Assembly (NCBI GenBank): GCA_016285575.1
Contig: JAEEQX010000005.1
Coordinates: forward strand, 1-57,777
Direction of reading: 5' to 3'
DNA from: Lachnospiraceae bacterium
GTDB taxonomy: Bacteria > Bacillota > Clostridia > Lachnospirales > Lachnospiraceae
DNA: 57,777 nucleotides
Shown here: positions 1 through 57,777 of the stretch, one piece after another
Layout of the letters: the number at the start of each line of letters is the position of its first letter
Numbering within the stretch: position 1 is the stretch's first letter
Made by a program: the position numbers and the translations under genes
Notes under the pieces: generated by a model
What the model saw: the letters and a program-made list of their open reading frames with translations, nothing else
What the model was told of the DNA's origin: nothing
The model's database searches: none

Positions 1-78
1 TTTTATTTATTTCTATATTTCCTAATTGCTATATTTTTTTCTCTTATTACTTTTTAATTCTATCCATCTGAAATACAG

Positions 79-822
79 CTAATATAACTGAGTGAATGAA
101 TTGTAGTGATCTCCGGTGTAATATATAAGCCCATCATTGGAATATATTATTCTCTTTTCGTTTCTATAACCACCATCAAAATCAATATCGCATTCGTAGT
201 ATTGTCTCTTGTCAGCCTTAGGAAGAAGTCCTTCTCTGTTGCCGAACTTATCGCCGCCAATGCTCTTGCCGGGTGCAACATCCCATAGATTTCCTTTGCT
301 ACTGTCCCATCCTAAGTTCTTGGCTTCATTCTTGGTAATATAGTTGGAAGGAAGATGTCCGTACGTATGGATGTAGAGAGCCACTTCATCCTTGGATGAA
401 TATTCTCCACTCTCTTCTACAGCAAGCTGAGTGTTCGAATCTACAGTATCTCTATTATCAACACTATTACCACTATCTGAAGTATTTGTGGAGTCATTGT
501 TAATATTAGGAAAATCAGGTGTTTCGACATTACCTTCTTCTTCATGGCCTGCGTTCCCGCTGGATTCAGAATCAGAATCTTCATCCTGCTCATCCTGCTT
601 TTTCTCTTCTTCCCCGCTCTCCTGATTATTTTCTTCGGACGATGTTGATGCGCTGAACGAAATGTCCGCATTGATATTGTAGCCTGTTCCATTGGGTGTC
701 TGAACAGGGTTATTCTCGTAATTATATGAGAAGTTTTTCTGACATCCAAACATTGCGAGTACTGTAAGAAATACTAAGAGTATCGCAGGTATTCTGTTAT
801 ATTTTCTGTTTTTCATTTTCAT
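79..822 (-). CDS. Barnase-type ribonuclease lipoprotein
   Basis: 247 aa. The N-terminus has a basic stretch, a hydrophobic segment (about 11-25) and Cys27 in a lipobox-like context (LAMFGC), so the protein is probably exported and lipid-anchored; the lipobox is not perfect. Residues about 35-145 are a low-complexity Glu/Asp/Ser/Asn linker. The last 100 residues match microbial RNase Ba (barnase) closely, including the stretches NYITK, SKGNL, VAPGKSIGGD and DHY. The catalytic set is present: Glu210, Arg220, Arg224 and His239 correspond to barnase Glu73, Arg83, Arg87 and His102, and the Lys of ITK and Arg of NREG are also kept. The enzyme should cleave single-stranded RNA outside the cell. No barstar-like gene is visible in the window. 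It is the last gene of a long same-strand run, 80 nt after its upstream neighbour. Family assignment is strong; the role (RNA scavenging or toxin) is inference. Confidence 0.88.
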   Translation of the reverse strand: MKMKNRKYNRIPAILLVFLTVLAMFGCQKNFSYNYENNPVQTPNGTGYNINADISFSASTSSEENNQESGEEEKKQDEQDEDSDSESSGNAGHEEEGNVETPDFPNINNDSTNTSDSGNSVDNRDTVDSNTQLAVEESGEYSSKDEVALYIHTYGHLPSNYITKNEAKNLGWDSSKGNLWDVAPGKSIGGDKFGNREGLLPKADKRQYYECDIDFDGGYRNEKRIIYSNDGLIYYTGDHYNSFTQLY

Positions 823-902
823 ATCTTTTTTCTTCTTCTATTTTTTCTCGTTATTTGAGAATTCTTTTTATATACTTATACCCACAAAAAAGAACTAATC
901 TA

Positions 903-1628
903 TTAATCCTTTGGTGATCCAACACCTATAACTATAATAGGTCTCGACTTCATCTTATAATCTTCATTATATCTTACTACTGCTTCGTAAAGTGTGGGAT
1001 ACCATTCGTCCTTGCAATACGAATTATGAATGAAGAATCCCTTCTCATCACGGGTAATACTCATTGTGTGAATCATATCCAATATGTTCTCTGTATTGTT
1101 ATATGACATGAATACATAAGTCGGATATTTATCTTCTATTCTTTTTACGTTTTCCTCAGTGATATTTTTGGCAACAACGTATTCGTAATCGTAGCCATTC
1201 TTTTTATAGTAGTTAACTACTCCAAGGATTGATGTGCCAAAGTATCCCTTAAGAATCGTAGCTTTCTTTTCAAAATAATAAAGAAGGTTTGGAAATGAAT
1301 AGTCATCACCCTTCTTGCCAAGTGCAACCAGCGAATTATATACCGCGATAACTTCGCAAGAATTCCTGGCTGCTACTATATCTCTTCCGCCTAAAAACCA
1401 CTTGGATAAAAGGTTTCTCTGCGATCCAAAATACATATTCTCGAGATCATGCTGCCTCTCAATATATCCGTTTCTGAGTCTGGGCTTATGAAGCTCGAAA
1501 GTTTCAACATTAATCTCTCTATGCTTGGATGCAGTTTTTTCGGATACATGTGTAAAAAAGGACATGGCATCTTCTATTCGAAGCAGCCCCATCCCTTTTA
1601 ATATCTTGGTATTAATCTTCTTTGCCAT
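903..1628 (-). CDS. Papain-like (C39/BtrH-like) protein, unknown function
   Basis: 241 aa, no signal peptide or membrane segment. A Cys in the context NSCEVIAVYN, followed by a Gly-rich FGTS segment and a later His-Asn pair (FFIHNS), gives the Cys...His...Asn order of papain-fold peptidases and related acyltransferases such as C39 or BtrH N-terminal domains. I cannot name a family with certainty. The start overlaps the 3' end of the upstream membrane protein by 17 nt, which suggests translational coupling. It follows the glycan-export genes and precedes the barnase lipoprotein, so a role in processing or modifying an exported product is possible but unproven. Confidence 0.6.
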   Translation of the reverse strand: MAKKINTKILKGMGLLRIEDAMSFFTHVSEKTASKHREINVETFELHKPRLRNGYIERQHDLENMYFGSQRNLLSKWFLGGRDIVAARNSCEVIAVYNSLVALGKKGDDYSFPNLLYYFEKKATILKGYFGTSILGVVNYYKKNGYDYEYVVAKNITEENVKRIEDKYPTYVFMSYNNTENILDMIHTMSITRDEKGFFIHNSYCKDEWYPTLYEAVVRYNEDYKMKSRPIIVIGVGSPKD

Positions 1629-2433
1629 TTTCTTTTAACCAATCTTCGTAGTCTTCCCACTGTCCGAAGAAAGCCGTAGTACTCTTGTATAAATCGTAGT
1701 TGCCATAATGCCCAACGAATTCAAAATTGTATTTAGAAAAATCATCATCCAGAATTCTGTTTTGATTAAGAATGATGTAATGAAGTTTTCTTTCCTCACA
1801 GAGATTTGCCAGAGTTTTTACATCGATAGTTTCTTTTACCATCTCATTATGTATCTCTTCCGCATCGCCCTTACCGAATTGCAATGTCTCGAAGCCGTAA
1901 GGCATTACGATGTATGCGGAGTAAAGACGAGGGTACTGTAAAATCTCCTCGGGGAATACTGCACCAACTTCTCTGTTCTCGCTAATGATTTCATCGCATA
2001 TTTCCTTAACATCATCGGGAATCTGATACGCATTGCTCGACTTGATAAATACGGGCGCATCGTACATATATACGCCACCGATCATGATGCATACGATTAT
2101 GGGAATAAAAACAATAAACTTAATATATACTTTTTTAATTCTCGAGATGATTCTGACTATTGCATATGCTGAAACTATTGTCGAAGGAACGAGCCACAAG
2201 AATCTGTAATATGTGCTCGCTTCCCCTGCTTTTTCCATAAAAATATATGCAAAGGGAGGAAATACGAAGAGAACGAGAGCTGTTACAGACGCAAAAACAA
2301 GAACGGCTTTTTTTACCTTGTCTTTTTCAAAGCACCACAGATACACCAGTGCGATGATAAACATAAGCATAAAAGTCGCATTGCCCGAATATAACTTAAG
2401 TATTTCAATTGGAGTCTGAATGTTCTCTAACAT
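1612..2433 (-). CDS. C-terminal half of a DUF6077-like membrane protein
   Basis: 273 aa if translation starts at ATG 2433, five nt beyond the TAG of the upstream frame; the same frame also opens at a TTG at 2478. It has about four membrane segments in the first 130 residues, then a soluble domain of about 140 residues with the conserved-looking stretch VMPYGFE. Read together with the upstream gene it looks like one large GT-C-like membrane protein (N-terminal multi-pass part plus C-terminal soluble domain) of the DUF6077 kind found near glycan loci in Lachnospiraceae. Either the gene has a frameshift, or the two halves are separate, coupled genes. A weak AGAG lies just before the ATG. Confidence 0.6.
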   Translation of the reverse strand: MLENIQTPIEILKLYSGNATFMLMFIIALVYLWCFEKDKVKKAVLVFASVTALVLFVFPPFAYIFMEKAGEASTYYRFLWLVPSTIVSAYAIVRIISRIKKVYIKFIVFIPIIVCIMIGGVYMYDAPVFIKSSNAYQIPDDVKEICDEIISENREVGAVFPEEILQYPRLYSAYIVMPYGFETLQFGKGDAEEIHNEMVKETIDVKTLANLCEERKLHYIILNQNRILDDDFSKYNFEFVGHYGNYDLYKSTTAFFGQWEDYEDWLKENGKED

Positions 2434-2437
2434 ATCT

Positions 2438-3589
2438 CTAATACAGTATTCTGCAATACTTAAAATATATAATTCCAAATACGATCATCGGTACCAATAA
2501 AAACAATAGCGTCTTAACCATTATTTCAGCCTTTTTGGTTGCTATACTCGTCCATAACGCTAGTATAAAAACAAATATTGAAAACAATACTATCGCGCCC
2601 GGAGTCATGGCTACCGATGCGATACACAGATAAGTAATGATCGGATAGTATATGTCTTTAACAGTTACCTTGTGGTATCTGTATTTATTAGAGTCTCCAT
2701 TAAGCTTAGGATTAATTATTGATAATAATTTATTACTGTATCTTGGAATCTCAGGGAATTCGCCTTTTGCATAATCCCTTCCGATTATCAAAAACATCTC
2801 TATGGTAAAAGGAATTATTATCGAGCAAAACATCGACTTGCCCTGCCATGCTCTGGTTAAAATAAATGTGGAATCCGTAAGATACGAATGGAAATCCCAC
2901 ATTGTGATGAATGCTACCAATGAAGCAAACAGGTATCCATACTCTTTCTCCTCATCCTTATCAAATAAGAGTCTTGCGATATTAAGAATGATCACATTGT
3001 GAAGAACAATATAAAAGCTTCCGAGTACTCTGTGTGCCAGAATAGTCGGATGAATCTTCGTCATATTTGCAAGATATGCTATAAATATGGGATTGGAGGC
3101 CAGAAGGTGCCTTAAATAACTCTTCGATGATATAGCAAGACCCGTATAATAATCGGTCCTAAAAAGATCTCCGTTAGTAAGAACAGTTAATGCGTTGCCG
3201 AGTACATACGCATCGTCACCGTCGTTAACTCCATAGAGATTTCTCATAACAACCATCAAAATATTGATTATTACGAATACAAAAAATCCGATTCCAATCT
3301 TGGGTAAAGTAATCTGCTTGACGCTTTGGAAAGCTTTTATTGAAAATCCGATTGAGCAAAAAACTATCGCAATGGTAAAAATATTGCAGATATATAGAAA
3401 ATTACTTTTGCCAAAATATGCAAAGAGATAAACAAGCTGAAAAATAACCAGTTCAGTTATAAAACCGATTGTCAGAATATTGCCTATTGTATTGTATTTC
3501 TTGTCAAAAAAGCGGGTGAAATTAATCCCGATACAAAACGGGACTACCAAGAGATATAGAATTGTGACTAAAACACTGAGTACAATCAT
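2438..3589 (-). CDS. N-terminal half of a DUF6077-like membrane protein
   Basis: 383 aa with about nine hydrophobic segments. The first extracytoplasmic loop contains an acidic GDDAY motif after the third or fourth segment, as expected for GT-C-fold polyprenyl-phosphate-sugar transferases. It starts 1 nt after the stop of the methyltransferase gene. The frame ends at TAG 2438-2440 inside what should be another membrane segment, and the adjacent +1 frame continues the same architecture. Function is probably transfer of a sugar or other group to a glycan on the outer face of the membrane; this is inferred from fold and context only. Confidence 0.62.
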   Translation of the reverse strand: MIVLSVLVTILYLLVVPFCIGINFTRFFDKKYNTIGNILTIGFITELVIFQLVYLFAYFGKSNFLYICNIFTIAIVFCSIGFSIKAFQSVKQITLPKIGIGFFVFVIINILMVVMRNLYGVNDGDDAYVLGNALTVLTNGDLFRTDYYTGLAISSKSYLRHLLASNPIFIAYLANMTKIHPTILAHRVLGSFYIVLHNVIILNIARLLFDKDEEKEYGYLFASLVAFITMWDFHSYLTDSTFILTRAWQGKSMFCSIIIPFTIEMFLIIGRDYAKGEFPEIPRYSNKLLSIINPKLNGDSNKYRYHKVTVKDIYYPIITYLCIASVAMTPGAIVLFSIFVFILALWTSIATKKAEIMVKTLLFLLVPMIVFGIIYFKYCRILY

Positions 3590-3590
3590 A

Positions 3591-5588
3591 TTACAGTATA
3601 TTCTCTACTCTACAATCTATTGTCAAAGTATCTCCTGCCTTCGCACCTAAGTTCTTAAGAGTGAACTTGATGTGGGGATCGTCTTTCCTAAAAGTAAATA
3701 CATTGTTTCTCTGGATGCAGCTTCTTATATCAATGCAACCGTTCTTGGAAAGGCCAAGCATTGAATTGGTTACATCCTTATCGTTAAGTTTAACTTGGTT
3801 TACATAAAGTCGTATAGGTTTATCGCCCGGATCAACCCTCAAATTCTTGACATCTTCTTTGATTGGAAGATTAAGAACAATGTTGGGACCATGCTTTTTT
3901 ATGTCAACCATATAGTATGAATTCTCTTCTCTGAATCCGTCGCCGTAGTCTTCATACACCTGGACTTTTATATTCATGGCAGCTACTCTGTCGAGAAGAT
4001 AATCAAGATTATATACACCCTTACCTATATTATGTCTGATATCAGGCATACCTACATTGTCTCCAAGAATGTTCTTTTGGAACGAATCCTCATCAAAAGT
4101 ATATTCCTCATTAATCCATTCTTTGACTACTGCTCTGTACGCCGGGCCTAAAAGATAATTGGCTATTGCTCTGGCAATGGTGTTATTAACATTCTGAGTT
4201 GTGAAGTTACACCATTCATAATCTATAAGATGCCATCCCTCAGAGTTGACCAAGATATTGGAGAATATCATATCGGTATCTTCAATCTGATGTTCAGTAT
4301 TATATCCTACGACATTCTTATATTTTTCAAACAAAGTTATGTAACCCTGTTTGTCATTATTTTTTACTTTTTCGTCCATCAACTCTTCAAGAGTTCTTCC
4401 ATCGACATACTCAAAAGTGATACTTCCTGCTTCAGGATCATAATTCAAAACTCTGTTGATGATCAATTCTGAAGCCCAATATCTTTTTGAGAGTTCATCA
4501 TGAGCTTTTTTGATATTTGCTATGTGTTCCTTGCCGGATTCGAAGATTGCAGTCTTGTTGACTTGCTTGGTCAACTGATTATTCTGTCCTTTTGAATTGA
4601 CGATTGTGGTTAAAATACAGTATTTATCGGCCCTTTCCTCAGAGAACTTCGCATAGTCAACTTCAACGTCCGGTCCGATGATTACTTCATATGAATTGGA
4701 GAATGTAGGGAAATCTCCATCCTCTATTATGCCATCATATGCATTTTCCTCATTAAAGAGCAATAATCTGTCTCGGTCAAAATTACGAATATTGTCTTTG
4801 CACTCTCCCGGAAGAGGTAATCTCTTGTCAGAGAAAACTGTATGAGGCAACTTGTAATCAGGATAAGGATAGTAGAAATGATAATTAGTTATGTCAACCT
4901 TATCGAATAATTTTTCAAAACCTTTTCTTGAGAAGGTACGAGCTTGTCCTCCCTTGGCATAATTCTCTATACCATCAAAGAAACCTGATGTATGATCTTC
5001 CATACAACCGGCAAAATATTTCATGCCAAGTCTGTTCTCGATAGCTATAACTATACGTCCATCGCTCTTAACATGCTTCTTTAGTATCTTAAGGAAGTCT
5101 TCAAAAGGATGGTCACTTTGCATATATGAGATAGAATATTCGAATACACCTATAAGCATAATCCAATCATAATCAGTATCAAGATTAGGCTCTATATCAG
5201 TGAAATTGCCAACCTTGATCAAAAGATTATCGTACTCTTTATTTCTATTGGCATTAACCTTGCTTCTTTTAAGTGAAAGATCAACTGCATCTACGGACGA
5301 AGCAAGTTTACATAATTCTCCTGTGATTGCTCCCATACCGGCTCCAACTTCAAGAACCTTATCAGTCTTCTTAATGGGAAGCCATGATACAATGTTCTGT
5401 CTTATGGGAGATAAATGATAGAGGTAAGACCATTCAGAAGTCTCCTCTACTATCTTACGAAAAGAAGAAGGTGCATTATTCTCACTCACCTTCAAGAGTC
5501 TGTCTTCTATCGCACCCTCTGTGTATATATCCTCTCCGGGATACTTAGACAGATCTATATTTACTTGTCCAATCTTCAAATCATCCAC
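3591..5588 (-). CDS. Methyltransferase-kinase fusion (WbdD-like)
   Basis: 665 aa, cytoplasmic. Residues about 60-330 are a class I SAM methyltransferase; motif I is VLEVGAGMGAITG at about 78-90. Residues about 340-560 resemble a protein-kinase/aminoglycoside-phosphotransferase fold: a hinge-like ITFEYVDG, a catalytic-loop Asp-x4-Asn (DMIFSN, about 437-442) and a metal-binding Asp in LIDYEW (about 455). The last 100 residues are beta-rich and unassigned. This order matches WbdD of E. coli O9a, which phosphorylates and methylates the end of a polysaccharide to stop elongation. The gene directly follows a Wzm/Wzt-like exporter whose ATPase carries the C-terminal domain that would read such a cap. 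Domain calls are from motifs; the capping role is inference. Confidence 0.72.
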   Translation of the reverse strand: MDDLKIGQVNIDLSKYPGEDIYTEGAIEDRLLKVSENNAPSSFRKIVEETSEWSYLYHLSPIRQNIVSWLPIKKTDKVLEVGAGMGAITGELCKLASSVDAVDLSLKRSKVNANRNKEYDNLLIKVGNFTDIEPNLDTDYDWIMLIGVFEYSISYMQSDHPFEDFLKILKKHVKSDGRIVIAIENRLGMKYFAGCMEDHTSGFFDGIENYAKGGQARTFSRKGFEKLFDKVDITNYHFYYPYPDYKLPHTVFSDKRLPLPGECKDNIRNFDRDRLLLFNEENAYDGIIEDGDFPTFSNSYEVIIGPDVEVDYAKFSEERADKYCILTTIVNSKGQNNQLTKQVNKTAIFESGKEHIANIKKAHDELSKRYWASELIINRVLNYDPEAGSITFEYVDGRTLEELMDEKVKNNDKQGYITLFEKYKNVVGYNTEHQIEDTDMIFSNILVNSEGWHLIDYEWCNFTTQNVNNTIARAIANYLLGPAYRAVVKEWINEEYTFDEDSFQKNILGDNVGMPDIRHNIGKGVYNLDYLLDRVAAMNIKVQVYEDYGDGFREENSYYMVDIKKHGPNIVLNLPIKEDVKNLRVDPGDKPIRLYVNQVKLNDKDVTNSMLGLSKNGCIDIRSCIQRNNVFTFRKDDPHIKFTLKNLGAKAGDTLTIDCRVENIL

Positions 5589-5601
5589 TTATGTAAACCT
5601 T

Positions 5602-6879
5602 CTATCTGTATGTTATGTCAACCTTAGAGTTCATGTCATAATATCCAACCGAGTCTTTGTCAGATACTACCGTAACATTAATGCAATCATATAATCTGTG
5701 ATATACAGTGAATTCACCCTTTTCGAATCCTGTTAAACCAAGTGATAAAAGATACTCACCGCCCTGCAGATTCATATCCTGGGTAAACTCTATGGTAAGC
5801 TTGGTTCCACCCTTAATGCCATCCGTGATACTCTTTTCAATCATGGTATTGGTACCTGTTATCTCGGTACCCTGAACATTCTTGAATGTAAAGGCAAATA
5901 TCGGAGCCTCCAGGTCTTCAAAAATCTCAGCATCAACAACTATCTTAAATGTCGAACCCTTCAAGATAACGTTATTGTTCTTACCGGTACTGTCTATTAT
6001 CTTGCAACCTGTATATTTTGCCTTCTTGGAACCATACTCAAGTGTATCGTCATTAAGGCCTTCACTTACAACCTGCTTATTCTCTTCCTTGAATTGACCT
6101 ACAAGTACCTGCTTATAGAGGTCTATCATTTCCTTGGGTGAACCTTCGCCAAGCTTATCGCCCTTATTAAGAAGTACTACTCTGTCACAATACTTTGCAA
6201 TGCTTGATAAGTCATGTGATACGAAAAGGATTGTCTTACCCTGACGCTTGAATTCATCAAACTTTCTATAGCACTTAGCCTGGAAGAATACGTCTCCTAC
6301 GGAAAGTGCCTCATCTACGATAAGAATCTCAGGATCTATATTGATTGCCACAGCAAATGCGAGACGCACAAACATACCTGATGAATACGTCTTAACAGGT
6401 GAATATACATAATCTCCGATATCAGCAAACTCGAGAATCTCAGGAAGTTTCTTTTCTATCTCTTCTTTAGAAAGGCCCATCATTGTACCGTTTAAGTACA
6501 CATTCTCTATACCTGTATATTCCTGGTTAAAACCTGCACCTAGTTCAAGTAATGCAGAGATACGTCCTCTGACGATTGCATCGCCCTTGGTAGGAGTAAG
6601 TACACCTGTAATGATCTTAAGAATGGTTGACTTACCGGAGCCGTTGGTTCCGATGATACCTACTGTCTCACCCTTTTTCACAGAGAATGATACATCCTTG
6701 AGTGCCTCATTCTTCGGATACTTTTTCCAAGGCATAAGATGGAATGTATCGATAAGTCTGTCCGAAGGTCTCTTATAGAGAGAGTAGATTTTGGTTACAT
6801 TCTTAACCTCGATTGCGTACTCCGCAGGAGCGCTGTCCTTATCTATATTCTGTTGTTCTAAGTTCTTTTCTTCACTCAT
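5602..6879 (-). CDS. Polysaccharide ABC exporter ATPase, Wzt/TagH-like
   Basis: 425 aa. The N-terminal half is an ABC nucleotide-binding domain: Walker A GTNGSGKS, signature YSSGM, Walker B ILIVDEALSVGD and the switch His in FVSHD. Residues about 285-425 form an extra beta-rich domain of the Wzt C-terminal carbohydrate-binding type. It would power export of an undecaprenyl-linked glycan with the permease encoded just upstream. I prefer ATG 6879 over the TTG at 6900 because a GGAG precedes the ATG, although the spacing (15 nt) is long. The next gene begins 13 nt downstream. Confidence 0.88.
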   Translation of the reverse strand: MSEEKNLEQQNIDKDSAPAEYAIEVKNVTKIYSLYKRPSDRLIDTFHLMPWKKYPKNEALKDVSFSVKKGETVGIIGTNGSGKSTILKIITGVLTPTKGDAIVRGRISALLELGAGFNQEYTGIENVYLNGTMMGLSKEEIEKKLPEILEFADIGDYVYSPVKTYSSGMFVRLAFAVAINIDPEILIVDEALSVGDVFFQAKCYRKFDEFKRQGKTILFVSHDLSSIAKYCDRVVLLNKGDKLGEGSPKEMIDLYKQVLVGQFKEENKQVVSEGLNDDTLEYGSKKAKYTGCKIIDSTGKNNNVILKGSTFKIVVDAEIFEDLEAPIFAFTFKNVQGTEITGTNTMIEKSITDGIKGGTKLTIEFTQDMNLQGGEYLLSLGLTGFEKGEFTVYHRLYDCINVTVVSDKDSVGYYDMNSKVDITYR

Positions 6880-6938
6880 TAATACTTTTATGAACTCCAA
6901 TTAATCAAGGAAATACTACTTTTACCAAAGTGTCCTTA

Positions 6939-7733
6939 CTATAAAACATCCGCAAATAACGGTCTTAACTTCTTGAATACATATGCTCCTATTGCAAAAA
7001 GGAGTGCAACAATTCCCCAAAATACCAATGTGTCGAGCCATCTCTCATGAACCCAGGTACCCTCAAAGAGCGTACTTCTATAGCCCTCGATTATATAGTA
7101 GATGGGATTGAATCTAAAGAAAGGCTGCAACTTCTCAGGTACCTTATCCAACTGCCAAAGTATGGGTGTACCCCACATACCAACCTGCAATAATATATTG
7201 ATTATCTGAAGTAAGTCCTTAAAGAATACCGTAACAGCACTTGTAGTATATGTAATAGCAAGTACCAGCATGAATAAACATCCTGAATAATAAACAAGCT
7301 GTATTAACTGAATACTCGGTTTGAATCTGTATGCGAAGTACATAACAAGCAATACACATACGAAAAAGATATGTATAAAAGTAGCTGAGATGGTCTTAAT
7401 AAAAGGAAGAATGCCAACCTTGAATACCACTTTTTTTACAAGGTAGTTATATTCATTCATTGCATTGGCACCGGTAGTAACTGCTTCGTTTAAAAAGAAC
7501 CAGGGCACCAAACCTGCTGTAAGCCAGAGTACGTAAGGTACATCGATATCGCTTGCAGCGAGTGTTGCTCTACCGGGGAATATAAGACCAAAAACAAAAT
7601 AATAAAGAACGACGGTAACAAGAGGCTGCACAAAAGCCCATACTCTTCCAAGTGAGCTTCCAGCATACCTCTTCTTAAAATCGTTCTTGGATAATTCCCA
7701 AATCAAGTTTTTATTTTTCAGTAATTCCTTCAT
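6939..7733 (-). CDS. Polysaccharide ABC exporter permease, Wzm/TagG-like
   Basis: 264 aa ABC-2 family permease with an N-terminal amphipathic region followed by six hydrophobic segments. It contains the motif region around KKRYAGSSLGRVWAFVQP that is typical of TagG/Wzm/RfbA permeases. It forms the membrane channel for the ATPase encoded 59 nt downstream. It lies 22 nt after the hybrid kinase gene, with no terminator between them, so kinase and exporter are probably co-transcribed. The substrate cannot be read from the sequence: teichoic acid or another cell-wall polysaccharide. Confidence 0.88.
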   Translation of the reverse strand: MKELLKNKNLIWELSKNDFKKRYAGSSLGRVWAFVQPLVTVVLYYFVFGLIFPGRATLAASDIDVPYVLWLTAGLVPWFFLNEAVTTGANAMNEYNYLVKKVVFKVGILPFIKTISATFIHIFFVCVLLVMYFAYRFKPSIQLIQLVYYSGCLFMLVLAITYTTSAVTVFFKDLLQIINILLQVGMWGTPILWQLDKVPEKLQPFFRFNPIYYIIEGYRSTLFEGTWVHERWLDTLVFWGIVALLFAIGAYVFKKLRPLFADVL

Positions 7734-7755
7734 TAGGTATAATCTCGTTTCGTAA

Positions 7756-10419
7756 TTAGGCGTTTAATACCTTTTTAATCTTTTCGGCTATATCCTTGTA
7801 TTCTTCCATCATCTTGCTGTGTTCAGCCATAATGACGGTTTCATCAGAATTCTTGGCAGCTTCCTCAAGCTTCTTAGCCATATTATATAAATCATCCGCA
7901 CCTACTGTCTTGGATGTGCTCTTAACTGCATGAACCAATACTCCGTACTCGTTCCAATCATGCTTATCAACAAGTTCGGTTAAATCATGTCTCTTTTTAT
8001 CGTATGAATCTGCATAGTCACACAAGAGATTAAGATAGAACTGCTCATCTCTGTTGCAATAGTATAATCCTGCGCCTACACCGATACCTATCTGTCTGAT
8101 ACGTTCAATCAATTCACTGGGATCATCAAAATCTCTCGCTGGAGTATCATGCTCAATAATATCTGCATCAAATCTCTTTGTTTTTGAAGCACCGGTATTA
8201 GAGGCTGTTGTTTTGCCTGCTGCCCCATCCTTTTTATTCTCTTGAAGTTCCTTGGGAATATACTTTTTAAGTATAGCTTCCAATTCTTTTGCATCTATAG
8301 GCTTGGATAAGTAATCATTAAATCCGTATTCGAGATACTTCTCTCTGGAACCGGCTATCGCATTGGCTGTAAGCGCTATAATAACAGTTCCTTCAGGAAT
8401 AATATTTTCTTCCTTCATCTTGGCGAGTGTCTCAACACCATCCATCTTGGGCATTCTGTGATCAAGGAATACAATGTTATACTTCATCTCCTTAATCATC
8501 TCTATAGCCTGGAATCCGGATTCAGCAAGATCTGGTACAATACCATTTTGCTTCATAAGGTTAGTGGCAACGAGTCTATTCATATCATTGTCATCAACTA
8601 CAAGAATACTTGCCTTAGGTGCATACACAACGTCTTGTAGAGGATCTTCGGTGAAGACTTTGTCGGACGGATTTTCCGAGAATTCAAACTTGCCCATAGG
8701 CTCAGCATTGGCAATACCCTGTCTGATAACAAATGAGAAATCCGAACCCTTATTATATTCACTCTCAACATGAATCTTGGAATCCATCATCTCAAGAAGT
8801 CTTGAAACAATAGTCATACCAAGACCTGTTCCTTCGATATCACGATGCTCAGCTTCATCAAGTCTTCTAAATGATTCAAATAACTTTTCTTGATCTTCAG
8901 TCTTAATGCCCTTACCGGTATCTTTAACACTGACATATATATCTACTGTACTTAAGCTTCTGCCAACTTCTTTTACAGTGAGAGTTATGCTACCCTCTGA
9001 AGTATACTTAATAGCATTGGTAGAAAGGTTCATAATAACCTGTGACACACGAACATAATCACCTACCATCTCGCAAGGAATCTTCTCATCAACATCAACA
9101 ATGAATTCCACATCATCCTTCATACGAGGTTTAAGTGCAAAGATAAGCTGTTGTAAAACAGGAGCGATAGAATACTTAACAGGAATAATCTCCATCTTAC
9201 CTTCCTCAATCTTGGAGAAGTCAAGAATGGTATTAACAAGTCCTAAAAGTACGTTACCTGAATACTTGATATGGCTCGCATAACCTTGAATATTCTCTTC
9301 CTTAGCCTCTCTTATAACCATCTCGTTCATACCGATGATGGCATTAATTGGAGTACGAATCTCATGAGACATAAGTGCAAGGAAATCACCCTTAGCCTTG
9401 TTGGATGCTTCCGCACTCTCTTTTTCTATCTTAAGAAGTTCGGACTCATATTCTTTTTTGGTCTCTGCTTCTTTTAATGCAATAATCTGCTTGTAATACT
9501 TTCCTTCATTAATAAATGAGAATATACTTGAACCTAATATAGCTAAATAGATGACAACGTAAACAAGTACATTGAGCATCAATTCACGCCATATATTTGA
9601 GAAAAGATTAACCTTATTGGCCAGGATTATCATATGCCAATTTTCTACTATGGTATCGGTCAATACTATGTAGTCTTTTCCGTCAATAGTTGCTTCAAAA
9701 TAAGACTCATCATATTGATGAAGCTTAGCCATGAAGTCATTGGGCATGGTATAAACATCATTTACATTTTTATACTCAAGTGCACCATTATCATGGGCGA
9801 TGATCATTCCTGTATCATCTATGACCATGTTGGTGCTGCCTTCCTTCATCTGAGCATATGAAACGATATTTTTAAGCCTGTTAAGAGACATATCAATTGC
9901 CATTACGCTCTTGCCGTCAGGAAGCATACGACATATGGTAATAACTATATCTCCTGTATATGCATCAACATAAGGAGATAAAACTATTGTCTCCCCTTGA
10001 GCCTTGATTGCTTCTTTATACCAGTCTCTTTCCGTAGGAATATAATCATCCGGCGGATTCCATCCAAGTCCATCAAGGAATTCACCATCAATTACTCCAT
10101 ATAATCCCATGAAGTTTTCATCGTATTCTTTCTTTAGGTTCTCAGATTCTATAACAAGGTATTCGGACATGTCTTTTACTGTCGCACCATGGTCAATCAT
10201 ATCCCATACAGCATCTGATGTAACCCATAAGATATTCTTGGAGTTGGCAATATAATTATCTACACTAGTAGCAACATAAGTAAGCTTACCCTGTCCTTCA
10301 GAATATACATCCTCTACAGACATAAGATAAAACATATAGGAACTATAAACCATTACGCCACTCAACAGAAAGAATATGGCAACCAAAGATCCGATTGTAC
10401 CTATTAACCTTTTCTTCAT
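7756..10419 (-). CDS. dCache hybrid sensor histidine kinase with HPt
   Basis: 887 aa. A membrane segment (8-32) is followed by an extracellular dCache domain (about 35-270) with the ligand-pocket pattern RDWYKEA...SPYVDAYTGD, a second membrane segment (about 281-303) and a short coiled coil. Then come HisKA (His352 in MSHEIRTP), HATPase (Asn-box, DTGKG, GTGLGM), a receiver (VVDDND, phospho-acceptor Asp in FLDHRMP, Lys in LSKPI) and a C-terminal HPt (HAVKSTSK). All phosphorelay residues are present, so it can run His-Asp-His transfer and then needs a separate receiver. A GAGG precedes ATG 10419. Its place before the glycan exporter suggests that an extracellular small ligand influences surface glycan or c-di-GMP output. 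Confidence 0.93.
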   Translation of the reverse strand: MKKRLIGTIGSLVAIFFLLSGVMVYSSYMFYLMSVEDVYSEGQGKLTYVATSVDNYIANSKNILWVTSDAVWDMIDHGATVKDMSEYLVIESENLKKEYDENFMGLYGVIDGEFLDGLGWNPPDDYIPTERDWYKEAIKAQGETIVLSPYVDAYTGDIVITICRMLPDGKSVMAIDMSLNRLKNIVSYAQMKEGSTNMVIDDTGMIIAHDNGALEYKNVNDVYTMPNDFMAKLHQYDESYFEATIDGKDYIVLTDTIVENWHMIILANKVNLFSNIWRELMLNVLVYVVIYLAILGSSIFSFINEGKYYKQIIALKEAETKKEYESELLKIEKESAEASNKAKGDFLALMSHEIRTPINAIIGMNEMVIREAKEENIQGYASHIKYSGNVLLGLVNTILDFSKIEEGKMEIIPVKYSIAPVLQQLIFALKPRMKDDVEFIVDVDEKIPCEMVGDYVRVSQVIMNLSTNAIKYTSEGSITLTVKEVGRSLSTVDIYVSVKDTGKGIKTEDQEKLFESFRRLDEAEHRDIEGTGLGMTIVSRLLEMMDSKIHVESEYNKGSDFSFVIRQGIANAEPMGKFEFSENPSDKVFTEDPLQDVVYAPKASILVVDDNDMNRLVATNLMKQNGIVPDLAESGFQAIEMIKEMKYNIVFLDHRMPKMDGVETLAKMKEENIIPEGTVIIALTANAIAGSREKYLEYGFNDYLSKPIDAKELEAILKKYIPKELQENKKDGAAGKTTASNTGASKTKRFDADIIEHDTPARDFDDPSELIERIRQIGIGVGAGLYYCNRDEQFYLNLLCDYADSYDKKRHDLTELVDKHDWNEYGVLVHAVKSTSKTVGADDLYNMAKKLEEAAKNSDETVIMAEHSKMMEEYKDIAEKIKKVLNA

Positions 10420-10478
10420 CCGATTACCTCATTTTCTCCCAAAAACGAAAAAACAGACAGTGATATTTTTATATTCTA

Positions 10479-10964
10479 TCACATATTGCGATTATCAACA
10501 ATCTTCACAACTTCTCCAATATACATATCATGCTCAGCATCACCGTCATAGAATGCCTTGCAAGCAGGATCAATGATATTGTCAGGGTCGATTCTTTGCA
10601 TAAAAAGTTTCTTGCAAACAATTGTAATCTCGGCCTCTTCAAAAGTCATAGAACCCTCTATTTCCTTGGCTTTTAAGCCTGCAGAATTCATCTTGTCCAT
10701 ATCTCTTCCCGACTTTGAGCCAAGTGTAACAAGTACTTTTCTGTATTCTTCGGGGTAAAAACTGATAGTAAAGTAATCTTCATTATCCATGAATTCATGA
10801 GTATATCTGGATGTACGAACATATGATGTGACCACGGGCTTACCCCATAATGTACCCATACCGCCCCAGCTAATGGTCATAGTATTGAACTTATCCTTGT
10901 TTCCCGCTGTAAGAAGCGCCCACTTCTTATCAAATTGGCTAAAAATGTCTGTTGTAAATTCCAT
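10479..10964 (-). CDS. Flavin reductase-like FMN-binding protein
   Basis: 161 aa, no membrane segment. Resembles the DIM6/NTAB flavin-reductase-like split-barrel family: an N-terminal segment with KWALLTAG, then NTMTISWGGMGTLWGKPV, which in the family lines the FMN site, followed by FTISFY. Such proteins bind FMN and may reduce flavin or act on small aromatic or quinone substrates; the true substrate is unknown. AGGAGG precedes ATG 10964, 17 nt after the stop of the LRR gene. A weak hairpin (GTGATA/TATCAC) overlaps the stop codon, so read-through into the kinase gene is likely. Confidence 0.85.
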   Translation of the reverse strand: MEFTTDIFSQFDKKWALLTAGNKDKFNTMTISWGGMGTLWGKPVVTSYVRTSRYTHEFMDNEDYFTISFYPEEYRKVLVTLGSKSGRDMDKMNSAGLKAKEIEGSMTFEEAEITIVCKKLFMQRIDPDNIIDPACKAFYDGDAEHDMYIGEVVKIVDNRNM

Positions 10965-10981
10965 GTAATCCTCCTAAATAA

Positions 10982-12970
10982 TTAACTCTTTATGTTATTT
11001 TCTTCTTTCTCTTCTTTTTCTTTCTTTTTTCTAAATACAATGTGTGCAACTAAAAAAATTGTTAATGCTACCGGTAATACCGCAATTATCGTTGCATATA
11101 TATTCGTTAACAACTTTTCCTTGTCATTCTTTTTATCCTGAGAATCATCTTCTCCCTCTTTATCAAAGTCATCATCAGGTGCTTCTATATCTTCTTTTTC
11201 TTCAGATACTGCCTCCGGTTCTTCAATCTCAACTTCTTTTTCTTCAGGCAAAAAGCTTTTATCGGGAATCGGTACCGTATCTATTGACGCTCCATTGGAA
11301 GCTAACATGCCTCTTACCATGTATTCGAATTCTGCACGAGTAGCCTTCCCTTGAGGATCAAGTCTCTGTTCTGACTTTGGTGCATTGGGATCGCCCTTAA
11401 TACTCATGAAGTTCCACGTTACTGCCCAGGTAAGAGCTTCCCAAGCATAGTAGTCTATCTCATAATAATCTGAGAATTCATCCGTTCTGCCAAAGTCGAT
11501 TGCACGCTTGTAACCCTTGTACTCTGCATATCTCATCAGCATAAAGACCATATCCTGTCTTTTTATCCACTTGCCTACTCCGAATGTATCACTTGATATA
11601 TCGGGATATCCCATGCAAATAGAGTTCTTCTCTCCCCAAAGTATCGCATCTTCATACCATGCACCTTTTTCTACATCTGTGAATCTGGTTGTAAGTCCTG
11701 ATACATCAGGCTTTCCCGCCATCTCATATAGAGTCTGCACCACCATTTCTCTGGTCAGTGCGTTTTCTTTATCTGTAATAACCTCATCTTCAGTTGTATC
11801 GGCCACTTCACGTGAGGGAGTCGTATTAACACTTACCTTATCATCCACACATAAGAATAAGATATTATCTCCCCCTGTAGAAGTATCTCCGCCGTAATCT
11901 ATCGTCCATGAACTACCCTGGCATACAGCGTATTCGCCTTTTTTTGTACCATCCTTATAAGTCTTGGTAAGTGCAGGATTGTCTCCAATATTAATTGAAG
12001 TAAAAGGATTGGTGAAGGCCTGTAAGAAATATAGTTTTCTATTGTTTGATATATCAAGATTGCCAATCTGATTACATGCACAATCAAGATATACAAGCTC
12101 AGTATTTTTGGATAAATCAAGTCCGGAAATCTGATTGTAACTGCAGATTAATTTTTGAAGTTTGGTATTCTGCGTAACATTAATACTCGTTGCGCCATTA
12201 TATGCGCAGTTATAATACTGAAGGCCCGGGTTATGTGATACGTCGATACTTCCAAGGCCCGGATTGTTCCAGATATCAAGTCTTTTCATCTTGGGATTAT
12301 GAGAAACATCAAGAGATGTCAGATGATTGCCAAAAGCATCAAGATGGGAAAGATTAGGATTATTGCTAAGATTAAGTGAAGTTAACTCACATGTACCGCA
12401 AGTAAGATGTTCAAGAAGCGGGTTTTGGGATACATCAAGCGCCGGCAAAGGATTGGTATTGCACTCTATATAAGCCATCTTGGGATTATTGGATACATTA
12501 AGAGATGTCAGATTGCAATCATAACAATACACCCACTCCAGCTCAGGATTGGCTGAAAAATCAAGTGATGTAAATGCATTGTTGGAACACCATACTCCAT
12601 GCAGATTCTTGTTATTGCTTAAGTCCCATGAACTAATGTTATTGTCCGTACAGTATAAGCCCTGAAGACTGGTAAAATACTCAATGCCTTTTACAGATGA
12701 AATACCCATTCCGTTACAGTAGATATTAATCGTTAACGCTAGCTCATTATCATCGAGAGTACCATTACCATCACGGTCATAATCAGCACTTGAGACAACG
12801 GATCTAAAAGCCGCATCAGGGAAATTAGCCTCATTAATCTCTACTGCGGCTTGAACTTTTCCAATCAAAAAATCAGAATATAAAAAAGCAATTACGAGAG
12901 CAAGTATTGTTGCTCCCGCAATGCCTAACATTTTTATATATTTTTTGCATATATTTTGGTCACTATTCAT
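10982..12970 (-). CDS. Leucine-rich-repeat surface protein with SLH-like repeats
   Basis: 662 aa. A signal or anchor segment lies at about 14-38. The sequence then shows an EF-hand/dockerin-like calcium loop (DRDGNGTLDDNEL, 65-77), about ten leucine-rich repeats of roughly 21-23 residues built on LxxLxxxxNxLTSLDVSxNP (about 80-345), and SLH-like repeats (about 395-560; FTDVEKGAWYEDAI, FSDYYEIDYYAWEAL). A Glu/Asp/Lys-rich stalk, a C-terminal membrane segment (about 625-647) and a Lys/Glu-rich tail follow. It is probably displayed on the cell surface and held by the C-terminal helix; SLH repeats might add wall-polymer binding. No LPXTG motif is present. It starts 12 nt after the GGDEF gene. Confidence 0.88.
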   Translation of the reverse strand: MNSDQNICKKYIKMLGIAGATILALVIAFLYSDFLIGKVQAAVEINEANFPDAAFRSVVSSADYDRDGNGTLDDNELALTINIYCNGMGISSVKGIEYFTSLQGLYCTDNNISSWDLSNNKNLHGVWCSNNAFTSLDFSANPELEWVYCYDCNLTSLNVSNNPKMAYIECNTNPLPALDVSQNPLLEHLTCGTCELTSLNLSNNPNLSHLDAFGNHLTSLDVSHNPKMKRLDIWNNPGLGSIDVSHNPGLQYYNCAYNGATSINVTQNTKLQKLICSYNQISGLDLSKNTELVYLDCACNQIGNLDISNNRKLYFLQAFTNPFTSINIGDNPALTKTYKDGTKKGEYAVCQGSSWTIDYGGDTSTGGDNILFLCVDDKVSVNTTPSREVADTTEDEVITDKENALTREMVVQTLYEMAGKPDVSGLTTRFTDVEKGAWYEDAILWGEKNSICMGYPDISSDTFGVGKWIKRQDMVFMLMRYAEYKGYKRAIDFGRTDEFSDYYEIDYYAWEALTWAVTWNFMSIKGDPNAPKSEQRLDPQGKATRAEFEYMVRGMLASNGASIDTVPIPDKSFLPEEKEVEIEEPEAVSEEKEDIEAPDDDFDKEGEDDSQDKKNDKEKLLTNIYATIIAVLPVALTIFLVAHIVFRKKKEKEEKEENNIKS

Positions 12971-12982
12971 TCGCAGATACTC

Positions 12983-15046
12983 TTATATTACACGGTTCTT
13001 GAGATTACGCTTGTCTTCATACATCAGATTGTCTGCTTTTTCAAATACGTCGGACAGACTATTGTCTTCGCCGGGTATGTAATCTGCCAAACCTATGGCA
13101 ACTATCGGCTTATCGTCTGCCTTTAGATTATCAATTATCATATAGCGAAATCTATGCTCAAGTTCAACTCTGTTGATAAAATCTTCACCGCGTAAGAATA
13201 CAACGAATTCATCGCCACCAACACGGAATACAGGGCTGTGATCGAATATATCACATAGCATCTTGGCGGATGCTTTTATGTAGTCATCTCCGGCCTTATG
13301 TCCCTTAGTATCATTGATGACCTTAAGATTATTAACATCACATACCGCAACCGCAAATGAGAAATAATCCATTCCGTTATCGATGTTGCTCTGTACAGTC
13401 TTTTCAAGTTCGGAATAAGCCGTCTTATTCTTAACGCCTGTGAGTTCATCTCTTCTGGCGAGTTCTTTTTCTGTATTGATAGTTTTTAAGTATTCTTTTT
13501 CTTTTCTTACTTCATCGTCGATATTTTCTACACCAATGATAAAGTGTTCTTTGTCACTAGATTTACGAATGGTTAATCTTGTATGCTTAGCCACATCATT
13601 AACTATCATTCGATATTCGAGAGAAAGCTGTCTCTTGCTTTCAAGTCCTGATAGCATGTAGTCCTTGTTAATCATTTCTTCAAGACGGAAACGATCCTGA
13701 GGATGAATGAGAAGTTGCGAATTCTTCATTGAATCAGTAAAGAAATCATCTCCGGCTCTCTCTACTTCAAGCTGTCCATATATATTGTTTGTGTTGTAAC
13801 CCACGTAACTACTGTCTTTTATATTAACGTAATAGATAACGTCATAGTTGGCTGCCAAGCTCTCTGCAATCTGTCCGAATGTAACAATCTTTTCATGCTT
13901 CTCGCGAATTGTTTTTTCTGAATCAAGCGCATCCTGAATATCCTTATTGCAGAGGACAAAATGTTTTCCGTCTTTCGCCATCATTAGGAAAAACATAAAA
14001 TAACGGATTTTACCATTTATTACAAGTCTATACTTAAACGTGTGAGATTTTTTATTTTCGAGGAGTTTGAGCATATTTTCTTTAGTATAAAAACTTTTGG
14101 CATAATCTTTATCCTCGGGATAAACAAATATATCAATATTCTCTAATGTATTTTTGTAAAAATCTTCATGAACTTTTTGAACATTTAGCTTTTCATATCT
14201 TTCACTCGGAGCAAACTCACGATACCTACCTGTCTCTATATTGATGTAATATATTGCTTCATAGTCTGCTGCAAGGCTATAAGCGATATTGTTGAATATC
14301 TCCATCTCCTCTTCAGCCTTCTGGGACTTCTCATGTTCCTGTTCTGCGGCATTTTTAACAATTGCGAATTCCTCGTCCTGCTCAGATTTCTCAGCCTCTT
14401 CAACAAATACATGTACAAGGCAGGTTGCGATAATACATCCTACTGCATAGAAAGGCATGTCAGGGAAAAGCATCTGAAGGAAGATGAAAAATGACATAGC
14501 AAGTCCGGATGCACCTACCATTCTGTAACGCTTGGAATCAATCTTGCTAACCTTGAACGATACTATAAATGAATAAACCATCAAAAGCGCATCGAGCCAG
14601 AACTGAACGCCGAAAATAAAATATCTGGCGAGTCCGGGAACATATTGATTTTCAGGGGTAATCTTAAAGATAATCGGAATGAAAAAGTTAACTGCAATTG
14701 TAATATAAGATAATATCCATATTACATATCCTGCGTATGTAAGACTCGTACTCTTAAGACCTTTTCTATCAATATAAGCTACCACATAACGAACCCATAA
14801 AAGAACAGTCAGGGTCATCGAAGCAAAGTAAAGAACCGTATCCGCATATGTAAGCGCTACGATTCCGAAGTCACAGAAAAATCCCCACAGAGCATCTGCG
14901 AGGTAATATATAATCAAGCCAAAAAGAAACTGTCTATAACGAACAGTTGCTTGGTTGTTTTTATTCTTAGTTTTGTTGGCGATTACTTCATGATTGATAA
15001 TCATATGAAGTACTAAAGACAGTAATCCAATGCTCGCGTAAAACAT
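12983..15046 (-). CDS. Membrane diguanylate cyclase with PAS-like sensors
   Basis: 687 aa. Seven or so membrane segments (about 5-220) are followed by a coiled coil and two related sensor repeats (about 250-370 and 390-510), both starting with a pattern near IAxSLAANYDxIYYVNI, which look like PAS-type domains. The C-terminus is a GGDEF domain (about 530-687) with an intact GGDEF at 610-614. The upstream RxxD inhibitory site is missing (FDHS in its place), so product inhibition of the usual kind is not expected. It should make cyclic-di-GMP from GTP at the inner membrane face. A sigma-A promoter with extended -10 lies at 15087-15115 and AAGGA precedes the ATG. Confidence 0.92.
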   Translation of the reverse strand: MFYASIGLLSLVLHMIINHEVIANKTKNKNNQATVRYRQFLFGLIIYYLADALWGFFCDFGIVALTYADTVLYFASMTLTVLLWVRYVVAYIDRKGLKSTSLTYAGYVIWILSYITIAVNFFIPIIFKITPENQYVPGLARYFIFGVQFWLDALLMVYSFIVSFKVSKIDSKRYRMVGASGLAMSFFIFLQMLFPDMPFYAVGCIIATCLVHVFVEEAEKSEQDEEFAIVKNAAEQEHEKSQKAEEEMEIFNNIAYSLAADYEAIYYINIETGRYREFAPSERYEKLNVQKVHEDFYKNTLENIDIFVYPEDKDYAKSFYTKENMLKLLENKKSHTFKYRLVINGKIRYFMFFLMMAKDGKHFVLCNKDIQDALDSEKTIREKHEKIVTFGQIAESLAANYDVIYYVNIKDSSYVGYNTNNIYGQLEVERAGDDFFTDSMKNSQLLIHPQDRFRLEEMINKDYMLSGLESKRQLSLEYRMIVNDVAKHTRLTIRKSSDKEHFIIGVENIDDEVRKEKEYLKTINTEKELARRDELTGVKNKTAYSELEKTVQSNIDNGMDYFSFAVAVCDVNNLKVINDTKGHKAGDDYIKASAKMLCDIFDHSPVFRVGGDEFVVFLRGEDFINRVELEHRFRYMIIDNLKADDKPIVAIGLADYIPGEDNSLSDVFEKADNLMYEDKRNLKNRVI

Positions 15047-15086
15047 AATACTATTCCTTCACTTCATCCCCAAATACACATCTAAT

Positions 15087-15115
15087 ATTTTACCACAAAA
15101 CCGCTTTATTTCCAA
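15087..15115 (-). promoter_or_regulatory. Sigma-A promoter of the GGDEF/LRR/glycan run
   Basis: On the minus strand a -35 TTGGAA (15110-15115) is separated by exactly 17 bp from a -10 TAAAAT (15087-15092), with TGG directly before the -10 (extended -10). It is the only clear promoter seen before the 15-kb run of minus-strand genes. Confidence 0.6.
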
Positions 15116-15147
15116 TATTTTTGTATGGTTCGAGTCCGGCAAATGAC

Positions 15148-15176
15148 AAAAAAAGACACCGATATGAATCGATGTC
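15148..15176 (-). terminator. Rho-independent terminator after tRNA-Gly
   Basis: Minus-strand stem GACATCGAT/ATCGGTGTC (one G-U pair), four-base loop, followed by seven T. It begins 10 nt after the tRNA-Gly 3' end. Confidence 0.85.
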
Positions 15177-15185
15177 CTCTTGACG

Positions 15186-15258
15186 AGCGATAGACGGGAC
15201 TCGAACCCGCGAGCTCAACCTTGGCAAGGTCGTGTGCTACCAACTGCACCACTATCGC
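15186..15258 (-). tRNA. tRNA-Gly (GCC)
   Basis: A 73-nt cloverleaf on the minus strand. Acceptor GCGATAG pairs with CTATCGC over 7 bp, the anticodon stem CGACC/GGTTG encloses loop TTGCCAA (anticodon GCC), and the T arm has the loop TTCGAGT between GCGGG and CCCGT. The discriminator is U, usual for tRNA-Gly. CCA is not encoded. It has its own promoter and terminator. Confidence 0.96.
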
Positions 15259-15265
15259 ATTTATC

Positions 15266-15284
15266 TGTCCGCTCGCAGCGGACA
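15266..15284 (-). other. Perfect hairpin in the tRNA-Gly 5' leader
   Basis: TGTCCGCT and AGCGGACA form an 8-bp perfect stem with a 3-nt loop, ending 7 nt before the mature tRNA 5' end. The predicted transcription start falls at its base, so the precursor would begin with this hairpin. No T-run follows on either strand, so it is not an ordinary terminator. Confidence 0.55.
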
Positions 15285-15290
15285 AATAAT

Positions 15291-15319
15291 ATATTAACCG
15301 ATTGATATATACTTGTCAA
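15291..15319 (-). promoter_or_regulatory. Probable tRNA-Gly promoter
   Basis: A perfect -35 TTGACA (15314-15319), 17-bp spacer and a weaker -10 TAATAT (15291-15296) on the minus strand, about 30 nt before the tRNA. Confidence 0.55.
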
Positions 15320-15337
15320 CAATTTTTTTAAGCACAA

Positions 15338-16357
15338 TCAATTATCTTCAACAAAATTGATAATGACGTCACCACTAGTAGTATTTGCATTAACTGATTT
15401 ATCAAGTCCATTGTTCCTCTCAAACTTATGATTTGCCTCTACACTGCCTGCTTTCACATCTCCTGCAGTTGCCTTAAGTGTGAAATCATAATCATTCTCG
15501 TCTCCTATGATTGAGTACTCTACAGTACCGGATGTGCTGTCTGCTTCAACCTTATCAGTTCTGATATTTAATATATTTATGTCGCCACTGGTATTTTTTG
15601 TCTTGATTGAATCGCATTCAACTTCACTGGCATAAATCTCACCGCTTGTTAGTTTACAATCAATAGTATCCGCCTTTACGGATAATGCAGTTACACTTCC
15701 GCTTGTAGAATCTATTGCTATCGACTTAGCTGTAACCGTATTGATCTCTGTATCTCCTGATGACTGCTTATGTGAGAAGTTTTCAAAATTGGAATTATTG
15801 ATTGTAAGAGATCCGCTGGACACAACTGTCTCTAAATCCTTACCCTCTGTGCAATTTTCGATATAGATTGCTCCGGATGATACCTTAATCTTGCCTTCTA
15901 CATTAAGATCCTCTACGCTTACATCACCTGATGCTGCCATTACATCCAACTTGGTTAAATCGTCTTTATCAACAACTATTTCGATATATATGTTTTCGTT
16001 ATAACCCATATTGATATCGAAATTATTCATTTTCTTATCCTGTACTACAGAAAGCTTTCCGTCTTCATTGCTAATAGTCGGAATCATTTCTTTGGGCAAC
16101 TTATAATTTATCTTATTTTCTTTGCCCTTCTTAATGATTACATAAGGATCAGCGGCTTCAACATATATCTCGTCAAAAGGTTCTAAATCCACCGTTCCTT
16201 CAACCAAATCTTCGGCTGTTCTTATATTCATATTGCCAAAATTAAAAGCGTATCCAATAAGCTTACCTCCAAGAAGTGCGCCTATTCCTGCAAAAGCTAC
16301 GCCAATTACCAGCACGCATGCTGCTATGATAGCTATCCACTTAAATACTTTATTCAT
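15338..16357 (-). CDS. DUF4097 putative adhesin (envelope protein)
   Basis: About 339 aa. One N-terminal membrane segment (about 7-35) is followed by a long beta-helical region rich in repeats of the type V-x-S-x-SGDV, the hallmark of DUF4097/putative adhesin proteins. It is probably membrane-anchored with the repeat domain outside. ATG 16357 is preferred to 16360 because GGAG is 6 nt away from it but only 3 nt from the other. It overlaps the DUF1700 gene by a few bases. The PadR-DUF1700-DUF4097 trio is a common envelope-response operon in Firmicutes; the biochemical role is unknown. Confidence 0.85.
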   Translation of the reverse strand: MNKVFKWIAIIAACVLVIGVAFAGIGALLGGKLIGYAFNFGNMNIRTAEDLVEGTVDLEPFDEIYVEAADPYVIIKKGKENKINYKLPKEMIPTISNEDGKLSVVQDKKMNNFDINMGYNENIYIEIVVDKDDLTKLDVMAASGDVSVEDLNVEGKIKVSSGAIYIENCTEGKDLETVVSSGSLTINNSNFENFSHKQSSGDTEINTVTAKSIAIDSTSGSVTALSVKADTIDCKLTSGEIYASEVECDSIKTKNTSGDINILNIRTDKVEADSTSGTVEYSIIGDENDYDFTLKATAGDVKAGSVEANHKFERNNGLDKSVNANTTSGDVIINFVEDN

Positions 16358-16943
16358 CATATTCTCCTTTGTTCTTCTTAATAATCGATTTGCTAATAAG
16401 AGCTAAAAGCTTAATCAAAAGCTCTGTAATTACAACTACAAGTAAAAGAAGCAATACGCCGATTGCTGCGATTATAAGGCCTGTGCCCCACAATACAAAC
16501 TTCTGTCCTATCCCGGGAACAAACATACCGGCAACAAATATCAGTATTCCAGCAACTATTACTGCTCCAAATGATACAGCAAGTGCAAGAAGTGTAACTA
16601 TAATCGTAAATAATAAACTTAAGAATACGACTAAGAGTGCAAATGCAAGTGGAACTGTAACCGGTGCAGAAGCAATCAACAGAATTGTCATCCACACAAC
16701 TCCCGCGCCACTCTTGGCTGTCTTATTCTTATTATGGCTGTCAATATGCTTCTCAGCGCACTCCTTAATAATGTTCTTGGCGATATCCTTGGGGTTGCCA
16801 AGCTTAGCACTGATATCCTCATTCTCTGCAAAGTTATAATCATCAATATATTCAGAGTAATAATTGAGTGCGTCTTCTCTGTCTTCCTTAGGCAGATACT
16901 TAAGGTGTTTTTCCAGACTGCCCAAAAATTCTTTCTTATTCAT
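16350..16943 (-). CDS. DUF1700 membrane protein
   Basis: 197 aa. The N-terminal 65 residues are the cytoplasmic DUF1700 (HAAS-like) helical domain (KKEFLGSLEKHLKYLP... and LGNPKDIAKNII). They are followed by three or four membrane segments (about 80-185). HAAS-type domains commonly sit beside PadR regulators and are thought to interact with them or anchor partners at the membrane. The start overlaps the 3' end of the PadR gene by 8 nt, with AGGAGG inside that gene, so translation is coupled. Confidence 0.87.
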   Translation of the reverse strand: MNKKEFLGSLEKHLKYLPKEDREDALNYYSEYIDDYNFAENEDISAKLGNPKDIAKNIIKECAEKHIDSHNKNKTAKSGAGVVWMTILLIASAPVTVPLAFALLVVFLSLLFTIIVTLLALAVSFGAVIVAGILIFVAGMFVPGIGQKFVLWGTGLIIAAIGVLLLLLVVVITELLIKLLALISKSIIKKNKGEYDE

Positions 16944-17253
16944 TGATATCTCCTCCTATCAGTCTGTCAACATTCTCCTTATAAGCAATCCACTCAGTTC
17001 TGTAAAAATTCAAAAGCTCATTTCCCTTTTCAGTGATTGAATAATATCTTCTGTTTCTTCCTTCAAAAGGCTGATCGTAAGTTTTCAAATATTCAGACTT
17101 CTGAAGTCGTCTTAAAACCGGATAAAGTGTTGATTCAGAGATATCTACGACCTCTTTGACTCTCTGAGTCAATGTGTATCCGTATGCATCGCTCTGCGCT
17201 ACAATACCTAATACGCATGCATCAAGAAGCGGTGCTGTCAATTGATACGTCAT
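16936..17253 (-). CDS. PadR-family transcriptional repressor
   Basis: 105 aa from ATG 17253, chosen because GAGGAGG lies 8 nt upstream; a longer version from 17289 lacks such a site. It shows the winged-helix PadR pattern: GYTLTQRV, STLYPVLRRLQKSEYL and the wing GRNRRYYSITEKG. A good palindrome sits on its own promoter, so it very likely represses its operon. The inducing signal is unknown; PadR homologues in this setting respond to envelope-active compounds. Confidence 0.92.
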   Translation of the reverse strand: MTYQLTAPLLDACVLGIVAQSDAYGYTLTQRVKEVVDISESTLYPVLRRLQKSEYLKTYDQPFEGRNRRYYSITEKGNELLNFYRTEWIAYKENVDRLIGGDINE

Positions 17254-17309
17254 CCTTGTTTCCTCCTCATCTATATTTTGATAATTCATAGCTACTTTTG
17301 TTTTCGTAT

Positions 17310-17332
17310 AATACTATACGGCGTATAATATT
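17310..17332 (-). promoter_or_regulatory. Putative PadR operator
   Basis: Near-perfect palindrome: AATATTATACG and CGTATAGTATT around one central base (11-bp arms, one mismatch). It covers the -10 box and most of the spacer of the padR promoter, where binding would block RNA polymerase. Confidence 0.65.
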
Positions 17333-17341
17333 ATTTGTCAA
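17313..17341 (-). promoter_or_regulatory. padR operon promoter
   Basis: Consensus -35 TTGACA (17336-17341), 17-bp spacer and -10 TATAGT (17313-17318) on the minus strand, about 60 nt before the padR start. Confidence 0.8.
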
Positions 17342-17409
17342 CACATATTATATATTTTTCAAAAAAGTTTTTCATAGCCCCCGTTGGGGCATATAAATCC
17401 CGTACTAAT

Positions 17410-17436
17410 AGAAAAGGCGCCCCGCTGGGACGCCTT
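17410..17436 (-). terminator. clpB terminator
   Basis: Minus-strand stem AAGGCGTCCC/GGGGCGCCTT (10 bp with one G-U pair), 3-nt loop, then TTTT. It lies about 50 nt after the clpB stop. A second small GC-rich hairpin (GCCCC/GGGGC, 17379-17391) follows it. Confidence 0.75.
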
Positions 17437-17485
17437 AATCTTTTAATAATGTTTGTACTATAGTTTTAACTGATAAACTATTCTC

Positions 17486-20062
17486 TTACTTGGCTATGAA
17501 TTCAGAACCCTCAACGTCGATGGTTATCGTATCTCCCTCTCTTACGCCTCCGCTAAGTATCAGTTTGGCAGCCAGTGTCTCGACTGTCTTTTGAACATAT
17601 CTCTTAAGAGGTCTTGCACCGTAGTTGGGATTATATCCCTCATTGATGACTTTATCTTTTGCAGCATCGGTTAACATAACTTTGTATTCTCTATCTTCCA
17701 AACGTCCGTTAAGGTCTGCAATGATAAGATCAAGTATGCCAGCAATCTCATTTTTGCCAAGAGGCTTAAAGAGTATTGTCTCATCGATTCTGTTGAGGAA
17801 CTCCGGTCTGAAGAACTTGTGAAGCATACCTGTGACTGTCTCTTCAACACCGTCCTTGAAGTCCCCGTTATCATCGATACCCTCAAGCAATACATCAGCG
17901 CCGATGTTCGATGTCATGATGATAATAGTATTCTTGAAGTCCACAGTCTTACCATGTGAATCTGTAATACGTCCGTCATCAAGCACCTGTAAAAGTACAT
18001 TGAATACATCAGGATGAGCCTTTTCAACTTCATCAAAAAGAACTACCGAATAGGGTTTTCTTCTTACTGCTTCGGTAAGCTGGCCGCCCTCATCGTATCC
18101 TACGTATCCGGGAGGAGCTCCGATTAGTCTCGATACACTATACTGCTCCATATATTCACTCATATCAATACGAACGATATTGTTCTCATCATCAAAGAGT
18201 GACTGTGCTAGAGCTTTTGCAAGTTCTGTCTTACCTACACCGGTAGGTCCCAAGAATAGGAATGAACCAATGGGCTTGCTGGGATCCTTGATACCTGCCT
18301 TGGATCTGATGATTGACTCTGTAACCTTGGTTACGCCGTCATCCTGTCCGACAACTCGTTTATGTAATTCATCCGCAAGATGTAATACTTTGTTTCTCTC
18401 GGATTCATTAAGTTTGGCAACAGGTATTCCTGTCCAACGCGATACTATACGAGCAATCTCTGTATCTGTAACTCTCTCATGTACTAAAGAATCATCCTTA
18501 TTCTCTGCTGTCTTTTCTGCTTCTTCCAAAGCCGCCTTAAGTTTTGGCAATTCGCCATATGAGAGTTCTGCTGCCTTAGCAAGATCTCCCTCTCTCTTGG
18601 CAATCTCAATCTTGGAATTAAGAGCATCTATCTCTTCTCTCATCTTAGAGAGCTTGTCAACCGCACTCTTTTCATTCTCCCATTTAGCCTTGGCATTGGC
18701 GAATTCTTCCTTTTCGGTAGCCAAGTCTGCAAGTAAGTCTTCAAGTCTTGCAGCAGACTGTGAATCCTCTTCTTTCTTAAGAGCCTGTGCTTCAATCTCC
18801 ATCTGTAAGATTTTTCGCTGCTTCTCATCAAGTTCTGTAGGAAGTGAATTAAGTTCTGTCTTAATAAGTGCACACGCTTCATCTACAAGGTCGATTGCTT
18901 TATCAGGTAAGAATCTGTCTGAGATGTATCTATCTGATAATACTGCTGCCGCAACGAGCGCATTATCCATGATCTTAACGCCATGATAAACTTCGTATCT
19001 ATCCTTAATACCACGAAGAATCGATATAGTATCTTCAACACTCGGCTCATCTACGAGTACCGGCTGGAATCTACGTTCAAGTGCAGCATCCTTTTCGATA
19101 TACATTCTGTATTCATCAAGAGTGGTTGCACCTATACAATGAAGTTCACCTCTTGCAAGCATGGGCTTAAGCATATTGCCGGCATCAAGTGCGCCGTCAG
19201 TCTTGCCCGCACCTACAATGGTATGTAACTCATCTATGAAAAGTATTATCTCGCCGTTAGAACTTTTAACCTCATCAAGTACAGCCTTGAGTCTCTCTTC
19301 GAATTCACCACGATACTTGGCACCTGCTATGAGAGATCCCATATCAAGAGCAAAGATTGTCTTATTCTTAAGATCATCAGGTACATCGCCATTAACAATA
19401 CGCTGAGCCAATCCTTCAGCAACCGCAGTCTTACCTACACCGGGTTCACCGATAAGTACAGGATTATTCTTGGTCTTACGGCTTAAGATTCTGATTACAT
19501 TTCTAATCTCCGAGTCCCTACCGATAACAGGATCCATCTTCTGACTCTTAGCCTTTTGAACAAGATCCTGACCATATTTATTGAGTGCATCATAAGTACC
19601 CTCGGGATTATCGGATGTAACTTTTACATTGCCTCTGACAGTTGAGAGTGCAGTCAAAAATCTCTCTTTGGTAATACCGTATTCCTTGAAAATCTCAGCT
19701 ACTTCTTTGTTGGGATGATCAAGCATCGATAAAAAGAGATGCTCAACCGATACATACTCATCACCCATCTTTTTAGCCTGATTCTCAGCAGTAATTAAGA
19801 CTTCATTGAGTTTTTGTCCGATACGCAGTTCTCCACCGCTTACCTTAACTCTCTTCTCAATAGCCTGCTTTACTCTGTCTACGAAGTGCTCCTTATTAAT
19901 CTCCATCTTCTCGATGAGCTTAAGAATCAATGAGTCATCGATATTAAGAAGGGCATATAAAAGATGCTCTTCCTCTATCTCCTGATTACCAAACTCTATG
20001 GCATACTGTTGAGCCATGTTAACCGAGTTTTGAGAATTCTGTGTAAATTTAGTTATATTCAT
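17486..20062 (-). CDS. clpB: ClpB disaggregase
   Basis: 858 aa, full length for ClpB. N-terminal repeat domain (1-145), first AAA+ module (Walker A GEPGVGKT at about 204, Walker B ILFIDE), a coiled-coil middle domain (about 405-525), second AAA+ module (GPTGVGKT at about 605, [14 protein letters not shown]) and a D2-small domain. The hexamer threads aggregated proteins through its pore with the DnaK system. The long middle domain separates it from ClpC or ClpE. AAGAAGG precedes the ATG. A CIRCE element on its promoter indicates HrcA control. Confidence 0.97.
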
Positions 20063-20191
20063 ACAATCGCCTTCTTTCGCTTGTACAAAATGTTTTCACA
20101 AGTTTTTCCAATCATTGTCACATTTCAGGTCTATCCTTTTATATGTAAAAGTATATACATGTAAAATTACGCCTTCTTTTATGACAGAATT

Positions 20192-20220
20192 ATAATATCA
20201 CTAAAATTAGCACTCGTCAA
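20192..20220 (-). promoter_or_regulatory. clpB promoter
   Basis: Minus-strand -35 TTGACG (20215-20220), 17-bp spacer, -10 TATTAT (20192-20197). The -35 lies inside the CIRCE spacer, so HrcA binding would block polymerase directly. The leader before the start codon is about 120 nt. Confidence 0.72.
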
Positions 20221-20233
20221 GAGAGAGTGCTAA
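20207..20233. promoter_or_regulatory. CIRCE element (HrcA operator)
   Basis: Perfect TTAGCACTC-N9-GAGTGCTAA. This is the canonical HrcA-binding inverted repeat of class I heat-shock genes. It covers the clpB -35 box and lies about 75 nt before the -35 of the divergent GGDEF gene. Confidence 0.97.
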
Positions 20234-20305
20234 TAATTGTCATAATTTTGTCTTTTTATAGGCATTTTAGATGCTTTTTTACTGCTTATAAAAAGCAATA
20301 GAAGG

Positions 20306-20334
20306 TTGTCTCCAATCCCTTCTTATGCTAATAT
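20306..20334 (+). promoter_or_regulatory. Promoter of the 20370 GGDEF gene
   Basis: -35 TTGTCT (20306-20311), 17-bp spacer, -10 TAATAT (20329-20334) preceded by TGC (extended -10). Expected start about 30 nt before the coding region. Confidence 0.55.
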
Positions 20335-20369
20335 ATATGTAATTATGTTTAAGTGGGTTATTATGTATT

Positions 20370-21488
20370 ATGAGTTTGATTAAAAACTACATCAATTACA
20401 TAAAAGAGATTATTTCCGGCGAGCAATACCTGTCTGATAAGGACAAGTTTACCCTTATGCTCCATCTGTGTGCGCTTGCTCACTTAGGATCCGCAGTTAT
20501 CTTCCTCTGCTTTGGAAGTATTCTTTTGATGCTCTATAACCTGCTTTCATTCTTAGTATTTGAATCACTTGTTACTGCTGCCAAGAACAAGTTTTTTAAG
20601 TTGGTAATTGTTATCGCATCCATGGAAGTTGTCGTATTCGTTACATTAACAACTCTCGGATTCGGACACCTTCTTAACTATAACCTGTTCTGCTTCTTAA
20701 TGATTCCCGCAGCATTTTATGTATGTAACAGCATTAAGGATTTTAAGCATCCTTTCGCTATCTCATGTGGCGTAACAGTACTGTCAATTGGAACATATAT
20801 CTTCTCAGTATTATATAAAACAGAGAGCGGCGTGAAGCTTGTTACCATGCATCCCGTTTTAACAAACGTATCTCATATCATCAACATCTCTATTACGATG
20901 ATATTCTTGGCACTCATCTGTTTCATGTTCACAATAGAGATGAGAAACTCAACTGCTGCCCTCGAGAGCAGAAACAATCAGTTGAAAAAGCTCTCGACTA
21001 TCGATCCTCTTACCAAGCTTGCTAACAGACGAAGCATGAGTGAGAAGTTAAACATCGCGATGCATCTTCTTAAAAAAGACAAAAAGCCCTTCAGTGTCAT
21101 CCTTGGCGACATCGATGACTTCAAGAAGGTTAACGATACCTATGGTCATGACTGTGGTGATAAGGTACTCATCATGGTAGCCAATACCATCTCCTCTCAG
21201 ATGAGAGACGGCGATTTCGTATGTCGTTGGGGTGGCGAGGAAATCCTCATCTTGGTTAATGGTAATCTTGATGCTGCCAAGTCACTTGGCGATCGTATTC
21301 TTAACAAGATTCGTGAATCTGAAGTAGTACATGAGGGTAGATCAGTTAAGGTAACCATGACATTTGGTGTATGTGAAGTTAACGAGAGTCTTCGTATTGA
21401 AGACTTTATTCAGAAAGCCGACTCCAGACTCTACTATGGTAAGTCACATGGTAAGAATCAGGTTGTATCTTCCATAACAGTAAACTAA
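20370..21488 (+). CDS. Membrane diguanylate cyclase (GGEEI)
   Basis: 372 aa. Five or six membrane segments (about 28-195) form an unassigned sensor region, followed by a short helix and a GGDEF domain (about 208-370). The active-site loop reads GGEEI (288-292), with the usual final Phe replaced by Ile. The metal-binding Asp in LGDIDDFKKVND and the inhibitory site RxxD (RDGD, 279-282) are intact, so activity with product inhibition is likely. It is divergent from clpB and shares its intergenic region. What the membrane part senses is unknown. Confidence 0.9.
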   Translation: MSLIKNYINYIKEIISGEQYLSDKDKFTLMLHLCALAHLGSAVIFLCFGSILLMLYNLLSFLVFESLVTAAKNKFFKLVIVIASMEVVVFVTLTTLGFGHLLNYNLFCFLMIPAAFYVCNSIKDFKHPFAISCGVTVLSIGTYIFSVLYKTESGVKLVTMHPVLTNVSHIINISITMIFLALICFMFTIEMRNSTAALESRNNQLKKLSTIDPLTKLANRRSMSEKLNIAMHLLKKDKKPFSVILGDIDDFKKVNDTYGHDCGDKVLIMVANTISSQMRDGDFVCRWGGEEILILVNGNLDAAKSLGDRILNKIRESEVVHEGRSVKVTMTFGVCEVNESLRIEDFIQKADSRLYYGKSHGKNQVVSSITVN

Positions 21489-21612
21489 ACTATAGTTCGA
21501 AAATCCGTAATACTCTAACACTGTAATACTGAAATACAAAATATCTTATCTTCTTTTCTAATTATTTCTATATTTCCAGTGTAAAATGTATTAATATAGA
21601 TAATTGGGTGTT

Positions 21613-21705
21613 ATGAAAAACAAATTGGGGCGTCACAATCACATATTTTTTTGTATGTGGTTTTTGACACTTATTAATTTTGCGAAAAAGTATGAAAGGA
21701 TATAA
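21613..21705 (+). CDS. Possible leader peptide of the ABC-F gene
   Basis: A 30-codon open frame starts at ATG 21613, ends at TAA 21703-21705 and stops 5 nt before the ABC-F start. The peptide is basic at both ends with an aromatic/hydrophobic middle (FFCMWFLTLINF). Its last codons contain the AAGGA that serves the ABC-F start, so ribosomes on the leader would affect initiation. A hairpin (CACATA/TATGTG followed by GTTTTTG, 21640-21666) lies inside it. This resembles attenuation leaders of antibiotic-responsive ABC-F genes. Its own ribosome binding site is weak, so coding is uncertain. Confidence 0.35.
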   Translation: MKNKLGRHNHIFFCMWFLTLINFAKKYERI

Positions 21706-21710
21706 ATACA

Positions 21711-23348
21711 ATGATAAGCGCAAACAACGTTTCTTTACGCTTTGGTAAGAAAGCTTTATTCGAGGATGTTAACATCAAGTTTACCGAGGGCAACTGCTAC
21801 GGTATTATCGGTGCCAACGGTGCGGGAAAGTCAACATTCCTTAAGATTCTCTCAGGTGAACTCGAGACTACTACAGGTGATATCTCCATCACACCCGGTC
21901 AGAGATTATCTGTACTCGAGCAGGACCACTTCAAATACGATGCATATACAGTTATGGATACCGTTATCTTAGGTAACCCCAGACTTTATCAGATAATGAA
22001 AGAAAAAGATGCTATCTACGCTAAGGAAGACTTTTCCGATGAAGATGGTATTAAAGCCAGCGAACTCGAAGCAGAATTTGCAGAGCTCGATGGATGGGAA
22101 GCAGAGTCCAATGCTGCTAACCTTCTTAACGGACTTGGTATTGAGACAGAACTTCACTACACAATGATGTCTGAACTCGGCGGTAACGAGAAGGTCAAGG
22201 TTCTTCTTGCAAAAGCACTCTTTGGTAACCCTGATATCCTTCTTCTCGACGAGCCTACCAACCACTTAGACCTTGATGCTATCGCATGGCTCGAGGAATT
22301 CTTAATCAACTTTGAGAACACTGTCATCGTCGTATCCCACGACAGACATTTCCTTAATAAGGTATGTACACAGACTGCAGATATCGACTACGGTAAGATT
22401 CAGCTCTACGCAGGTAACTACGACTTCTGGTTTGAGTCCAGCCAGTTACTTGTAAAGCAGATGAAGGAAGCCAATAAGAAGAAAGAAGAAAAGATTAAGG
22501 AACTCCAGGAATTCATCAATCGTTTCTCCGCTAATGCTTCCAAGTCCAAGCAGGCTACATCTAGAAAGCGTGCTCTTGAAAAGATCGAGCTCGAAGAGAT
22601 CAAGCCTTCGAGCAGAAAGTATCCTTACATCGACTTTAGACCTGACAGAGAAATCGGTAACGAAGTATTGCAGGTTGAAGGAATCTCCAAGACCATCAAT
22701 GGCGAGAAGATTCTTGATAACATATCATTTATTCTTAACAGAGAAGACAAGGTTGCTTTTGTCGGAAGTAACGAAATCGCTACTACTACACTCTTCCAGA
22801 TTCTTGCAGGAGAGATGGAACCCGATGAAGGTACATATAAGTGGGGCGTAACCACATCACAGGCTTACTTCCCCAAGGATAACACCAATGATTTCAATAC
22901 AGATGATATCATCACAGACTGGTTGATGGGTTACTCACCTGTAAAAGATATCACATACGTAAGAGGTTTCCTTGGACGTATGCTCTTCTCACAGGATGAC
23001 GCTCTTAAAAAAGTTAAAGTATTATCCGGTGGTGAAAAAGTTAGATGTCTCTTATCAAAGATGATGATTTCAGGTGCTAACTGCTTAATCCTTGATGAGC
23101 CTACCAACCACTTAGACATGGAATCAATCCAGGCTCTCAACAACGGACTTATAAGATTCAACGGCGTGGAACTTTTCTCCTGCCACGATCATCAGTTCAT
23201 ACAGACAACCGCCAACAGAATCATGGAGATTATGCCCGACGGTAAATTAATCGATAAGATTACTACTTATGATGATTATCTTGCTAACGATGAACTTGCC
23301 AGAAAGCGTACTATCTATATTGCTAAGAAAGAGGATGACGAGAACTAA
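21711..23348 (+). CDS. ABC-F family ATPase (YkpA/YbiT-like)
   Basis: 545 aa with two ABC domains and no membrane segments, as in ribosome-binding ABC-F proteins. Domain 1: Walker A GANGAGKS (about 36), signature-like SELGGNEK, Walker B LLLDEPTNHLD, then an inter-domain linker rich in Lys and Glu (about 245-300). Domain 2: the Walker A position reads GSNEIATTT, lacking the GK[ST] core, whereas its signature LSGGEK and Walker B LILDEPTNHLD are intact. I believe a degenerate second Walker A recurs in the YkpA-type subgroup. Probable role: translation factor at the ribosomal E site; a resistance role is possible but not shown. Confidence 0.9.
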   Translation: MISANNVSLRFGKKALFEDVNIKFTEGNCYGIIGANGAGKSTFLKILSGELETTTGDISITPGQRLSVLEQDHFKYDAYTVMDTVILGNPRLYQIMKEKDAIYAKEDFSDEDGIKASELEAEFAELDGWEAESNAANLLNGLGIETELHYTMMSELGGNEKVKVLLAKALFGNPDILLLDEPTNHLDLDAIAWLEEFLINFENTVIVVSHDRHFLNKVCTQTADIDYGKIQLYAGNYDFWFESSQLLVKQMKEANKKKEEKIKELQEFINRFSANASKSKQATSRKRALEKIELEEIKPSSRKYPYIDFRPDREIGNEVLQVEGISKTINGEKILDNISFILNREDKVAFVGSNEIATTTLFQILAGEMEPDEGTYKWGVTTSQAYFPKDNTNDFNTDDIITDWLMGYSPVKDITYVRGFLGRMLFSQDDALKKVKVLSGGEKVRCLLSKMMISGANCLILDEPTNHLDMESIQALNNGLIRFNGVELFSCHDHQFIQTTANRIMEIMPDGKLIDKITTYDDYLANDELARKRTIYIAKKEDDEN

Positions 23349-25016
23349 ATGCGCGCAATCGACTTACATGTTCATTCCACATTTTCAGACGGTACTCTCA
23401 CACCTACACAGTTGGTAGAGTTGGCTGAAAAATGCAATTTGGAAGCATTCGCACTAACCGATCACGATACAACAGATGGAATAGAGGAAGCAGTTAACGC
23501 CGCTTCCTCATTTAATCTTGAAGTTATACCCGGTATTGAGTTTTCCACTGAGTACCGCGGGAAGGATATCCATATCCTCGGCTACTACATCAATCCTTAC
23601 AATAAGGAATTCCAAAACGCTATTACTGAGTTTCGTAATTCCAGAGAAACACGTAACAAAAAGATGTGCGCCAAGCTCAACGATATGGGTATTAAGATTG
23701 ATTATGACGAATTCATAAAATCATACCCAGACAGCGTAATCACAAGAGCTCACTACGCTAAGTACATGCTTGCACATGGCATGGTTAAAAATATGGAAGA
23801 AGCCTTTGAAAAATACATCGGCGATGATTGCCCCGGCTTCGTTCCAAGAGAAAAGATTACGCCTTCCAAGGCAGTATCTCTTATTCTTAAGTGCCACGGT
23901 ATCCCAGTACTTGCTCATCCCATACTCTATAAGTATTCGGATGCAGACCTTGAAAAGCTCGTTGCAGAGCTCAAAAGAGCAGGCCTTAAGGGTATAGAGA
24001 CAATCTATTCAACGTATTCCAACTCTGATGAAAAATTAATCAGAAAGCTTGCCAGCAAGTATCGTCTGCTTATTACAGGCGGTTCTGATTTCCATGGCAA
24101 TAACAAACCCAATTTATCACTTGGTTACGGCAGAGGCGATCTCTATATTCCCGCCAAGTTGCTGCCCCCTCTTAAGAATGCATATCTTAAGGGCTTTGTT
24201 CCCAATAAAAACATACGTCAGGCCATGTTCTTTGATATGGACGGCACATTACTCAATGATAATAAAGAAATTTCGACCATCACAAGAGCGCTTCTTTACA
24301 AGGCTTGCGAGAACGGTCATATATTTGTTATCAATACGGGCCGCGCACTCTCATCAGTACTTAAAGTCGTAGACAGACTTGCAATCCGTGATATATGTAA
24401 ATACGTGTGCGCTTTTAACGGCGGTGCTATCTATGATGTCGAAAAAGATGAGATAGTTGATCGATTGACTCTGGATACGGATATTGCTGAAGGTGTTAAC
24501 AATATTGCAAAAAAATCAGGCTGTCATATACAGTCTTATACAGACTATGAATTGATATCCGAAAAGGATACCGAAGAATTAAGATATTATTCCGATTACG
24601 TTGAGATAGATTCAACCATTGTAGATGATCTGATTGCTTACTCTCCCAACCCTTATAAGCTTCTCTTGATGAATTTTAAGGATCATGACAAGCTGCTCGA
24701 GGCTCAAAAACTTATTCTTGAAAAATACGGTGGCAGAGTATTCTGTCTCTTCTCATGCGATAAGTTTCTTGAGGTTATTCCCATCAAGGGAGGCAAGGGA
24801 TACGCACTCAAATCCGTACTCTCTCTTACAGGAATCAAGCATTCCAATTCATATGCATTCGCTGATGAAGAAAATGACCTTACGCTTCTTGAAGCAGCCA
24901 ATAAGAGCGTATGCCTAATCAACGGTAATCCCAAATTAAAAGCCATCGCCGATTACATCACATTCCGTGATAATAACAACGATGGCCTTGCAGATTTCCT
25001 CGAATTATTCTCATAA
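23349..25016 (+). CDS. PHP phosphoesterase fused to Cof-type HAD phosphatase
   Basis: 555 aa. Residues 1-285 are a PHP domain of the TrpH/RNase AM type (DLHVHSTFSDG, LTDHDTTDG, PGIEFS, GGSDFHG). Residues about 290-555 are a HAD phosphatase of the Cof/YidA type (DMDGTLL nucleophile motif near 295, NTGRAL, KGGKG-like GGKGYALKS, FADEENDL). The PHP part may hydrolyse 3',5'-bisphosphates or RNA ends, the HAD part sugar or flavin phosphates. The fusion suggests sequential dephosphorylation of one substrate, which is inference. It starts immediately after the ABC-F stop codon, so the two are co-transcribed. A strong terminator follows. Confidence 0.9.
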   Translation: MRAIDLHVHSTFSDGTLTPTQLVELAEKCNLEAFALTDHDTTDGIEEAVNAASSFNLEVIPGIEFSTEYRGKDIHILGYYINPYNKEFQNAITEFRNSRETRNKKMCAKLNDMGIKIDYDEFIKSYPDSVITRAHYAKYMLAHGMVKNMEEAFEKYIGDDCPGFVPREKITPSKAVSLILKCHGIPVLAHPILYKYSDADLEKLVAELKRAGLKGIETIYSTYSNSDEKLIRKLASKYRLLITGGSDFHGNNKPNLSLGYGRGDLYIPAKLLPPLKNAYLKGFVPNKNIRQAMFFDMDGTLLNDNKEISTITRALLYKACENGHIFVINTGRALSSVLKVVDRLAIRDICKYVCAFNGGAIYDVEKDEIVDRLTLDTDIAEGVNNIAKKSGCHIQSYTDYELISEKDTEELRYYSDYVEIDSTIVDDLIAYSPNPYKLLLMNFKDHDKLLEAQKLILEKYGGRVFCLFSCDKFLEVIPIKGGKGYALKSVLSLTGIKHSNSYAFADEENDLTLLEAANKSVCLINGNPKLKAIADYITFRDNNNDGLADFLELFS

Positions 25017-25040
25017 TATTCAATAATACTTTTTAAAAAT

Positions 25041-25072
25041 AACTCCTCGAAATAACTTCGAGGAGTTTTATA
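25041..25072. terminator. Bidirectional terminator between convergent genes
   Basis: Perfect 11-bp stem AACTCCTCGAA/TTCGAGGAGTT with a 5-nt loop. Plus strand continues with TTATATTTTT; minus strand with TTTTTAAAAA after ATT. It serves the PHP-HAD gene and maf. Confidence 0.88.
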
Positions 25073-25075
25073 TTT

Positions 25076-25654
25076 TTATTTGTTACTATGTAATGTATTG
25101 TATATAGCCGATACAGGTAGACCTACGACATTGTTGTAGTCTCCCTCTATTTTTTCTACATACTTTCCAAAGAGGCCTTGAATACCATATGCTCCGGCCT
25201 TGTCATAAGGCTCATCAGTACTGATATAATCTTCTATCTCGCCATCAGACATATTATATACGTATACTTTTGTTTCAACTGCTTTAGATACTGTATTACC
25301 TTCACTATCAATTAGTGTAAATCCTGTATATACAGAATGTACACTTCCTGATAATGTCTTAATCATTGTTCTGGCATCATCTTTATCCTTTGGTTTGCCA
25401 AGTACATTGCCATTTGCATATACTATAGTATCTGCACCTAGTATATAATCATCCTCATTTAATCCAATTGTATTATCAGCTTTAATCTTGTCATATACAG
25501 CCTGTGCTTTTATATGCGAGAGTTTCTTAACCAGTTCTTCAGGATTTGATTCATCTATATTCTCATCAGCGTCAGATACAATTATCAACGGCTTGATACC
25601 TATATTCTCAAGTAACTCTTTTCTTCTGGGAGACTTAGAAGCCAGTATAATCAT
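25076..25654 (-). CDS. maf: Maf nucleotide pyrophosphatase
   Basis: 192 aa, usual Maf length. Shows the N-terminal signature ASKSPRRKELL, the catalytic region LGADTIV and the C-terminal YDKAGAYGIQG. Maf enzymes hydrolyse non-canonical or pyrimidine nucleoside triphosphates (dTTP/UTP type in this branch) to monophosphates, and have been linked to division control. TTGAGG precedes the ATG. It lies downstream of alaS, separated by that gene's terminator, with no clear promoter of its own. Confidence 0.93.
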   Translation of the reverse strand: MIILASKSPRRKELLENIGIKPLIIVSDADENIDESNPEELVKKLSHIKAQAVYDKIKADNTIGLNEDDYILGADTIVYANGNVLGKPKDKDDARTMIKTLSGSVHSVYTGFTLIDSEGNTVSKAVETKVYVYNMSDGEIEDYISTDEPYDKAGAYGIQGLFGKYVEKIEGDYNNVVGLPVSAIYNTLHSNK

Positions 25655-25713
25655 TTAATTATCCTCAATCAAATTCTTTCGTCTTTATTTGTTTTTCTGT
25701 TTTTAGGCAAAAT

Positions 25714-25740
25714 ATTAGGGGCAAATTAATTGCCCCTAAT
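25714..25740 (-). terminator. alaS terminator
   Basis: Perfect 11-bp stem ATTAGGGGCAA/TTGCCCCTAAT with a 5-nt loop. On the minus strand it continues with ATTTTG, a short T-tract, so some read-through into maf is expected. Confidence 0.72.
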
Positions 25741-25780
25741 ACATTACTACAACTCTGTAATTAATTGCAAGAATTATTAA

Positions 25781-28483
25781 TTAAAGCATCTTTTCGAGTT
25801 CTGCGCTTACCGCCTTAACTGCATCATCGATGCCTGCAGGATTCTTACCACCTGCCTGAGCCATATTGGGTCTTCCGCCTCCGCCGCCTCCTACGATGGG
25901 AGCAACAGCCTTGATGAGGTTACCTGCATGAGCACCGTTTTTAACAGCACCATCAGTTGCCATAGCAACCATATTAACCTTACCGTCCTGTGCGGAGAAT
26001 AATACTACAACGCCTTCACCAATCTTGGTCTTAAGCTGGTCACCGAGATCTCTAAGGCCGTTCATATCAACGCCATCAATCTTGGTAGCGAGTACTTTCA
26101 TACCCTTAACTTCTACAACCTGGCTAGTTACATCACCAAGTGCTTCCTTAGCTGCCTTACTCTTGAGGGATTCAAGTTCTGAATTAAGAGTCTTAAGTTC
26201 GCTCTGAAGATGTGCAATCTTAGTTGCGAGGTCGCTGGGATTAACCTTAGCTGCCTTAGCTGCTTCATTGAGTGTATTCTCTATTTCCTTATAGTACTTA
26301 ATAACTGCATCGCCTGTGAGTGCTTCGATACGTCTAACACCGGCTGCAACACCTGATTCGGAAAGAATCTTGATGTACTGAATGTCGGATGTATTCTTAA
26401 CATGAGTACCACCGCAGAGTTCTACTGAAAAAGCTTCCTTGTAATCTGCTTCGTCGTCTCCTGACTCACCCTTGCCCATGCTTACGACTCTTACTGTCTC
26501 ACCGTACTTCTCTCCAAAGAGAGCCATAGCTCCGGTCTTCTTAGCATCATTGATACTCATCTCATCTGTATTAACATCAAGTGCAGCTGCGATAGCTTCG
26601 TTAACGATTGCCTCTGCCTCGTTAATCTGAGCTTCTGTCATAGCCTCACCATGTGAGAAGTCGAATCTTAATCTATCAGGTGTAACAAGTGAACCCTTCT
26701 GCTCTACATGATCACCAAGCACCTTCTTAAGTGCCTTCTGTAAAAGGTGTGTTGCAGAGTGGTTACGACATGTCTTAGCTCTAACTGAAGTCTCTACACT
26801 AGCAAGTGCTTCTACATCCTTAGCAATGCTTCCCTTTGTAACATATCCTACATGTCCGATTAAGTTAGCATTGATATGTACTGTTTCTTTTACAACGAAT
26901 TCTCCGTCCTTGGTAGAGATGATACCTGTATCACCCTGCTGACCACCCATTGTACCGTACATGGGTGTCACATCAAGAATGATGATACCATTCTGCTTTT
27001 CATCTATCTTATCTGCAGGAGCTGTCTCTCCATTATTGTCTACTGCAATAGCTACTACCTTAGCGCCACACTCAAGAGTATCATATCCTACGAACTTACA
27101 CTTGAATGCTTCATCAAGACCTGTAAAAGCATCAGCGCTGTTATTAAGCTTAGCTGAGAAGTTCTGATTATCTCTGGCCTTCTGCTTCTGCTCTTCCATG
27201 GCAGCCTTGAAGCCGTCTTCGTTAACCGAAAGTCCTTCCTCCTCTGCGAACTCTAATGTAAGTTCGATGGGGAAGCCGAATGTATCATAGAGATAGAATG
27301 CATCCTTACCGTTAACTTCCTTCTTACCCTCTGCCTTGGTAGCATCGAGAATCTTACGAAGTTCCTTCATACCGTTATCAAGAGTACTCTCAAAACGCTC
27401 TATCTCTTTCTTTAATTCATCAAGGATAAATTCTCTGTTCTTAACAAGTAAAGGATAGCTCTCTGAATATACCTTATCGATATAAATTGTTGCGATGCTT
27501 AAGATATCTTCCTTCTTTAAGTTAAGTGTTCTTGCATGTCTTACAGCACGTCTTATCAAACGACGAAGAACATATCCTGCACCTGCATTGGAAGGGACGA
27601 GCTTAGCAGCATCACCGATAAGCATAACGCTTGTTCTTGTGTGATCTGCAAGGATTCTCATTGATCTTGTAAGCTTCTCATCAGAGTCATACTTAACACC
27701 TGACTTGTTCTCAATATATTCGATTACGGGTACAAAAAGATCTACTTTGTATACGTCTTTGGAACCATTTAAGAATGCTAAAATTCTCTCAAGGCCCCAA
27801 CCTGTATCTACATTCTTTTGCTTAAGAGGAGTAAGGCTTCCATCCTTATGCTTCTCATACTGCATGAATACGTCATTACCAAGTTCTGTATACTTACCGC
27901 ATGAGCATCCGGGTCCGCAATCAGGTCCGCAATCAGGCTTGTCTGCTATATAGAACATCTCTGAGTCAGGACCACAGGGACCATACTCAAGACCCCACCA
28001 GTTATCATCTGCGGGAAGATAATATATATTCTCTCTCTTGAAGCCTGATGCGATTCTGTACTCTGCACCTTCTTCATCTCTGGGTGCATTCTCATCACCT
28101 GCAAAAACTGTTGCTGCAAGATGATCTGCATCGAATCCGAATACACCGGTTAATAATTCATAACTCCACTGACATCTTTCCTTCTTGAAGTAATCACCAA
28201 GACTCCAGCTACCCATCATCTCGAAGAATGTAACGTGGCTCTTGTCACCAACTGAATCAATATCATTGGTTCTTACACAACCCTGTACGTTGCAAAGTCT
28301 TGTTCCCAAGGGATGCTTTTGTCCTAAAAGATATGGCATAAGAGGCTGCATACCTGCTACGTTGAAAAGAACACCGGTTGATCCGTCAGATACGAGTGAT
28401 ACTGCACCTACGTCAACATGTCCTCTCTCGATGTAGAACTCCTTCCATGTCTTTCTAAGTTCATCCGAAGTAAATTGTCTCAT
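25781..28483 (-). CDS. alaS: Alanyl-tRNA synthetase
   Basis: 900 aa with all AlaRS parts: the class II catalytic core (starting with the SDELRKTWKEF segment), tRNA-recognition helices, the editing domain with the metal ligands HSATH and ELCGGTH, a coiled-coil segment (about 730-770) and the Gly-rich C-Ala end (GGGGGGRPNMAQAGG). A Cys-rich GPDCGPGCSC segment near residue 190 belongs to the catalytic core of many bacterial AlaRS. AAGGAG lies 10 nt before the ATG. The 66-nt gap upstream is too short for a T-box leader, so it is probably co-transcribed with the CAP lipoprotein gene. Confidence 0.97.
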   Translation of the reverse strand: MRQFTSDELRKTWKEFYIERGHVDVGAVSLVSDGSTGVLFNVAGMQPLMPYLLGQKHPLGTRLCNVQGCVRTNDIDSVGDKSHVTFFEMMGSWSLGDYFKKERCQWSYELLTGVFGFDADHLAATVFAGDENAPRDEEGAEYRIASGFKRENIYYLPADDNWWGLEYGPCGPDSEMFYIADKPDCGPDCGPGCSCGKYTELGNDVFMQYEKHKDGSLTPLKQKNVDTGWGLERILAFLNGSKDVYKVDLFVPVIEYIENKSGVKYDSDEKLTRSMRILADHTRTSVMLIGDAAKLVPSNAGAGYVLRRLIRRAVRHARTLNLKKEDILSIATIYIDKVYSESYPLLVKNREFILDELKKEIERFESTLDNGMKELRKILDATKAEGKKEVNGKDAFYLYDTFGFPIELTLEFAEEEGLSVNEDGFKAAMEEQKQKARDNQNFSAKLNNSADAFTGLDEAFKCKFVGYDTLECGAKVVAIAVDNNGETAPADKIDEKQNGIIILDVTPMYGTMGGQQGDTGIISTKDGEFVVKETVHINANLIGHVGYVTKGSIAKDVEALASVETSVRAKTCRNHSATHLLQKALKKVLGDHVEQKGSLVTPDRLRFDFSHGEAMTEAQINEAEAIVNEAIAAALDVNTDEMSINDAKKTGAMALFGEKYGETVRVVSMGKGESGDDEADYKEAFSVELCGGTHVKNTSDIQYIKILSESGVAAGVRRIEALTGDAVIKYYKEIENTLNEAAKAAKVNPSDLATKIAHLQSELKTLNSELESLKSKAAKEALGDVTSQVVEVKGMKVLATKIDGVDMNGLRDLGDQLKTKIGEGVVVLFSAQDGKVNMVAMATDGAVKNGAHAGNLIKAVAPIVGGGGGGRPNMAQAGGKNPAGIDDAVKAVSAELEKML

Positions 28484-28549
28484 TTAATTATGTCTCCTTT
28501 TCAGCTCCTTCGTGAGCCTTTTTATATATGATTAATTATTTTTCAAAAC

Positions 28550-29578
28550 TTAATCAGTAAACAATTGTACCCAGTTGGTTCCGTAGCTACCACCTGTACA
28601 ATATCCAACACCTATCTTGGTGAATGCAGGATTAAGAATATTGGCTCTGTGTCCCTCTGAATTCATCCATCCGTTAACTACATCCTGAGGTGTCTGATAA
28701 CCTGCTGCGATATTCTCACCGCAAGTAGTCCATGACACATCACCGATTACTGTAAAGCAGCTTGATCCATCAGGTCTTGTATGTGAAAAAGTAGTAATAA
28801 GTTCACCCGCACGTATCTGTGCTCTCGAATCAAGTGCAGCATCTTCCGTAAGCGGTCCAAGTCCATTGGCTGCACGCTGTTCATTACACAATGCAACAAC
28901 CTGCGCTGCGAATGAAGCAGAATTGTTAGCCTGTTGAGCTGCTGCTTCTTCAGCTGCTTTTTGCTCAGCAAGTTTCTTTTCTTCTTCAGCTTTTTTCTGT
29001 GCTTCTAAAGCAGCCTTTTCTTTTTCTTCCTGCTGCTTTTTTAACTCAGCCTGCTGCTTATCATATTCATCTTTATCCATAAAGAATATGCTGTTGGCAT
29101 ATCCGGTCTTGCCTTCGTACTCGAATCTGTACCAGTTATTTTCGCTCACACCCGTAGCGTCAATAACTACATCTTTTTCAATCTTTCCGATTATCTCGGA
29201 ATCATCAGCTGTAGGAAGATTTCTTACATTGCAAGCTTTTAATGTAATAATCTTCTTGCTGATATCAGTAATAACAGCTTCTTTTTTCTCTTCCTTAACA
29301 TTTGTATTATCAGAAGAGTTATTTCCATCATCTATATCGTCAGACTCATCGTCATCGTAGTCATCATCGTAATCGTCATCGAAGTCGTCGTAGTCATACT
29401 CGTAGTCATCATCATAATCGTCGTAATCATCTTCACTCGATGAAACATTTCTGGTTATATTGGCATCTTTTTTTAAAGATGCATCTTCGTCATCTTCCAA
29501 GGAAGAAAGCGGTGTTGTACACGAAATCATTGCCACTGATGTAATAAAAACTGTGGCTGTCATAAAGAATCTTTTCAT
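28550..29578 (-). CDS. SH3b-CAP domain lipoprotein with Asp/Tyr-rich linker
   Basis: 342 aa from ATG 29578, which has GGGGG seven nt upstream; an upstream TTG at 29596 is less likely. The hydrophobic signal ends in a lipobox-like VAMISC. Order: a strikingly acidic linker of Asp and Tyr (about 45-90), an SH3b-like domain (about 105-165, ACNVRNLPT...YANSIFF), a Lys/Glu/Ala-rich helical stalk (about 172-215) and a C-terminal CAP/SCP-PR1 domain (about 220-342). The CAP site residues are visible in FSHTRPDG, CGENIA and GHRANIL. It is an exported, membrane-anchored wall-facing protein. Function of bacterial CAP domains is unsettled. Confidence 0.9.
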   Translation of the reverse strand: MKRFFMTATVFITSVAMISCTTPLSSLEDDEDASLKKDANITRNVSSSEDDYDDYDDDYEYDYDDFDDDYDDDYDDDESDDIDDGNNSSDNTNVKEEKKEAVITDISKKIITLKACNVRNLPTADDSEIIGKIEKDVVIDATGVSENNWYRFEYEGKTGYANSIFFMDKDEYDKQQAELKKQQEEKEKAALEAQKKAEEEKKLAEQKAAEEAAAQQANNSASFAAQVVALCNEQRAANGLGPLTEDAALDSRAQIRAGELITTFSHTRPDGSSCFTVIGDVSWTTCGENIAAGYQTPQDVVNGWMNSEGHRANILNPAFTKIGVGYCTGGSYGTNWVQLFTD

Positions 29579-29632
29579 GTATTTATCCCCCAACAAATCA
29601 ATGAATTGTAGTCTGTGTATATATACGAAACT

Positions 29633-29664
29633 GCACCCGAAGCCCCCTAAGGGACTTCGAGTGC
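29633..29664 (-). terminator. Hairpin after the hydA gene
   Basis: Minus-strand stem of 14 bp, GCACTCGAAGTCCC against GGGGCTTCGGGTGC with G-U pairs, loop TTAG. It is followed only by AGTTTCG, so the T-tract is poor. It sits between hydA and the CAP lipoprotein gene. Confidence 0.6.
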
Positions 29665-29723
29665 GATATCTGAATGTGCGAAAACAGGGATTCTTCGCCT
29701 ATTCCATATTAATGATTTAGTAA

Positions 29724-31481
29724 TTAGATCTCATGAATCTTTCTTTCAACATACTTAGTATGAAGAACTTCATGTGCCTTGTGGCTGTTAGGCTCACCGA
29801 AGAACTCAGAGTAGAGCTTCTTAACTGACTCGTTCTCATGAGACTTTCTTCTAGGCATATTAGCATCATAGTTGTAAAGAGCTTTTGCTCTCTCAGCTCT
29901 GATATCTGTGAAGTTACGAACTGATGCGGGAACCTGAGGCTGACCACCACCATTTACGCAACCGCCGGGACAAGCCATGATTTCAACGAATGTGTAATCA
30001 GCTTCACCGGCACGGATCTTATCCATGATAACTCTAGCATTAGCAAGACCTGAAGCAACAGCAACCTTAACTGACATGCCTGCTACTTCGTATGTAGCTT
30101 CCTTGATACCTTCTACGCCACGAACTTCCTTGAATTCAAGAGGAGAATCGTTAGTCTCACCTGTGAGTTTCCATACAGCTGTACGAAGTGCAGCTTCCAT
30201 AACACCACCGGTAGCACCGAAGATAACTGCAGCACCTGTTGACTCACCCATAGGATCGTCGAACTGCTCATCGGGAAGATTAGCAAAGTCAAGACCGCAT
30301 CTCTCGATAAGTCTTGCAAGTTCTCTTGTTGTCATTGTGTAGTCAAGATCAGGTACACCAGCAGCTGACTGATCAGCTCTGCCGATCTCGAACTTCTTAG
30401 CTGTACAAGGCATTACTGATACAGAAACGATTGACTTAGGATCCCAACCCATCTTCTCAGCGTAGTATGTCTTAAGGATTGCACCAAACATCTGCTGAGG
30501 AGACTTACATGATGATAAGTGATCAAGCTGATCAGGATAGTAATGCTCGCAGTACTTAATCCATCCGGGTGAACATGATGTAATCATAGGAAGTACACCA
30601 CCGTTTGTTACTCTGCCAAGAAGCTCTGTAGCTTCTTCCATGATAGTAACGTCTGCTGCGAAATCTGTATCAAATACTTTCTCAAATCCGATACGTCTAA
30701 GAGCTGCTGCCATCTTGCCTTCAACACCTGTTCCCATAGGGAATCCGAAAGGCTCACCGAGTGCTGCTCTAACAGCGGGAGCTGTCTGAACAACTACATG
30801 CTTCTCGGGATCTGCGATAGCTGCCATAATCTTATCAACATCTGACTTCTCGTAGATAGCACCTGTAGGACATACAGCGATACACTGACCACAGCATACA
30901 CATGCTGTTTCGCCGAGACCCATACCGAATGCTGAAGAAATCTCTGTGATGAAACCTCTGTTGTTAGCACCGATAACGCCGATACCCTGAGTCTTTTCAC
31001 AAGCAGCGATACAACGACGGCAGTTGATACACTTGTTGTTGTCTCTTACCATGTGAGCAGCTGAGTCATCGATCTCGTACTCGTTGGTAATACCTGCATA
31101 CTTGTTCTCATCATCTACGCCAAAGTCATGGCATAATTTCTGAAGTTCACACTTGCCTGAACGTACACATGAAAGACACTTCTTATCATGGTCAGACAAA
31201 ATGAGCTGTAATGTTTTCTTTCTATATTCAAGTACCTTAGGAGTGTTGGTATAAACCTTCATTCCTTCTGTGATAGGGTATACGCATGAAGCAACAAGTC
31301 TTGCTCCTCTTCCTTCGTCTGCCTCTACCATACAGATACGACATGCACCGATTTCATTGATCTCTTTTAAGTAACAAAGAGTAGGTATATCGATGCCGGC
31401 ACTCTTGGCAGCCTGAAGAATAGTGGATCCTTTGGGCGCTTCGACAGCCATACCATTTATTGTAATATTAATGGATTCCAT
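29724..31481 (-). CDS. hydA: [FeFe] hydrogenase catalytic subunit
   Basis: 585 aa, HndD/HydA type. N-terminal [2Fe-2S] domain (Cys in LCYL, GACRIC), a His-Cys3 [4Fe-4S] site (HDKKCLSCVRSGKCELQKLC), two [4Fe-4S] ferredoxin motifs (CINCRRCIAAC and CVCCGQCIAVCP), then the H-cluster domain: TSCSPGW (about 300), MPCTAKK (about 357), MACPGGCVNGGG (about 497), and the small-subunit-like C-terminus. It makes or oxidises H2. With the NuoF- and NuoE-like subunits it forms an electron-bifurcating complex coupling NAD(P)H and ferredoxin. AGGAGG precedes the ATG. Maturation genes hydEFG are not in the window. Confidence 0.97.
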   Translation of the reverse strand: MESINITINGMAVEAPKGSTILQAAKSAGIDIPTLCYLKEINEIGACRICMVEADEGRGARLVASCVYPITEGMKVYTNTPKVLEYRKKTLQLILSDHDKKCLSCVRSGKCELQKLCHDFGVDDENKYAGITNEYEIDDSAAHMVRDNNKCINCRRCIAACEKTQGIGVIGANNRGFITEISSAFGMGLGETACVCCGQCIAVCPTGAIYEKSDVDKIMAAIADPEKHVVVQTAPAVRAALGEPFGFPMGTGVEGKMAAALRRIGFEKVFDTDFAADVTIMEEATELLGRVTNGGVLPMITSCSPGWIKYCEHYYPDQLDHLSSCKSPQQMFGAILKTYYAEKMGWDPKSIVSVSVMPCTAKKFEIGRADQSAAGVPDLDYTMTTRELARLIERCGLDFANLPDEQFDDPMGESTGAAVIFGATGGVMEAALRTAVWKLTGETNDSPLEFKEVRGVEGIKEATYEVAGMSVKVAVASGLANARVIMDKIRAGEADYTFVEIMACPGGCVNGGGQPQVPASVRNFTDIRAERAKALYNYDANMPRRKSHENESVKKLYSEFFGEPNSHKAHEVLHTKYVERKIHEI

Positions 31482-31495
31482 TATCTTCCCTCCTA

Positions 31496-33310
31496 TTATT
31501 TCTTAGAAATAGCGCTAAACTTACATGTAGCCATACATGCACCGCACTTAACACACTTGCTGGAATCGATTGCCATTGCAGGTAACTTCTTACCGGGTGC
31601 AATGTAATCTGTCTTAGAAATTGCTGATGCGGGACACTGCTTAGCACACATACCACAACCGATACATTTCTCTTTGTCGATAGAGAAGTTAAGGAGATCC
31701 TTACATACGCCTGCAGGACATCTCTTCTCTACAACGTGAGCAACGTACTCATCCTTGAAATAACGAAGAGTTGAAAGTACGGGGTTAGGAGCTGTCTGTC
31801 CGAGACCACAAAGTGAGTTAGCCTTGATGTAGTAGCAGAGTTCCTCAAGCTTATCAAGGTCTTCAAGAGTAGCCTTACCCTTAGTAATCTTATCAAGCAT
31901 CTCGTACATTCTCTTAGTACCGATACGACAAGGTGTACACTTACCACATGATTCATCAACTGTAAATTCGAGGAAGAATTTAGCAATATCAACCATACAG
32001 TTATCCTCGTCCATAACGATAAGTCCACCGGAACCCATCATTGAACCGATACCAATAAGGTTATCATAGTCAATAGGAATATCGAAGTGCTCTGCAGGGA
32101 TACATCCACCTGAAGGACCACCTGTCTGAGCAGCCTTGAACTTCTTGCCGTTAGGGATACCACCACCGATATCTTCAATAACTTCACGAAGTGTTGTACC
32201 CATAGGTACTTCTACAAGACCTGTATTGTTAATCTTTCCACCAAGAGCGAATACCTTAGTACCCTTGCTCTTCTCTGTACCCATTGATGCGAACCACTCA
32301 GCACCATTTAAGATGATACGAGGAATGTTAGCATATGTCTCAACGTTGTTAAGTACAGTGGGCTTTGCGAAAAGACCCTTAACAGCAGGGAAAGGAGGAC
32401 GAGGACGAGGCTCACCACGGTTACCTTCGATAGATGTCATAAGAGCTGTCTCTTCACCACATACGAAAGCACCAGCACCGAAACGAAGGTCGATATCAAA
32501 ATCAAAACCTGTTCCGAAGATGTCCTTACCAAGTAATCCGTATTCTCTTGCCTGATTAATAGCAATCTGTAATCTCTGGATAGCGATGGGGTACTCAGCA
32601 CGTACGTAGATGTAACCCTGGTTAGCGCCGATTGTATAACCAGCGATTGCCATAGCTTCAAGTACTACGTGAGGATCGCCTTCAAGTACGGAACGATCCA
32701 TGAATGCTCCGGGGTCACCCTCATCGGCATTACAACATACATATTTCTGATCAGCATCGGGAACGAGAGTTCTAGCGAGTTTCCACTTCTGTCCTGTAGG
32801 GAAACCTGCACCACCACGTCCTCTTAAGCCAGCTGCAAGAAGTGTATCGATAACCTGCTCGGGTGTCATCTCTGTGAGAACCTTAGCAAGAGCCTGATAA
32901 CCGTCTACAGCGATATATTCGTCGATGTTTTCAGGATTGATTACACCACAGTTACGAAGAGCAACTCTCTTCTGCTTCTTGTAGAATCCTGTTTCAACAA
33001 GGGGAATAACTTCATCTTCTTTAACTGTTTCCTGGTAAAGAAGTCTTGTAACAACTCTACCTTTGAGCAAATGCTCAGAAACTATCTCTGCAACATCTTC
33101 CTTCTTAACCATTGAGTAGAAAGATCCTTCAGGATAGATAAGTACGATAGGTCCCAATGCACAGAGACCGTGACAACCGGTACGTACAACAGCAACTTCA
33201 TCTTTTAAGCCATTCTTCTCAATCTCGGCCTCGAATGTGTCGATGATTGCCTGGCTTCCGGAGGAAGTACATCCTGTACCACCGCAAACTAATACGTGTG
33301 AACGATACAT
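31496..33310 (-). CDS. hydB: Bifurcating hydrogenase NuoF-like subunit
   Basis: 604 aa, HydB/HndC type. N-terminal thioredoxin-like [2Fe-2S] domain (CGGTGC, TGCHGLC), NuoF core with the FMN/NADH region GLRGRGGAGFPTG and a second GGxxxGGC-type loop, an SLBB segment, the [4Fe-4S] motif SCGKCTPCRIG, and a C-terminal pair of [4Fe-4S] motifs (CIGCGMCAKQCP, CVKCGACMATC). It carries the flavin where electrons from NAD(P)H are split or merged. AAGGAGG precedes the ATG; hydA follows 14 nt downstream. Confidence 0.96.
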   Translation of the reverse strand: MYRSHVLVCGGTGCTSSGSQAIIDTFEAEIEKNGLKDEVAVVRTGCHGLCALGPIVLIYPEGSFYSMVKKEDVAEIVSEHLLKGRVVTRLLYQETVKEDEVIPLVETGFYKKQKRVALRNCGVINPENIDEYIAVDGYQALAKVLTEMTPEQVIDTLLAAGLRGRGGAGFPTGQKWKLARTLVPDADQKYVCCNADEGDPGAFMDRSVLEGDPHVVLEAMAIAGYTIGANQGYIYVRAEYPIAIQRLQIAINQAREYGLLGKDIFGTGFDFDIDLRFGAGAFVCGEETALMTSIEGNRGEPRPRPPFPAVKGLFAKPTVLNNVETYANIPRIILNGAEWFASMGTEKSKGTKVFALGGKINNTGLVEVPMGTTLREVIEDIGGGIPNGKKFKAAQTGGPSGGCIPAEHFDIPIDYDNLIGIGSMMGSGGLIVMDEDNCMVDIAKFFLEFTVDESCGKCTPCRIGTKRMYEMLDKITKGKATLEDLDKLEELCYYIKANSLCGLGQTAPNPVLSTLRYFKDEYVAHVVEKRCPAGVCKDLLNFSIDKEKCIGCGMCAKQCPASAISKTDYIAPGKKLPAMAIDSSKCVKCGACMATCKFSAISKK

Positions 33311-33327
33311 TTAAATTTCCTCCTTAA

Positions 33328-33699
33328 TTATTTTAACTGGTTGCCGATTGTGTACTCGGTAACAACCTGACCTCTGATAAGGTGCTTGTCAACGACTTCA
33401 AGAGCCTTCTCAGGTGTCATCTTAATATATGTAACTTTTTCCTTACCGGGCTGAATAACCTCAACGATAGGCTCGTACTGGCAAAGACCGATACAACCTG
33501 TCTGAGTAACAGCACAGTCGGGGATTTTCTTTTCTGCAACTGCATCTGCAAGTGCTGTAAGAACAGGTCTAGCGCCGGAAGCGATACCACATGTAGCCAT
33601 ACCAACAACTACTCTTGTGCCTGCTTCAGACTCTGCACGAAGTCCGACCTGACCCTGCATTTTGTCTCTTATTGCTTTTAATTCTTCAAGAGATTTCAT
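33328..33699 (-). CDS. [2Fe-2S] ferredoxin subunit, HndB-like
   Basis: 123 aa from ATG 33699, chosen for AGGAGG 8 nt upstream; an upstream in-frame ATG at 33732 lacks a good site. Thioredoxin-like [2Fe-2S] fold with Cys at ATCGIASGA and TGCIGLCQYEP. Equivalent to HndB and to the N-terminal domain of the NuoF-like subunit, and a likely electron-transfer component of the hydrogenase. It lies 17 nt before hydB. Confidence 0.92.
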   Translation of the reverse strand: MKSLEELKAIRDKMQGQVGLRAESEAGTRVVVGMATCGIASGARPVLTALADAVAEKKIPDCAVTQTGCIGLCQYEPIVEVIQPGKEKVTYIKMTPEKALEVVDKHLIRGQVVTEYTIGNQLK

Positions 33700-33715
33700 T
33701 TGCTTTCCTCCTAAA

Positions 33716-34273
33716 CTAGATATTTTTACCATTATCTGTATTAAACTTGTTTTCCGTAAGATAATCTTTTATGTAATCGGACACTTCTTTATTATCAAAA
33801 GGAATGTCTCCGAGTATCTCGCGAAATTCTCTTGTATCCATAACGAAGGATTTTCCGTTAAATCTGTATTCATACACAAAATCTGTATCCGGGTGATACA
33901 CCACCAGTTGATGAATTGTACCGGTAATATCTCCGAGAGGCATTCTGTCTATATTACTTAATTGAAATTCAGCCGTTACCTTGGTTCCTACTCCTTCTTC
34001 GCTCGTAATGTCGAAACTTCCTCCGGCCTGTAACGCAGCTTCACGAAAGAACGGAACTCCGAGCCCTACCTTTCTGGTACTCCTCGTGGTAAAAAAAGGA
34101 TCCTTAACCGAAGCAAGCTGTTCCTTACTCATTCCGCACCCATCGTCTTCTATAATAACGGTGAGTAAATCTTTTTCTTCGTCTGCATCAACGGTAATGT
34201 GAACAACTTTCGCGCCCGCTCTTGTGGAGTTTTCGGTAACATCAAGAATATTCAACGAAATTTCAGTCATCAT
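33716..34273 (-). CDS. HATPase protein of the hydrogenase operon
   Basis: 185 aa. A GHKL ATP-binding domain fills residues 1-105: N-box LNILDVTENSTRAG (Asn replaced by a Glu-Asn pair), DDGCGM, a loop with FFTTRSTRKVGLGVPF, then GTKVTAEF. The C-terminal 75 residues are unassigned. It has no His-phosphorylation domain and no membrane part, so it is not an ordinary sensor kinase; it may act as an anti-sigma-like or Ser kinase. The same type of gene recurs between the NuoE-like and ferredoxin genes in clostridial hydrogenase operons (from memory). The start has GGAG 9 nt upstream. Confidence 0.85.
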   Translation of the reverse strand: MMTEISLNILDVTENSTRAGAKVVHITVDADEEKDLLTVIIEDDGCGMSKEQLASVKDPFFTTRSTRKVGLGVPFFREAALQAGGSFDITSEEGVGTKVTAEFQLSNIDRMPLGDITGTIHQLVVYHPDTDFVYEYRFNGKSFVMDTREFREILGDIPFDNKEVSDYIKDYLTENKFNTDNGKNI

Positions 34274-34301
34274 GGACTTTATCTCCCGATAAAAGAGATT
34301 C

Positions 34302-34796
34302 TTAGTTAAACTGCTCTAAAATGCCCTTAACGTCATCAGGTTTAAGACGGCCGAATACTTCGTCGTTAACCATCATAACAGGTGCAAGTCCGCATGCACC
34401 TACACATCTGCAGGCATCAAGTGAAAACTTGCCGTCAGGTGTGCATTCACCGCCCTTGATTCCGAGGATTTCCTCGATCTTGGCATATACATCGCCTGAA
34501 CCCTTAACGTAGCACGCTGTACCAAGGCATACAGAAATCTGGTATTTTCCCTTGGGATTAAGAGCGAACTGTGAATAGAATGTTGATACGCCGTATACTT
34601 TTTCAAGTGGAATATCCATTCCGTCGGCGATCATCGTCTGAACCTCGATGGGAAGGTAGCCGTAGATGTCCTGTGCTTGCTGCATAACAGGCATTAATGC
34701 TCCCTTCTGGCCCTTGTTTTCAGCGATGACTTTCTTAAGTGCTTCCTCTTGCTCTTTTGTTCCGGCAAAAGGTACAGTTGTTTTTTTGGAACTCAT
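34302..34796 (-). CDS. hydC: Bifurcating hydrogenase NuoE-like [2Fe-2S] subunit
   Basis: 164 aa, HydC/HndA type. A helical N-terminus (LMPVMQQAQDIYGYLP, VYGVSTFYSQF) is followed by the [2Fe-2S] fold with four Cys: two in CLGTAC and two in CRCVGAC. It is the first gene of the minus-strand operon, with AAGGAGG before ATG 34796. It would pass electrons between the NuoF-like flavin subunit and HydA. Confidence 0.95.
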   Translation of the reverse strand: MSSKKTTVPFAGTKEQEEALKKVIAENKGQKGALMPVMQQAQDIYGYLPIEVQTMIADGMDIPLEKVYGVSTFYSQFALNPKGKYQISVCLGTACYVKGSGDVYAKIEEILGIKGGECTPDGKFSLDACRCVGACGLAPVMMVNDEVFGRLKPDDVKGILEQFN

Positions 34797-34858
34797 CCTA
34801 AAAACCTCCTTGATATTTTTTTAACAAGACCATTTTGCAATAGCCGTACATAGCATTT

Positions 34859-34869
34859 ATTCTATCACA
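34859..34869 (-). promoter_or_regulatory. Possible extended -10 of the hydC operon
   Basis: Minus strand TGTGATAGAAT: -10 TAGAAT (34859-34864) with TG one base upstream. No good -35 at 17 bp, where the GCAA/TTGC palindrome lies instead, which would suit an activator- or repressor-controlled promoter. Confidence 0.35.
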
Positions 34870-34980
34870 AGGCAATATATTTTGCTATCGTATTTTTCAC
34901 TTTTTTCACAGTTTTTTCTTGTGAATCTTATACCCTTTTACCTATAGTTTATGTAGGTTTTTGGCCTGTTTTTGTCTCTC

Positions 34981-35009
34981 TTGCTAATTAAATATTCAAT
35001 TGATATAAT
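34981..35009 (+). promoter_or_regulatory. Promoter of the DRTGG/HydS gene set
   Basis: -35 TTGCTA (34981-34986), 17-bp spacer and a perfect -10 TATAAT (35004-35009) preceded by TGA. The expected start near 35016 leaves a leader of about 175 nt. Confidence 0.75.
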
Positions 35010-35087
35010 AGACTTGTATTTTGTGGGGTTATATTTGATTATCATTTTTGATTAATCAAGAGAAAACTATATCTATTTTTCTATAGG

Positions 35088-35120
35088 TAATACGCCATCA
35101 GTCTATCCATCCGGCGATTA
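35088..35120 (+). other. Bulged hairpin in the leader of the DRTGG gene
   Basis: TAAT-A-CGCC pairs with GGCGATTA (8 bp, one bulged A) around a 16-nt pyrimidine-rich loop. CTCTTTTCCCC follows, so it is a poor terminator. It lies about 70 nt before the start codon. Confidence 0.4.
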
Positions 35121-35189
35121 CTCTTTTCCCCATATAAAAAATACAGTTTTACGTGTAAAAGTTTTTGTGTTCCTATACGGAGGTTTTTT

Positions 35190-35543
35190 ATGACAGTTAA
35201 CGATATACTTACAATTCTTGACGCCAATTGTATTGCAGGCAAAGATGGATTGGATAAGGAAGTGTTGACCGCATGCGGTTCGGATATGATGAGCGATGTA
35301 TTGGCATTCGCGCACACTCAGTGTGTTCTTCTCACAGGCCTATGTAATCCGCAGGTTATAAGAACCGCCGAGATGATGGATATAGTTGCGATTATATTTG
35401 TTCGTGGCAAGACACCCGATGATACGATGAAGGCAATGGCTGATGAACAAGGACTCCCTCTTCTTGTAACACCTCACAGAATGTTCTCATCATGTGGCAA
35501 GTTATACGAAAAGGGACTTACAGGAGGATTGGTAGATGGCTGA
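35190..35543 (+). CDS. DRTGG-domain protein
   Basis: 117 aa, soluble. Resembles the DRTGG domain (the HPr-kinase N-terminal-like fold): a Gly-Leu-Asp-Lys-Glu segment early on, then LLTGLCNPQVIRTAEMMDI and a Leu-Pro-Leu-Leu strand near the end. DRTGG domains are thought to bind ligands or partners; those next to hydrogenase genes have no defined role. A GGAGG lies 7 nt before the ATG. The stop overlaps the start of the next gene by 8 nt, which indicates coupling. Confidence 0.82.
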   Translation: MTVNDILTILDANCIAGKDGLDKEVLTACGSDMMSDVLAFAHTQCVLLTGLCNPQVIRTAEMMDIVAIIFVRGKTPDDTMKAMADEQGLPLLVTPHRMFSSCGKLYEKGLTGGLVDG

Positions 35544-35958
35544 AGTAATGGAACTTAATTATACCGTATCCAACGAAGATTTTACGCGAGCAGGCGAAGC
35601 ATCAAGTGATGTTAAAAAGAAATTAAAGCAGCTTGGTGTATCACCCGAAGCAATCAGAAAAGTAGCAATCGCCCTCTATGAAGGCGAGATCAATATGATA
35701 ATTCACGCTTACGGCGGACAGATAAAAGTCACCATAAGCGAAGAAATGATTACTCTCGTACTTGCAGACCGTGGCCCCGGTATCGCAGATATCGAAAAGG
35801 CTATGCAGGCCGGATATTCAACTGCACCTGACAAAGTCAGATCACTTGGATTCGGAGCAGGTATGGGTCTGCCGAATATGAAAAAGAATTCCGACACGAT
35901 GGATATCAAAACCGAACTCGGTGTCGGAACAACTGTCACCATGACTATCAATCTGTAA
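35536..35958 (+). CDS. RsbW/RsbT-like Ser/Thr kinase (anti-sigma type)
   Basis: 140 aa GHKL ATPase of the anti-sigma/serine-kinase class: N-box ALYEGEINMIIHAYGG, DRGPGI, the glycine-rich lid LGFGAGMGLPNMKK and GTTVTMTI. Family members phosphorylate Ser of STAS antagonist proteins or bind sigma factors. Neither a STAS protein nor a sigma factor is encoded nearby, so its target here is unknown; DRTGG proteins or HydS are the candidates by position. Confidence 0.88.
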   Translation: MAEVMELNYTVSNEDFTRAGEASSDVKKKLKQLGVSPEAIRKVAIALYEGEINMIIHAYGGQIKVTISEEMITLVLADRGPGIADIEKAMQAGYSTAPDKVRSLGFGAGMGLPNMKKNSDTMDIKTELGVGTTVTMTINL

Positions 35959-36090
35959 TGGTTATCGGATGGTTAGACGGATGGAACTTTAGAATCACTT
36001 TAGAATAATATTTTTTATTTTTACTTTTTAGTATTTAGCGAATTTGAGTATACGAGTTACTGTCTTGTAATTTAGCTGACGGAGGTCGAC

Positions 36091-37377
36091 ATGGATCATT
36101 ACGGAAATTCTGTATATTTAATGGAAAACCTGTGTAAAGGTTGTACTAACTGCATCAGCCGTTGCCCGACGCAGGCTATTAGAGTGCGTAACAATAAGGC
36201 CGTGATTACTCCCGGTCGTTGTATTGACTGCGGCGAATGCATCCGTATCTGTCCTCACCATGCTAAAAAAGCAAGACGTGATTTTATCGATGCTACTGAA
36301 AAATATAAATACACTGTTGCTCTTCCTGCACCGAGTCTGTGTGCACAGTTCAACAATCTTGAAGATATCAATATCCTTTTAACAGCTATAAAAGATATTG
36401 GATTTGATGATGTATTCGAAGTAAGCGCTGCAGCTGAAATCGTATCTGAAGAATCCAGAAAATATATCGCTATGCATAAGGACGAGTGGCCTTTAATATC
36501 GACCGCGTGTCCTACTGTAGTGCGTCTTGTTCAGGTTAGATTCCCTAATCTCTGCGAGAAGCTCTTACCTCTTAAGACTCCCGCAGAATTGGCAGGTGAA
36601 CTTGCAAGAAAAAAGGCAGTTGAATTAACCGGTTACAAGCCTGAAGAGATTGGTATATTCTTCCTCTCTCCTTGCGCTAGTAAAGTTACAGCTGTTAAGA
36701 ATCCTATCGGAGCAGAAAAAAGTAATATAGATGAAGTACTTGCAATCAAGGATATCTATCCTGTACTTCTCGCAGCAATGCCCAAGTATGCAGATGCACC
36801 CGAAGAATTATCTCACTCAGGTAAGATAGGTCTTAGCTGGGGTGTAACAGGTGGTGAAGTTGGCGGACTTCTCTCCGACTCATGCGTAGCAGCTGATGGT
36901 ATAGAAAATGTAATACATGTACTTGAAGATCTCGAGGATGATAAGTTCTCACAGGATCTTGAATTCATAGAACTCAATGCTTGTAACGGCGGATGTGTCG
37001 GCGGCGTAATGAACGTAGAGAACCCGTTCGCAGCAAAAGCAAAGATGCAGCATCTTAGAAAGTACTTACCCGTTGCTGCAGCAAGAAGTGATTCGTATGG
37101 CGAATACGATATCAACTGGAGTGAAAAGGTTGAATATCAGCCCGTATTTGAGCTTGCAGATAACCTCAAAGAATCCATGGAAAAGATGGCTCGTATCGAA
37201 GAGCTCACAAAAGAATTCCCTGGACTCGATTGCGGTTGTTGCGGTGCTCCTTCATGTAAGGCTCTTGCAGAAGATATCGTTAAGGGCGTTGCCAAGAAAC
37301 AGGACTGTATACATGTATTGAGAGAATATATTCACAAGTTATCTGAAGACATAGCAGAGTTGAGTGAAAGCATCTGA
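36091..37377 (+). CDS. HydS-like sensory [FeFe] hydrogenase
   Basis: 428 aa. Two N-terminal [4Fe-4S] motifs (CKGCTNCISRCP, CIDCGECIRICP), an H-cluster domain and a C-terminal Fes-type [4Fe-4S] segment (DCGCCGAPSCKALAED with a later Cys, about 381-410). All four H-cluster cysteines are present: Cys140 (STACP), Cys195 (LSPC), Cys298 and Cys302 (NACNGGC). The residue before Cys140, which in catalytic enzymes is the proton-relay Cys (TSC), is Ala. This fits slow, putatively sensory group C/D hydrogenases. There is no N-terminal [2Fe-2S] domain and no PAS domain. GGAGG precedes the ATG. Confidence 0.9.
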   Translation: MDHYGNSVYLMENLCKGCTNCISRCPTQAIRVRNNKAVITPGRCIDCGECIRICPHHAKKARRDFIDATEKYKYTVALPAPSLCAQFNNLEDINILLTAIKDIGFDDVFEVSAAAEIVSEESRKYIAMHKDEWPLISTACPTVVRLVQVRFPNLCEKLLPLKTPAELAGELARKKAVELTGYKPEEIGIFFLSPCASKVTAVKNPIGAEKSNIDEVLAIKDIYPVLLAAMPKYADAPEELSHSGKIGLSWGVTGGEVGGLLSDSCVAADGIENVIHVLEDLEDDKFSQDLEFIELNACNGGCVGGVMNVENPFAAKAKMQHLRKYLPVAAARSDSYGEYDINWSEKVEYQPVFELADNLKESMEKMARIEELTKEFPGLDCGCCGAPSCKALAEDIVKGVAKKQDCIHVLREYIHKLSEDIAELSESI

Positions 37378-37473
37378 TTCGATACGCATAAGAGAAGTTT
37401 GAAACAAGTATTAAAAATTTAGAAGTACTGTATTGAATAAAAGATTAATAAACGGGGAAAGGATGGTCGTAAA

Positions 37474-37797
37474 ATGAAAGTATATGAATTAGGTAATATG
37501 GATGATTTTGAATTGTTATCCATATCCAAGGATACTGATATAACCGGAGTGTTTTGTTGCGACCTCTTATCCATCGCAATGGGCAAGGCTCCCGCAGGCA
37601 GTGCATGGGTTACTGTAATGGCCAATGTTAATACTCTTGCTGTTGCATCCCTTACTGATGTAGCCTGCATCATACTTGCTGAAGATGTAACATTTGATAA
37701 TTCACTTATTGAAAAAGCCAAGGAGGAAGGAATAGCTGTATTCAAAACTAAGAAGCCAATCTTCGATGCAGCTCTTCTAATAAATAATTCCCTATGA
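37474..37797 (+). CDS. Second DRTGG-like protein
   Basis: 107 aa, soluble. A DRTGG-like fold: DITGVFCCDLLSIAMGKAPAGSAWVTV, then alternating strands with ACIILAEDV and a C-terminal GIAVFKTKKP. It is distinct in sequence from the 35190 protein but of the same size and likely fold. AAAGG precedes the ATG. Its stop overlaps the next start by 4 nt (ATGA). Function unknown; it travels with the sensory hydrogenase. Confidence 0.78.
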   Translation: MKVYELGNMDDFELLSISKDTDITGVFCCDLLSIAMGKAPAGSAWVTVMANVNTLAVASLTDVACIILAEDVTFDNSLIEKAKEEGIAVFKTKKPIFDAALLINNSL

Positions 37798-38519
37798 TAC
37801 CTCTACACTACGATTTGCATCTCCATTCATGCTTATCGCCATGCGGAGACAATGAATCCACTCCCGGTAATATCGTGGGAATGGCAGTCATCAAGGGACT
37901 CGATGTTATCGCTCTTACTGATCACAACACATGTAAAAACTGTAAGGCAGCGATGGCAATTGGCGAAGCATATGGTATAACTGTTATTCCGGGCATGGAA
38001 CTGACCACTTCCGAAGAAGTGCACGTTCTCTGCCTCTTTTATAATCTCGAAGATGCAATGAAATTCGATGCATTCATTGAACCAAGAATTCTCGATATTC
38101 CAAATAATCCAAAAGCATTCGGAGATCAATTTCTCTGCAATGAGGATGACGAAGTCGTTGGTTCATTTCCGAAGTTATTAATATCAGCAACGGATATATC
38201 TTTTGATAAAGTATATGATTACGTTAGCGAATATCACGGAGTCATGATTCCTGCGCATATAGATAAGAATTCGTTTTCACTTATGTCTAACCTCGGTTTC
38301 GTGCCACCGGATTCGCACTTCGATTGTTTCGAGTTGGCGGATATGAGTAATCTTCATAAGTTGCAAAATGCGAATGAATATCTTAAGGGATGTAATGTGA
38401 TTACAGATTCGGATGCACATTATATTCAAAACATTAACGAACCTATTAATACACTTTATGCAGAGTCTAATTCTATTAAAGATGTACTCGACTCGTTAAT
38501 CACACATAAAACACTCTAA
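37794..38519 (+). CDS. PHP-domain phosphoesterase
   Basis: 241 aa. PHP metal-binding motifs are visible: DLHLHSCLSPCGD, LTDHNTCKN, PGMELTTSEEVH, an IPAHID and a C-terminal SDAH. It belongs to the TrpH-like phosphoesterases. Position at the end of the HydS gene set is conserved in relatives as far as I recall, so it may act on a nucleotide or protein phosphate made by the RsbW-like partner; that is inference. A strong terminator follows. Confidence 0.87.
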   Translation: MIPLHYDLHLHSCLSPCGDNESTPGNIVGMAVIKGLDVIALTDHNTCKNCKAAMAIGEAYGITVIPGMELTTSEEVHVLCLFYNLEDAMKFDAFIEPRILDIPNNPKAFGDQFLCNEDDEVVGSFPKLLISATDISFDKVYDYVSEYHGVMIPAHIDKNSFSLMSNLGFVPPDSHFDCFELADMSNLHKLQNANEYLKGCNVITDSDAHYIQNINEPINTLYAESNSIKDVLDSLITHKTL

Positions 38520-38543
38520 CTGTTTTAAAATCATCAAAAAAAT

Positions 38544-38570
38544 AAAAGGCGCGATGCGCCTTTTTATTTT
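38544..38570 (+). terminator. Terminator after the PHP gene
   Basis: Stem AAAAGGCGC/GCGCCTTTT (9 bp) with loop GAT, followed by TATTTTT. It may also stop minus-strand transcripts from the SDR gene. Confidence 0.88.
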
Positions 38571-38625
38571 TCTCTTTATTTTTTTATATTATCTAATAAA
38601 TATTTCTGTTTTTATATATTTGAAA

Positions 38626-39351
38626 TTATGTCCAACCGCCGTCCGCGGTGAGTATCTGTCCTGTTACGTATGCAGGCATCTCGGATAATTTCTTTACTGT
38701 GAGAGCCACCTCTTCCACACTACCCGCACGTCCTATAGGAATATCATTGAAAAGTTCCAAGAGTTCATCTTCATTAAGATGCGAATTCATCGGTGTATTG
38801 ATAAAGCCGGGTGCAACTGCATTAACACTTATTCCGCTCGCAGCAAGTTCCTTGGCGAGTGCCTTGGTGAATGCATTAACTCCACCCTTGGTTGCAGAAT
38901 ATGCTACCTCGCATGAAGCTCCTACATTACCCCATACTGAAGATATATTAATGATATTACCACGATGATTCTTAATCATATCAGGTACTACTACTGAGCA
39001 TGTTGTATAGAGCGAACCAAGATTAACATTCACACTCTTATTCCAATCATCAGTACTCATATCCTGGAATAATCCAACATAAGAAATACCTGCGTTATTG
39101 ATAAGGATATCTATCGATGTAGTACCGATAAAATCCTTCAACTCTTCTTTTGCCTTTGCAGTATCAGAAAAATCTATGGACGCTGTGAAAACCTCTGTGT
39201 TATATTCAACACTTATTCTGTCAGCGAATTCATCCAACTCTTTAATATGTGAATTACACACTAGAAAGAGGTTATTATCCATTGCAAATTCTTTTGCAAT
39301 TGCTGATCCTATTGCTCCACTTGCACCTGTAATTAAGATGTTCTTCTTCAT
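38626..39351 (-). CDS. Short-chain dehydrogenase/reductase (FabG-like)
   Basis: 241 aa classical SDR. Cofactor motif TGASGAIG at 8-15, NNAG in the middle, and the catalytic Ser-Tyr-Lys in NISSVWGN...VAYSATKGG. C-terminal GGWT as in FabG relatives. It is probably a 3-oxoacyl-ACP-reductase-like NAD(P)H enzyme, but no fatty-acid genes flank it, so the substrate is open. It is 72 nt downstream of the M48 protease gene with only a weak ribosome binding site. Confidence 0.88.
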   Translation of the reverse strand: MKKNILITGASGAIGSAIAKEFAMDNNLFLVCNSHIKELDEFADRISVEYNTEVFTASIDFSDTAKAKEELKDFIGTTSIDILINNAGISYVGLFQDMSTDDWNKSVNVNLGSLYTTCSVVVPDMIKNHRGNIINISSVWGNVGASCEVAYSATKGGVNAFTKALAKELAASGISVNAVAPGFINTPMNSHLNEDELLELFNDIPIGRAGSVEEVALTVKKLSEMPAYVTGQILTADGGWT

Positions 39352-39423
39352 ATACTTTTCTTTCTTTTTCTATATCTCTAAATCAACTAACAAATATATA
39401 AATATAATAATTTTTATTTTATA

Positions 39424-40734
39424 CTACTCTTCTTTTTGAGTATTATCTTCTTTCGAATCTATATTTATCTCATTATCAATTGTTTGATTATTAATTTCAC
39501 TATTGGGTTGTGTGCCATCCGTCTTGGATATTTTACGAATCGCTGTTATACGCTCAGATAATGTAGGATGTGAATACTCTAACTTCACTACTACGGGATG
39601 AGGATTAAGATTGGTAAGAGCGTCCTTACTGAGTCTCTTGAGTGCCGAGATAAGTGCCTCGCCATATCCTTCCTTCGCTGCGAATCCATCAGCCTGATAT
39701 TCGAATGTACGTGATATCTTATTGGATACAAGATTGAATAAATTGCTTACAGGCCAGCTAATCATAGTGAGCACTGTAAACGCAAAGTAGTAGTTAACCT
39801 CATTGAATCCAAACTCTGTACAAAACTGTGGAATATTAAGTATCAATCCGAGTGCAACAATCAATATGATAATTCTAAAGAACGAAAACCATATGGATTT
39901 TAATACATGCTTATACTTTGCATGTCCGAATTCGTGTGCAAATACTGCAACTATCTCATCAACCGTGTAATTGTTAACAAGGTTATCATCGAGTGATACT
40001 GTCTTTTTTACAAGGCCTGTACAGAATGCATTGGCTCTCGTTGTACGTCTCGATGCATCCATCACATAGATATCCTTAATCTTAACATTGTATTTCTCGC
40101 AAAGATTAACCAATGAGTCTCTAAGTTCGCCTTCTTCAAGCGGAGTGAACTTATTGAAGATTCTCATGAGTGGCATTGATAATAAGTTAATTGCAAGTGA
40201 GAAAAGTATAACTGCAATTATCGTAAATAGTATTCCAAGATTGCCAAACTTTTCGAATAAAAACATCACAACGAGGAATAAGATTGTCGAAACAATTAAT
40301 CCTAAAACGAGCGACTTGATAATATCCAAGATGAATGTCTTAATCGTTGTCTTATTGAAGCCATACTTCTCTTCAATCACGAAGTTTTGATAATATTCAA
40401 ACGGAATCGAAATAATGGTAGATACAATAGTAAATACCAAAATAAAGAGTATATAATTAACAACCGTATTGAAATTAAACAGATAAAAAATCTTGGAATG
40501 CAGATTGAATATCAAAAGAATAAGTGTAATAAGTGCACTTACCAATGTCTGAATTGCCGAGAACTTCTTGGTGTCGTTTCTGTAATTAATCCATTTACTG
40601 TATTTCTCTTCGTCGTATACATCACGTACGTTTTCGGGAAGAGGCTTTTTTACATATGTATCATTAAGTTTTACGAGAACAAAATTAAAGATGTTCTCGC
40701 ATACGTATGAAATCAAAAGAAGTATCTTAATCAT
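39424..40734 (-). CDS. M48 metalloprotease, Ste24/CAAX protease 1-like
   Basis: 436 aa with about seven membrane segments and the zinc motif HEFGH (in VFAHEFGHAKYKH), with the third ligand Glu in FEYQADGFA. The internal cytosolic loop with NAFCTGL precedes it, as in Ste24. The C-terminal 40 residues are acidic and Asn/Gln-rich, probably a disordered tail. It is an integral membrane protease, likely for membrane-protein quality control or processing. Its ATG overlaps the stop of the small upstream gene (ATGA). Confidence 0.93.
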   Translation of the reverse strand: MIKILLLISYVCENIFNFVLVKLNDTYVKKPLPENVRDVYDEEKYSKWINYRNDTKKFSAIQTLVSALITLILLIFNLHSKIFYLFNFNTVVNYILFILVFTIVSTIISIPFEYYQNFVIEEKYGFNKTTIKTFILDIIKSLVLGLIVSTILFLVVMFLFEKFGNLGILFTIIAVILFSLAINLLSMPLMRIFNKFTPLEEGELRDSLVNLCEKYNVKIKDIYVMDASRRTTRANAFCTGLVKKTVSLDDNLVNNYTVDEIVAVFAHEFGHAKYKHVLKSIWFSFFRIIILIVALGLILNIPQFCTEFGFNEVNYYFAFTVLTMISWPVSNLFNLVSNKISRTFEYQADGFAAKEGYGEALISALKRLSKDALTNLNPHPVVVKLEYSHPTLSERITAIRKISKTDGTQPNSEINNQTIDNEINIDSKEDNTQKEE

Positions 40735-40982
40735 GCTTTTTTCGTTTTTGCTTTAACTACTTTTTCCTTAGTTGGTTTTACTTTTGAAGCCTTTTCTTTT
40801 ACCGGTTTCTCTTCGCCTGACTTCTTGTTTTTCAATGCATCAAGTAATCTCTCCGGAAGAGAAAAAACTATATCAATAACAAAATCCAAGCCCTTTTCGA
40901 ACAAAGAAATAATTAACTTTCCAATTATGAATATGATTATAAACGGCACTATGGCACAAAGTAAAAATGTAAGTGTAATCAT
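40731..40982 (-). CDS. Small membrane protein with Lys-rich tail
   Basis: 83 aa. One or two N-terminal hydrophobic segments (about 2-27 and a weaker one at 30-42), then a strongly basic tail of about 35 residues with repeated KxKPTKEK-type units. AGGGAG precedes the ATG, and the stop overlaps the M48 protease start, so the pair is translated together. I do not recognise a family; it may be a partner or targeting subunit of the protease, by position only. Confidence 0.65.
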   Translation of the reverse strand: MITLTFLLCAIVPFIIIFIIGKLIISLFEKGLDFVIDIVFSLPERLLDALKNKKSGEEKPVKEKASKVKPTKEKVVKAKTKKA

Positions 40983-41041
40983 ATGTTATTCTCCCTATTC
41001 CTCACATTTTCTGAAGAATAATGATTTAAAAAATTATCTAA

Positions 41042-41806
41042 TTAATTAAGTCTTTGCATATCAAAGAAGTACTTAATCTTAGCAAGCAAACAAGGCTTAT
41101 CGATAGTCTTAAGGATATAATCAACCGGCTTAAGATTGATAACACTCATAAGACTCTCTTTATCAGACTTACCTGTTAAGAACATAACGGGAATCTTACT
41201 TGTCTCAGCATCTTCCTTGAGCATCTCAAAGAACTGTGGGCCTGAAAGCGCCGGCATCTTATAGTCAAGTAAAATAAGATCGGGCTTATTCTTAGCTAGC
41301 CATTTGATAGCCTGAAGACCGCTTGAAGCCATACCTATACGATAATCATCCTTCAACCAGTCATATACCATTCGCATATAGAAAATATCATCATCTACAA
41401 TAAGAATAGTCTTCTTAACTGTAGGCTGGATATCTTCAAAAGCACATAACTCAACACTTCTTAAAAAGAGGTTCATATCAAGAGGTCTGTCGAGCCATTT
41501 GAATACCAATGATTCTGTGATAACCTTTTCAACCTTGGTGAATTCAATAGGTTCTCCAACGATGATGATACGCTTGTTTAACTCCGAGAGCATATCCTTG
41601 ATATATACAAGAGTTTCTGTATCCATCTCATACTGAAGATACAATACGAAAACATCTGCAACATTTTTAATCATTGAGATTGCATCTATTGTATCTAAAC
41701 TGAATGTATATTCGAATCCAATCTCTTCAAGTTTGGTCTCAATTCCCTTTACAATGAAACCTTCGCTGGGGCTAATTATTGCTACTGTTTTAAAATTTTT
41801 AACCAT
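41042..41806 (-). CDS. Double-receiver response regulator without output domain
   Basis: 254 aa. Residues 1-125 have a receiver-like alternation of strands and helices but lack the acidic pocket (IISPSEGF where VVDDxx is expected). Residues about 130-250 are a complete receiver: VDDD, acceptor Asp in LLDYKMP, Thr in FLTGKSD, Lys in ILKTIDKP. There is no DNA-binding or enzymatic output, so it may act by protein contact or as a phosphate sink. It follows the PAS hybrid kinase by 21 nt and is its likely partner. Confidence 0.88.
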   Translation of the reverse strand: MVKNFKTVAIISPSEGFIVKGIETKLEEIGFEYTFSLDTIDAISMIKNVADVFVLYLQYEMDTETLVYIKDMLSELNKRIIIVGEPIEFTKVEKVITESLVFKWLDRPLDMNLFLRSVELCAFEDIQPTVKKTILIVDDDIFYMRMVYDWLKDDYRIGMASSGLQAIKWLAKNKPDLILLDYKMPALSGPQFFEMLKEDAETSKIPVMFLTGKSDKESLMSVINLKPVDYILKTIDKPCLLAKIKYFFDMQRLN

Positions 41807-41827
41807 GTCCTTTAACCTCGGGCTGTA

Positions 41828-44200
41828 TTAATTATCTGATAATTTTGTATTGATAATCTCGACTATAGAATCCCAATCGAGTTCAAGCAATCTCTCATTA
41901 ATCTCTTCTACACACTTAGCATTTTCTTCAGCTATTGAATAGTTCTCAAATACCTTAAGGAGCATATCCACAACACCGTAATCCATCTCATCCGATGCTG
42001 TACGTATGGACTTAAGTGTCTCCTTAAACAATCCTTGAGGCATCTCAGGAAGAGTAACGCTCTGATTATCAAATCCCTTGAGGAATTCATCGAGCTTATC
42101 ACACATTTCAGTAAGCTCAGCATAATGTGCCTTAATGAAGTCTATATCATTCTCATTACCTGCCGTCTCCATATTGAGTGCAAGTTCTGACAATACGCCT
42201 TCACCAATGATTCTGGTAGAACTCTTAAGAGCATGTACCTTTACAGTAAAGTCTTCCCAGTTTCCACCCTCATAGTAATCATTGATTTCCTTCATGTTCT
42301 TACGGAAGGACTCATGGAATAACTTAAGTACTGAAAGATAACCATCCTCCGAACCACAGTTCTTGATACCATCTTCAATATTGAAAGGAGGATTATGAGT
42401 AATCCAATCAGGAAGTACTCTTCCTTCTTCGGTAACTGCAAAATCATCATTAACGATATCTTCTGCATATACTTCTTCAGGATTTTTATCCTTGTAGATG
42501 TATTTATATACCATCTTCTCAAGAACTTCACCATTGATAGGCTTGGAAAGATAATCATCGAACCCTGCTTCAAGATATTTTTCTCTCGAACCTGATATTG
42601 CATTAGCTGTTAAAGCAATATGAACGGACTTGGAGTAATTATCAAGTTCCTTCATTCTTTCAAGAGTCTCAATACCATCCATAACAGGCATCATATGATC
42701 GACGAAGATGATATCGTAGTCTTTTTCTTTTACCATTTCCAATGCAGAAAATCCGGAATCAGCTGTATCAATCTGAACCTTGGTCTGCTTAAGGAGATTC
42801 TTGAATACCGAGAGGTTAATCTCTGTATCATCGATAGCAAGAATCTTGGCATTGGGTGCAACAAAGGATACCTTGTATTCTTCATTGGCTGTTTTGCTCT
42901 TATTGAATCTCTCGGTGTAATCACCCATGGGCTCCCAGTCAGTAACTTTTTGCTCGATACTGATCATGAAATCGGAACCCTTGCCGTATACGGAGTCGAT
43001 GGAAAGAGAACCATTCATTAACTCGAGAAGATGCTTGGTAATATTCATACCAAGTCCTGTACCCTCGATGTTACGGTTTCTTTCTTCTTCAATACGTGTA
43101 AAAGGAGAATAAATCTTTTCGATATCTTCTTCCTTCATACCGATACCCGTATCGGAACAATGAACTTCAAGATATATATTATCTGAATCCTTGTATCTAT
43201 AACCTACTTCAAGCTTTACGCTACCACGTTCCGTGTACTTTACTGAGTTAACGAGGATATTAAGAATACACTGCTTGATACGTATCTCATCACCAAATAA
43301 GAGATGAGGCATCTGCTCGTCAACCTTTAAGATAAACTCAAGATTCTTTTTCTTAACTCTATCATTAATCATATTAACGATATCATTAAGCATGGATACG
43401 AGTTCGTACTGTATGGGGATAATCTCCATCTTGCCTTCTGACACCTTGGAGAAATCAAGTATCTCGTTAACGAGTGCCATAAGTGTACGTCCTGCGGATC
43501 TGATATCCTGAGCATACGCAATTATCTGATCTTCCTTACTCTCTCTAAGAATCATCTCATCCATACCAAGAATGGCATTGATAGGAGTACGAATCTCATG
43601 AGACATGTTGGCAAGGAATGAACTCTTGGCTTCATCGGCAGCTTCAGCTTTTTCCTTGGCCTCTATGAATTCAGTCATATCCAAAAAAGCTATGTTAAGA
43701 CCAACTATTCTATCCTCATCCAACATCAGACTGATATTAATCTGATAATCAGTATGCGTATCTTCATCATCATTTCTTAGGATATATGAAGTACTGGTTC
43801 TATCATCTAATACTTCAAGGCACTGGTTGTAAAATGAATCCAGATTCTTGCCTGATAAAATAGCGCTGGCAGCCAATTTCATATCAGTATCCATAGAAAT
43901 ATCTACTTTTTTACTCGAGGCATATGCTCTTAATTTTTCAGAACACATTACAACTTTAAGATTACTATCCGTAATAATCAAATAATACGGAGAAGTTCTT
44001 AAAAACTGCTTATTAAAGAACGCCTGCAAATAATTCTCTTTTTGAATAAATGCCTGCGTACGCATAGCCTGATCATTGGCACGTCTAAGAAGTTCATTAT
44101 CCCTGACGTAATGTCTGGCTTCTCTTTTTAATTTTTTGTTTTCAAGCCTTAACTCGGATAATTCTTCGAGCGCTTCAGCATATTGTTGTTCATCTATCAT
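41828..44200 (-). CDS. Soluble PAS hybrid histidine kinase with HPt
   Basis: 790 aa, no membrane segment. An N-terminal coiled coil (1-60) leads into a PAS-like domain (about 68-185), HisKA ([14 protein letters not shown]), HATPase ([11 protein letters not shown]), receiver (IDDTEIN, acceptor Asp in FVDHMMP, LSKPI) and HPt (HALKSSTR). All transfer residues are present. It lies 45 nt after the FIST gene and before the double-receiver gene, a three-gene sensor-relay-receiver unit. As a cytosolic kinase it probably takes its signal from PAS or from the FIST protein. Confidence 0.93.
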
Positions 44201-44245
44201 AAGAATTTGCCCCGTACACTTTATAGTCTCTAAATACTATATCTT

Positions 44246-45448
44246 TTAGAAAGCCACAATCGTGAAAGTAAAGTTATGAAAACTGTTATAATACTTGTCG
44301 GAATTGAGTCCCTTGACCGGGCAAAACTCTCCGAACGCATATATTCCCATAAGTTCAAGATTTTTCGGAAGGTTATCAAGACACATCTGTCCTTCGGCTT
44401 CAACATCGGATGCAAGTGCAAGGAATCTGGCAGCACATGTTGTACATAAAAGTGTCGAGTATTCATAATCCGGATCATCAAGCATATCGTTAATTGCCGC
44501 ACATGCCTTTTCTACCGAATTCTTAACATCATCTTTATTGATAATTCCTATACCAAGTGTTGAACCCTCAGGCATACCACCAAGGAATACACCACTTCCA
44601 TCCATATGATTAAGCGAGGATATATTACGTGCTGTTTCAATAACATCACCATCTTCCATGGGGATTGATAACAAGAAAGGAGATAACAGATAATCAGCAA
44701 CAACATCTTCCTTTTCGTTACCTATCTGCTCCTTGTTCATAACATTAAGAAGTGTATCATTGCCAAGTTTAAATACATGATTTGCTTTTGATTCGGTAAT
44801 GACATATGAGAACAAAGCTCTGTTGCTAACAGAGTTTCTACTTACAAACTTTGGTTTAATATTTCCCGTGATTAAAACCATATTCAACGCATCTGCAACA
44901 CAGGAATCGTTGCAAAATACTCTGTTACTTGAAAAGTTAAAGTTGTCCGATGCCAAACCGCCGAATATGGGCGTGTTGTTGCTGAGTTTGTTAAGTACCT
45001 CAACGTATCCGTCTCCGCTGACGTCATCAATGCTCTTGACCATAATGCCATATGAGATAATCATCTTAACTTCGCCGTCAAGTTTCTTTTCAGTCTCTCT
45101 GTAAACACGTTCTATCTCTTCAGCATAATTATCCTTGGTAAGAGTATTGGTAATACCTGTAGCAAATTGACAATCATCGGCGCTTAAAAGAAGTATTGAT
45201 ATTCCGTCAGGAACATACCCTGCCACATTGGTAATCATACTCATGGCAGTACATCCTAAAATATCAAAATCCCATTTTTCTCTGAGTCTTTCGATGAGTT
45301 CGTCATATTCGAAATCCTCAACATCTTCCCCGTATACTAGCGCAATGCTGTTTTTCTTGAATTCGAATTCCTCTGCTTGAGTCATCAGCTCCTCAACTGC
45401 CAACTCAAGATCATCCATCTCCGGAGTATATAATACTTTAGATTTCAT
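44246..45448 (-). CDS. FIST-domain sensor protein
   Basis: 400 aa, soluble. FIST_N (about 30-215; SIALVYGEDV, ILGCTAMSM, TPIFGGLASDN) and FIST_C (about 230-385, ending with ELMGIYAFGEFCPV). FIST proteins are predicted to bind small ligands such as amino acids and to pass the signal to kinases or c-di-GMP enzymes. Several Cys lie in CTTCAARFLA and EFCP. AAAGGAG precedes the ATG, and a good promoter lies directly upstream. The next gene is a soluble hybrid kinase. Confidence 0.92.
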   Translation of the reverse strand: MKSKVLYTPEMDDLELAVEELMTQAEEFEFKKNSIALVYGEDVEDFEYDELIERLREKWDFDILGCTAMSMITNVAGYVPDGISILLLSADDCQFATGITNTLTKDNYAEEIERVYRETEKKLDGEVKMIISYGIMVKSIDDVSGDGYVEVLNKLSNNTPIFGGLASDNFNFSSNRVFCNDSCVADALNMVLITGNIKPKFVSRNSVSNRALFSYVITESKANHVFKLGNDTLLNVMNKEQIGNEKEDVVADYLLSPFLLSIPMEDGDVIETARNISSLNHMDGSGVFLGGMPEGSTLGIGIINKDDVKNSVEKACAAINDMLDDPDYEYSTLLCTTCAARFLALASDVEAEGQMCLDNLPKNLELMGIYAFGEFCPVKGLNSDKYYNSFHNFTFTIVAF

Positions 45449-45478
45449 AGGCTTTCTCCTTTAAAAAAACACTATTTC

Positions 45479-45507
45479 ATTTTACCATATCGGCCTCTTA
45501 TTAACAA
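45479..45507 (-). promoter_or_regulatory. Promoter of the FIST operon
   Basis: Minus-strand -35 TTGTTA (45502-45507), 17-bp spacer, -10 TAAAAT (45479-45484) preceded by TGG (extended -10). It shows that the FIST unit can be expressed apart from the upstream kinase genes. Confidence 0.65.
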
Positions 45508-45508
45508 T

Positions 45509-45527
45509 CTTTTAGGCTACCCAAAAG
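45509..45527 (-). terminator. Weak hairpin after the kinase-DegV gene
   Basis: Minus-strand stem CTTTTGGG/CCTAAAAG (8 bp, one G-U) right after the stop codon, with an interrupted T-tract (ATTGTTAAT). It abuts the FIST promoter -35. Possibly only partial termination. Confidence 0.35.
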
Positions 45528-45528
45528 A

Positions 45529-48201
45529 CTATAATTCTTTAAGCAATAATCCGAATGTTCCGGGTCCGCAGTTAACTGCAATTGCAGGTGATGCTTTCTG
45601 GAAAATTATCTCCTCAAATTTGGCTTTTTCAGCGATTCTGTCTCTAATCCATTCCATCTCTTTATTGGTAAGTCCAACATAGGTAACAAAGAGTATGCTC
45701 TTATCTATGCCACCCTCATGTCTGAGAGTAGAATTAATGTATTTTTTCCAAGCATATCTTCTCGAGCCAAAAATCATCGAATCAAGACCGATTTTACCGT
45801 TTTTGAGCATTATTACGGGATGACCCGATAATGACTTAACTATATTGGCAAGCTTGGGGTTAATCTGCTTGGATCGAGCCAGATAGTCGATATCATCGAG
45901 GACGAAGCTAGTCCTAACCTTATCCTTAAGATGCTTCATCTCTTCCACAATCTCTTCGGCACTCTTTCCCCTGGCTGCCATCTTGGCTGCTTCGATTGCC
46001 ATAATTCCCTGACCGCTTGAAAGATGACCCGAATCAATAACCGTAACATTATCAAATGCCTTGGATGCCTCCATAGCTGAAGGACAACCACTATGAGCCA
46101 CCTTGGAAGAAATCGATATATGAACTACGTTATTGGCCTTCTTTAATTCCTCTGCAAAGAACTCTTCATGTTCCTTGGTATCCGGAGATCTCGTCTCTAT
46201 ATGATGTTCGGGCTTTCTCATATATGAGATTACGCCCTGAGTATCTATTTCTGTACCGTCTCTGAATAAGCCCTCGTCTGTTTTAACCATATGAGGTATA
46301 ACAGAAATCTCATATCTTTCAGCAAGTTCATTGGGTATATCCGCAACACTCTCTGAAGTAACGCTAACAGTCTTTTTCTTCTTGTTATCCTGCATCCAGG
46401 ATATGGTCTCTTCGAATATCTCTTCTGCACTACCAAGTACATTGACCATATCGGAAGGAAGGAATCTGTATACGGTATTTTCAAGTTCCTCGCCACTGAC
46501 AGGCTTGGCAAGATATGCATCAAATCCTTCTTTTTCAAAGAGGATTTTATGTTCCTCATCAGCATTGGCAGTAAGGATTACAACATGAGTATTTCTATTC
46601 ATGCCTCCCACCTGGGATCTGATTGCCTTAAAGCACTCTATACCATCCATCTCCGGCATTAAGTGATCCATAAAGATAAGATTGTATTCCTTGGCAAGAG
46701 TCTTTTCGAGTGCCTCCGCGCCGCTTGATGCAGTATCAATCTGCACCTTGGTATCTCTTAATAACTTGCTCTCAACCATGATGTTGGAAGCATTGTCATC
46801 AACCAACAATACCTTCGCATTCGGTGCCTCAAATCTAGACTTGTAATGTGAGAGTTTTTCGACATTCTTGGAATGCTCAAGATTAACTTCGCCGATATTT
46901 TTATCACTGATTACTTTCTGAGGTATCTCAACGATAAAAGTGGTACCGACCGTATATATACTGTTAACGGTTACTTTTCCGCCCATCAACTCGGTAAATC
47001 TCTTGACTATCGAAAGACCTAAACCTGTACCCTCTATGTGACGGGTCTGAGTCTCATCAACACGCTTAAATGCTGTGAAAAGATACGGAATGTCTTCTTT
47101 TTTGATACCTATACCCGTATCTTCAATCGTGTATATCATGTTGACCTTGTTATCATCTAACTTTTCACACTGAACGGAAAGTTTTACAGAGCCTTCCTTG
47201 GTGTACTTGATGGCATTGTTAAGTACGTTAATAAGGATCTGCTTGATACGAACTTCATCACCGGATAACTCATCAGGAATATCGTGTGCAACGGTTATGT
47301 TAAAATCGAGATTTTTTTCTTTTGCTCTTATCCATAGCATACCGACTATATCGGAAAGCATATCTCCGGGATGATATGATTCATCCGCTATAACCATCTG
47401 ACCGGACTCAAGCTTGGACATATCAAGGATGTCGTTAATAAGGCTTAGTAGCATCTTACCTGCAGCCCTGATATTAGCCGCATCTTCCGCAACTTCATCG
47501 GAAATATTCTCTCTTAAGATCATCTCGTTAAGACCGATGATTGTGTTAATCGGTGTACGAATCTCATGGCTCATACTTGAGAAGAACTGATTCTGTGAAT
47601 CACTTAAGGCCTTAATCTCCTGCATCTGACTGTGTGACTGGATACGCTGTCTCTGGTAAAGATTAACCATGTAGTCAACAATGATGCCTATCGCAATGCC
47701 GATTAATACTATGGAAACTAATGAATACACATGCTCAACATTGTCCGGATACGATTGAATTCTCTCCGGATATTTGAACGATACGTAATAGCACACTACC
47801 ATTTCTATCACGATTAATCCATAAAACACCTTCTTTATAGGTCCTATCATTAATACGCTGACGTAAAGTATCGCATACAGAATCCAGATTGGTGCATCAC
47901 CACACACACCTCCTCCTGTAAAAAAGCTAAAAGGAATATAGAAAAATATAATCAGGAATGCTGTAACACCCGTACCAAAATTAGTCTTTTTCAACTTGGC
48001 TGTAATAATGGTTATCGCTACATACAACAATAGTGCTCCTGCCAGAATAAGCTTGTAGTAATTGGAATCATAGGTAATCACAGTCTCTATGAGTGCTACC
48101 GATAATGATATAACCGTAATTACACTGCAGATGTTGTATAGCTTACGCCTAATGGAAAAGTCCCTGGTTTTGAATTTGTCCAAATCACTGTTTCTGCCCA
48201 T
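45529..48201 (-). CDS. Hybrid histidine kinase fused to a DegV domain
   Basis: 890 aa from ATG 48201, chosen for GAGGAG 8 nt upstream over a TTG at 48228. Six membrane segments (about 23-180), HisKA (His212), HATPase (about 310-430, DTGIGI, GTGLGLSIV), receiver (about 462-582, acceptor Asp512, LAKPV). Then, in place of the HPt found in its relatives here, a full-length DegV/EDD domain (about 610-890): an SESVADIP-type first loop, HISISSKVAHSG, VIDSGHLSSGQG and a final NCGPGTFG. DegV (FakB) proteins bind one fatty acid. The fusion suggests that lipid binding tunes the kinase or that the relay controls a lipid-bound state. It follows the upstream kinase stop by 1 nt. Confidence 0.9.
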   Translation of the reverse strand: MGRNSDLDKFKTRDFSIRRKLYNICSVITVISLSVALIETVITYDSNYYKLILAGALLLYVAITIITAKLKKTNFGTGVTAFLIIFFYIPFSFFTGGGVCGDAPIWILYAILYVSVLMIGPIKKVFYGLIVIEMVVCYYVSFKYPERIQSYPDNVEHVYSLVSIVLIGIAIGIIVDYMVNLYQRQRIQSHSQMQEIKALSDSQNQFFSSMSHEIRTPINTIIGLNEMILRENISDEVAEDAANIRAAGKMLLSLINDILDMSKLESGQMVIADESYHPGDMLSDIVGMLWIRAKEKNLDFNITVAHDIPDELSGDEVRIKQILINVLNNAIKYTKEGSVKLSVQCEKLDDNKVNMIYTIEDTGIGIKKEDIPYLFTAFKRVDETQTRHIEGTGLGLSIVKRFTELMGGKVTVNSIYTVGTTFIVEIPQKVISDKNIGEVNLEHSKNVEKLSHYKSRFEAPNAKVLLVDDNASNIMVESKLLRDTKVQIDTASSGAEALEKTLAKEYNLIFMDHLMPEMDGIECFKAIRSQVGGMNRNTHVVILTANADEEHKILFEKEGFDAYLAKPVSGEELENTVYRFLPSDMVNVLGSAEEIFEETISWMQDNKKKKTVSVTSESVADIPNELAERYEISVIPHMVKTDEGLFRDGTEIDTQGVISYMRKPEHHIETRSPDTKEHEEFFAEELKKANNVVHISISSKVAHSGCPSAMEASKAFDNVTVIDSGHLSSGQGIMAIEAAKMAARGKSAEEIVEEMKHLKDKVRTSFVLDDIDYLARSKQINPKLANIVKSLSGHPVIMLKNGKIGLDSMIFGSRRYAWKKYINSTLRHEGGIDKSILFVTYVGLTNKEMEWIRDRIAEKAKFEEIIFQKASPAIAVNCGPGTFGLLLKEL

Positions 48202-48202
48202 A

Positions 48203-50836
48203 TTAATTCTCCTCATTAATTGGTGCAAATTCTAATATTTCATCATCTTGACCGACTGGGTCAAATTCTAAGATATCTCCGTTTTTATCGGGCTTTTCGC
48301 ATCTTTCGCCCGTAATTTCTTCGCCTAATAAAGCAGCTATGGTTTTTACGAATCTTGCGTAGTCATCCATGCAGGATTGATGGTTTTTAACTATAAAATC
48401 TCTGTCCTTATTCTTGGCTGCCACTTCGAGTTCCTTGGCCTTATCTGATAGTTTCATTTCTCCTATCATCTTGGAAGTACTCTTAAGCGCATGGACATAT
48501 ATCTCATAATTTTCCAGATCGTTTTCTTCGTAGGCTTTTTTGATAATCTCCATCTTTTCGAAGGACTCATCAAAGTATTGTTTAATGAGTGATAAATAGA
48601 ATTCCTCATCATCCTGGCAATAATTTAATCCCTTATCCACGTCAACGCCATATTCTCTAAGAAGTGCAAATCTGTCGACAAGTTCCTTGGTAGACTCTTT
48701 TACATCTTCTACAAAAGCTCTTATATTGCTGAATGCATTATTTTTTCCATCAACAGTAACATTATTGGTAAGCTCATCATCGTATTCATAGGATATGAAT
48801 CTCTTGGGAAGAACGCTCTTTAAGACTCTCTCAAGCTCTTCTTTATCAACGGGCTTACTTACAAAGCCATCAAATCCTTCGGATAAAAACATCTGCTTAG
48901 CCGAACTCATCGCATTGGCTGTAAGTGCTACTATAGGAATCACAATATCATTCTTTTGATGAAGCGATCTGATACGCTTCATAGCCTCAACACCATCCAT
49001 ACCGCTCATCATGTGATCCATAAAGATAATGTCATAATCATTGGCTTCACACATCTCGATGGACTCAAATCCGGATTCTGCAGTTGATACAACCATGCCA
49101 TATCTCTTAAAGAACGATTTTGCAACAGTAAGGTTCATGGGTTCATCATCAACTACCAGTGCTCTCACGTTATGGCACATGAGTCTTCCTGTTCCCCTGC
49201 TTCTATCAGATGCATCCATATTGAGGTAATTAACAACAGGGAAGCAATAGAACGGCTTTTCAAGTTTTTTGCATCTTGAACCGGGTGCAAGCTTGAAGCC
49301 TCTGTTACATACGACAACTATAACTACCTTCTCTGCTGCCTTCTCAAGCAACTCTGTAGCAGATTTGTATTCTTCCTGTGCAACAAAGAGATGTGTTAAG
49401 TTAACTGATTCAAGCATACGCTCGAGGTTCTCTGCATTCTCAACTCTATGCATCTGAACGCCAAGTCCGTTAACTATATTTCTAACCATTACGTTGTAGT
49501 ACTCTCTTACAACAGGATGCTCGTATTTATCAAAGTGTAAGAAACCACCGATACACTTCTTATCCTTTTCATTAACGCTCATGCAGTAGGATTCATCGAT
49601 AACCTTTTGAGGGATGGAGACGTGAACTTTGGTGCCTGAACCTTCCTTGGAATCTATGGTTAAGAATCCACCAAGAACTGATACAAATCCGGATACGATG
49701 CCAAGTCCAAGTCCCAATCCGCCACCGATTCTTGAACGACCTGAATCGCCCTGATAGAACTTTTCAAAAGCTCTCTCCATCTCTTCATTGGTCATGCCTT
49801 TTCCTGTATCAATAACATCGATACTAAGGTTAACGCCGTATTCTTCTTTAACAGTGGTAATACGTACATATACGCAGCCTTCAAGAGTGAACTTAAGGCC
49901 ATTGATGATTAAAAGCTTAATAATCTTTTTAAGCTTGGTAACATCCGTATTCATGATGAGTGGAATTGTAGGATCAATATCTATAATAAGTTCCACTGAA
50001 TCGGACTTAAATGTATTAATCTCAGAAACGATATCATGAATTACTGATGATAAAATGTAATCCTCATCATTTCTAACGAGCTTATCTCTGTCAATCTCGG
50101 AGTAATCGAGGATATCGCTAACCTGATCGGCAACTCGCTTGCCGGCTTCTTTTATGGATGCGATATCTTTTTTAATCTCATCGTTTTCTTCTTTTTCATA
50201 ACATACGCCTGAGAGACCAACTATGGCATTAACAGGAGTTCTAAGCTCATGAGATACGTTGGCCAAAAAGTCATTGAGTCGCTCTGTAGCATCGGTTAAT
50301 TCTTCGATTTCATCATCGGATTTTTCGAGAACCAGTCCCCACTTATTGATAATGGTACGGCACAACTGACCAATCATGATAATCATGATAAAGTGCATTA
50401 TGGTACGGCTTATTACAAGTGAATCAAAAGTCTCTTCGGTAAGAATCATTACTGTAAGCGCATATGCCATCGTAATGAAGTACGTAATCTGACACATTGT
50501 GATAAAAGCCTTAACGGAAGTAATCGTATAGATTGTCATTATCGCCGCCATAACAATCGCGAGATCAAAAGTACTCGTCGGATGTATGCCGTAAAAGAAA
50601 AACGAGCACATCATGAATATGGAATAAAGCCACATTCTCTGATATTTGCTCGCAATATTACCTATATGCAATACCCAGCTTAATACTGTAGAAAACAGTA
50701 TCAAGACAAGTACCCATTTTTCCCAGCCCATTAAGAGCGATTCCAAAATAAGAATCACACCCATAATGGTATAACTTATAAGGACTATCAAATGAGAAGT
50801 TTCAAAAAGCTCATTCTTTTTTGTGCTTCGATTCAT
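48203..50836 (-). CDS. Membrane hybrid histidine kinase with pseudo-receiver and HPt
   Basis: 877 aa. Five or six membrane segments (about 12-165), HisKA (VSHELRTPVNAIVG), HATPase (GGGLGLGLGIVSG), a receiver-like segment that lacks the acidic pocket (about 430-545), a complete receiver (VVDDEPMN, acceptor Asp in FMDHMMSGMDG, VSKPV) and a C-terminal HPt (HALKSTSK). AGGAG precedes ATG 50836, which lies inside the 3' end of the upstream gene (26-nt overlap), so its translation is coupled to the c-di-GMP enzyme. Confidence 0.93.
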   Translation of the reverse strand: MNRSTKKNELFETSHLIVLISYTIMGVILILESLLMGWEKWVLVLILFSTVLSWVLHIGNIASKYQRMWLYSIFMMCSFFFYGIHPTSTFDLAIVMAAIMTIYTITSVKAFITMCQITYFITMAYALTVMILTEETFDSLVISRTIMHFIMIIMIGQLCRTIINKWGLVLEKSDDEIEELTDATERLNDFLANVSHELRTPVNAIVGLSGVCYEKEENDEIKKDIASIKEAGKRVADQVSDILDYSEIDRDKLVRNDEDYILSSVIHDIVSEINTFKSDSVELIIDIDPTIPLIMNTDVTKLKKIIKLLIINGLKFTLEGCVYVRITTVKEEYGVNLSIDVIDTGKGMTNEEMERAFEKFYQGDSGRSRIGGGLGLGLGIVSGFVSVLGGFLTIDSKEGSGTKVHVSIPQKVIDESYCMSVNEKDKKCIGGFLHFDKYEHPVVREYYNVMVRNIVNGLGVQMHRVENAENLERMLESVNLTHLFVAQEEYKSATELLEKAAEKVVIVVVCNRGFKLAPGSRCKKLEKPFYCFPVVNYLNMDASDRSRGTGRLMCHNVRALVVDDEPMNLTVAKSFFKRYGMVVSTAESGFESIEMCEANDYDIIFMDHMMSGMDGVEAMKRIRSLHQKNDIVIPIVALTANAMSSAKQMFLSEGFDGFVSKPVDKEELERVLKSVLPKRFISYEYDDELTNNVTVDGKNNAFSNIRAFVEDVKESTKELVDRFALLREYGVDVDKGLNYCQDDEEFYLSLIKQYFDESFEKMEIIKKAYEENDLENYEIYVHALKSTSKMIGEMKLSDKAKELEVAAKNKDRDFIVKNHQSCMDDYARFVKTIAALLGEEITGERCEKPDKNGDILEFDPVGQDDEILEFAPINEEN

Positions 50837-53195
50837 CGTAACTCTCCTTCATCTTGTAGTCGATATCTTCTTCTATCATGTTAAGCATAATCTCTGCAAA
50901 TCTAGGATCAAACTGTGTACCGATACCTTCATTAATCTCGCTTACAATCTTGGACTGAGGCAATACATCCCTATAACTTCTGTAACTGGACATTGCATCA
51001 TATGCATCAGCTACTGCGATGATACGTGCAACCTGAGGAATCTTTTCTCCCTTGAGTTCCTGAGGATAACCTGTTCCATCATATCTCTCATGATGGCACT
51101 TGGCGCCAACAGCAAGCATGGGCATCTCAGAGATATTCTCCAAGATCTTTGCTCCCTTGGTAGGATGGGACTTAATCTCTTCGAACTCCTCATCAGTTAA
51201 TTTACCGGGCTTATTGATAACGGAATCTCTGATTCCGATTTTTCCTGCATCATGAAGCAAAGCGGCAATGTATATGTTACTTTGCATCTCATTGGAGAAG
51301 CCTGCTCTCTTGGCTATCTCTTTAGAATACTCGGCAACTCTGGATGAATGTCCGTTAGTATATGCATCCTTTGCATCTATTGCATCCGCTATTGACTGAA
51401 CGACATGTATGAAAAGATTTCTGTTTTCTTCTGTCTTTCTTTCAACTTCGATGCTTAAGTTCTTTTGAAGTCTTATAAGCTCGAGACTGCTCTTAACTCT
51501 GAGCGCCAATACTTCAGGAGTGAAGGGCTTCTTAATAAAGTCCATAGCGCCAAGCGATAATCCCCTGCTTTCTGCTTCTTCGCTCTCATCAGCAGTCAAG
51601 AATATAACGGGAGTAGTCGATGCATTACCGTCTTTTTGTCTTAAAATTTTTAATGTCTCGTATCCGTCAAGATCGGGCATCTTAACATCGAGTAAGATAA
51701 GATCGGGAACTTCGTTATCCACATAGTTAAGCAAAGCCTGTCCGGACTTAATGGCAGTTGTATGTATGCCCTTACTGCTTAAGATGGAACCCGCAAGTTT
51801 TAGATTGATAATGTCATCATCTACTACTACGACTTTATATTCTTCGTCACTGTGGTGCTTGTTACTGTCAGCAAAAATAACATCTTTTTCAACCGAGATG
51901 TTAATGTCTCTCTCATTCTTTTCTTTCCAGGTATTAACGATATGATCTATAACCTTATCCGTCGATGAGGGCTTAACATCTGTCAAAAATACGAAGAACT
52001 GGTTGAATGAACAACGCATTAAAATATCGGACTTACGAAGGGATTCGCTTACATGATTACCGAAGTTAACTGCCAGTTCATTTTCTTCTTCGCCATTTCT
52101 TCCCATCTCGAATTCAAGTGTAAAAAGAATCTTGCACGCGCTTCTCTGGTTACGAACAATGTCTCTCATAACGTAGCGATATACGTATGAAAAAGCATCC
52201 TTATCAAGCTGAAGTGCAACGTTTGGAATACTTCTCTCACCAAGTATTTCTGAGATTGCATATATATCAAGTCCCTTGGAGTCTTCTTCACTTAATGAAG
52301 AACTGCCGTATATTTCAACGCAATGCTTACCGTTTTTCTTGGCGTTATTAAGTGCTCTGTCAGCAAGATTAAGTAGTGATTTAAAATCATTGCCATGCTC
52401 AGGTACAGCAACTGCACCAAGTGTTACTCCGATGGGAATGCTCATATTCTCATCAAGTATCTTTTGAGCTTCTTTTGTTATTAAAGTATTAAGTTTATCA
52501 CCTATTTCTTTAAGTTCATTTGCATCTTTTAATCCCTTGGCAAAGATTACGAATTCATCTCCACCGACTCTGCCGAACGTACTCTCGGTAGGGAATAATA
52601 CTCTAATCATCTTGGCAAAAGAGATAAGCACTTCGTCGCCTTTTTCATGACCATATAAATCATTAACAGGCTTGAACGAATCAAGGTCTGCCATGATTAA
52701 CATGCCTGTCTGGCTCGAGCACTTTTCAACCATTGCCACATCTGTTGCGCCCTTACTTAAAAGACCTGTCAAGGAATCCTTTAATACTTCACTCTTAAGC
52801 GAACGAACAGTCGAAGTCTGAGATATGACGTTATCGATTCTTCTAACCAATACATCGGGATCAAAGGGCTTTCTAACGAAGTCTGCTACACCTACTTCGA
52901 AGCCTCTTTTTTCAGTCTCAAAATCTTCATCAGCGGTCACAAAAATGACCGGCGTGGAGGATACTCTAAGTTCTGCTTCTTTTTCACGAAGAATCCTAAG
53001 AGTCTCAAATCCGTCCATACCGGGCATCTTAACATCTAACAATATTAAATCGGGAAATCCGTTGCCGATGACATAGTCAACAAGCGACTGCCCTGATTTA
53101 AGAGCAGTCACTCTCATGTTGTTCTTGCTTAAAATATGTCCCGCAACGTTAAGATTGGCAGTATCGTCATCAACGACTATTACCCATTTTGCCAT
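50811..53195 (-). CDS. REC-GGDEF-REC-HD-GYP cyclic-di-GMP enzyme
   Basis: 794 aa from ATG 53195, with GAGG 5 nt upstream. Domain order: receiver (acceptor Asp54), GGDEF with intact GGDEF at 211-215 and no RxxD inhibitory site, a second degenerate GGDEF-like segment (about 315-440), a second receiver (acceptor Asp in LLDVKMPDLDG, about 503), and HD-GYP (HD at 648-649, HHERYDGTGYP around 701-711). It therefore has both c-di-GMP synthase and phosphodiesterase sites, each next to its own receiver. Phosphate from the neighbouring HPt kinases could choose between making and degrading the messenger (inference). It lies 27 nt after aspS with no terminator. Confidence 0.93.
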   Translation of the reverse strand: MAKWVIVVDDDTANLNVAGHILSKNNMRVTALKSGQSLVDYVIGNGFPDLILLDVKMPGMDGFETLRILREKEAELRVSSTPVIFVTADEDFETEKRGFEVGVADFVRKPFDPDVLVRRIDNVISQTSTVRSLKSEVLKDSLTGLLSKGATDVAMVEKCSSQTGMLIMADLDSFKPVNDLYGHEKGDEVLISFAKMIRVLFPTESTFGRVGGDEFVIFAKGLKDANELKEIGDKLNTLITKEAQKILDENMSIPIGVTLGAVAVPEHGNDFKSLLNLADRALNNAKKNGKHCVEIYGSSSLSEEDSKGLDIYAISEILGERSIPNVALQLDKDAFSYVYRYVMRDIVRNQRSACKILFTLEFEMGRNGEEENELAVNFGNHVSESLRKSDILMRCSFNQFFVFLTDVKPSSTDKVIDHIVNTWKEKNERDINISVEKDVIFADSNKHHSDEEYKVVVVDDDIINLKLAGSILSSKGIHTTAIKSGQALLNYVDNEVPDLILLDVKMPDLDGYETLKILRQKDGNASTTPVIFLTADESEEAESRGLSLGAMDFIKKPFTPEVLALRVKSSLELIRLQKNLSIEVERKTEENRNLFIHVVQSIADAIDAKDAYTNGHSSRVAEYSKEIAKRAGFSNEMQSNIYIAALLHDAGKIGIRDSVINKPGKLTDEEFEEIKSHPTKGAKILENISEMPMLAVGAKCHHERYDGTGYPQELKGEKIPQVARIIAVADAYDAMSSYRSYRDVLPQSKIVSEINEGIGTQFDPRFAEIMLNMIEEDIDYKMKESYDESKHKKE

Positions 53196-53222
53196 ATATA
53201 CCTCTAACCCCAAGTATAATAA

Positions 53223-55001
53223 CTAGTCTTTCTTTACTATAGCTATATGAAGCTCATCGAGCTGTTTCTGTTCTACTTCTGAAGGAGCATCCATCATGAT
53301 ATCCTGTGCATTCTTATTCATAGGGAATGCGATAATCTCTCTGATACACTCTTCACCTGCAAGAAGCATAACCATGCGGTCTACGCCGGGAGCGATACCT
53401 GCATGAGGCGGTGCACCATATGTGAATGCATTGTACATAGCGGGGAACTTAGCCTTTACTTCTTCCTCGCCAAGTCTAACCATCTCAAATGCCTTAACCA
53501 TAACCTCGGGATCATGGTTTCTGACAGCACCTGATGAAAGTTCGATACCGTTACATACAAGGTCGTACTGATCTGCCATGATTGAAAGAGGATCAACCTC
53601 GCCGTTCTTAGCCTTTTCAAGTATCTCCTTACCACCGATAGGCATAGAGAAAGGATTGTGACAGAATTCCAAATCGCCTGACTCTTCACCAATCTCATAC
53701 ATGGGGAAGTCTACTATCCAGCAGAATTCATATCTTTCCTTGTCCATATGTCCCTCGCAAGCTGAACCAAGCATCTTAACTGCAACACCTGAAATCTTTT
53801 GTGCGAGTCCCTTCTTGCCTGCACCAACAACAACGAGTGTATTGGGTGCTATGTTGAGCTTAGCCTTGATAGCCTCAGCTGTCTTTTCATCCGCATTGAC
53901 GAACTTGGCAATACCGCCTGCGATAGCGCCTGTCTCGTCTGCCTTGAACCAATATGCCTTGGCACCTGCCTGTACTTCGATGTCTGCACAGATAGCATCA
54001 ATCTGCTTTCTTGTGAGTGTACAGTTGGATACGGGAACTGCCTTGATTGTGTTACCGTTAAAAGGCTCGAATCCGCATGACTGCAATTCATCTGTAACAT
54101 CGAATACTCTTAAGTCTATTCTAAGGTCGGGCTTATCCGAACCGTATTCTTCCATAGCCTGAAGATAAGGAATTCTCTTAAAAGGAGCAGTGGATGCGAT
54201 ATTGTACTTACCATACTTTGCAAAGATGGGAGGAAGTACATCCTCAAGTACTGCGAATACATCTTCCTTGGAAGCGAATGCCATCTCCATATCCATCTGA
54301 TAAAACTCTCCGGGTGAACGGTCGCCTCTTGCATCCTCATCTCTGAAGCAAGGAGCAATCTGGAAGTATCTGTCAAAACCTGCTGTCATAAGAAGCTGCT
54401 TGAACTGCTGAGGAGCCTGGGGAAGTGCATAGAACTTACCGGGATGCTTTCTCGCAGGAACAAGATAGTCTCTCGCACCTTCGGGTGATGATGCAGTAAG
54501 TATAGGAGTTGTAATCTCTAAGAATCCATGCTCGTTCATGGAATTTCTAAGAGCTGATACTACATTACATCTTAATACGATATTGTCTTTAACTTCGGGA
54601 TTACGAAGATCAAGATATCTGTACTTAAGTCTGAATGACTCATCTGCATTACGTGAATGATTGATCTCAAAAGGAAGTTCTGCATGTAAGCACTTACCAA
54701 GAACTTCTATCTTCTCGGGAACGATCTCTATCTCTCCCGTAGGAATCTTGTTGTTAATGTTACTTCTTTCTCTGACTTTTCCTGTTACTGAGATTGTGCT
54801 CTCTTTGTTAAGGGACTTAATGATTGCCATAATGTCTTCGGTCTCTACTACAACCTGAGTTGTACCGTAGAAGTCTCTCATAACTACGAATGCGAGATTA
54901 CCGCCGACTTCTCTGACGTTTTCCATCCATCCTACTATTGTAACAGTCTCTCCGACATTAGTTTTTCTAAGTTCGCCACATGTATGCGTCCTCGACTGCA
55001 T
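53223..55001 (-). CDS. aspS: Aspartyl-tRNA synthetase
   Basis: 592 aa from ATG 55001 (GGAGG about 11 nt upstream), the usual bacterial length; an in-frame upstream start at 55040 would add 13 non-conserved residues. N-terminal OB-fold anticodon domain (1-105), class II core with FRDEDARGDRSPGEFYQMDMEM, a GAD insertion domain (about 290-410), and motif 3 near GVDRMVMLL. It charges tRNA-Asp; whether it also charges tRNA-Asn cannot be read here. It is followed directly by the c-di-GMP enzyme gene. Confidence 0.97.
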   Translation of the reverse strand: MQSRTHTCGELRKTNVGETVTIVGWMENVREVGGNLAFVVMRDFYGTTQVVVETEDIMAIIKSLNKESTISVTGKVRERSNINNKIPTGEIEIVPEKIEVLGKCLHAELPFEINHSRNADESFRLKYRYLDLRNPEVKDNIVLRCNVVSALRNSMNEHGFLEITTPILTASSPEGARDYLVPARKHPGKFYALPQAPQQFKQLLMTAGFDRYFQIAPCFRDEDARGDRSPGEFYQMDMEMAFASKEDVFAVLEDVLPPIFAKYGKYNIASTAPFKRIPYLQAMEEYGSDKPDLRIDLRVFDVTDELQSCGFEPFNGNTIKAVPVSNCTLTRKQIDAICADIEVQAGAKAYWFKADETGAIAGGIAKFVNADEKTAEAIKAKLNIAPNTLVVVGAGKKGLAQKISGVAVKMLGSACEGHMDKERYEFCWIVDFPMYEIGEESGDLEFCHNPFSMPIGGKEILEKAKNGEVDPLSIMADQYDLVCNGIELSSGAVRNHDPEVMVKAFEMVRLGEEEVKAKFPAMYNAFTYGAPPHAGIAPGVDRMVMLLAGEECIREIIAFPMNKNAQDIMMDAPSEVEQKQLDELHIAIVKKD

Positions 55002-55079
55002 GATTATAAATCCTCCGTTATGTATATTTTGAGTTTTCACTCTAATTAGCTAATGAATTAAATTGTTGATTTAAAAAAA

Positions 55080-55634
55080 TTATGCCTTGATATCGACTTT
55101 ATCGCCCTTACCTGCATCATCAAGTATAGCTTTTAACTGCTTCTGATAAGGCTGCTCTTCGTTGGAATAAGCTATCTTGGTATTGGTCACACCACCGCAT
55201 ACATATACTCTGCCACACTCAGGACATACTGCAGTCTTGATAGATACACTTGCCTGCAATACTTTGCCATTGCCTGTCTCAGCCTTGGCGTAAGCATTGG
55301 CTACATGCTCCATCTCGTGAGCCATAACTCTCGACGCAGCCGCTTCGGGTGAAATATGAGCCGCTGACTTAAAAGATACCATCTCATCGGAACCGTCCTT
55401 GTATTTACGGTTCTTACAAGTCTGACACTCTCTGGTACCCTTGGTCTTGTCCGCACCTTCGAGGGCTTTCTTCTCACCTTCGGGCGTTACAGCGCCTGAT
55501 TCTGCTGCGCCTTTTGTACCACCGATAGAGAAGTCTGCAACCGGATTGGTGTAGTTACCATATAACGATGTATCAAGATAATCCATACCGTTCATAGGCA
55601 TATGCGTTTTTCGCGGGAACGCAAAAACCCACAT
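55080..55634 (-). CDS. SprA-related putative zinc metalloprotease
   Basis: 184 aa. A Gly/Ala-rich N-terminal half, then a CxxC pair (ECQTCKNRKYKDGSDE), the zinc motif HEMEH in RVMAHEMEHVANAY, and a second CxxC pair (CPECGRVYVCGG). This pattern is that of the SprA-related/CJM1_0395 family of putative metalloproteases. There is no signal peptide. The start is uncertain: ATG 55634 lacks a ribosome binding site, and ATGs at 55601, 55592 or 55583 are alternatives. The predicted transcription start is only about 13 nt before 55634. Confidence 0.82.
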   Translation of the reverse strand: MWVFAFPRKTHMPMNGMDYLDTSLYGNYTNPVADFSIGGTKGAAESGAVTPEGEKKALEGADKTKGTRECQTCKNRKYKDGSDEMVSFKSAAHISPEAAASRVMAHEMEHVANAYAKAETGNGKVLQASVSIKTAVCPECGRVYVCGGVTNTKIAYSNEEQPYQKQLKAILDDAGKGDKVDIKA

Positions 55635-55654
55635 TTAAACAATAGTTAAATGAT

Positions 55655-55683
55655 ATTATACCACAATCCTTGTTTTTTACCAA
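55655..55683 (-). promoter_or_regulatory. Promoter of the SprA-related gene
   Basis: Minus-strand -35 TTGGTA (55678-55683), 17-bp spacer, perfect -10 TATAAT (55655-55660) preceded by TGG (extended -10). Confidence 0.72.
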
Positions 55684-55729
55684 TATTTTTAGGGATTTCT
55701 TGAGGTTTTTTAAGCGATACTTATATCCA

Positions 55730-55763
55730 TAAAAAATGGACGGTAACTTAGTTGCTACCGCCC
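55730..55763 (-). terminator. Terminator after the GltS-like gene
   Basis: Minus-strand stem GGGCGGTA/TACCGTCC (8 bp, one G-U), 10-nt loop, then ATTTTTTA. Confidence 0.85.
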
Positions 55764-55798
55764 TGTTTTAGGTACTTTTTTATATGTTTATCTCTATT

Positions 55799-57229
55799 TT
55801 ATTCTTTCTTGGCTTCTTTGGGTGTTCTTTTCTTAAAGATCTTGCTTCTAAAGAGCACTATGTTAAGCACGACAAAATAACTCACCAATACGCCAAGTGT
55901 AATCCATGTGGATACATCACTCTTAGGACAAAATGCTGCAAGAAGCATCATGGGGAATCCTAAGAGGATAGCCGGGAATGTCTGATATACAACGTTATCT
56001 GAAGCAGGTGTCTCAAACATGGGGTCAATCTCTCTAAGAAGAATAACACCCGTAGATGCGGTACCTGTTAACATGCCAAACATTACGAGGAATTCCTCGT
56101 GGCAATATGCTCCAAAGAGAGTCTTTGATGCAAACTTAACATACAGGAATGTGAATACAACTCCGAGCACTGCCATGATTAGGATAACAAAGAGGTAATC
56201 CTTGATTAAGTCTATCTGTATAGCACCGATACCTGCAACTATCATGATGTCGAATGCAAAGCCTGCGATTCTGCTAAGAAGGAAGTTATTGATATACTCC
56301 CTATGCATAAATTTTGCTTTTTTCAAAAGGTTAAGACCCGTCTTAACAATGAGTGCAGCAAGTGTACCGATAAGGAAGTTGAAACCAAAGATTGTTGACT
56401 TGAGGCCGTCTCCTACAAGGTTGCCTAAAATGAACATGATGCCGTAAGCAAGTGCATAGCAGATAACTACGAGAGCAATCTGAACGGTAAGCTTATCCAT
56501 GGATTCAACCATCGGAATTTCGCCCTCTTCTTCTACTTTTTCAGCCTTACTCTTATCCTCTGCTCTAATGATGATATCGCCCTTTTTCTTGTGATATGCG
56601 AGGTATACGATACCACCGATGCTGGCAGCTAAAAATCCAAGTGCTGCGATGGTTAAGCCAAAACTTTTACCGCCTTCAAATCCAAAGTTGGTCTCATATA
56701 TTGAACCGTAGTTGAGTGCCTGTCCTGTACCCTGTCCAAATCCGAATGCAAGAATCATACCCGATGCTTTTAAAAGCTTGGGAATAAATACGGATGCCGT
56801 GAATGTGACAGCGAGTCCGATGATACCCTGCAAAAGATATGTGTTAACAGTCAGCATACCGGAGTTGACCACGTCTTTTACCTTGCCCTTACCTTTTTCG
56901 CCCTGGCCTGTTCTTCTAAGTGTCATCGCGATAAAACCGATAGCAAGGCAGTGATATGTCATTATCTCCATGATCTCGATTCCTGTAAGATTGGTACCGT
57001 TACCAAAGAGGAAATAATTGAAGAAATACTTACCCGTAATCAGCTTACAAAAGGTAGAAATAATTAAAAGTACTCCACCACCGAGAACCGATACCGGAAT
57101 AAGAGATTTTCTAAGGAAAGGAACTGCTCTTTTTAGAGCATTACCTAACAACAATCCTCCTAAAATAACACCCATTAACAAGATAACGGGCCATACAGAC
57201 AGATCTGAAAATGCTACACCGCTGGACAT
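55799..57229 (-). CDS. GltS-like sodium/glutamate symporter family protein
   Basis: 476 aa with about eleven to twelve membrane segments in two halves separated by a charged cytoplasmic loop (about 215-245). The segment GFGQGTGQALNYGS in the first half and the related FGMLTGTASTGVILLRE in the second half are the paired re-entrant-type motifs of the GltS fold. It probably carries glutamate or a related carboxylate with sodium; it is longer than E. coli GltS and the substrate is not certain. The ATG directly follows the stop of the upstream acyltransferase-like gene (AAAGGAG inside that gene). Confidence 0.72.
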   Translation of the reverse strand: MSSGVAFSDLSVWPVILLMGVILGGLLLGNALKRAVPFLRKSLIPVSVLGGGVLLIISTFCKLITGKYFFNYFLFGNGTNLTGIEIMEIMTYHCLAIGFIAMTLRRTGQGEKGKGKVKDVVNSGMLTVNTYLLQGIIGLAVTFTASVFIPKLLKASGMILAFGFGQGTGQALNYGSIYETNFGFEGGKSFGLTIAALGFLAASIGGIVYLAYHKKKGDIIIRAEDKSKAEKVEEEGEIPMVESMDKLTVQIALVVICYALAYGIMFILGNLVGDGLKSTIFGFNFLIGTLAALIVKTGLNLLKKAKFMHREYINNFLLSRIAGFAFDIMIVAGIGAIQIDLIKDYLFVILIMAVLGVVFTFLYVKFASKTLFGAYCHEEFLVMFGMLTGTASTGVILLREIDPMFETPASDNVVYQTFPAILLGFPMMLLAAFCPKSDVSTWITLGVLVSYFVVLNIVLFRSKIFKKRTPKEAKKE

Positions 57230-57777
57230 TTAGTTCTCCTTTATTTTTGCTAATAATTTTATGTACATAATTCCCGGATAACGGACTTTTTTATTGCTTA
57301 TCTCGTAGTAATGCTTGCCACTCGTTGTGATTAGAAGTTTACCAAACCCTACTATCGAATAACCGCTAATCTCATCCATAGGAATTGAAGTATTATTCAC
57401 TGTAAGCGCATTCTTAGTGAGTGTAAGTTTTCCTGTATCAACCGGAGTTTCCTTATGCTCATTAATCTCAAAAAGAGTTAAGTTATCACTCGAAACTACG
57501 AATTTATCTGAAGTTGCATCAATGTTATCAAGTTCTTTGGACTGCCAGGCATCCCATTTTGTTACGCTTCTAAAAGGAATATCATCACCCTTAATAATAC
57601 CATATTCATCCATTGTAGCACTTAGGCCACAGTCGCAGAAAAATGAATTATTCTTGGAATGAATCGTTCCTATTTTTTTACATCTTGGACACATGAAAAG
57701 TTGCGCTTCTATGCCCTCTGCGAGTTTTTTACCTTTGAAGGGTATCTTCGCTTTTTCATTGTATGCATAAGCATCTT
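57230..57777 (-). CDS. C-terminal part of a probable PlsC-type acyltransferase (truncated by window)
   Basis: The reading frame is open to the window edge, so the real start is outside; ATG 57694 is internal (the codons before it have no stop). The visible 181 residues hold a zinc-ribbon-like segment (CPRCKKIG...FFCDCG) followed by a beta-rich tail. This arrangement matches the C-terminal extension of Firmicute lysophospholipid (1-acyl-glycerol-3-phosphate) acyltransferases as I remember them; the catalytic HxxxxD part would lie beyond the edge. It overlaps nothing and is followed directly by the transporter gene. Confidence 0.6.
   Translation of the reverse strand, partial: DAYAYNEKAKIPFKGKKLAEGIEAQLFMCPRCKKIGTIHSKNNSFFCDCGLSATMDEYGIIKGDDIPFRSVTKWDAWQSKELDNIDATSDKFVVSSDNLTLFEINEHKETPVDTGKLTLTKNALTVNNTSIPMDEISGYSIVGFGKLLITTSGKHYYEISNKKVRYPGIMYIKLLAKIKEN

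Follow-up and report, generated by a model that had tools for sequence, protein, structure and literature searches.

The gene at 45529-48201 raises the question of what a DegV domain, which has the fold of the FakB proteins that serve fatty acid kinase, is doing at the end of a hybrid histidine kinase. The window, that is, the whole stretch of 57,777 nucleotides that was analysed, comes from a Lachnospiraceae bacterium, and the initial annotation proposed that the fused domain binds one fatty acid on behalf of fatty acid kinase, as FakB does, and links fatty acids to a phosphorelay beside a c-di-GMP enzyme. It knew of no experimental description of such a fusion, and our search agrees: no description of a DegV-kinase fusion was found in the literature searched (titles and abstract openings, with most subscription journals outside the coverage). 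We consider it probable, judging by sequence comparison, that the domain derives from FakB but is retired, that it is a likely lipid sensor, and that its kinase forms half of a two-kinase phosphorelay which shares one HPt and often lies near a c-di-GMP enzyme.

Architecture of the DegV kinase

The gene and its domains lie in the window as follows:

45529-48201, minus strand: DegV hybrid histidine kinase, 890 aa, with six transmembrane helices, HisKA, HATPase, REC and DegV
47653-48153, minus strand: six-helix membrane region, residues 17-183 (helix prediction and hydropathy)
47401-47595, minus strand: HisKA, with the phospho-acceptor His within SHEIRTP (Pfam and alignment)
46918-47262, minus strand: HATPase_c with N, G1 and G2 boxes (Pfam and alignment)
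46471-46812, minus strand: receiver (REC) domain, MDHLMPEMDG (Pfam)
45541-46368, minus strand: DegV domain, Asn type (Pfam, predicted model and residue alignment)

The ATG at 48201 gives the 890 residues, and an alternative in-frame TTG at 48228 would give 899. The stop of the preceding kinase gene ends 1 nt before this ATG, and a GAGGAG lies upstream of the ATG within the final codons of that gene. In the 890-aa numbering the Pfam matches span residues 203-267 (HisKA), 314-428 (HATPase_c), 464-577 (Response_reg) and 612-887 (DegV). The catalytic residues in HisKA, HATPase and REC (Pfam, aligned boxes) would class the protein as a hybrid histidine kinase. Transmembrane helices are predicted at about residues 17-43, 47-70, 73-95, 103-117, 121-143 and 153-183, the sixth being continuous with the HisKA helix in the structure model, and a hydropathy scan is compatible with six. 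The full-length model (pTM 0.41) served for the helices only and its domain arrangement was left aside. Pfam and helix prediction agree with the six membrane segments, HisKA, HATPase and receiver that had been read from the sequence.

The C-terminus is the full DegV/EDD domain that had been claimed. It matches PF02645 over the full length (E 3.4e-44; 151.7 bits, cut-off 27) and TIGR00762 with 163.9 bits (cut-off 99.7), and the predicted model of the window copy (pLDDT 95.2, pTM 0.92) has the DegV fold. Compared with solved fatty-acid-binding structures it gives a TM score of 0.87 to 2dt8, 0.84 to FakB1 of Staphylococcus aureus (5uto) and 0.82 to FakB2 (4x9x). The likeness to the two S. aureus proteins extends over the full domain, with TM 0.82-0.86 for most of the chains listed. 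Weak fold matches to dihydroxyacetone kinases and to DhaQ were also obtained. An artefact or chance match was rejected as the origin of the fusion on the grounds of the E value and the conservation of fused frames among relatives.

Distribution of the fusion

The DegV-domain query matched in 127 of 397 same-family genomes at 1e-30. Among the matches listed, the last of which are of stand-alone length, at least 70 of the 397 genomes (the window's own included) have one or more frames joining DegV to a kinase or receiver, which excludes absence of the fusion from relatives. Up to four fused copies occur in one genome. One fused relative is the MAG Lachnospiraceae bacterium RGIG619 (L036) from the duodenum of dairy cattle. 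In a class-wide sample of 391 genomes searched at 1e-45, kinase-length DegV frames (>700 aa) beyond the family came from a single genus of family f45 (three genomes), and their DegV domains are at best 60% identical to that of the window; a 404-aa DegV frame from this search (G686) lies outside the fetched set. No DegV frame longer than 580 aa was seen outside the family among the matches listed from a phylum-wide sample of 398 genomes at 1e-64. Divergent cases may escape these cut-offs, as well as the 1e-8 used below for a partner kinase.

Residues of the fused DegV domains

According to the accessible parts of two reports on FakB1 (PMC8892158, PMC9136124), Arg173 is needed for catalysis and Arg205 for FakA and membrane binding, the R173A variant being inactive and R205E having lowered affinity for FakA, while Thr62, Ser95, Ser171 and His270 form a network around the fatty acid carboxylate. 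We compared the corresponding sites in 99 fused copies and 39 stand-alones, 36 of them from the family and three from the source genome, whose contig-cut DegV (L005) was left out of the alignment. The family stand-alones derive from 40 fetched among the matches listed, four of which are of the Asn type. The FakB1 columns were set by a MAFFT alignment of DegV domains together with phmmer matches to PDB chains, not by residue-level alignment to FakB1 itself, and the 32-residue spacing between the two arginines agrees with their placement.

In this alignment Arg173, Arg205 and His270 are kept together in none of the 99 fused copies, as opposed to 38 of the 39 stand-alones. The His270 site is Asn in 89 of 97 fused copies. 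At the Arg205 site only two of the 99 have R or K, and 71 have a hydrophobic residue (F/I/M/V/L); at the Arg173 site Arg is found in 38. The Thr62 site is Ser or Thr in 80/99, and the Ser95 site Ala in 43/99. Stand-alones of other families from the class-wide loci have Arg173 and His270 in 22 of 22 and Arg205 in 20 of 22, and all three residues are kept in the nine phylum-wide stand-alones (9/9). Two stand-alones from small genomes of family f9 (L185, L186) look canonical and have Val or Ile for Arg205.

The window copy has Q779, F811 and N877 at the Arg173, Arg205 and His270 sites. Its acyl-pocket residues, which the initial annotation had expected in a DegV domain, are thus retained in part: Thr and Ser stand at the Thr62 and Ser95 sites and Asn at the His270 site, two of three in this part of the carboxylate network. 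By its residues at the two arginine sites and in the network, the window DegV would not be placed among the FakB proteins. The changes at Arg205, Arg173 and His270 mean that the FakB role of keeping one fatty acid at the disposal of fatty acid kinase does not transfer to the fused domains, which by sequence are not working FakB subunits. A 564-aa frame with Dak2 gives the source genome a FakA-like gene, and canonical DegVs are present too, so that other proteins are available for the FakB role.

Other positions are held in the fused copies. Ser266 (93/97), Thr36 (94/99), Phe41 (97/99) and Phe76 (96/99) are conserved there and far rarer in stand-alones, and Asn272 is also among the conserved positions; together with the Asn this makes the domain look constrained rather than decaying. 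A His at domain position 89 is found in 90/99 fused and 9/39 stand-alone copies. Both groups share Asp16, Gly207 and Gly274 (domain numbering). Since the carboxylate-site residues are partly altered, something other than a free fatty acid may be bound; a fatty acid is still plausible as the ligand, at a head-group site that has changed.

A probable signalling branch of DegV

In a quick maximum-likelihood analysis of 137 DegV domains (SH-aLRT only, signature columns included) the tree separates 47 canonical stand-alones (SH-aLRT 100) from 86 fused domains and four unfused ones of the Asn type. Each of these four unfused genes lies on the same strand right behind an HK-REC-HPt gene, and a fifth (L219) lies right behind an HK-REC gene, so that all five of the complete unfused, HPt-less Asn-type genes found directly follow a hybrid kinase gene. 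For 33 canonical stand-alones, flanks of up to 1.5 kb contained no kinase or HPt frame in any case and a receiver hit in two; this control is mostly from other families, as the family stand-alones had flanks of 0.4 kb only.

The DegV domain occurs after REC, between REC and HPt (a sister class ordered REC-DegV-HPt) or on an HPt alone, and it is N-terminal in L084 and L202. The suggestion that DegV takes the place of an HPt fits the C-terminal position in the window, but not the order of the sister class. The varied layouts, with the unfused genes behind kinases, suggest that the Asn-type DegVs, whether joined to a kinase or separate, form a branch of the family that works in signalling.

Several unusual arrangements were seen. 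L205:5890-7146 and L206:4740-6209 encode DegV-HPt proteins without a kinase (the HPt of L206 is below the Pfam cut-off), and both adjoin an HK2-type kinase on which no HPt was found. L194:6933-12621 and L195:7281-12933 have a REC-less HK-DegV protein followed by two genes, with no HK2; the two genes in L194 are GGDEF proteins by Pfam, and these loci are perhaps a simpler version of the system. L202:5811-10556 (the same as L103:111-4856) is a 1582-aa frame with N-terminal DegV, dCache, kinase, REC and HPt, and L049:9492-14881 has tandem DegV kinases behind one hybrid kinase with HPt.

Partner kinase and one HPt per pair

Upstream of the DegV kinase the window has:

48203-50836, minus strand: partner hybrid kinase HK2 (HisKA, HATPase, REC, HPt), the immediate upstream gene, carrying the pair's HPt
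48407-48589, minus strand: HPt of HK2, Pfam 750-810, with the His in HALKS (27.3 bits vs 24.6)
50811-53213, minus strand: REC-GGDEF-REC-HD-GYP protein, likely output (Pfam; the translation shows both the GGDEF and the HD-GYP motif)

The N-terminal region of HK2 is hydrophobic. The initial annotation had placed a c-di-GMP enzyme nearby, which Pfam confirms for the third gene, and an HPt on both adjacent hybrid kinases, which is also borne out, the downstream one (41828-44200) having a sub-threshold match of 21.6 against the Pfam cut-off of 24.6. On the same strand after the DegV kinase, 41042-45448 encodes a FIST-domain protein, this hybrid kinase with its weak HPt match and a REC regulator. 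Against the NosP model its FIST protein reaches 43 bits (cut-off 450) and is NosP-like at most. The FIST gene (44246-45448) was rejected as a component of the system, being near the fusion in the window only among 42 loci viewed.

In 82 of the 99 fused frames the directly upstream frame is a kinase or receiver and the pair totals exactly one HPt, which is on the upstream partner in 63, on the DegV kinase in 19 and on both in none. The other 17 lie outside this simple pattern and none was seen with an HPt on both. Ten of them are cut or unresolved (L040, L048, L062, L084, L093, L110, L204, L207, L208, L218), L048 having a receiver-only frame in between. In L056 an HPt-bearing frame lies 311 nt upstream behind an opposite-strand frame; in L049 the second copy duplicates the first in tandem and lies behind it, and another HPt kinase follows downstream; and in L196, L200 and L201 the HPt is on another gene of the cluster. 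L194 and L195, with neither REC nor partner kinase, do not fit the proposed relay.

The upstream kinase lacks an HPt in every case of an own-HPt fusion that could be judged. On the tree 16 of the 18 own-HPt fusions form one clade, with L063 and L103 apart. The placement needs three label changes, only one of which is required by well-supported branches. This puts the number of HPt moves at one to about three, and the pattern may rest on few independent events.

A query with the HK2 membrane region gave 25 hits in 150 genomes, 21 of them directly before a DegV kinase; two more are REC-less DegV kinases and two reach the contig start, and no hit was shown to lack a DegV kinase in these genomes at the 1e-8 cut-off. 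Near-constant pairing and a single HPt per pair together point to one circuit formed by the two hybrid kinases, the one HPt per pair being natural evidence for it. The 76 aligned DegV kinases have H, N, G1 and G2 boxes (one is without the first N-box Asn), and 70 of them match the receiver motif pattern. In HK2 the first N-box Asn is found in 15/70. That HK2 is a dead kinase was rejected, as it keeps the His in 62 of the 62 sequences with letters there and the second N-box Asn and the G1 Asp in 70/70 each.

For the 85 fused frames with an upstream kinase, the next gene up encodes GGDEF/HD-GYP in 24, a receiver only in 14 and another protein in 12; in 4 it is an opposite-strand frame and in 31 it is cut off. 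GGDEF/HD-GYP proteins are thus encoded in 24 of the 50 readable same-strand genes before the partner, making c-di-GMP turnover a common but not constant neighbour of the pair.

Discussion

Sequence and comparison give the architecture, the Asn-type branch, the loss of the FakB partner residues, the pairing with HK2 and the one HPt per pair. Although folded like FakB, the DegV domain seems to have dropped out of the pathway served by fatty acid kinase: its residues predict that docking to FakA and support for acyl-phosphate formation are lost, and it would act as a regulatory ligand domain. In the circuit that we propose, HK2 and the DegV kinase would both pass phosphate from His to Asp to the single HPt, and the HPt, fed by both, would relay it to the c-di-GMP protein's receiver. 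A long-chain ligand, acyl or other, bound in the DegV pocket would alter either the kinase activity or the REC-to-HPt step. Gating of the REC-to-HPt transfer is an attractive idea because DegV stands at the REC/HPt junction in most layouts (REC-DegV, REC-DegV-HPt, DegV-HPt without a kinase, and the separate gene after HK-REC-HPt), but not in the N-terminal-DegV and REC-less ones. The fuller form of this idea, which we regard as doubtful, is that a FakB-like DegV branch became lipid-gated phosphorelay regulators, in which lipid occupancy would open or block REC-to-HPt transfer in a dedicated kinase pair and so couple lipids of the membrane or the diet to c-di-GMP in Lachnospiraceae.

Other readings of the domain have to be weighed. 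It might be a working FakB tethered to the kinase, handing its fatty acid to FakA while the kinase reads the loading state. The shared fold, the relatives loaded with fatty acid, the FakA-like gene in the genome and the Arg173 kept in 38/99 copies speak for this, but with Arg or Lys present at the Arg205 site in just 2/99, and Gln, Phe and Asn at the three sites in the window, we find it very improbable, as the changes R173A and R205E inactivate FakB1 and weaken it for FakA (accessible text of PMC8892158 and PMC9136124). Still less credible is a DegV (EDD) domain that replaces the HPt as phosphotransfer domain. It would account for the C-terminal place where the neighbours carry an HPt and for the His enriched at domain position 89 (90/99 vs 9/39), but fusions with their own HPt retain DegV, and the presence of an HPt on one partner in 82/99 pairs led us to reject it.

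The domain could also have lost lipid binding and remain as a structural or docking module, for example joining the REC and HPt of both kinases. The hydrophobic Arg205 site in 71/99 copies suits a protein interface, and the positions of DegV after REC, between REC and HPt or on the HPt alone speak for this reading too. A spacer, however, needs none of the polar residues at or near the ligand-head site (Ser266, Asn272, Ser/Thr65, domain numbering) that are conserved in kind, and we consider this reading unlikely. A serious possibility, if short of an even chance, is that DegV senses something other than a free fatty acid: a neutral or phosphorylated lipid, a lysolipid, an isoprenoid, or the kind of small polar molecule bound by the related DhaK fold. 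The His to Asn and Thr to Ser changes at the head-group site point this way, the several paralogues per genome (up to four fused) suggest varied ligands, and the weak matches to dihydroxyacetone kinases and DhaQ fit as well, whereas structure titles name fatty acids as the bound ligands in many of the nearest solved relatives. This reading overlaps with the lipid-sensor relay that we prefer, in which the ligand is left open.

The kinase itself has known counterparts. It shares the HisKA-HATPase-REC core with hybrid kinases of the BarA/TorS type, but scores far below their cut-offs (305 vs 890, 282 vs 676.5) and differs in having a DegV domain, with the HPt on the second kinase gene. From FakB1 and FakB2 the window DegV differs by its fusion to a kinase, by not keeping Arg173, Arg205 and His270 together and by its branch, separate from that of the stand-alone DegVs. 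That a kinase-substrate subunit can be taken over for regulation has a precedent in DhaQ, a co-activator that arose as a paralogue of a dihydroxyacetone-kinase subunit. Its structure (2iu4) is a distant fold match to the window DegV model, and its ligand, partners and fold family are different. Two-component signalling by SaeRS of S. aureus is inhibited by fatty acids, and the likeness lies in a two-component output that depends on free fatty acid (accessible part of PMC5539427). The link to Fak is, however, indirect there, running through the fatty acid pool. SaeS is not known to have a DegV domain. Deletion of another DegV protein, FakB4, left the membrane phospholipid composition unchanged and raised lipid and vesicle amounts, according to the accessible part of the report (PMC10138225).

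The literature searched yielded no sensor kinase equipped with a fatty-acid-carrier domain. If the fused domain is lipid-sensing, it would give Lachnospiraceae a direct route from lipids to a phosphorelay, often one with c-di-GMP. In the DegV branch one sees how a carrier fold from metabolism may turn into a regulator.
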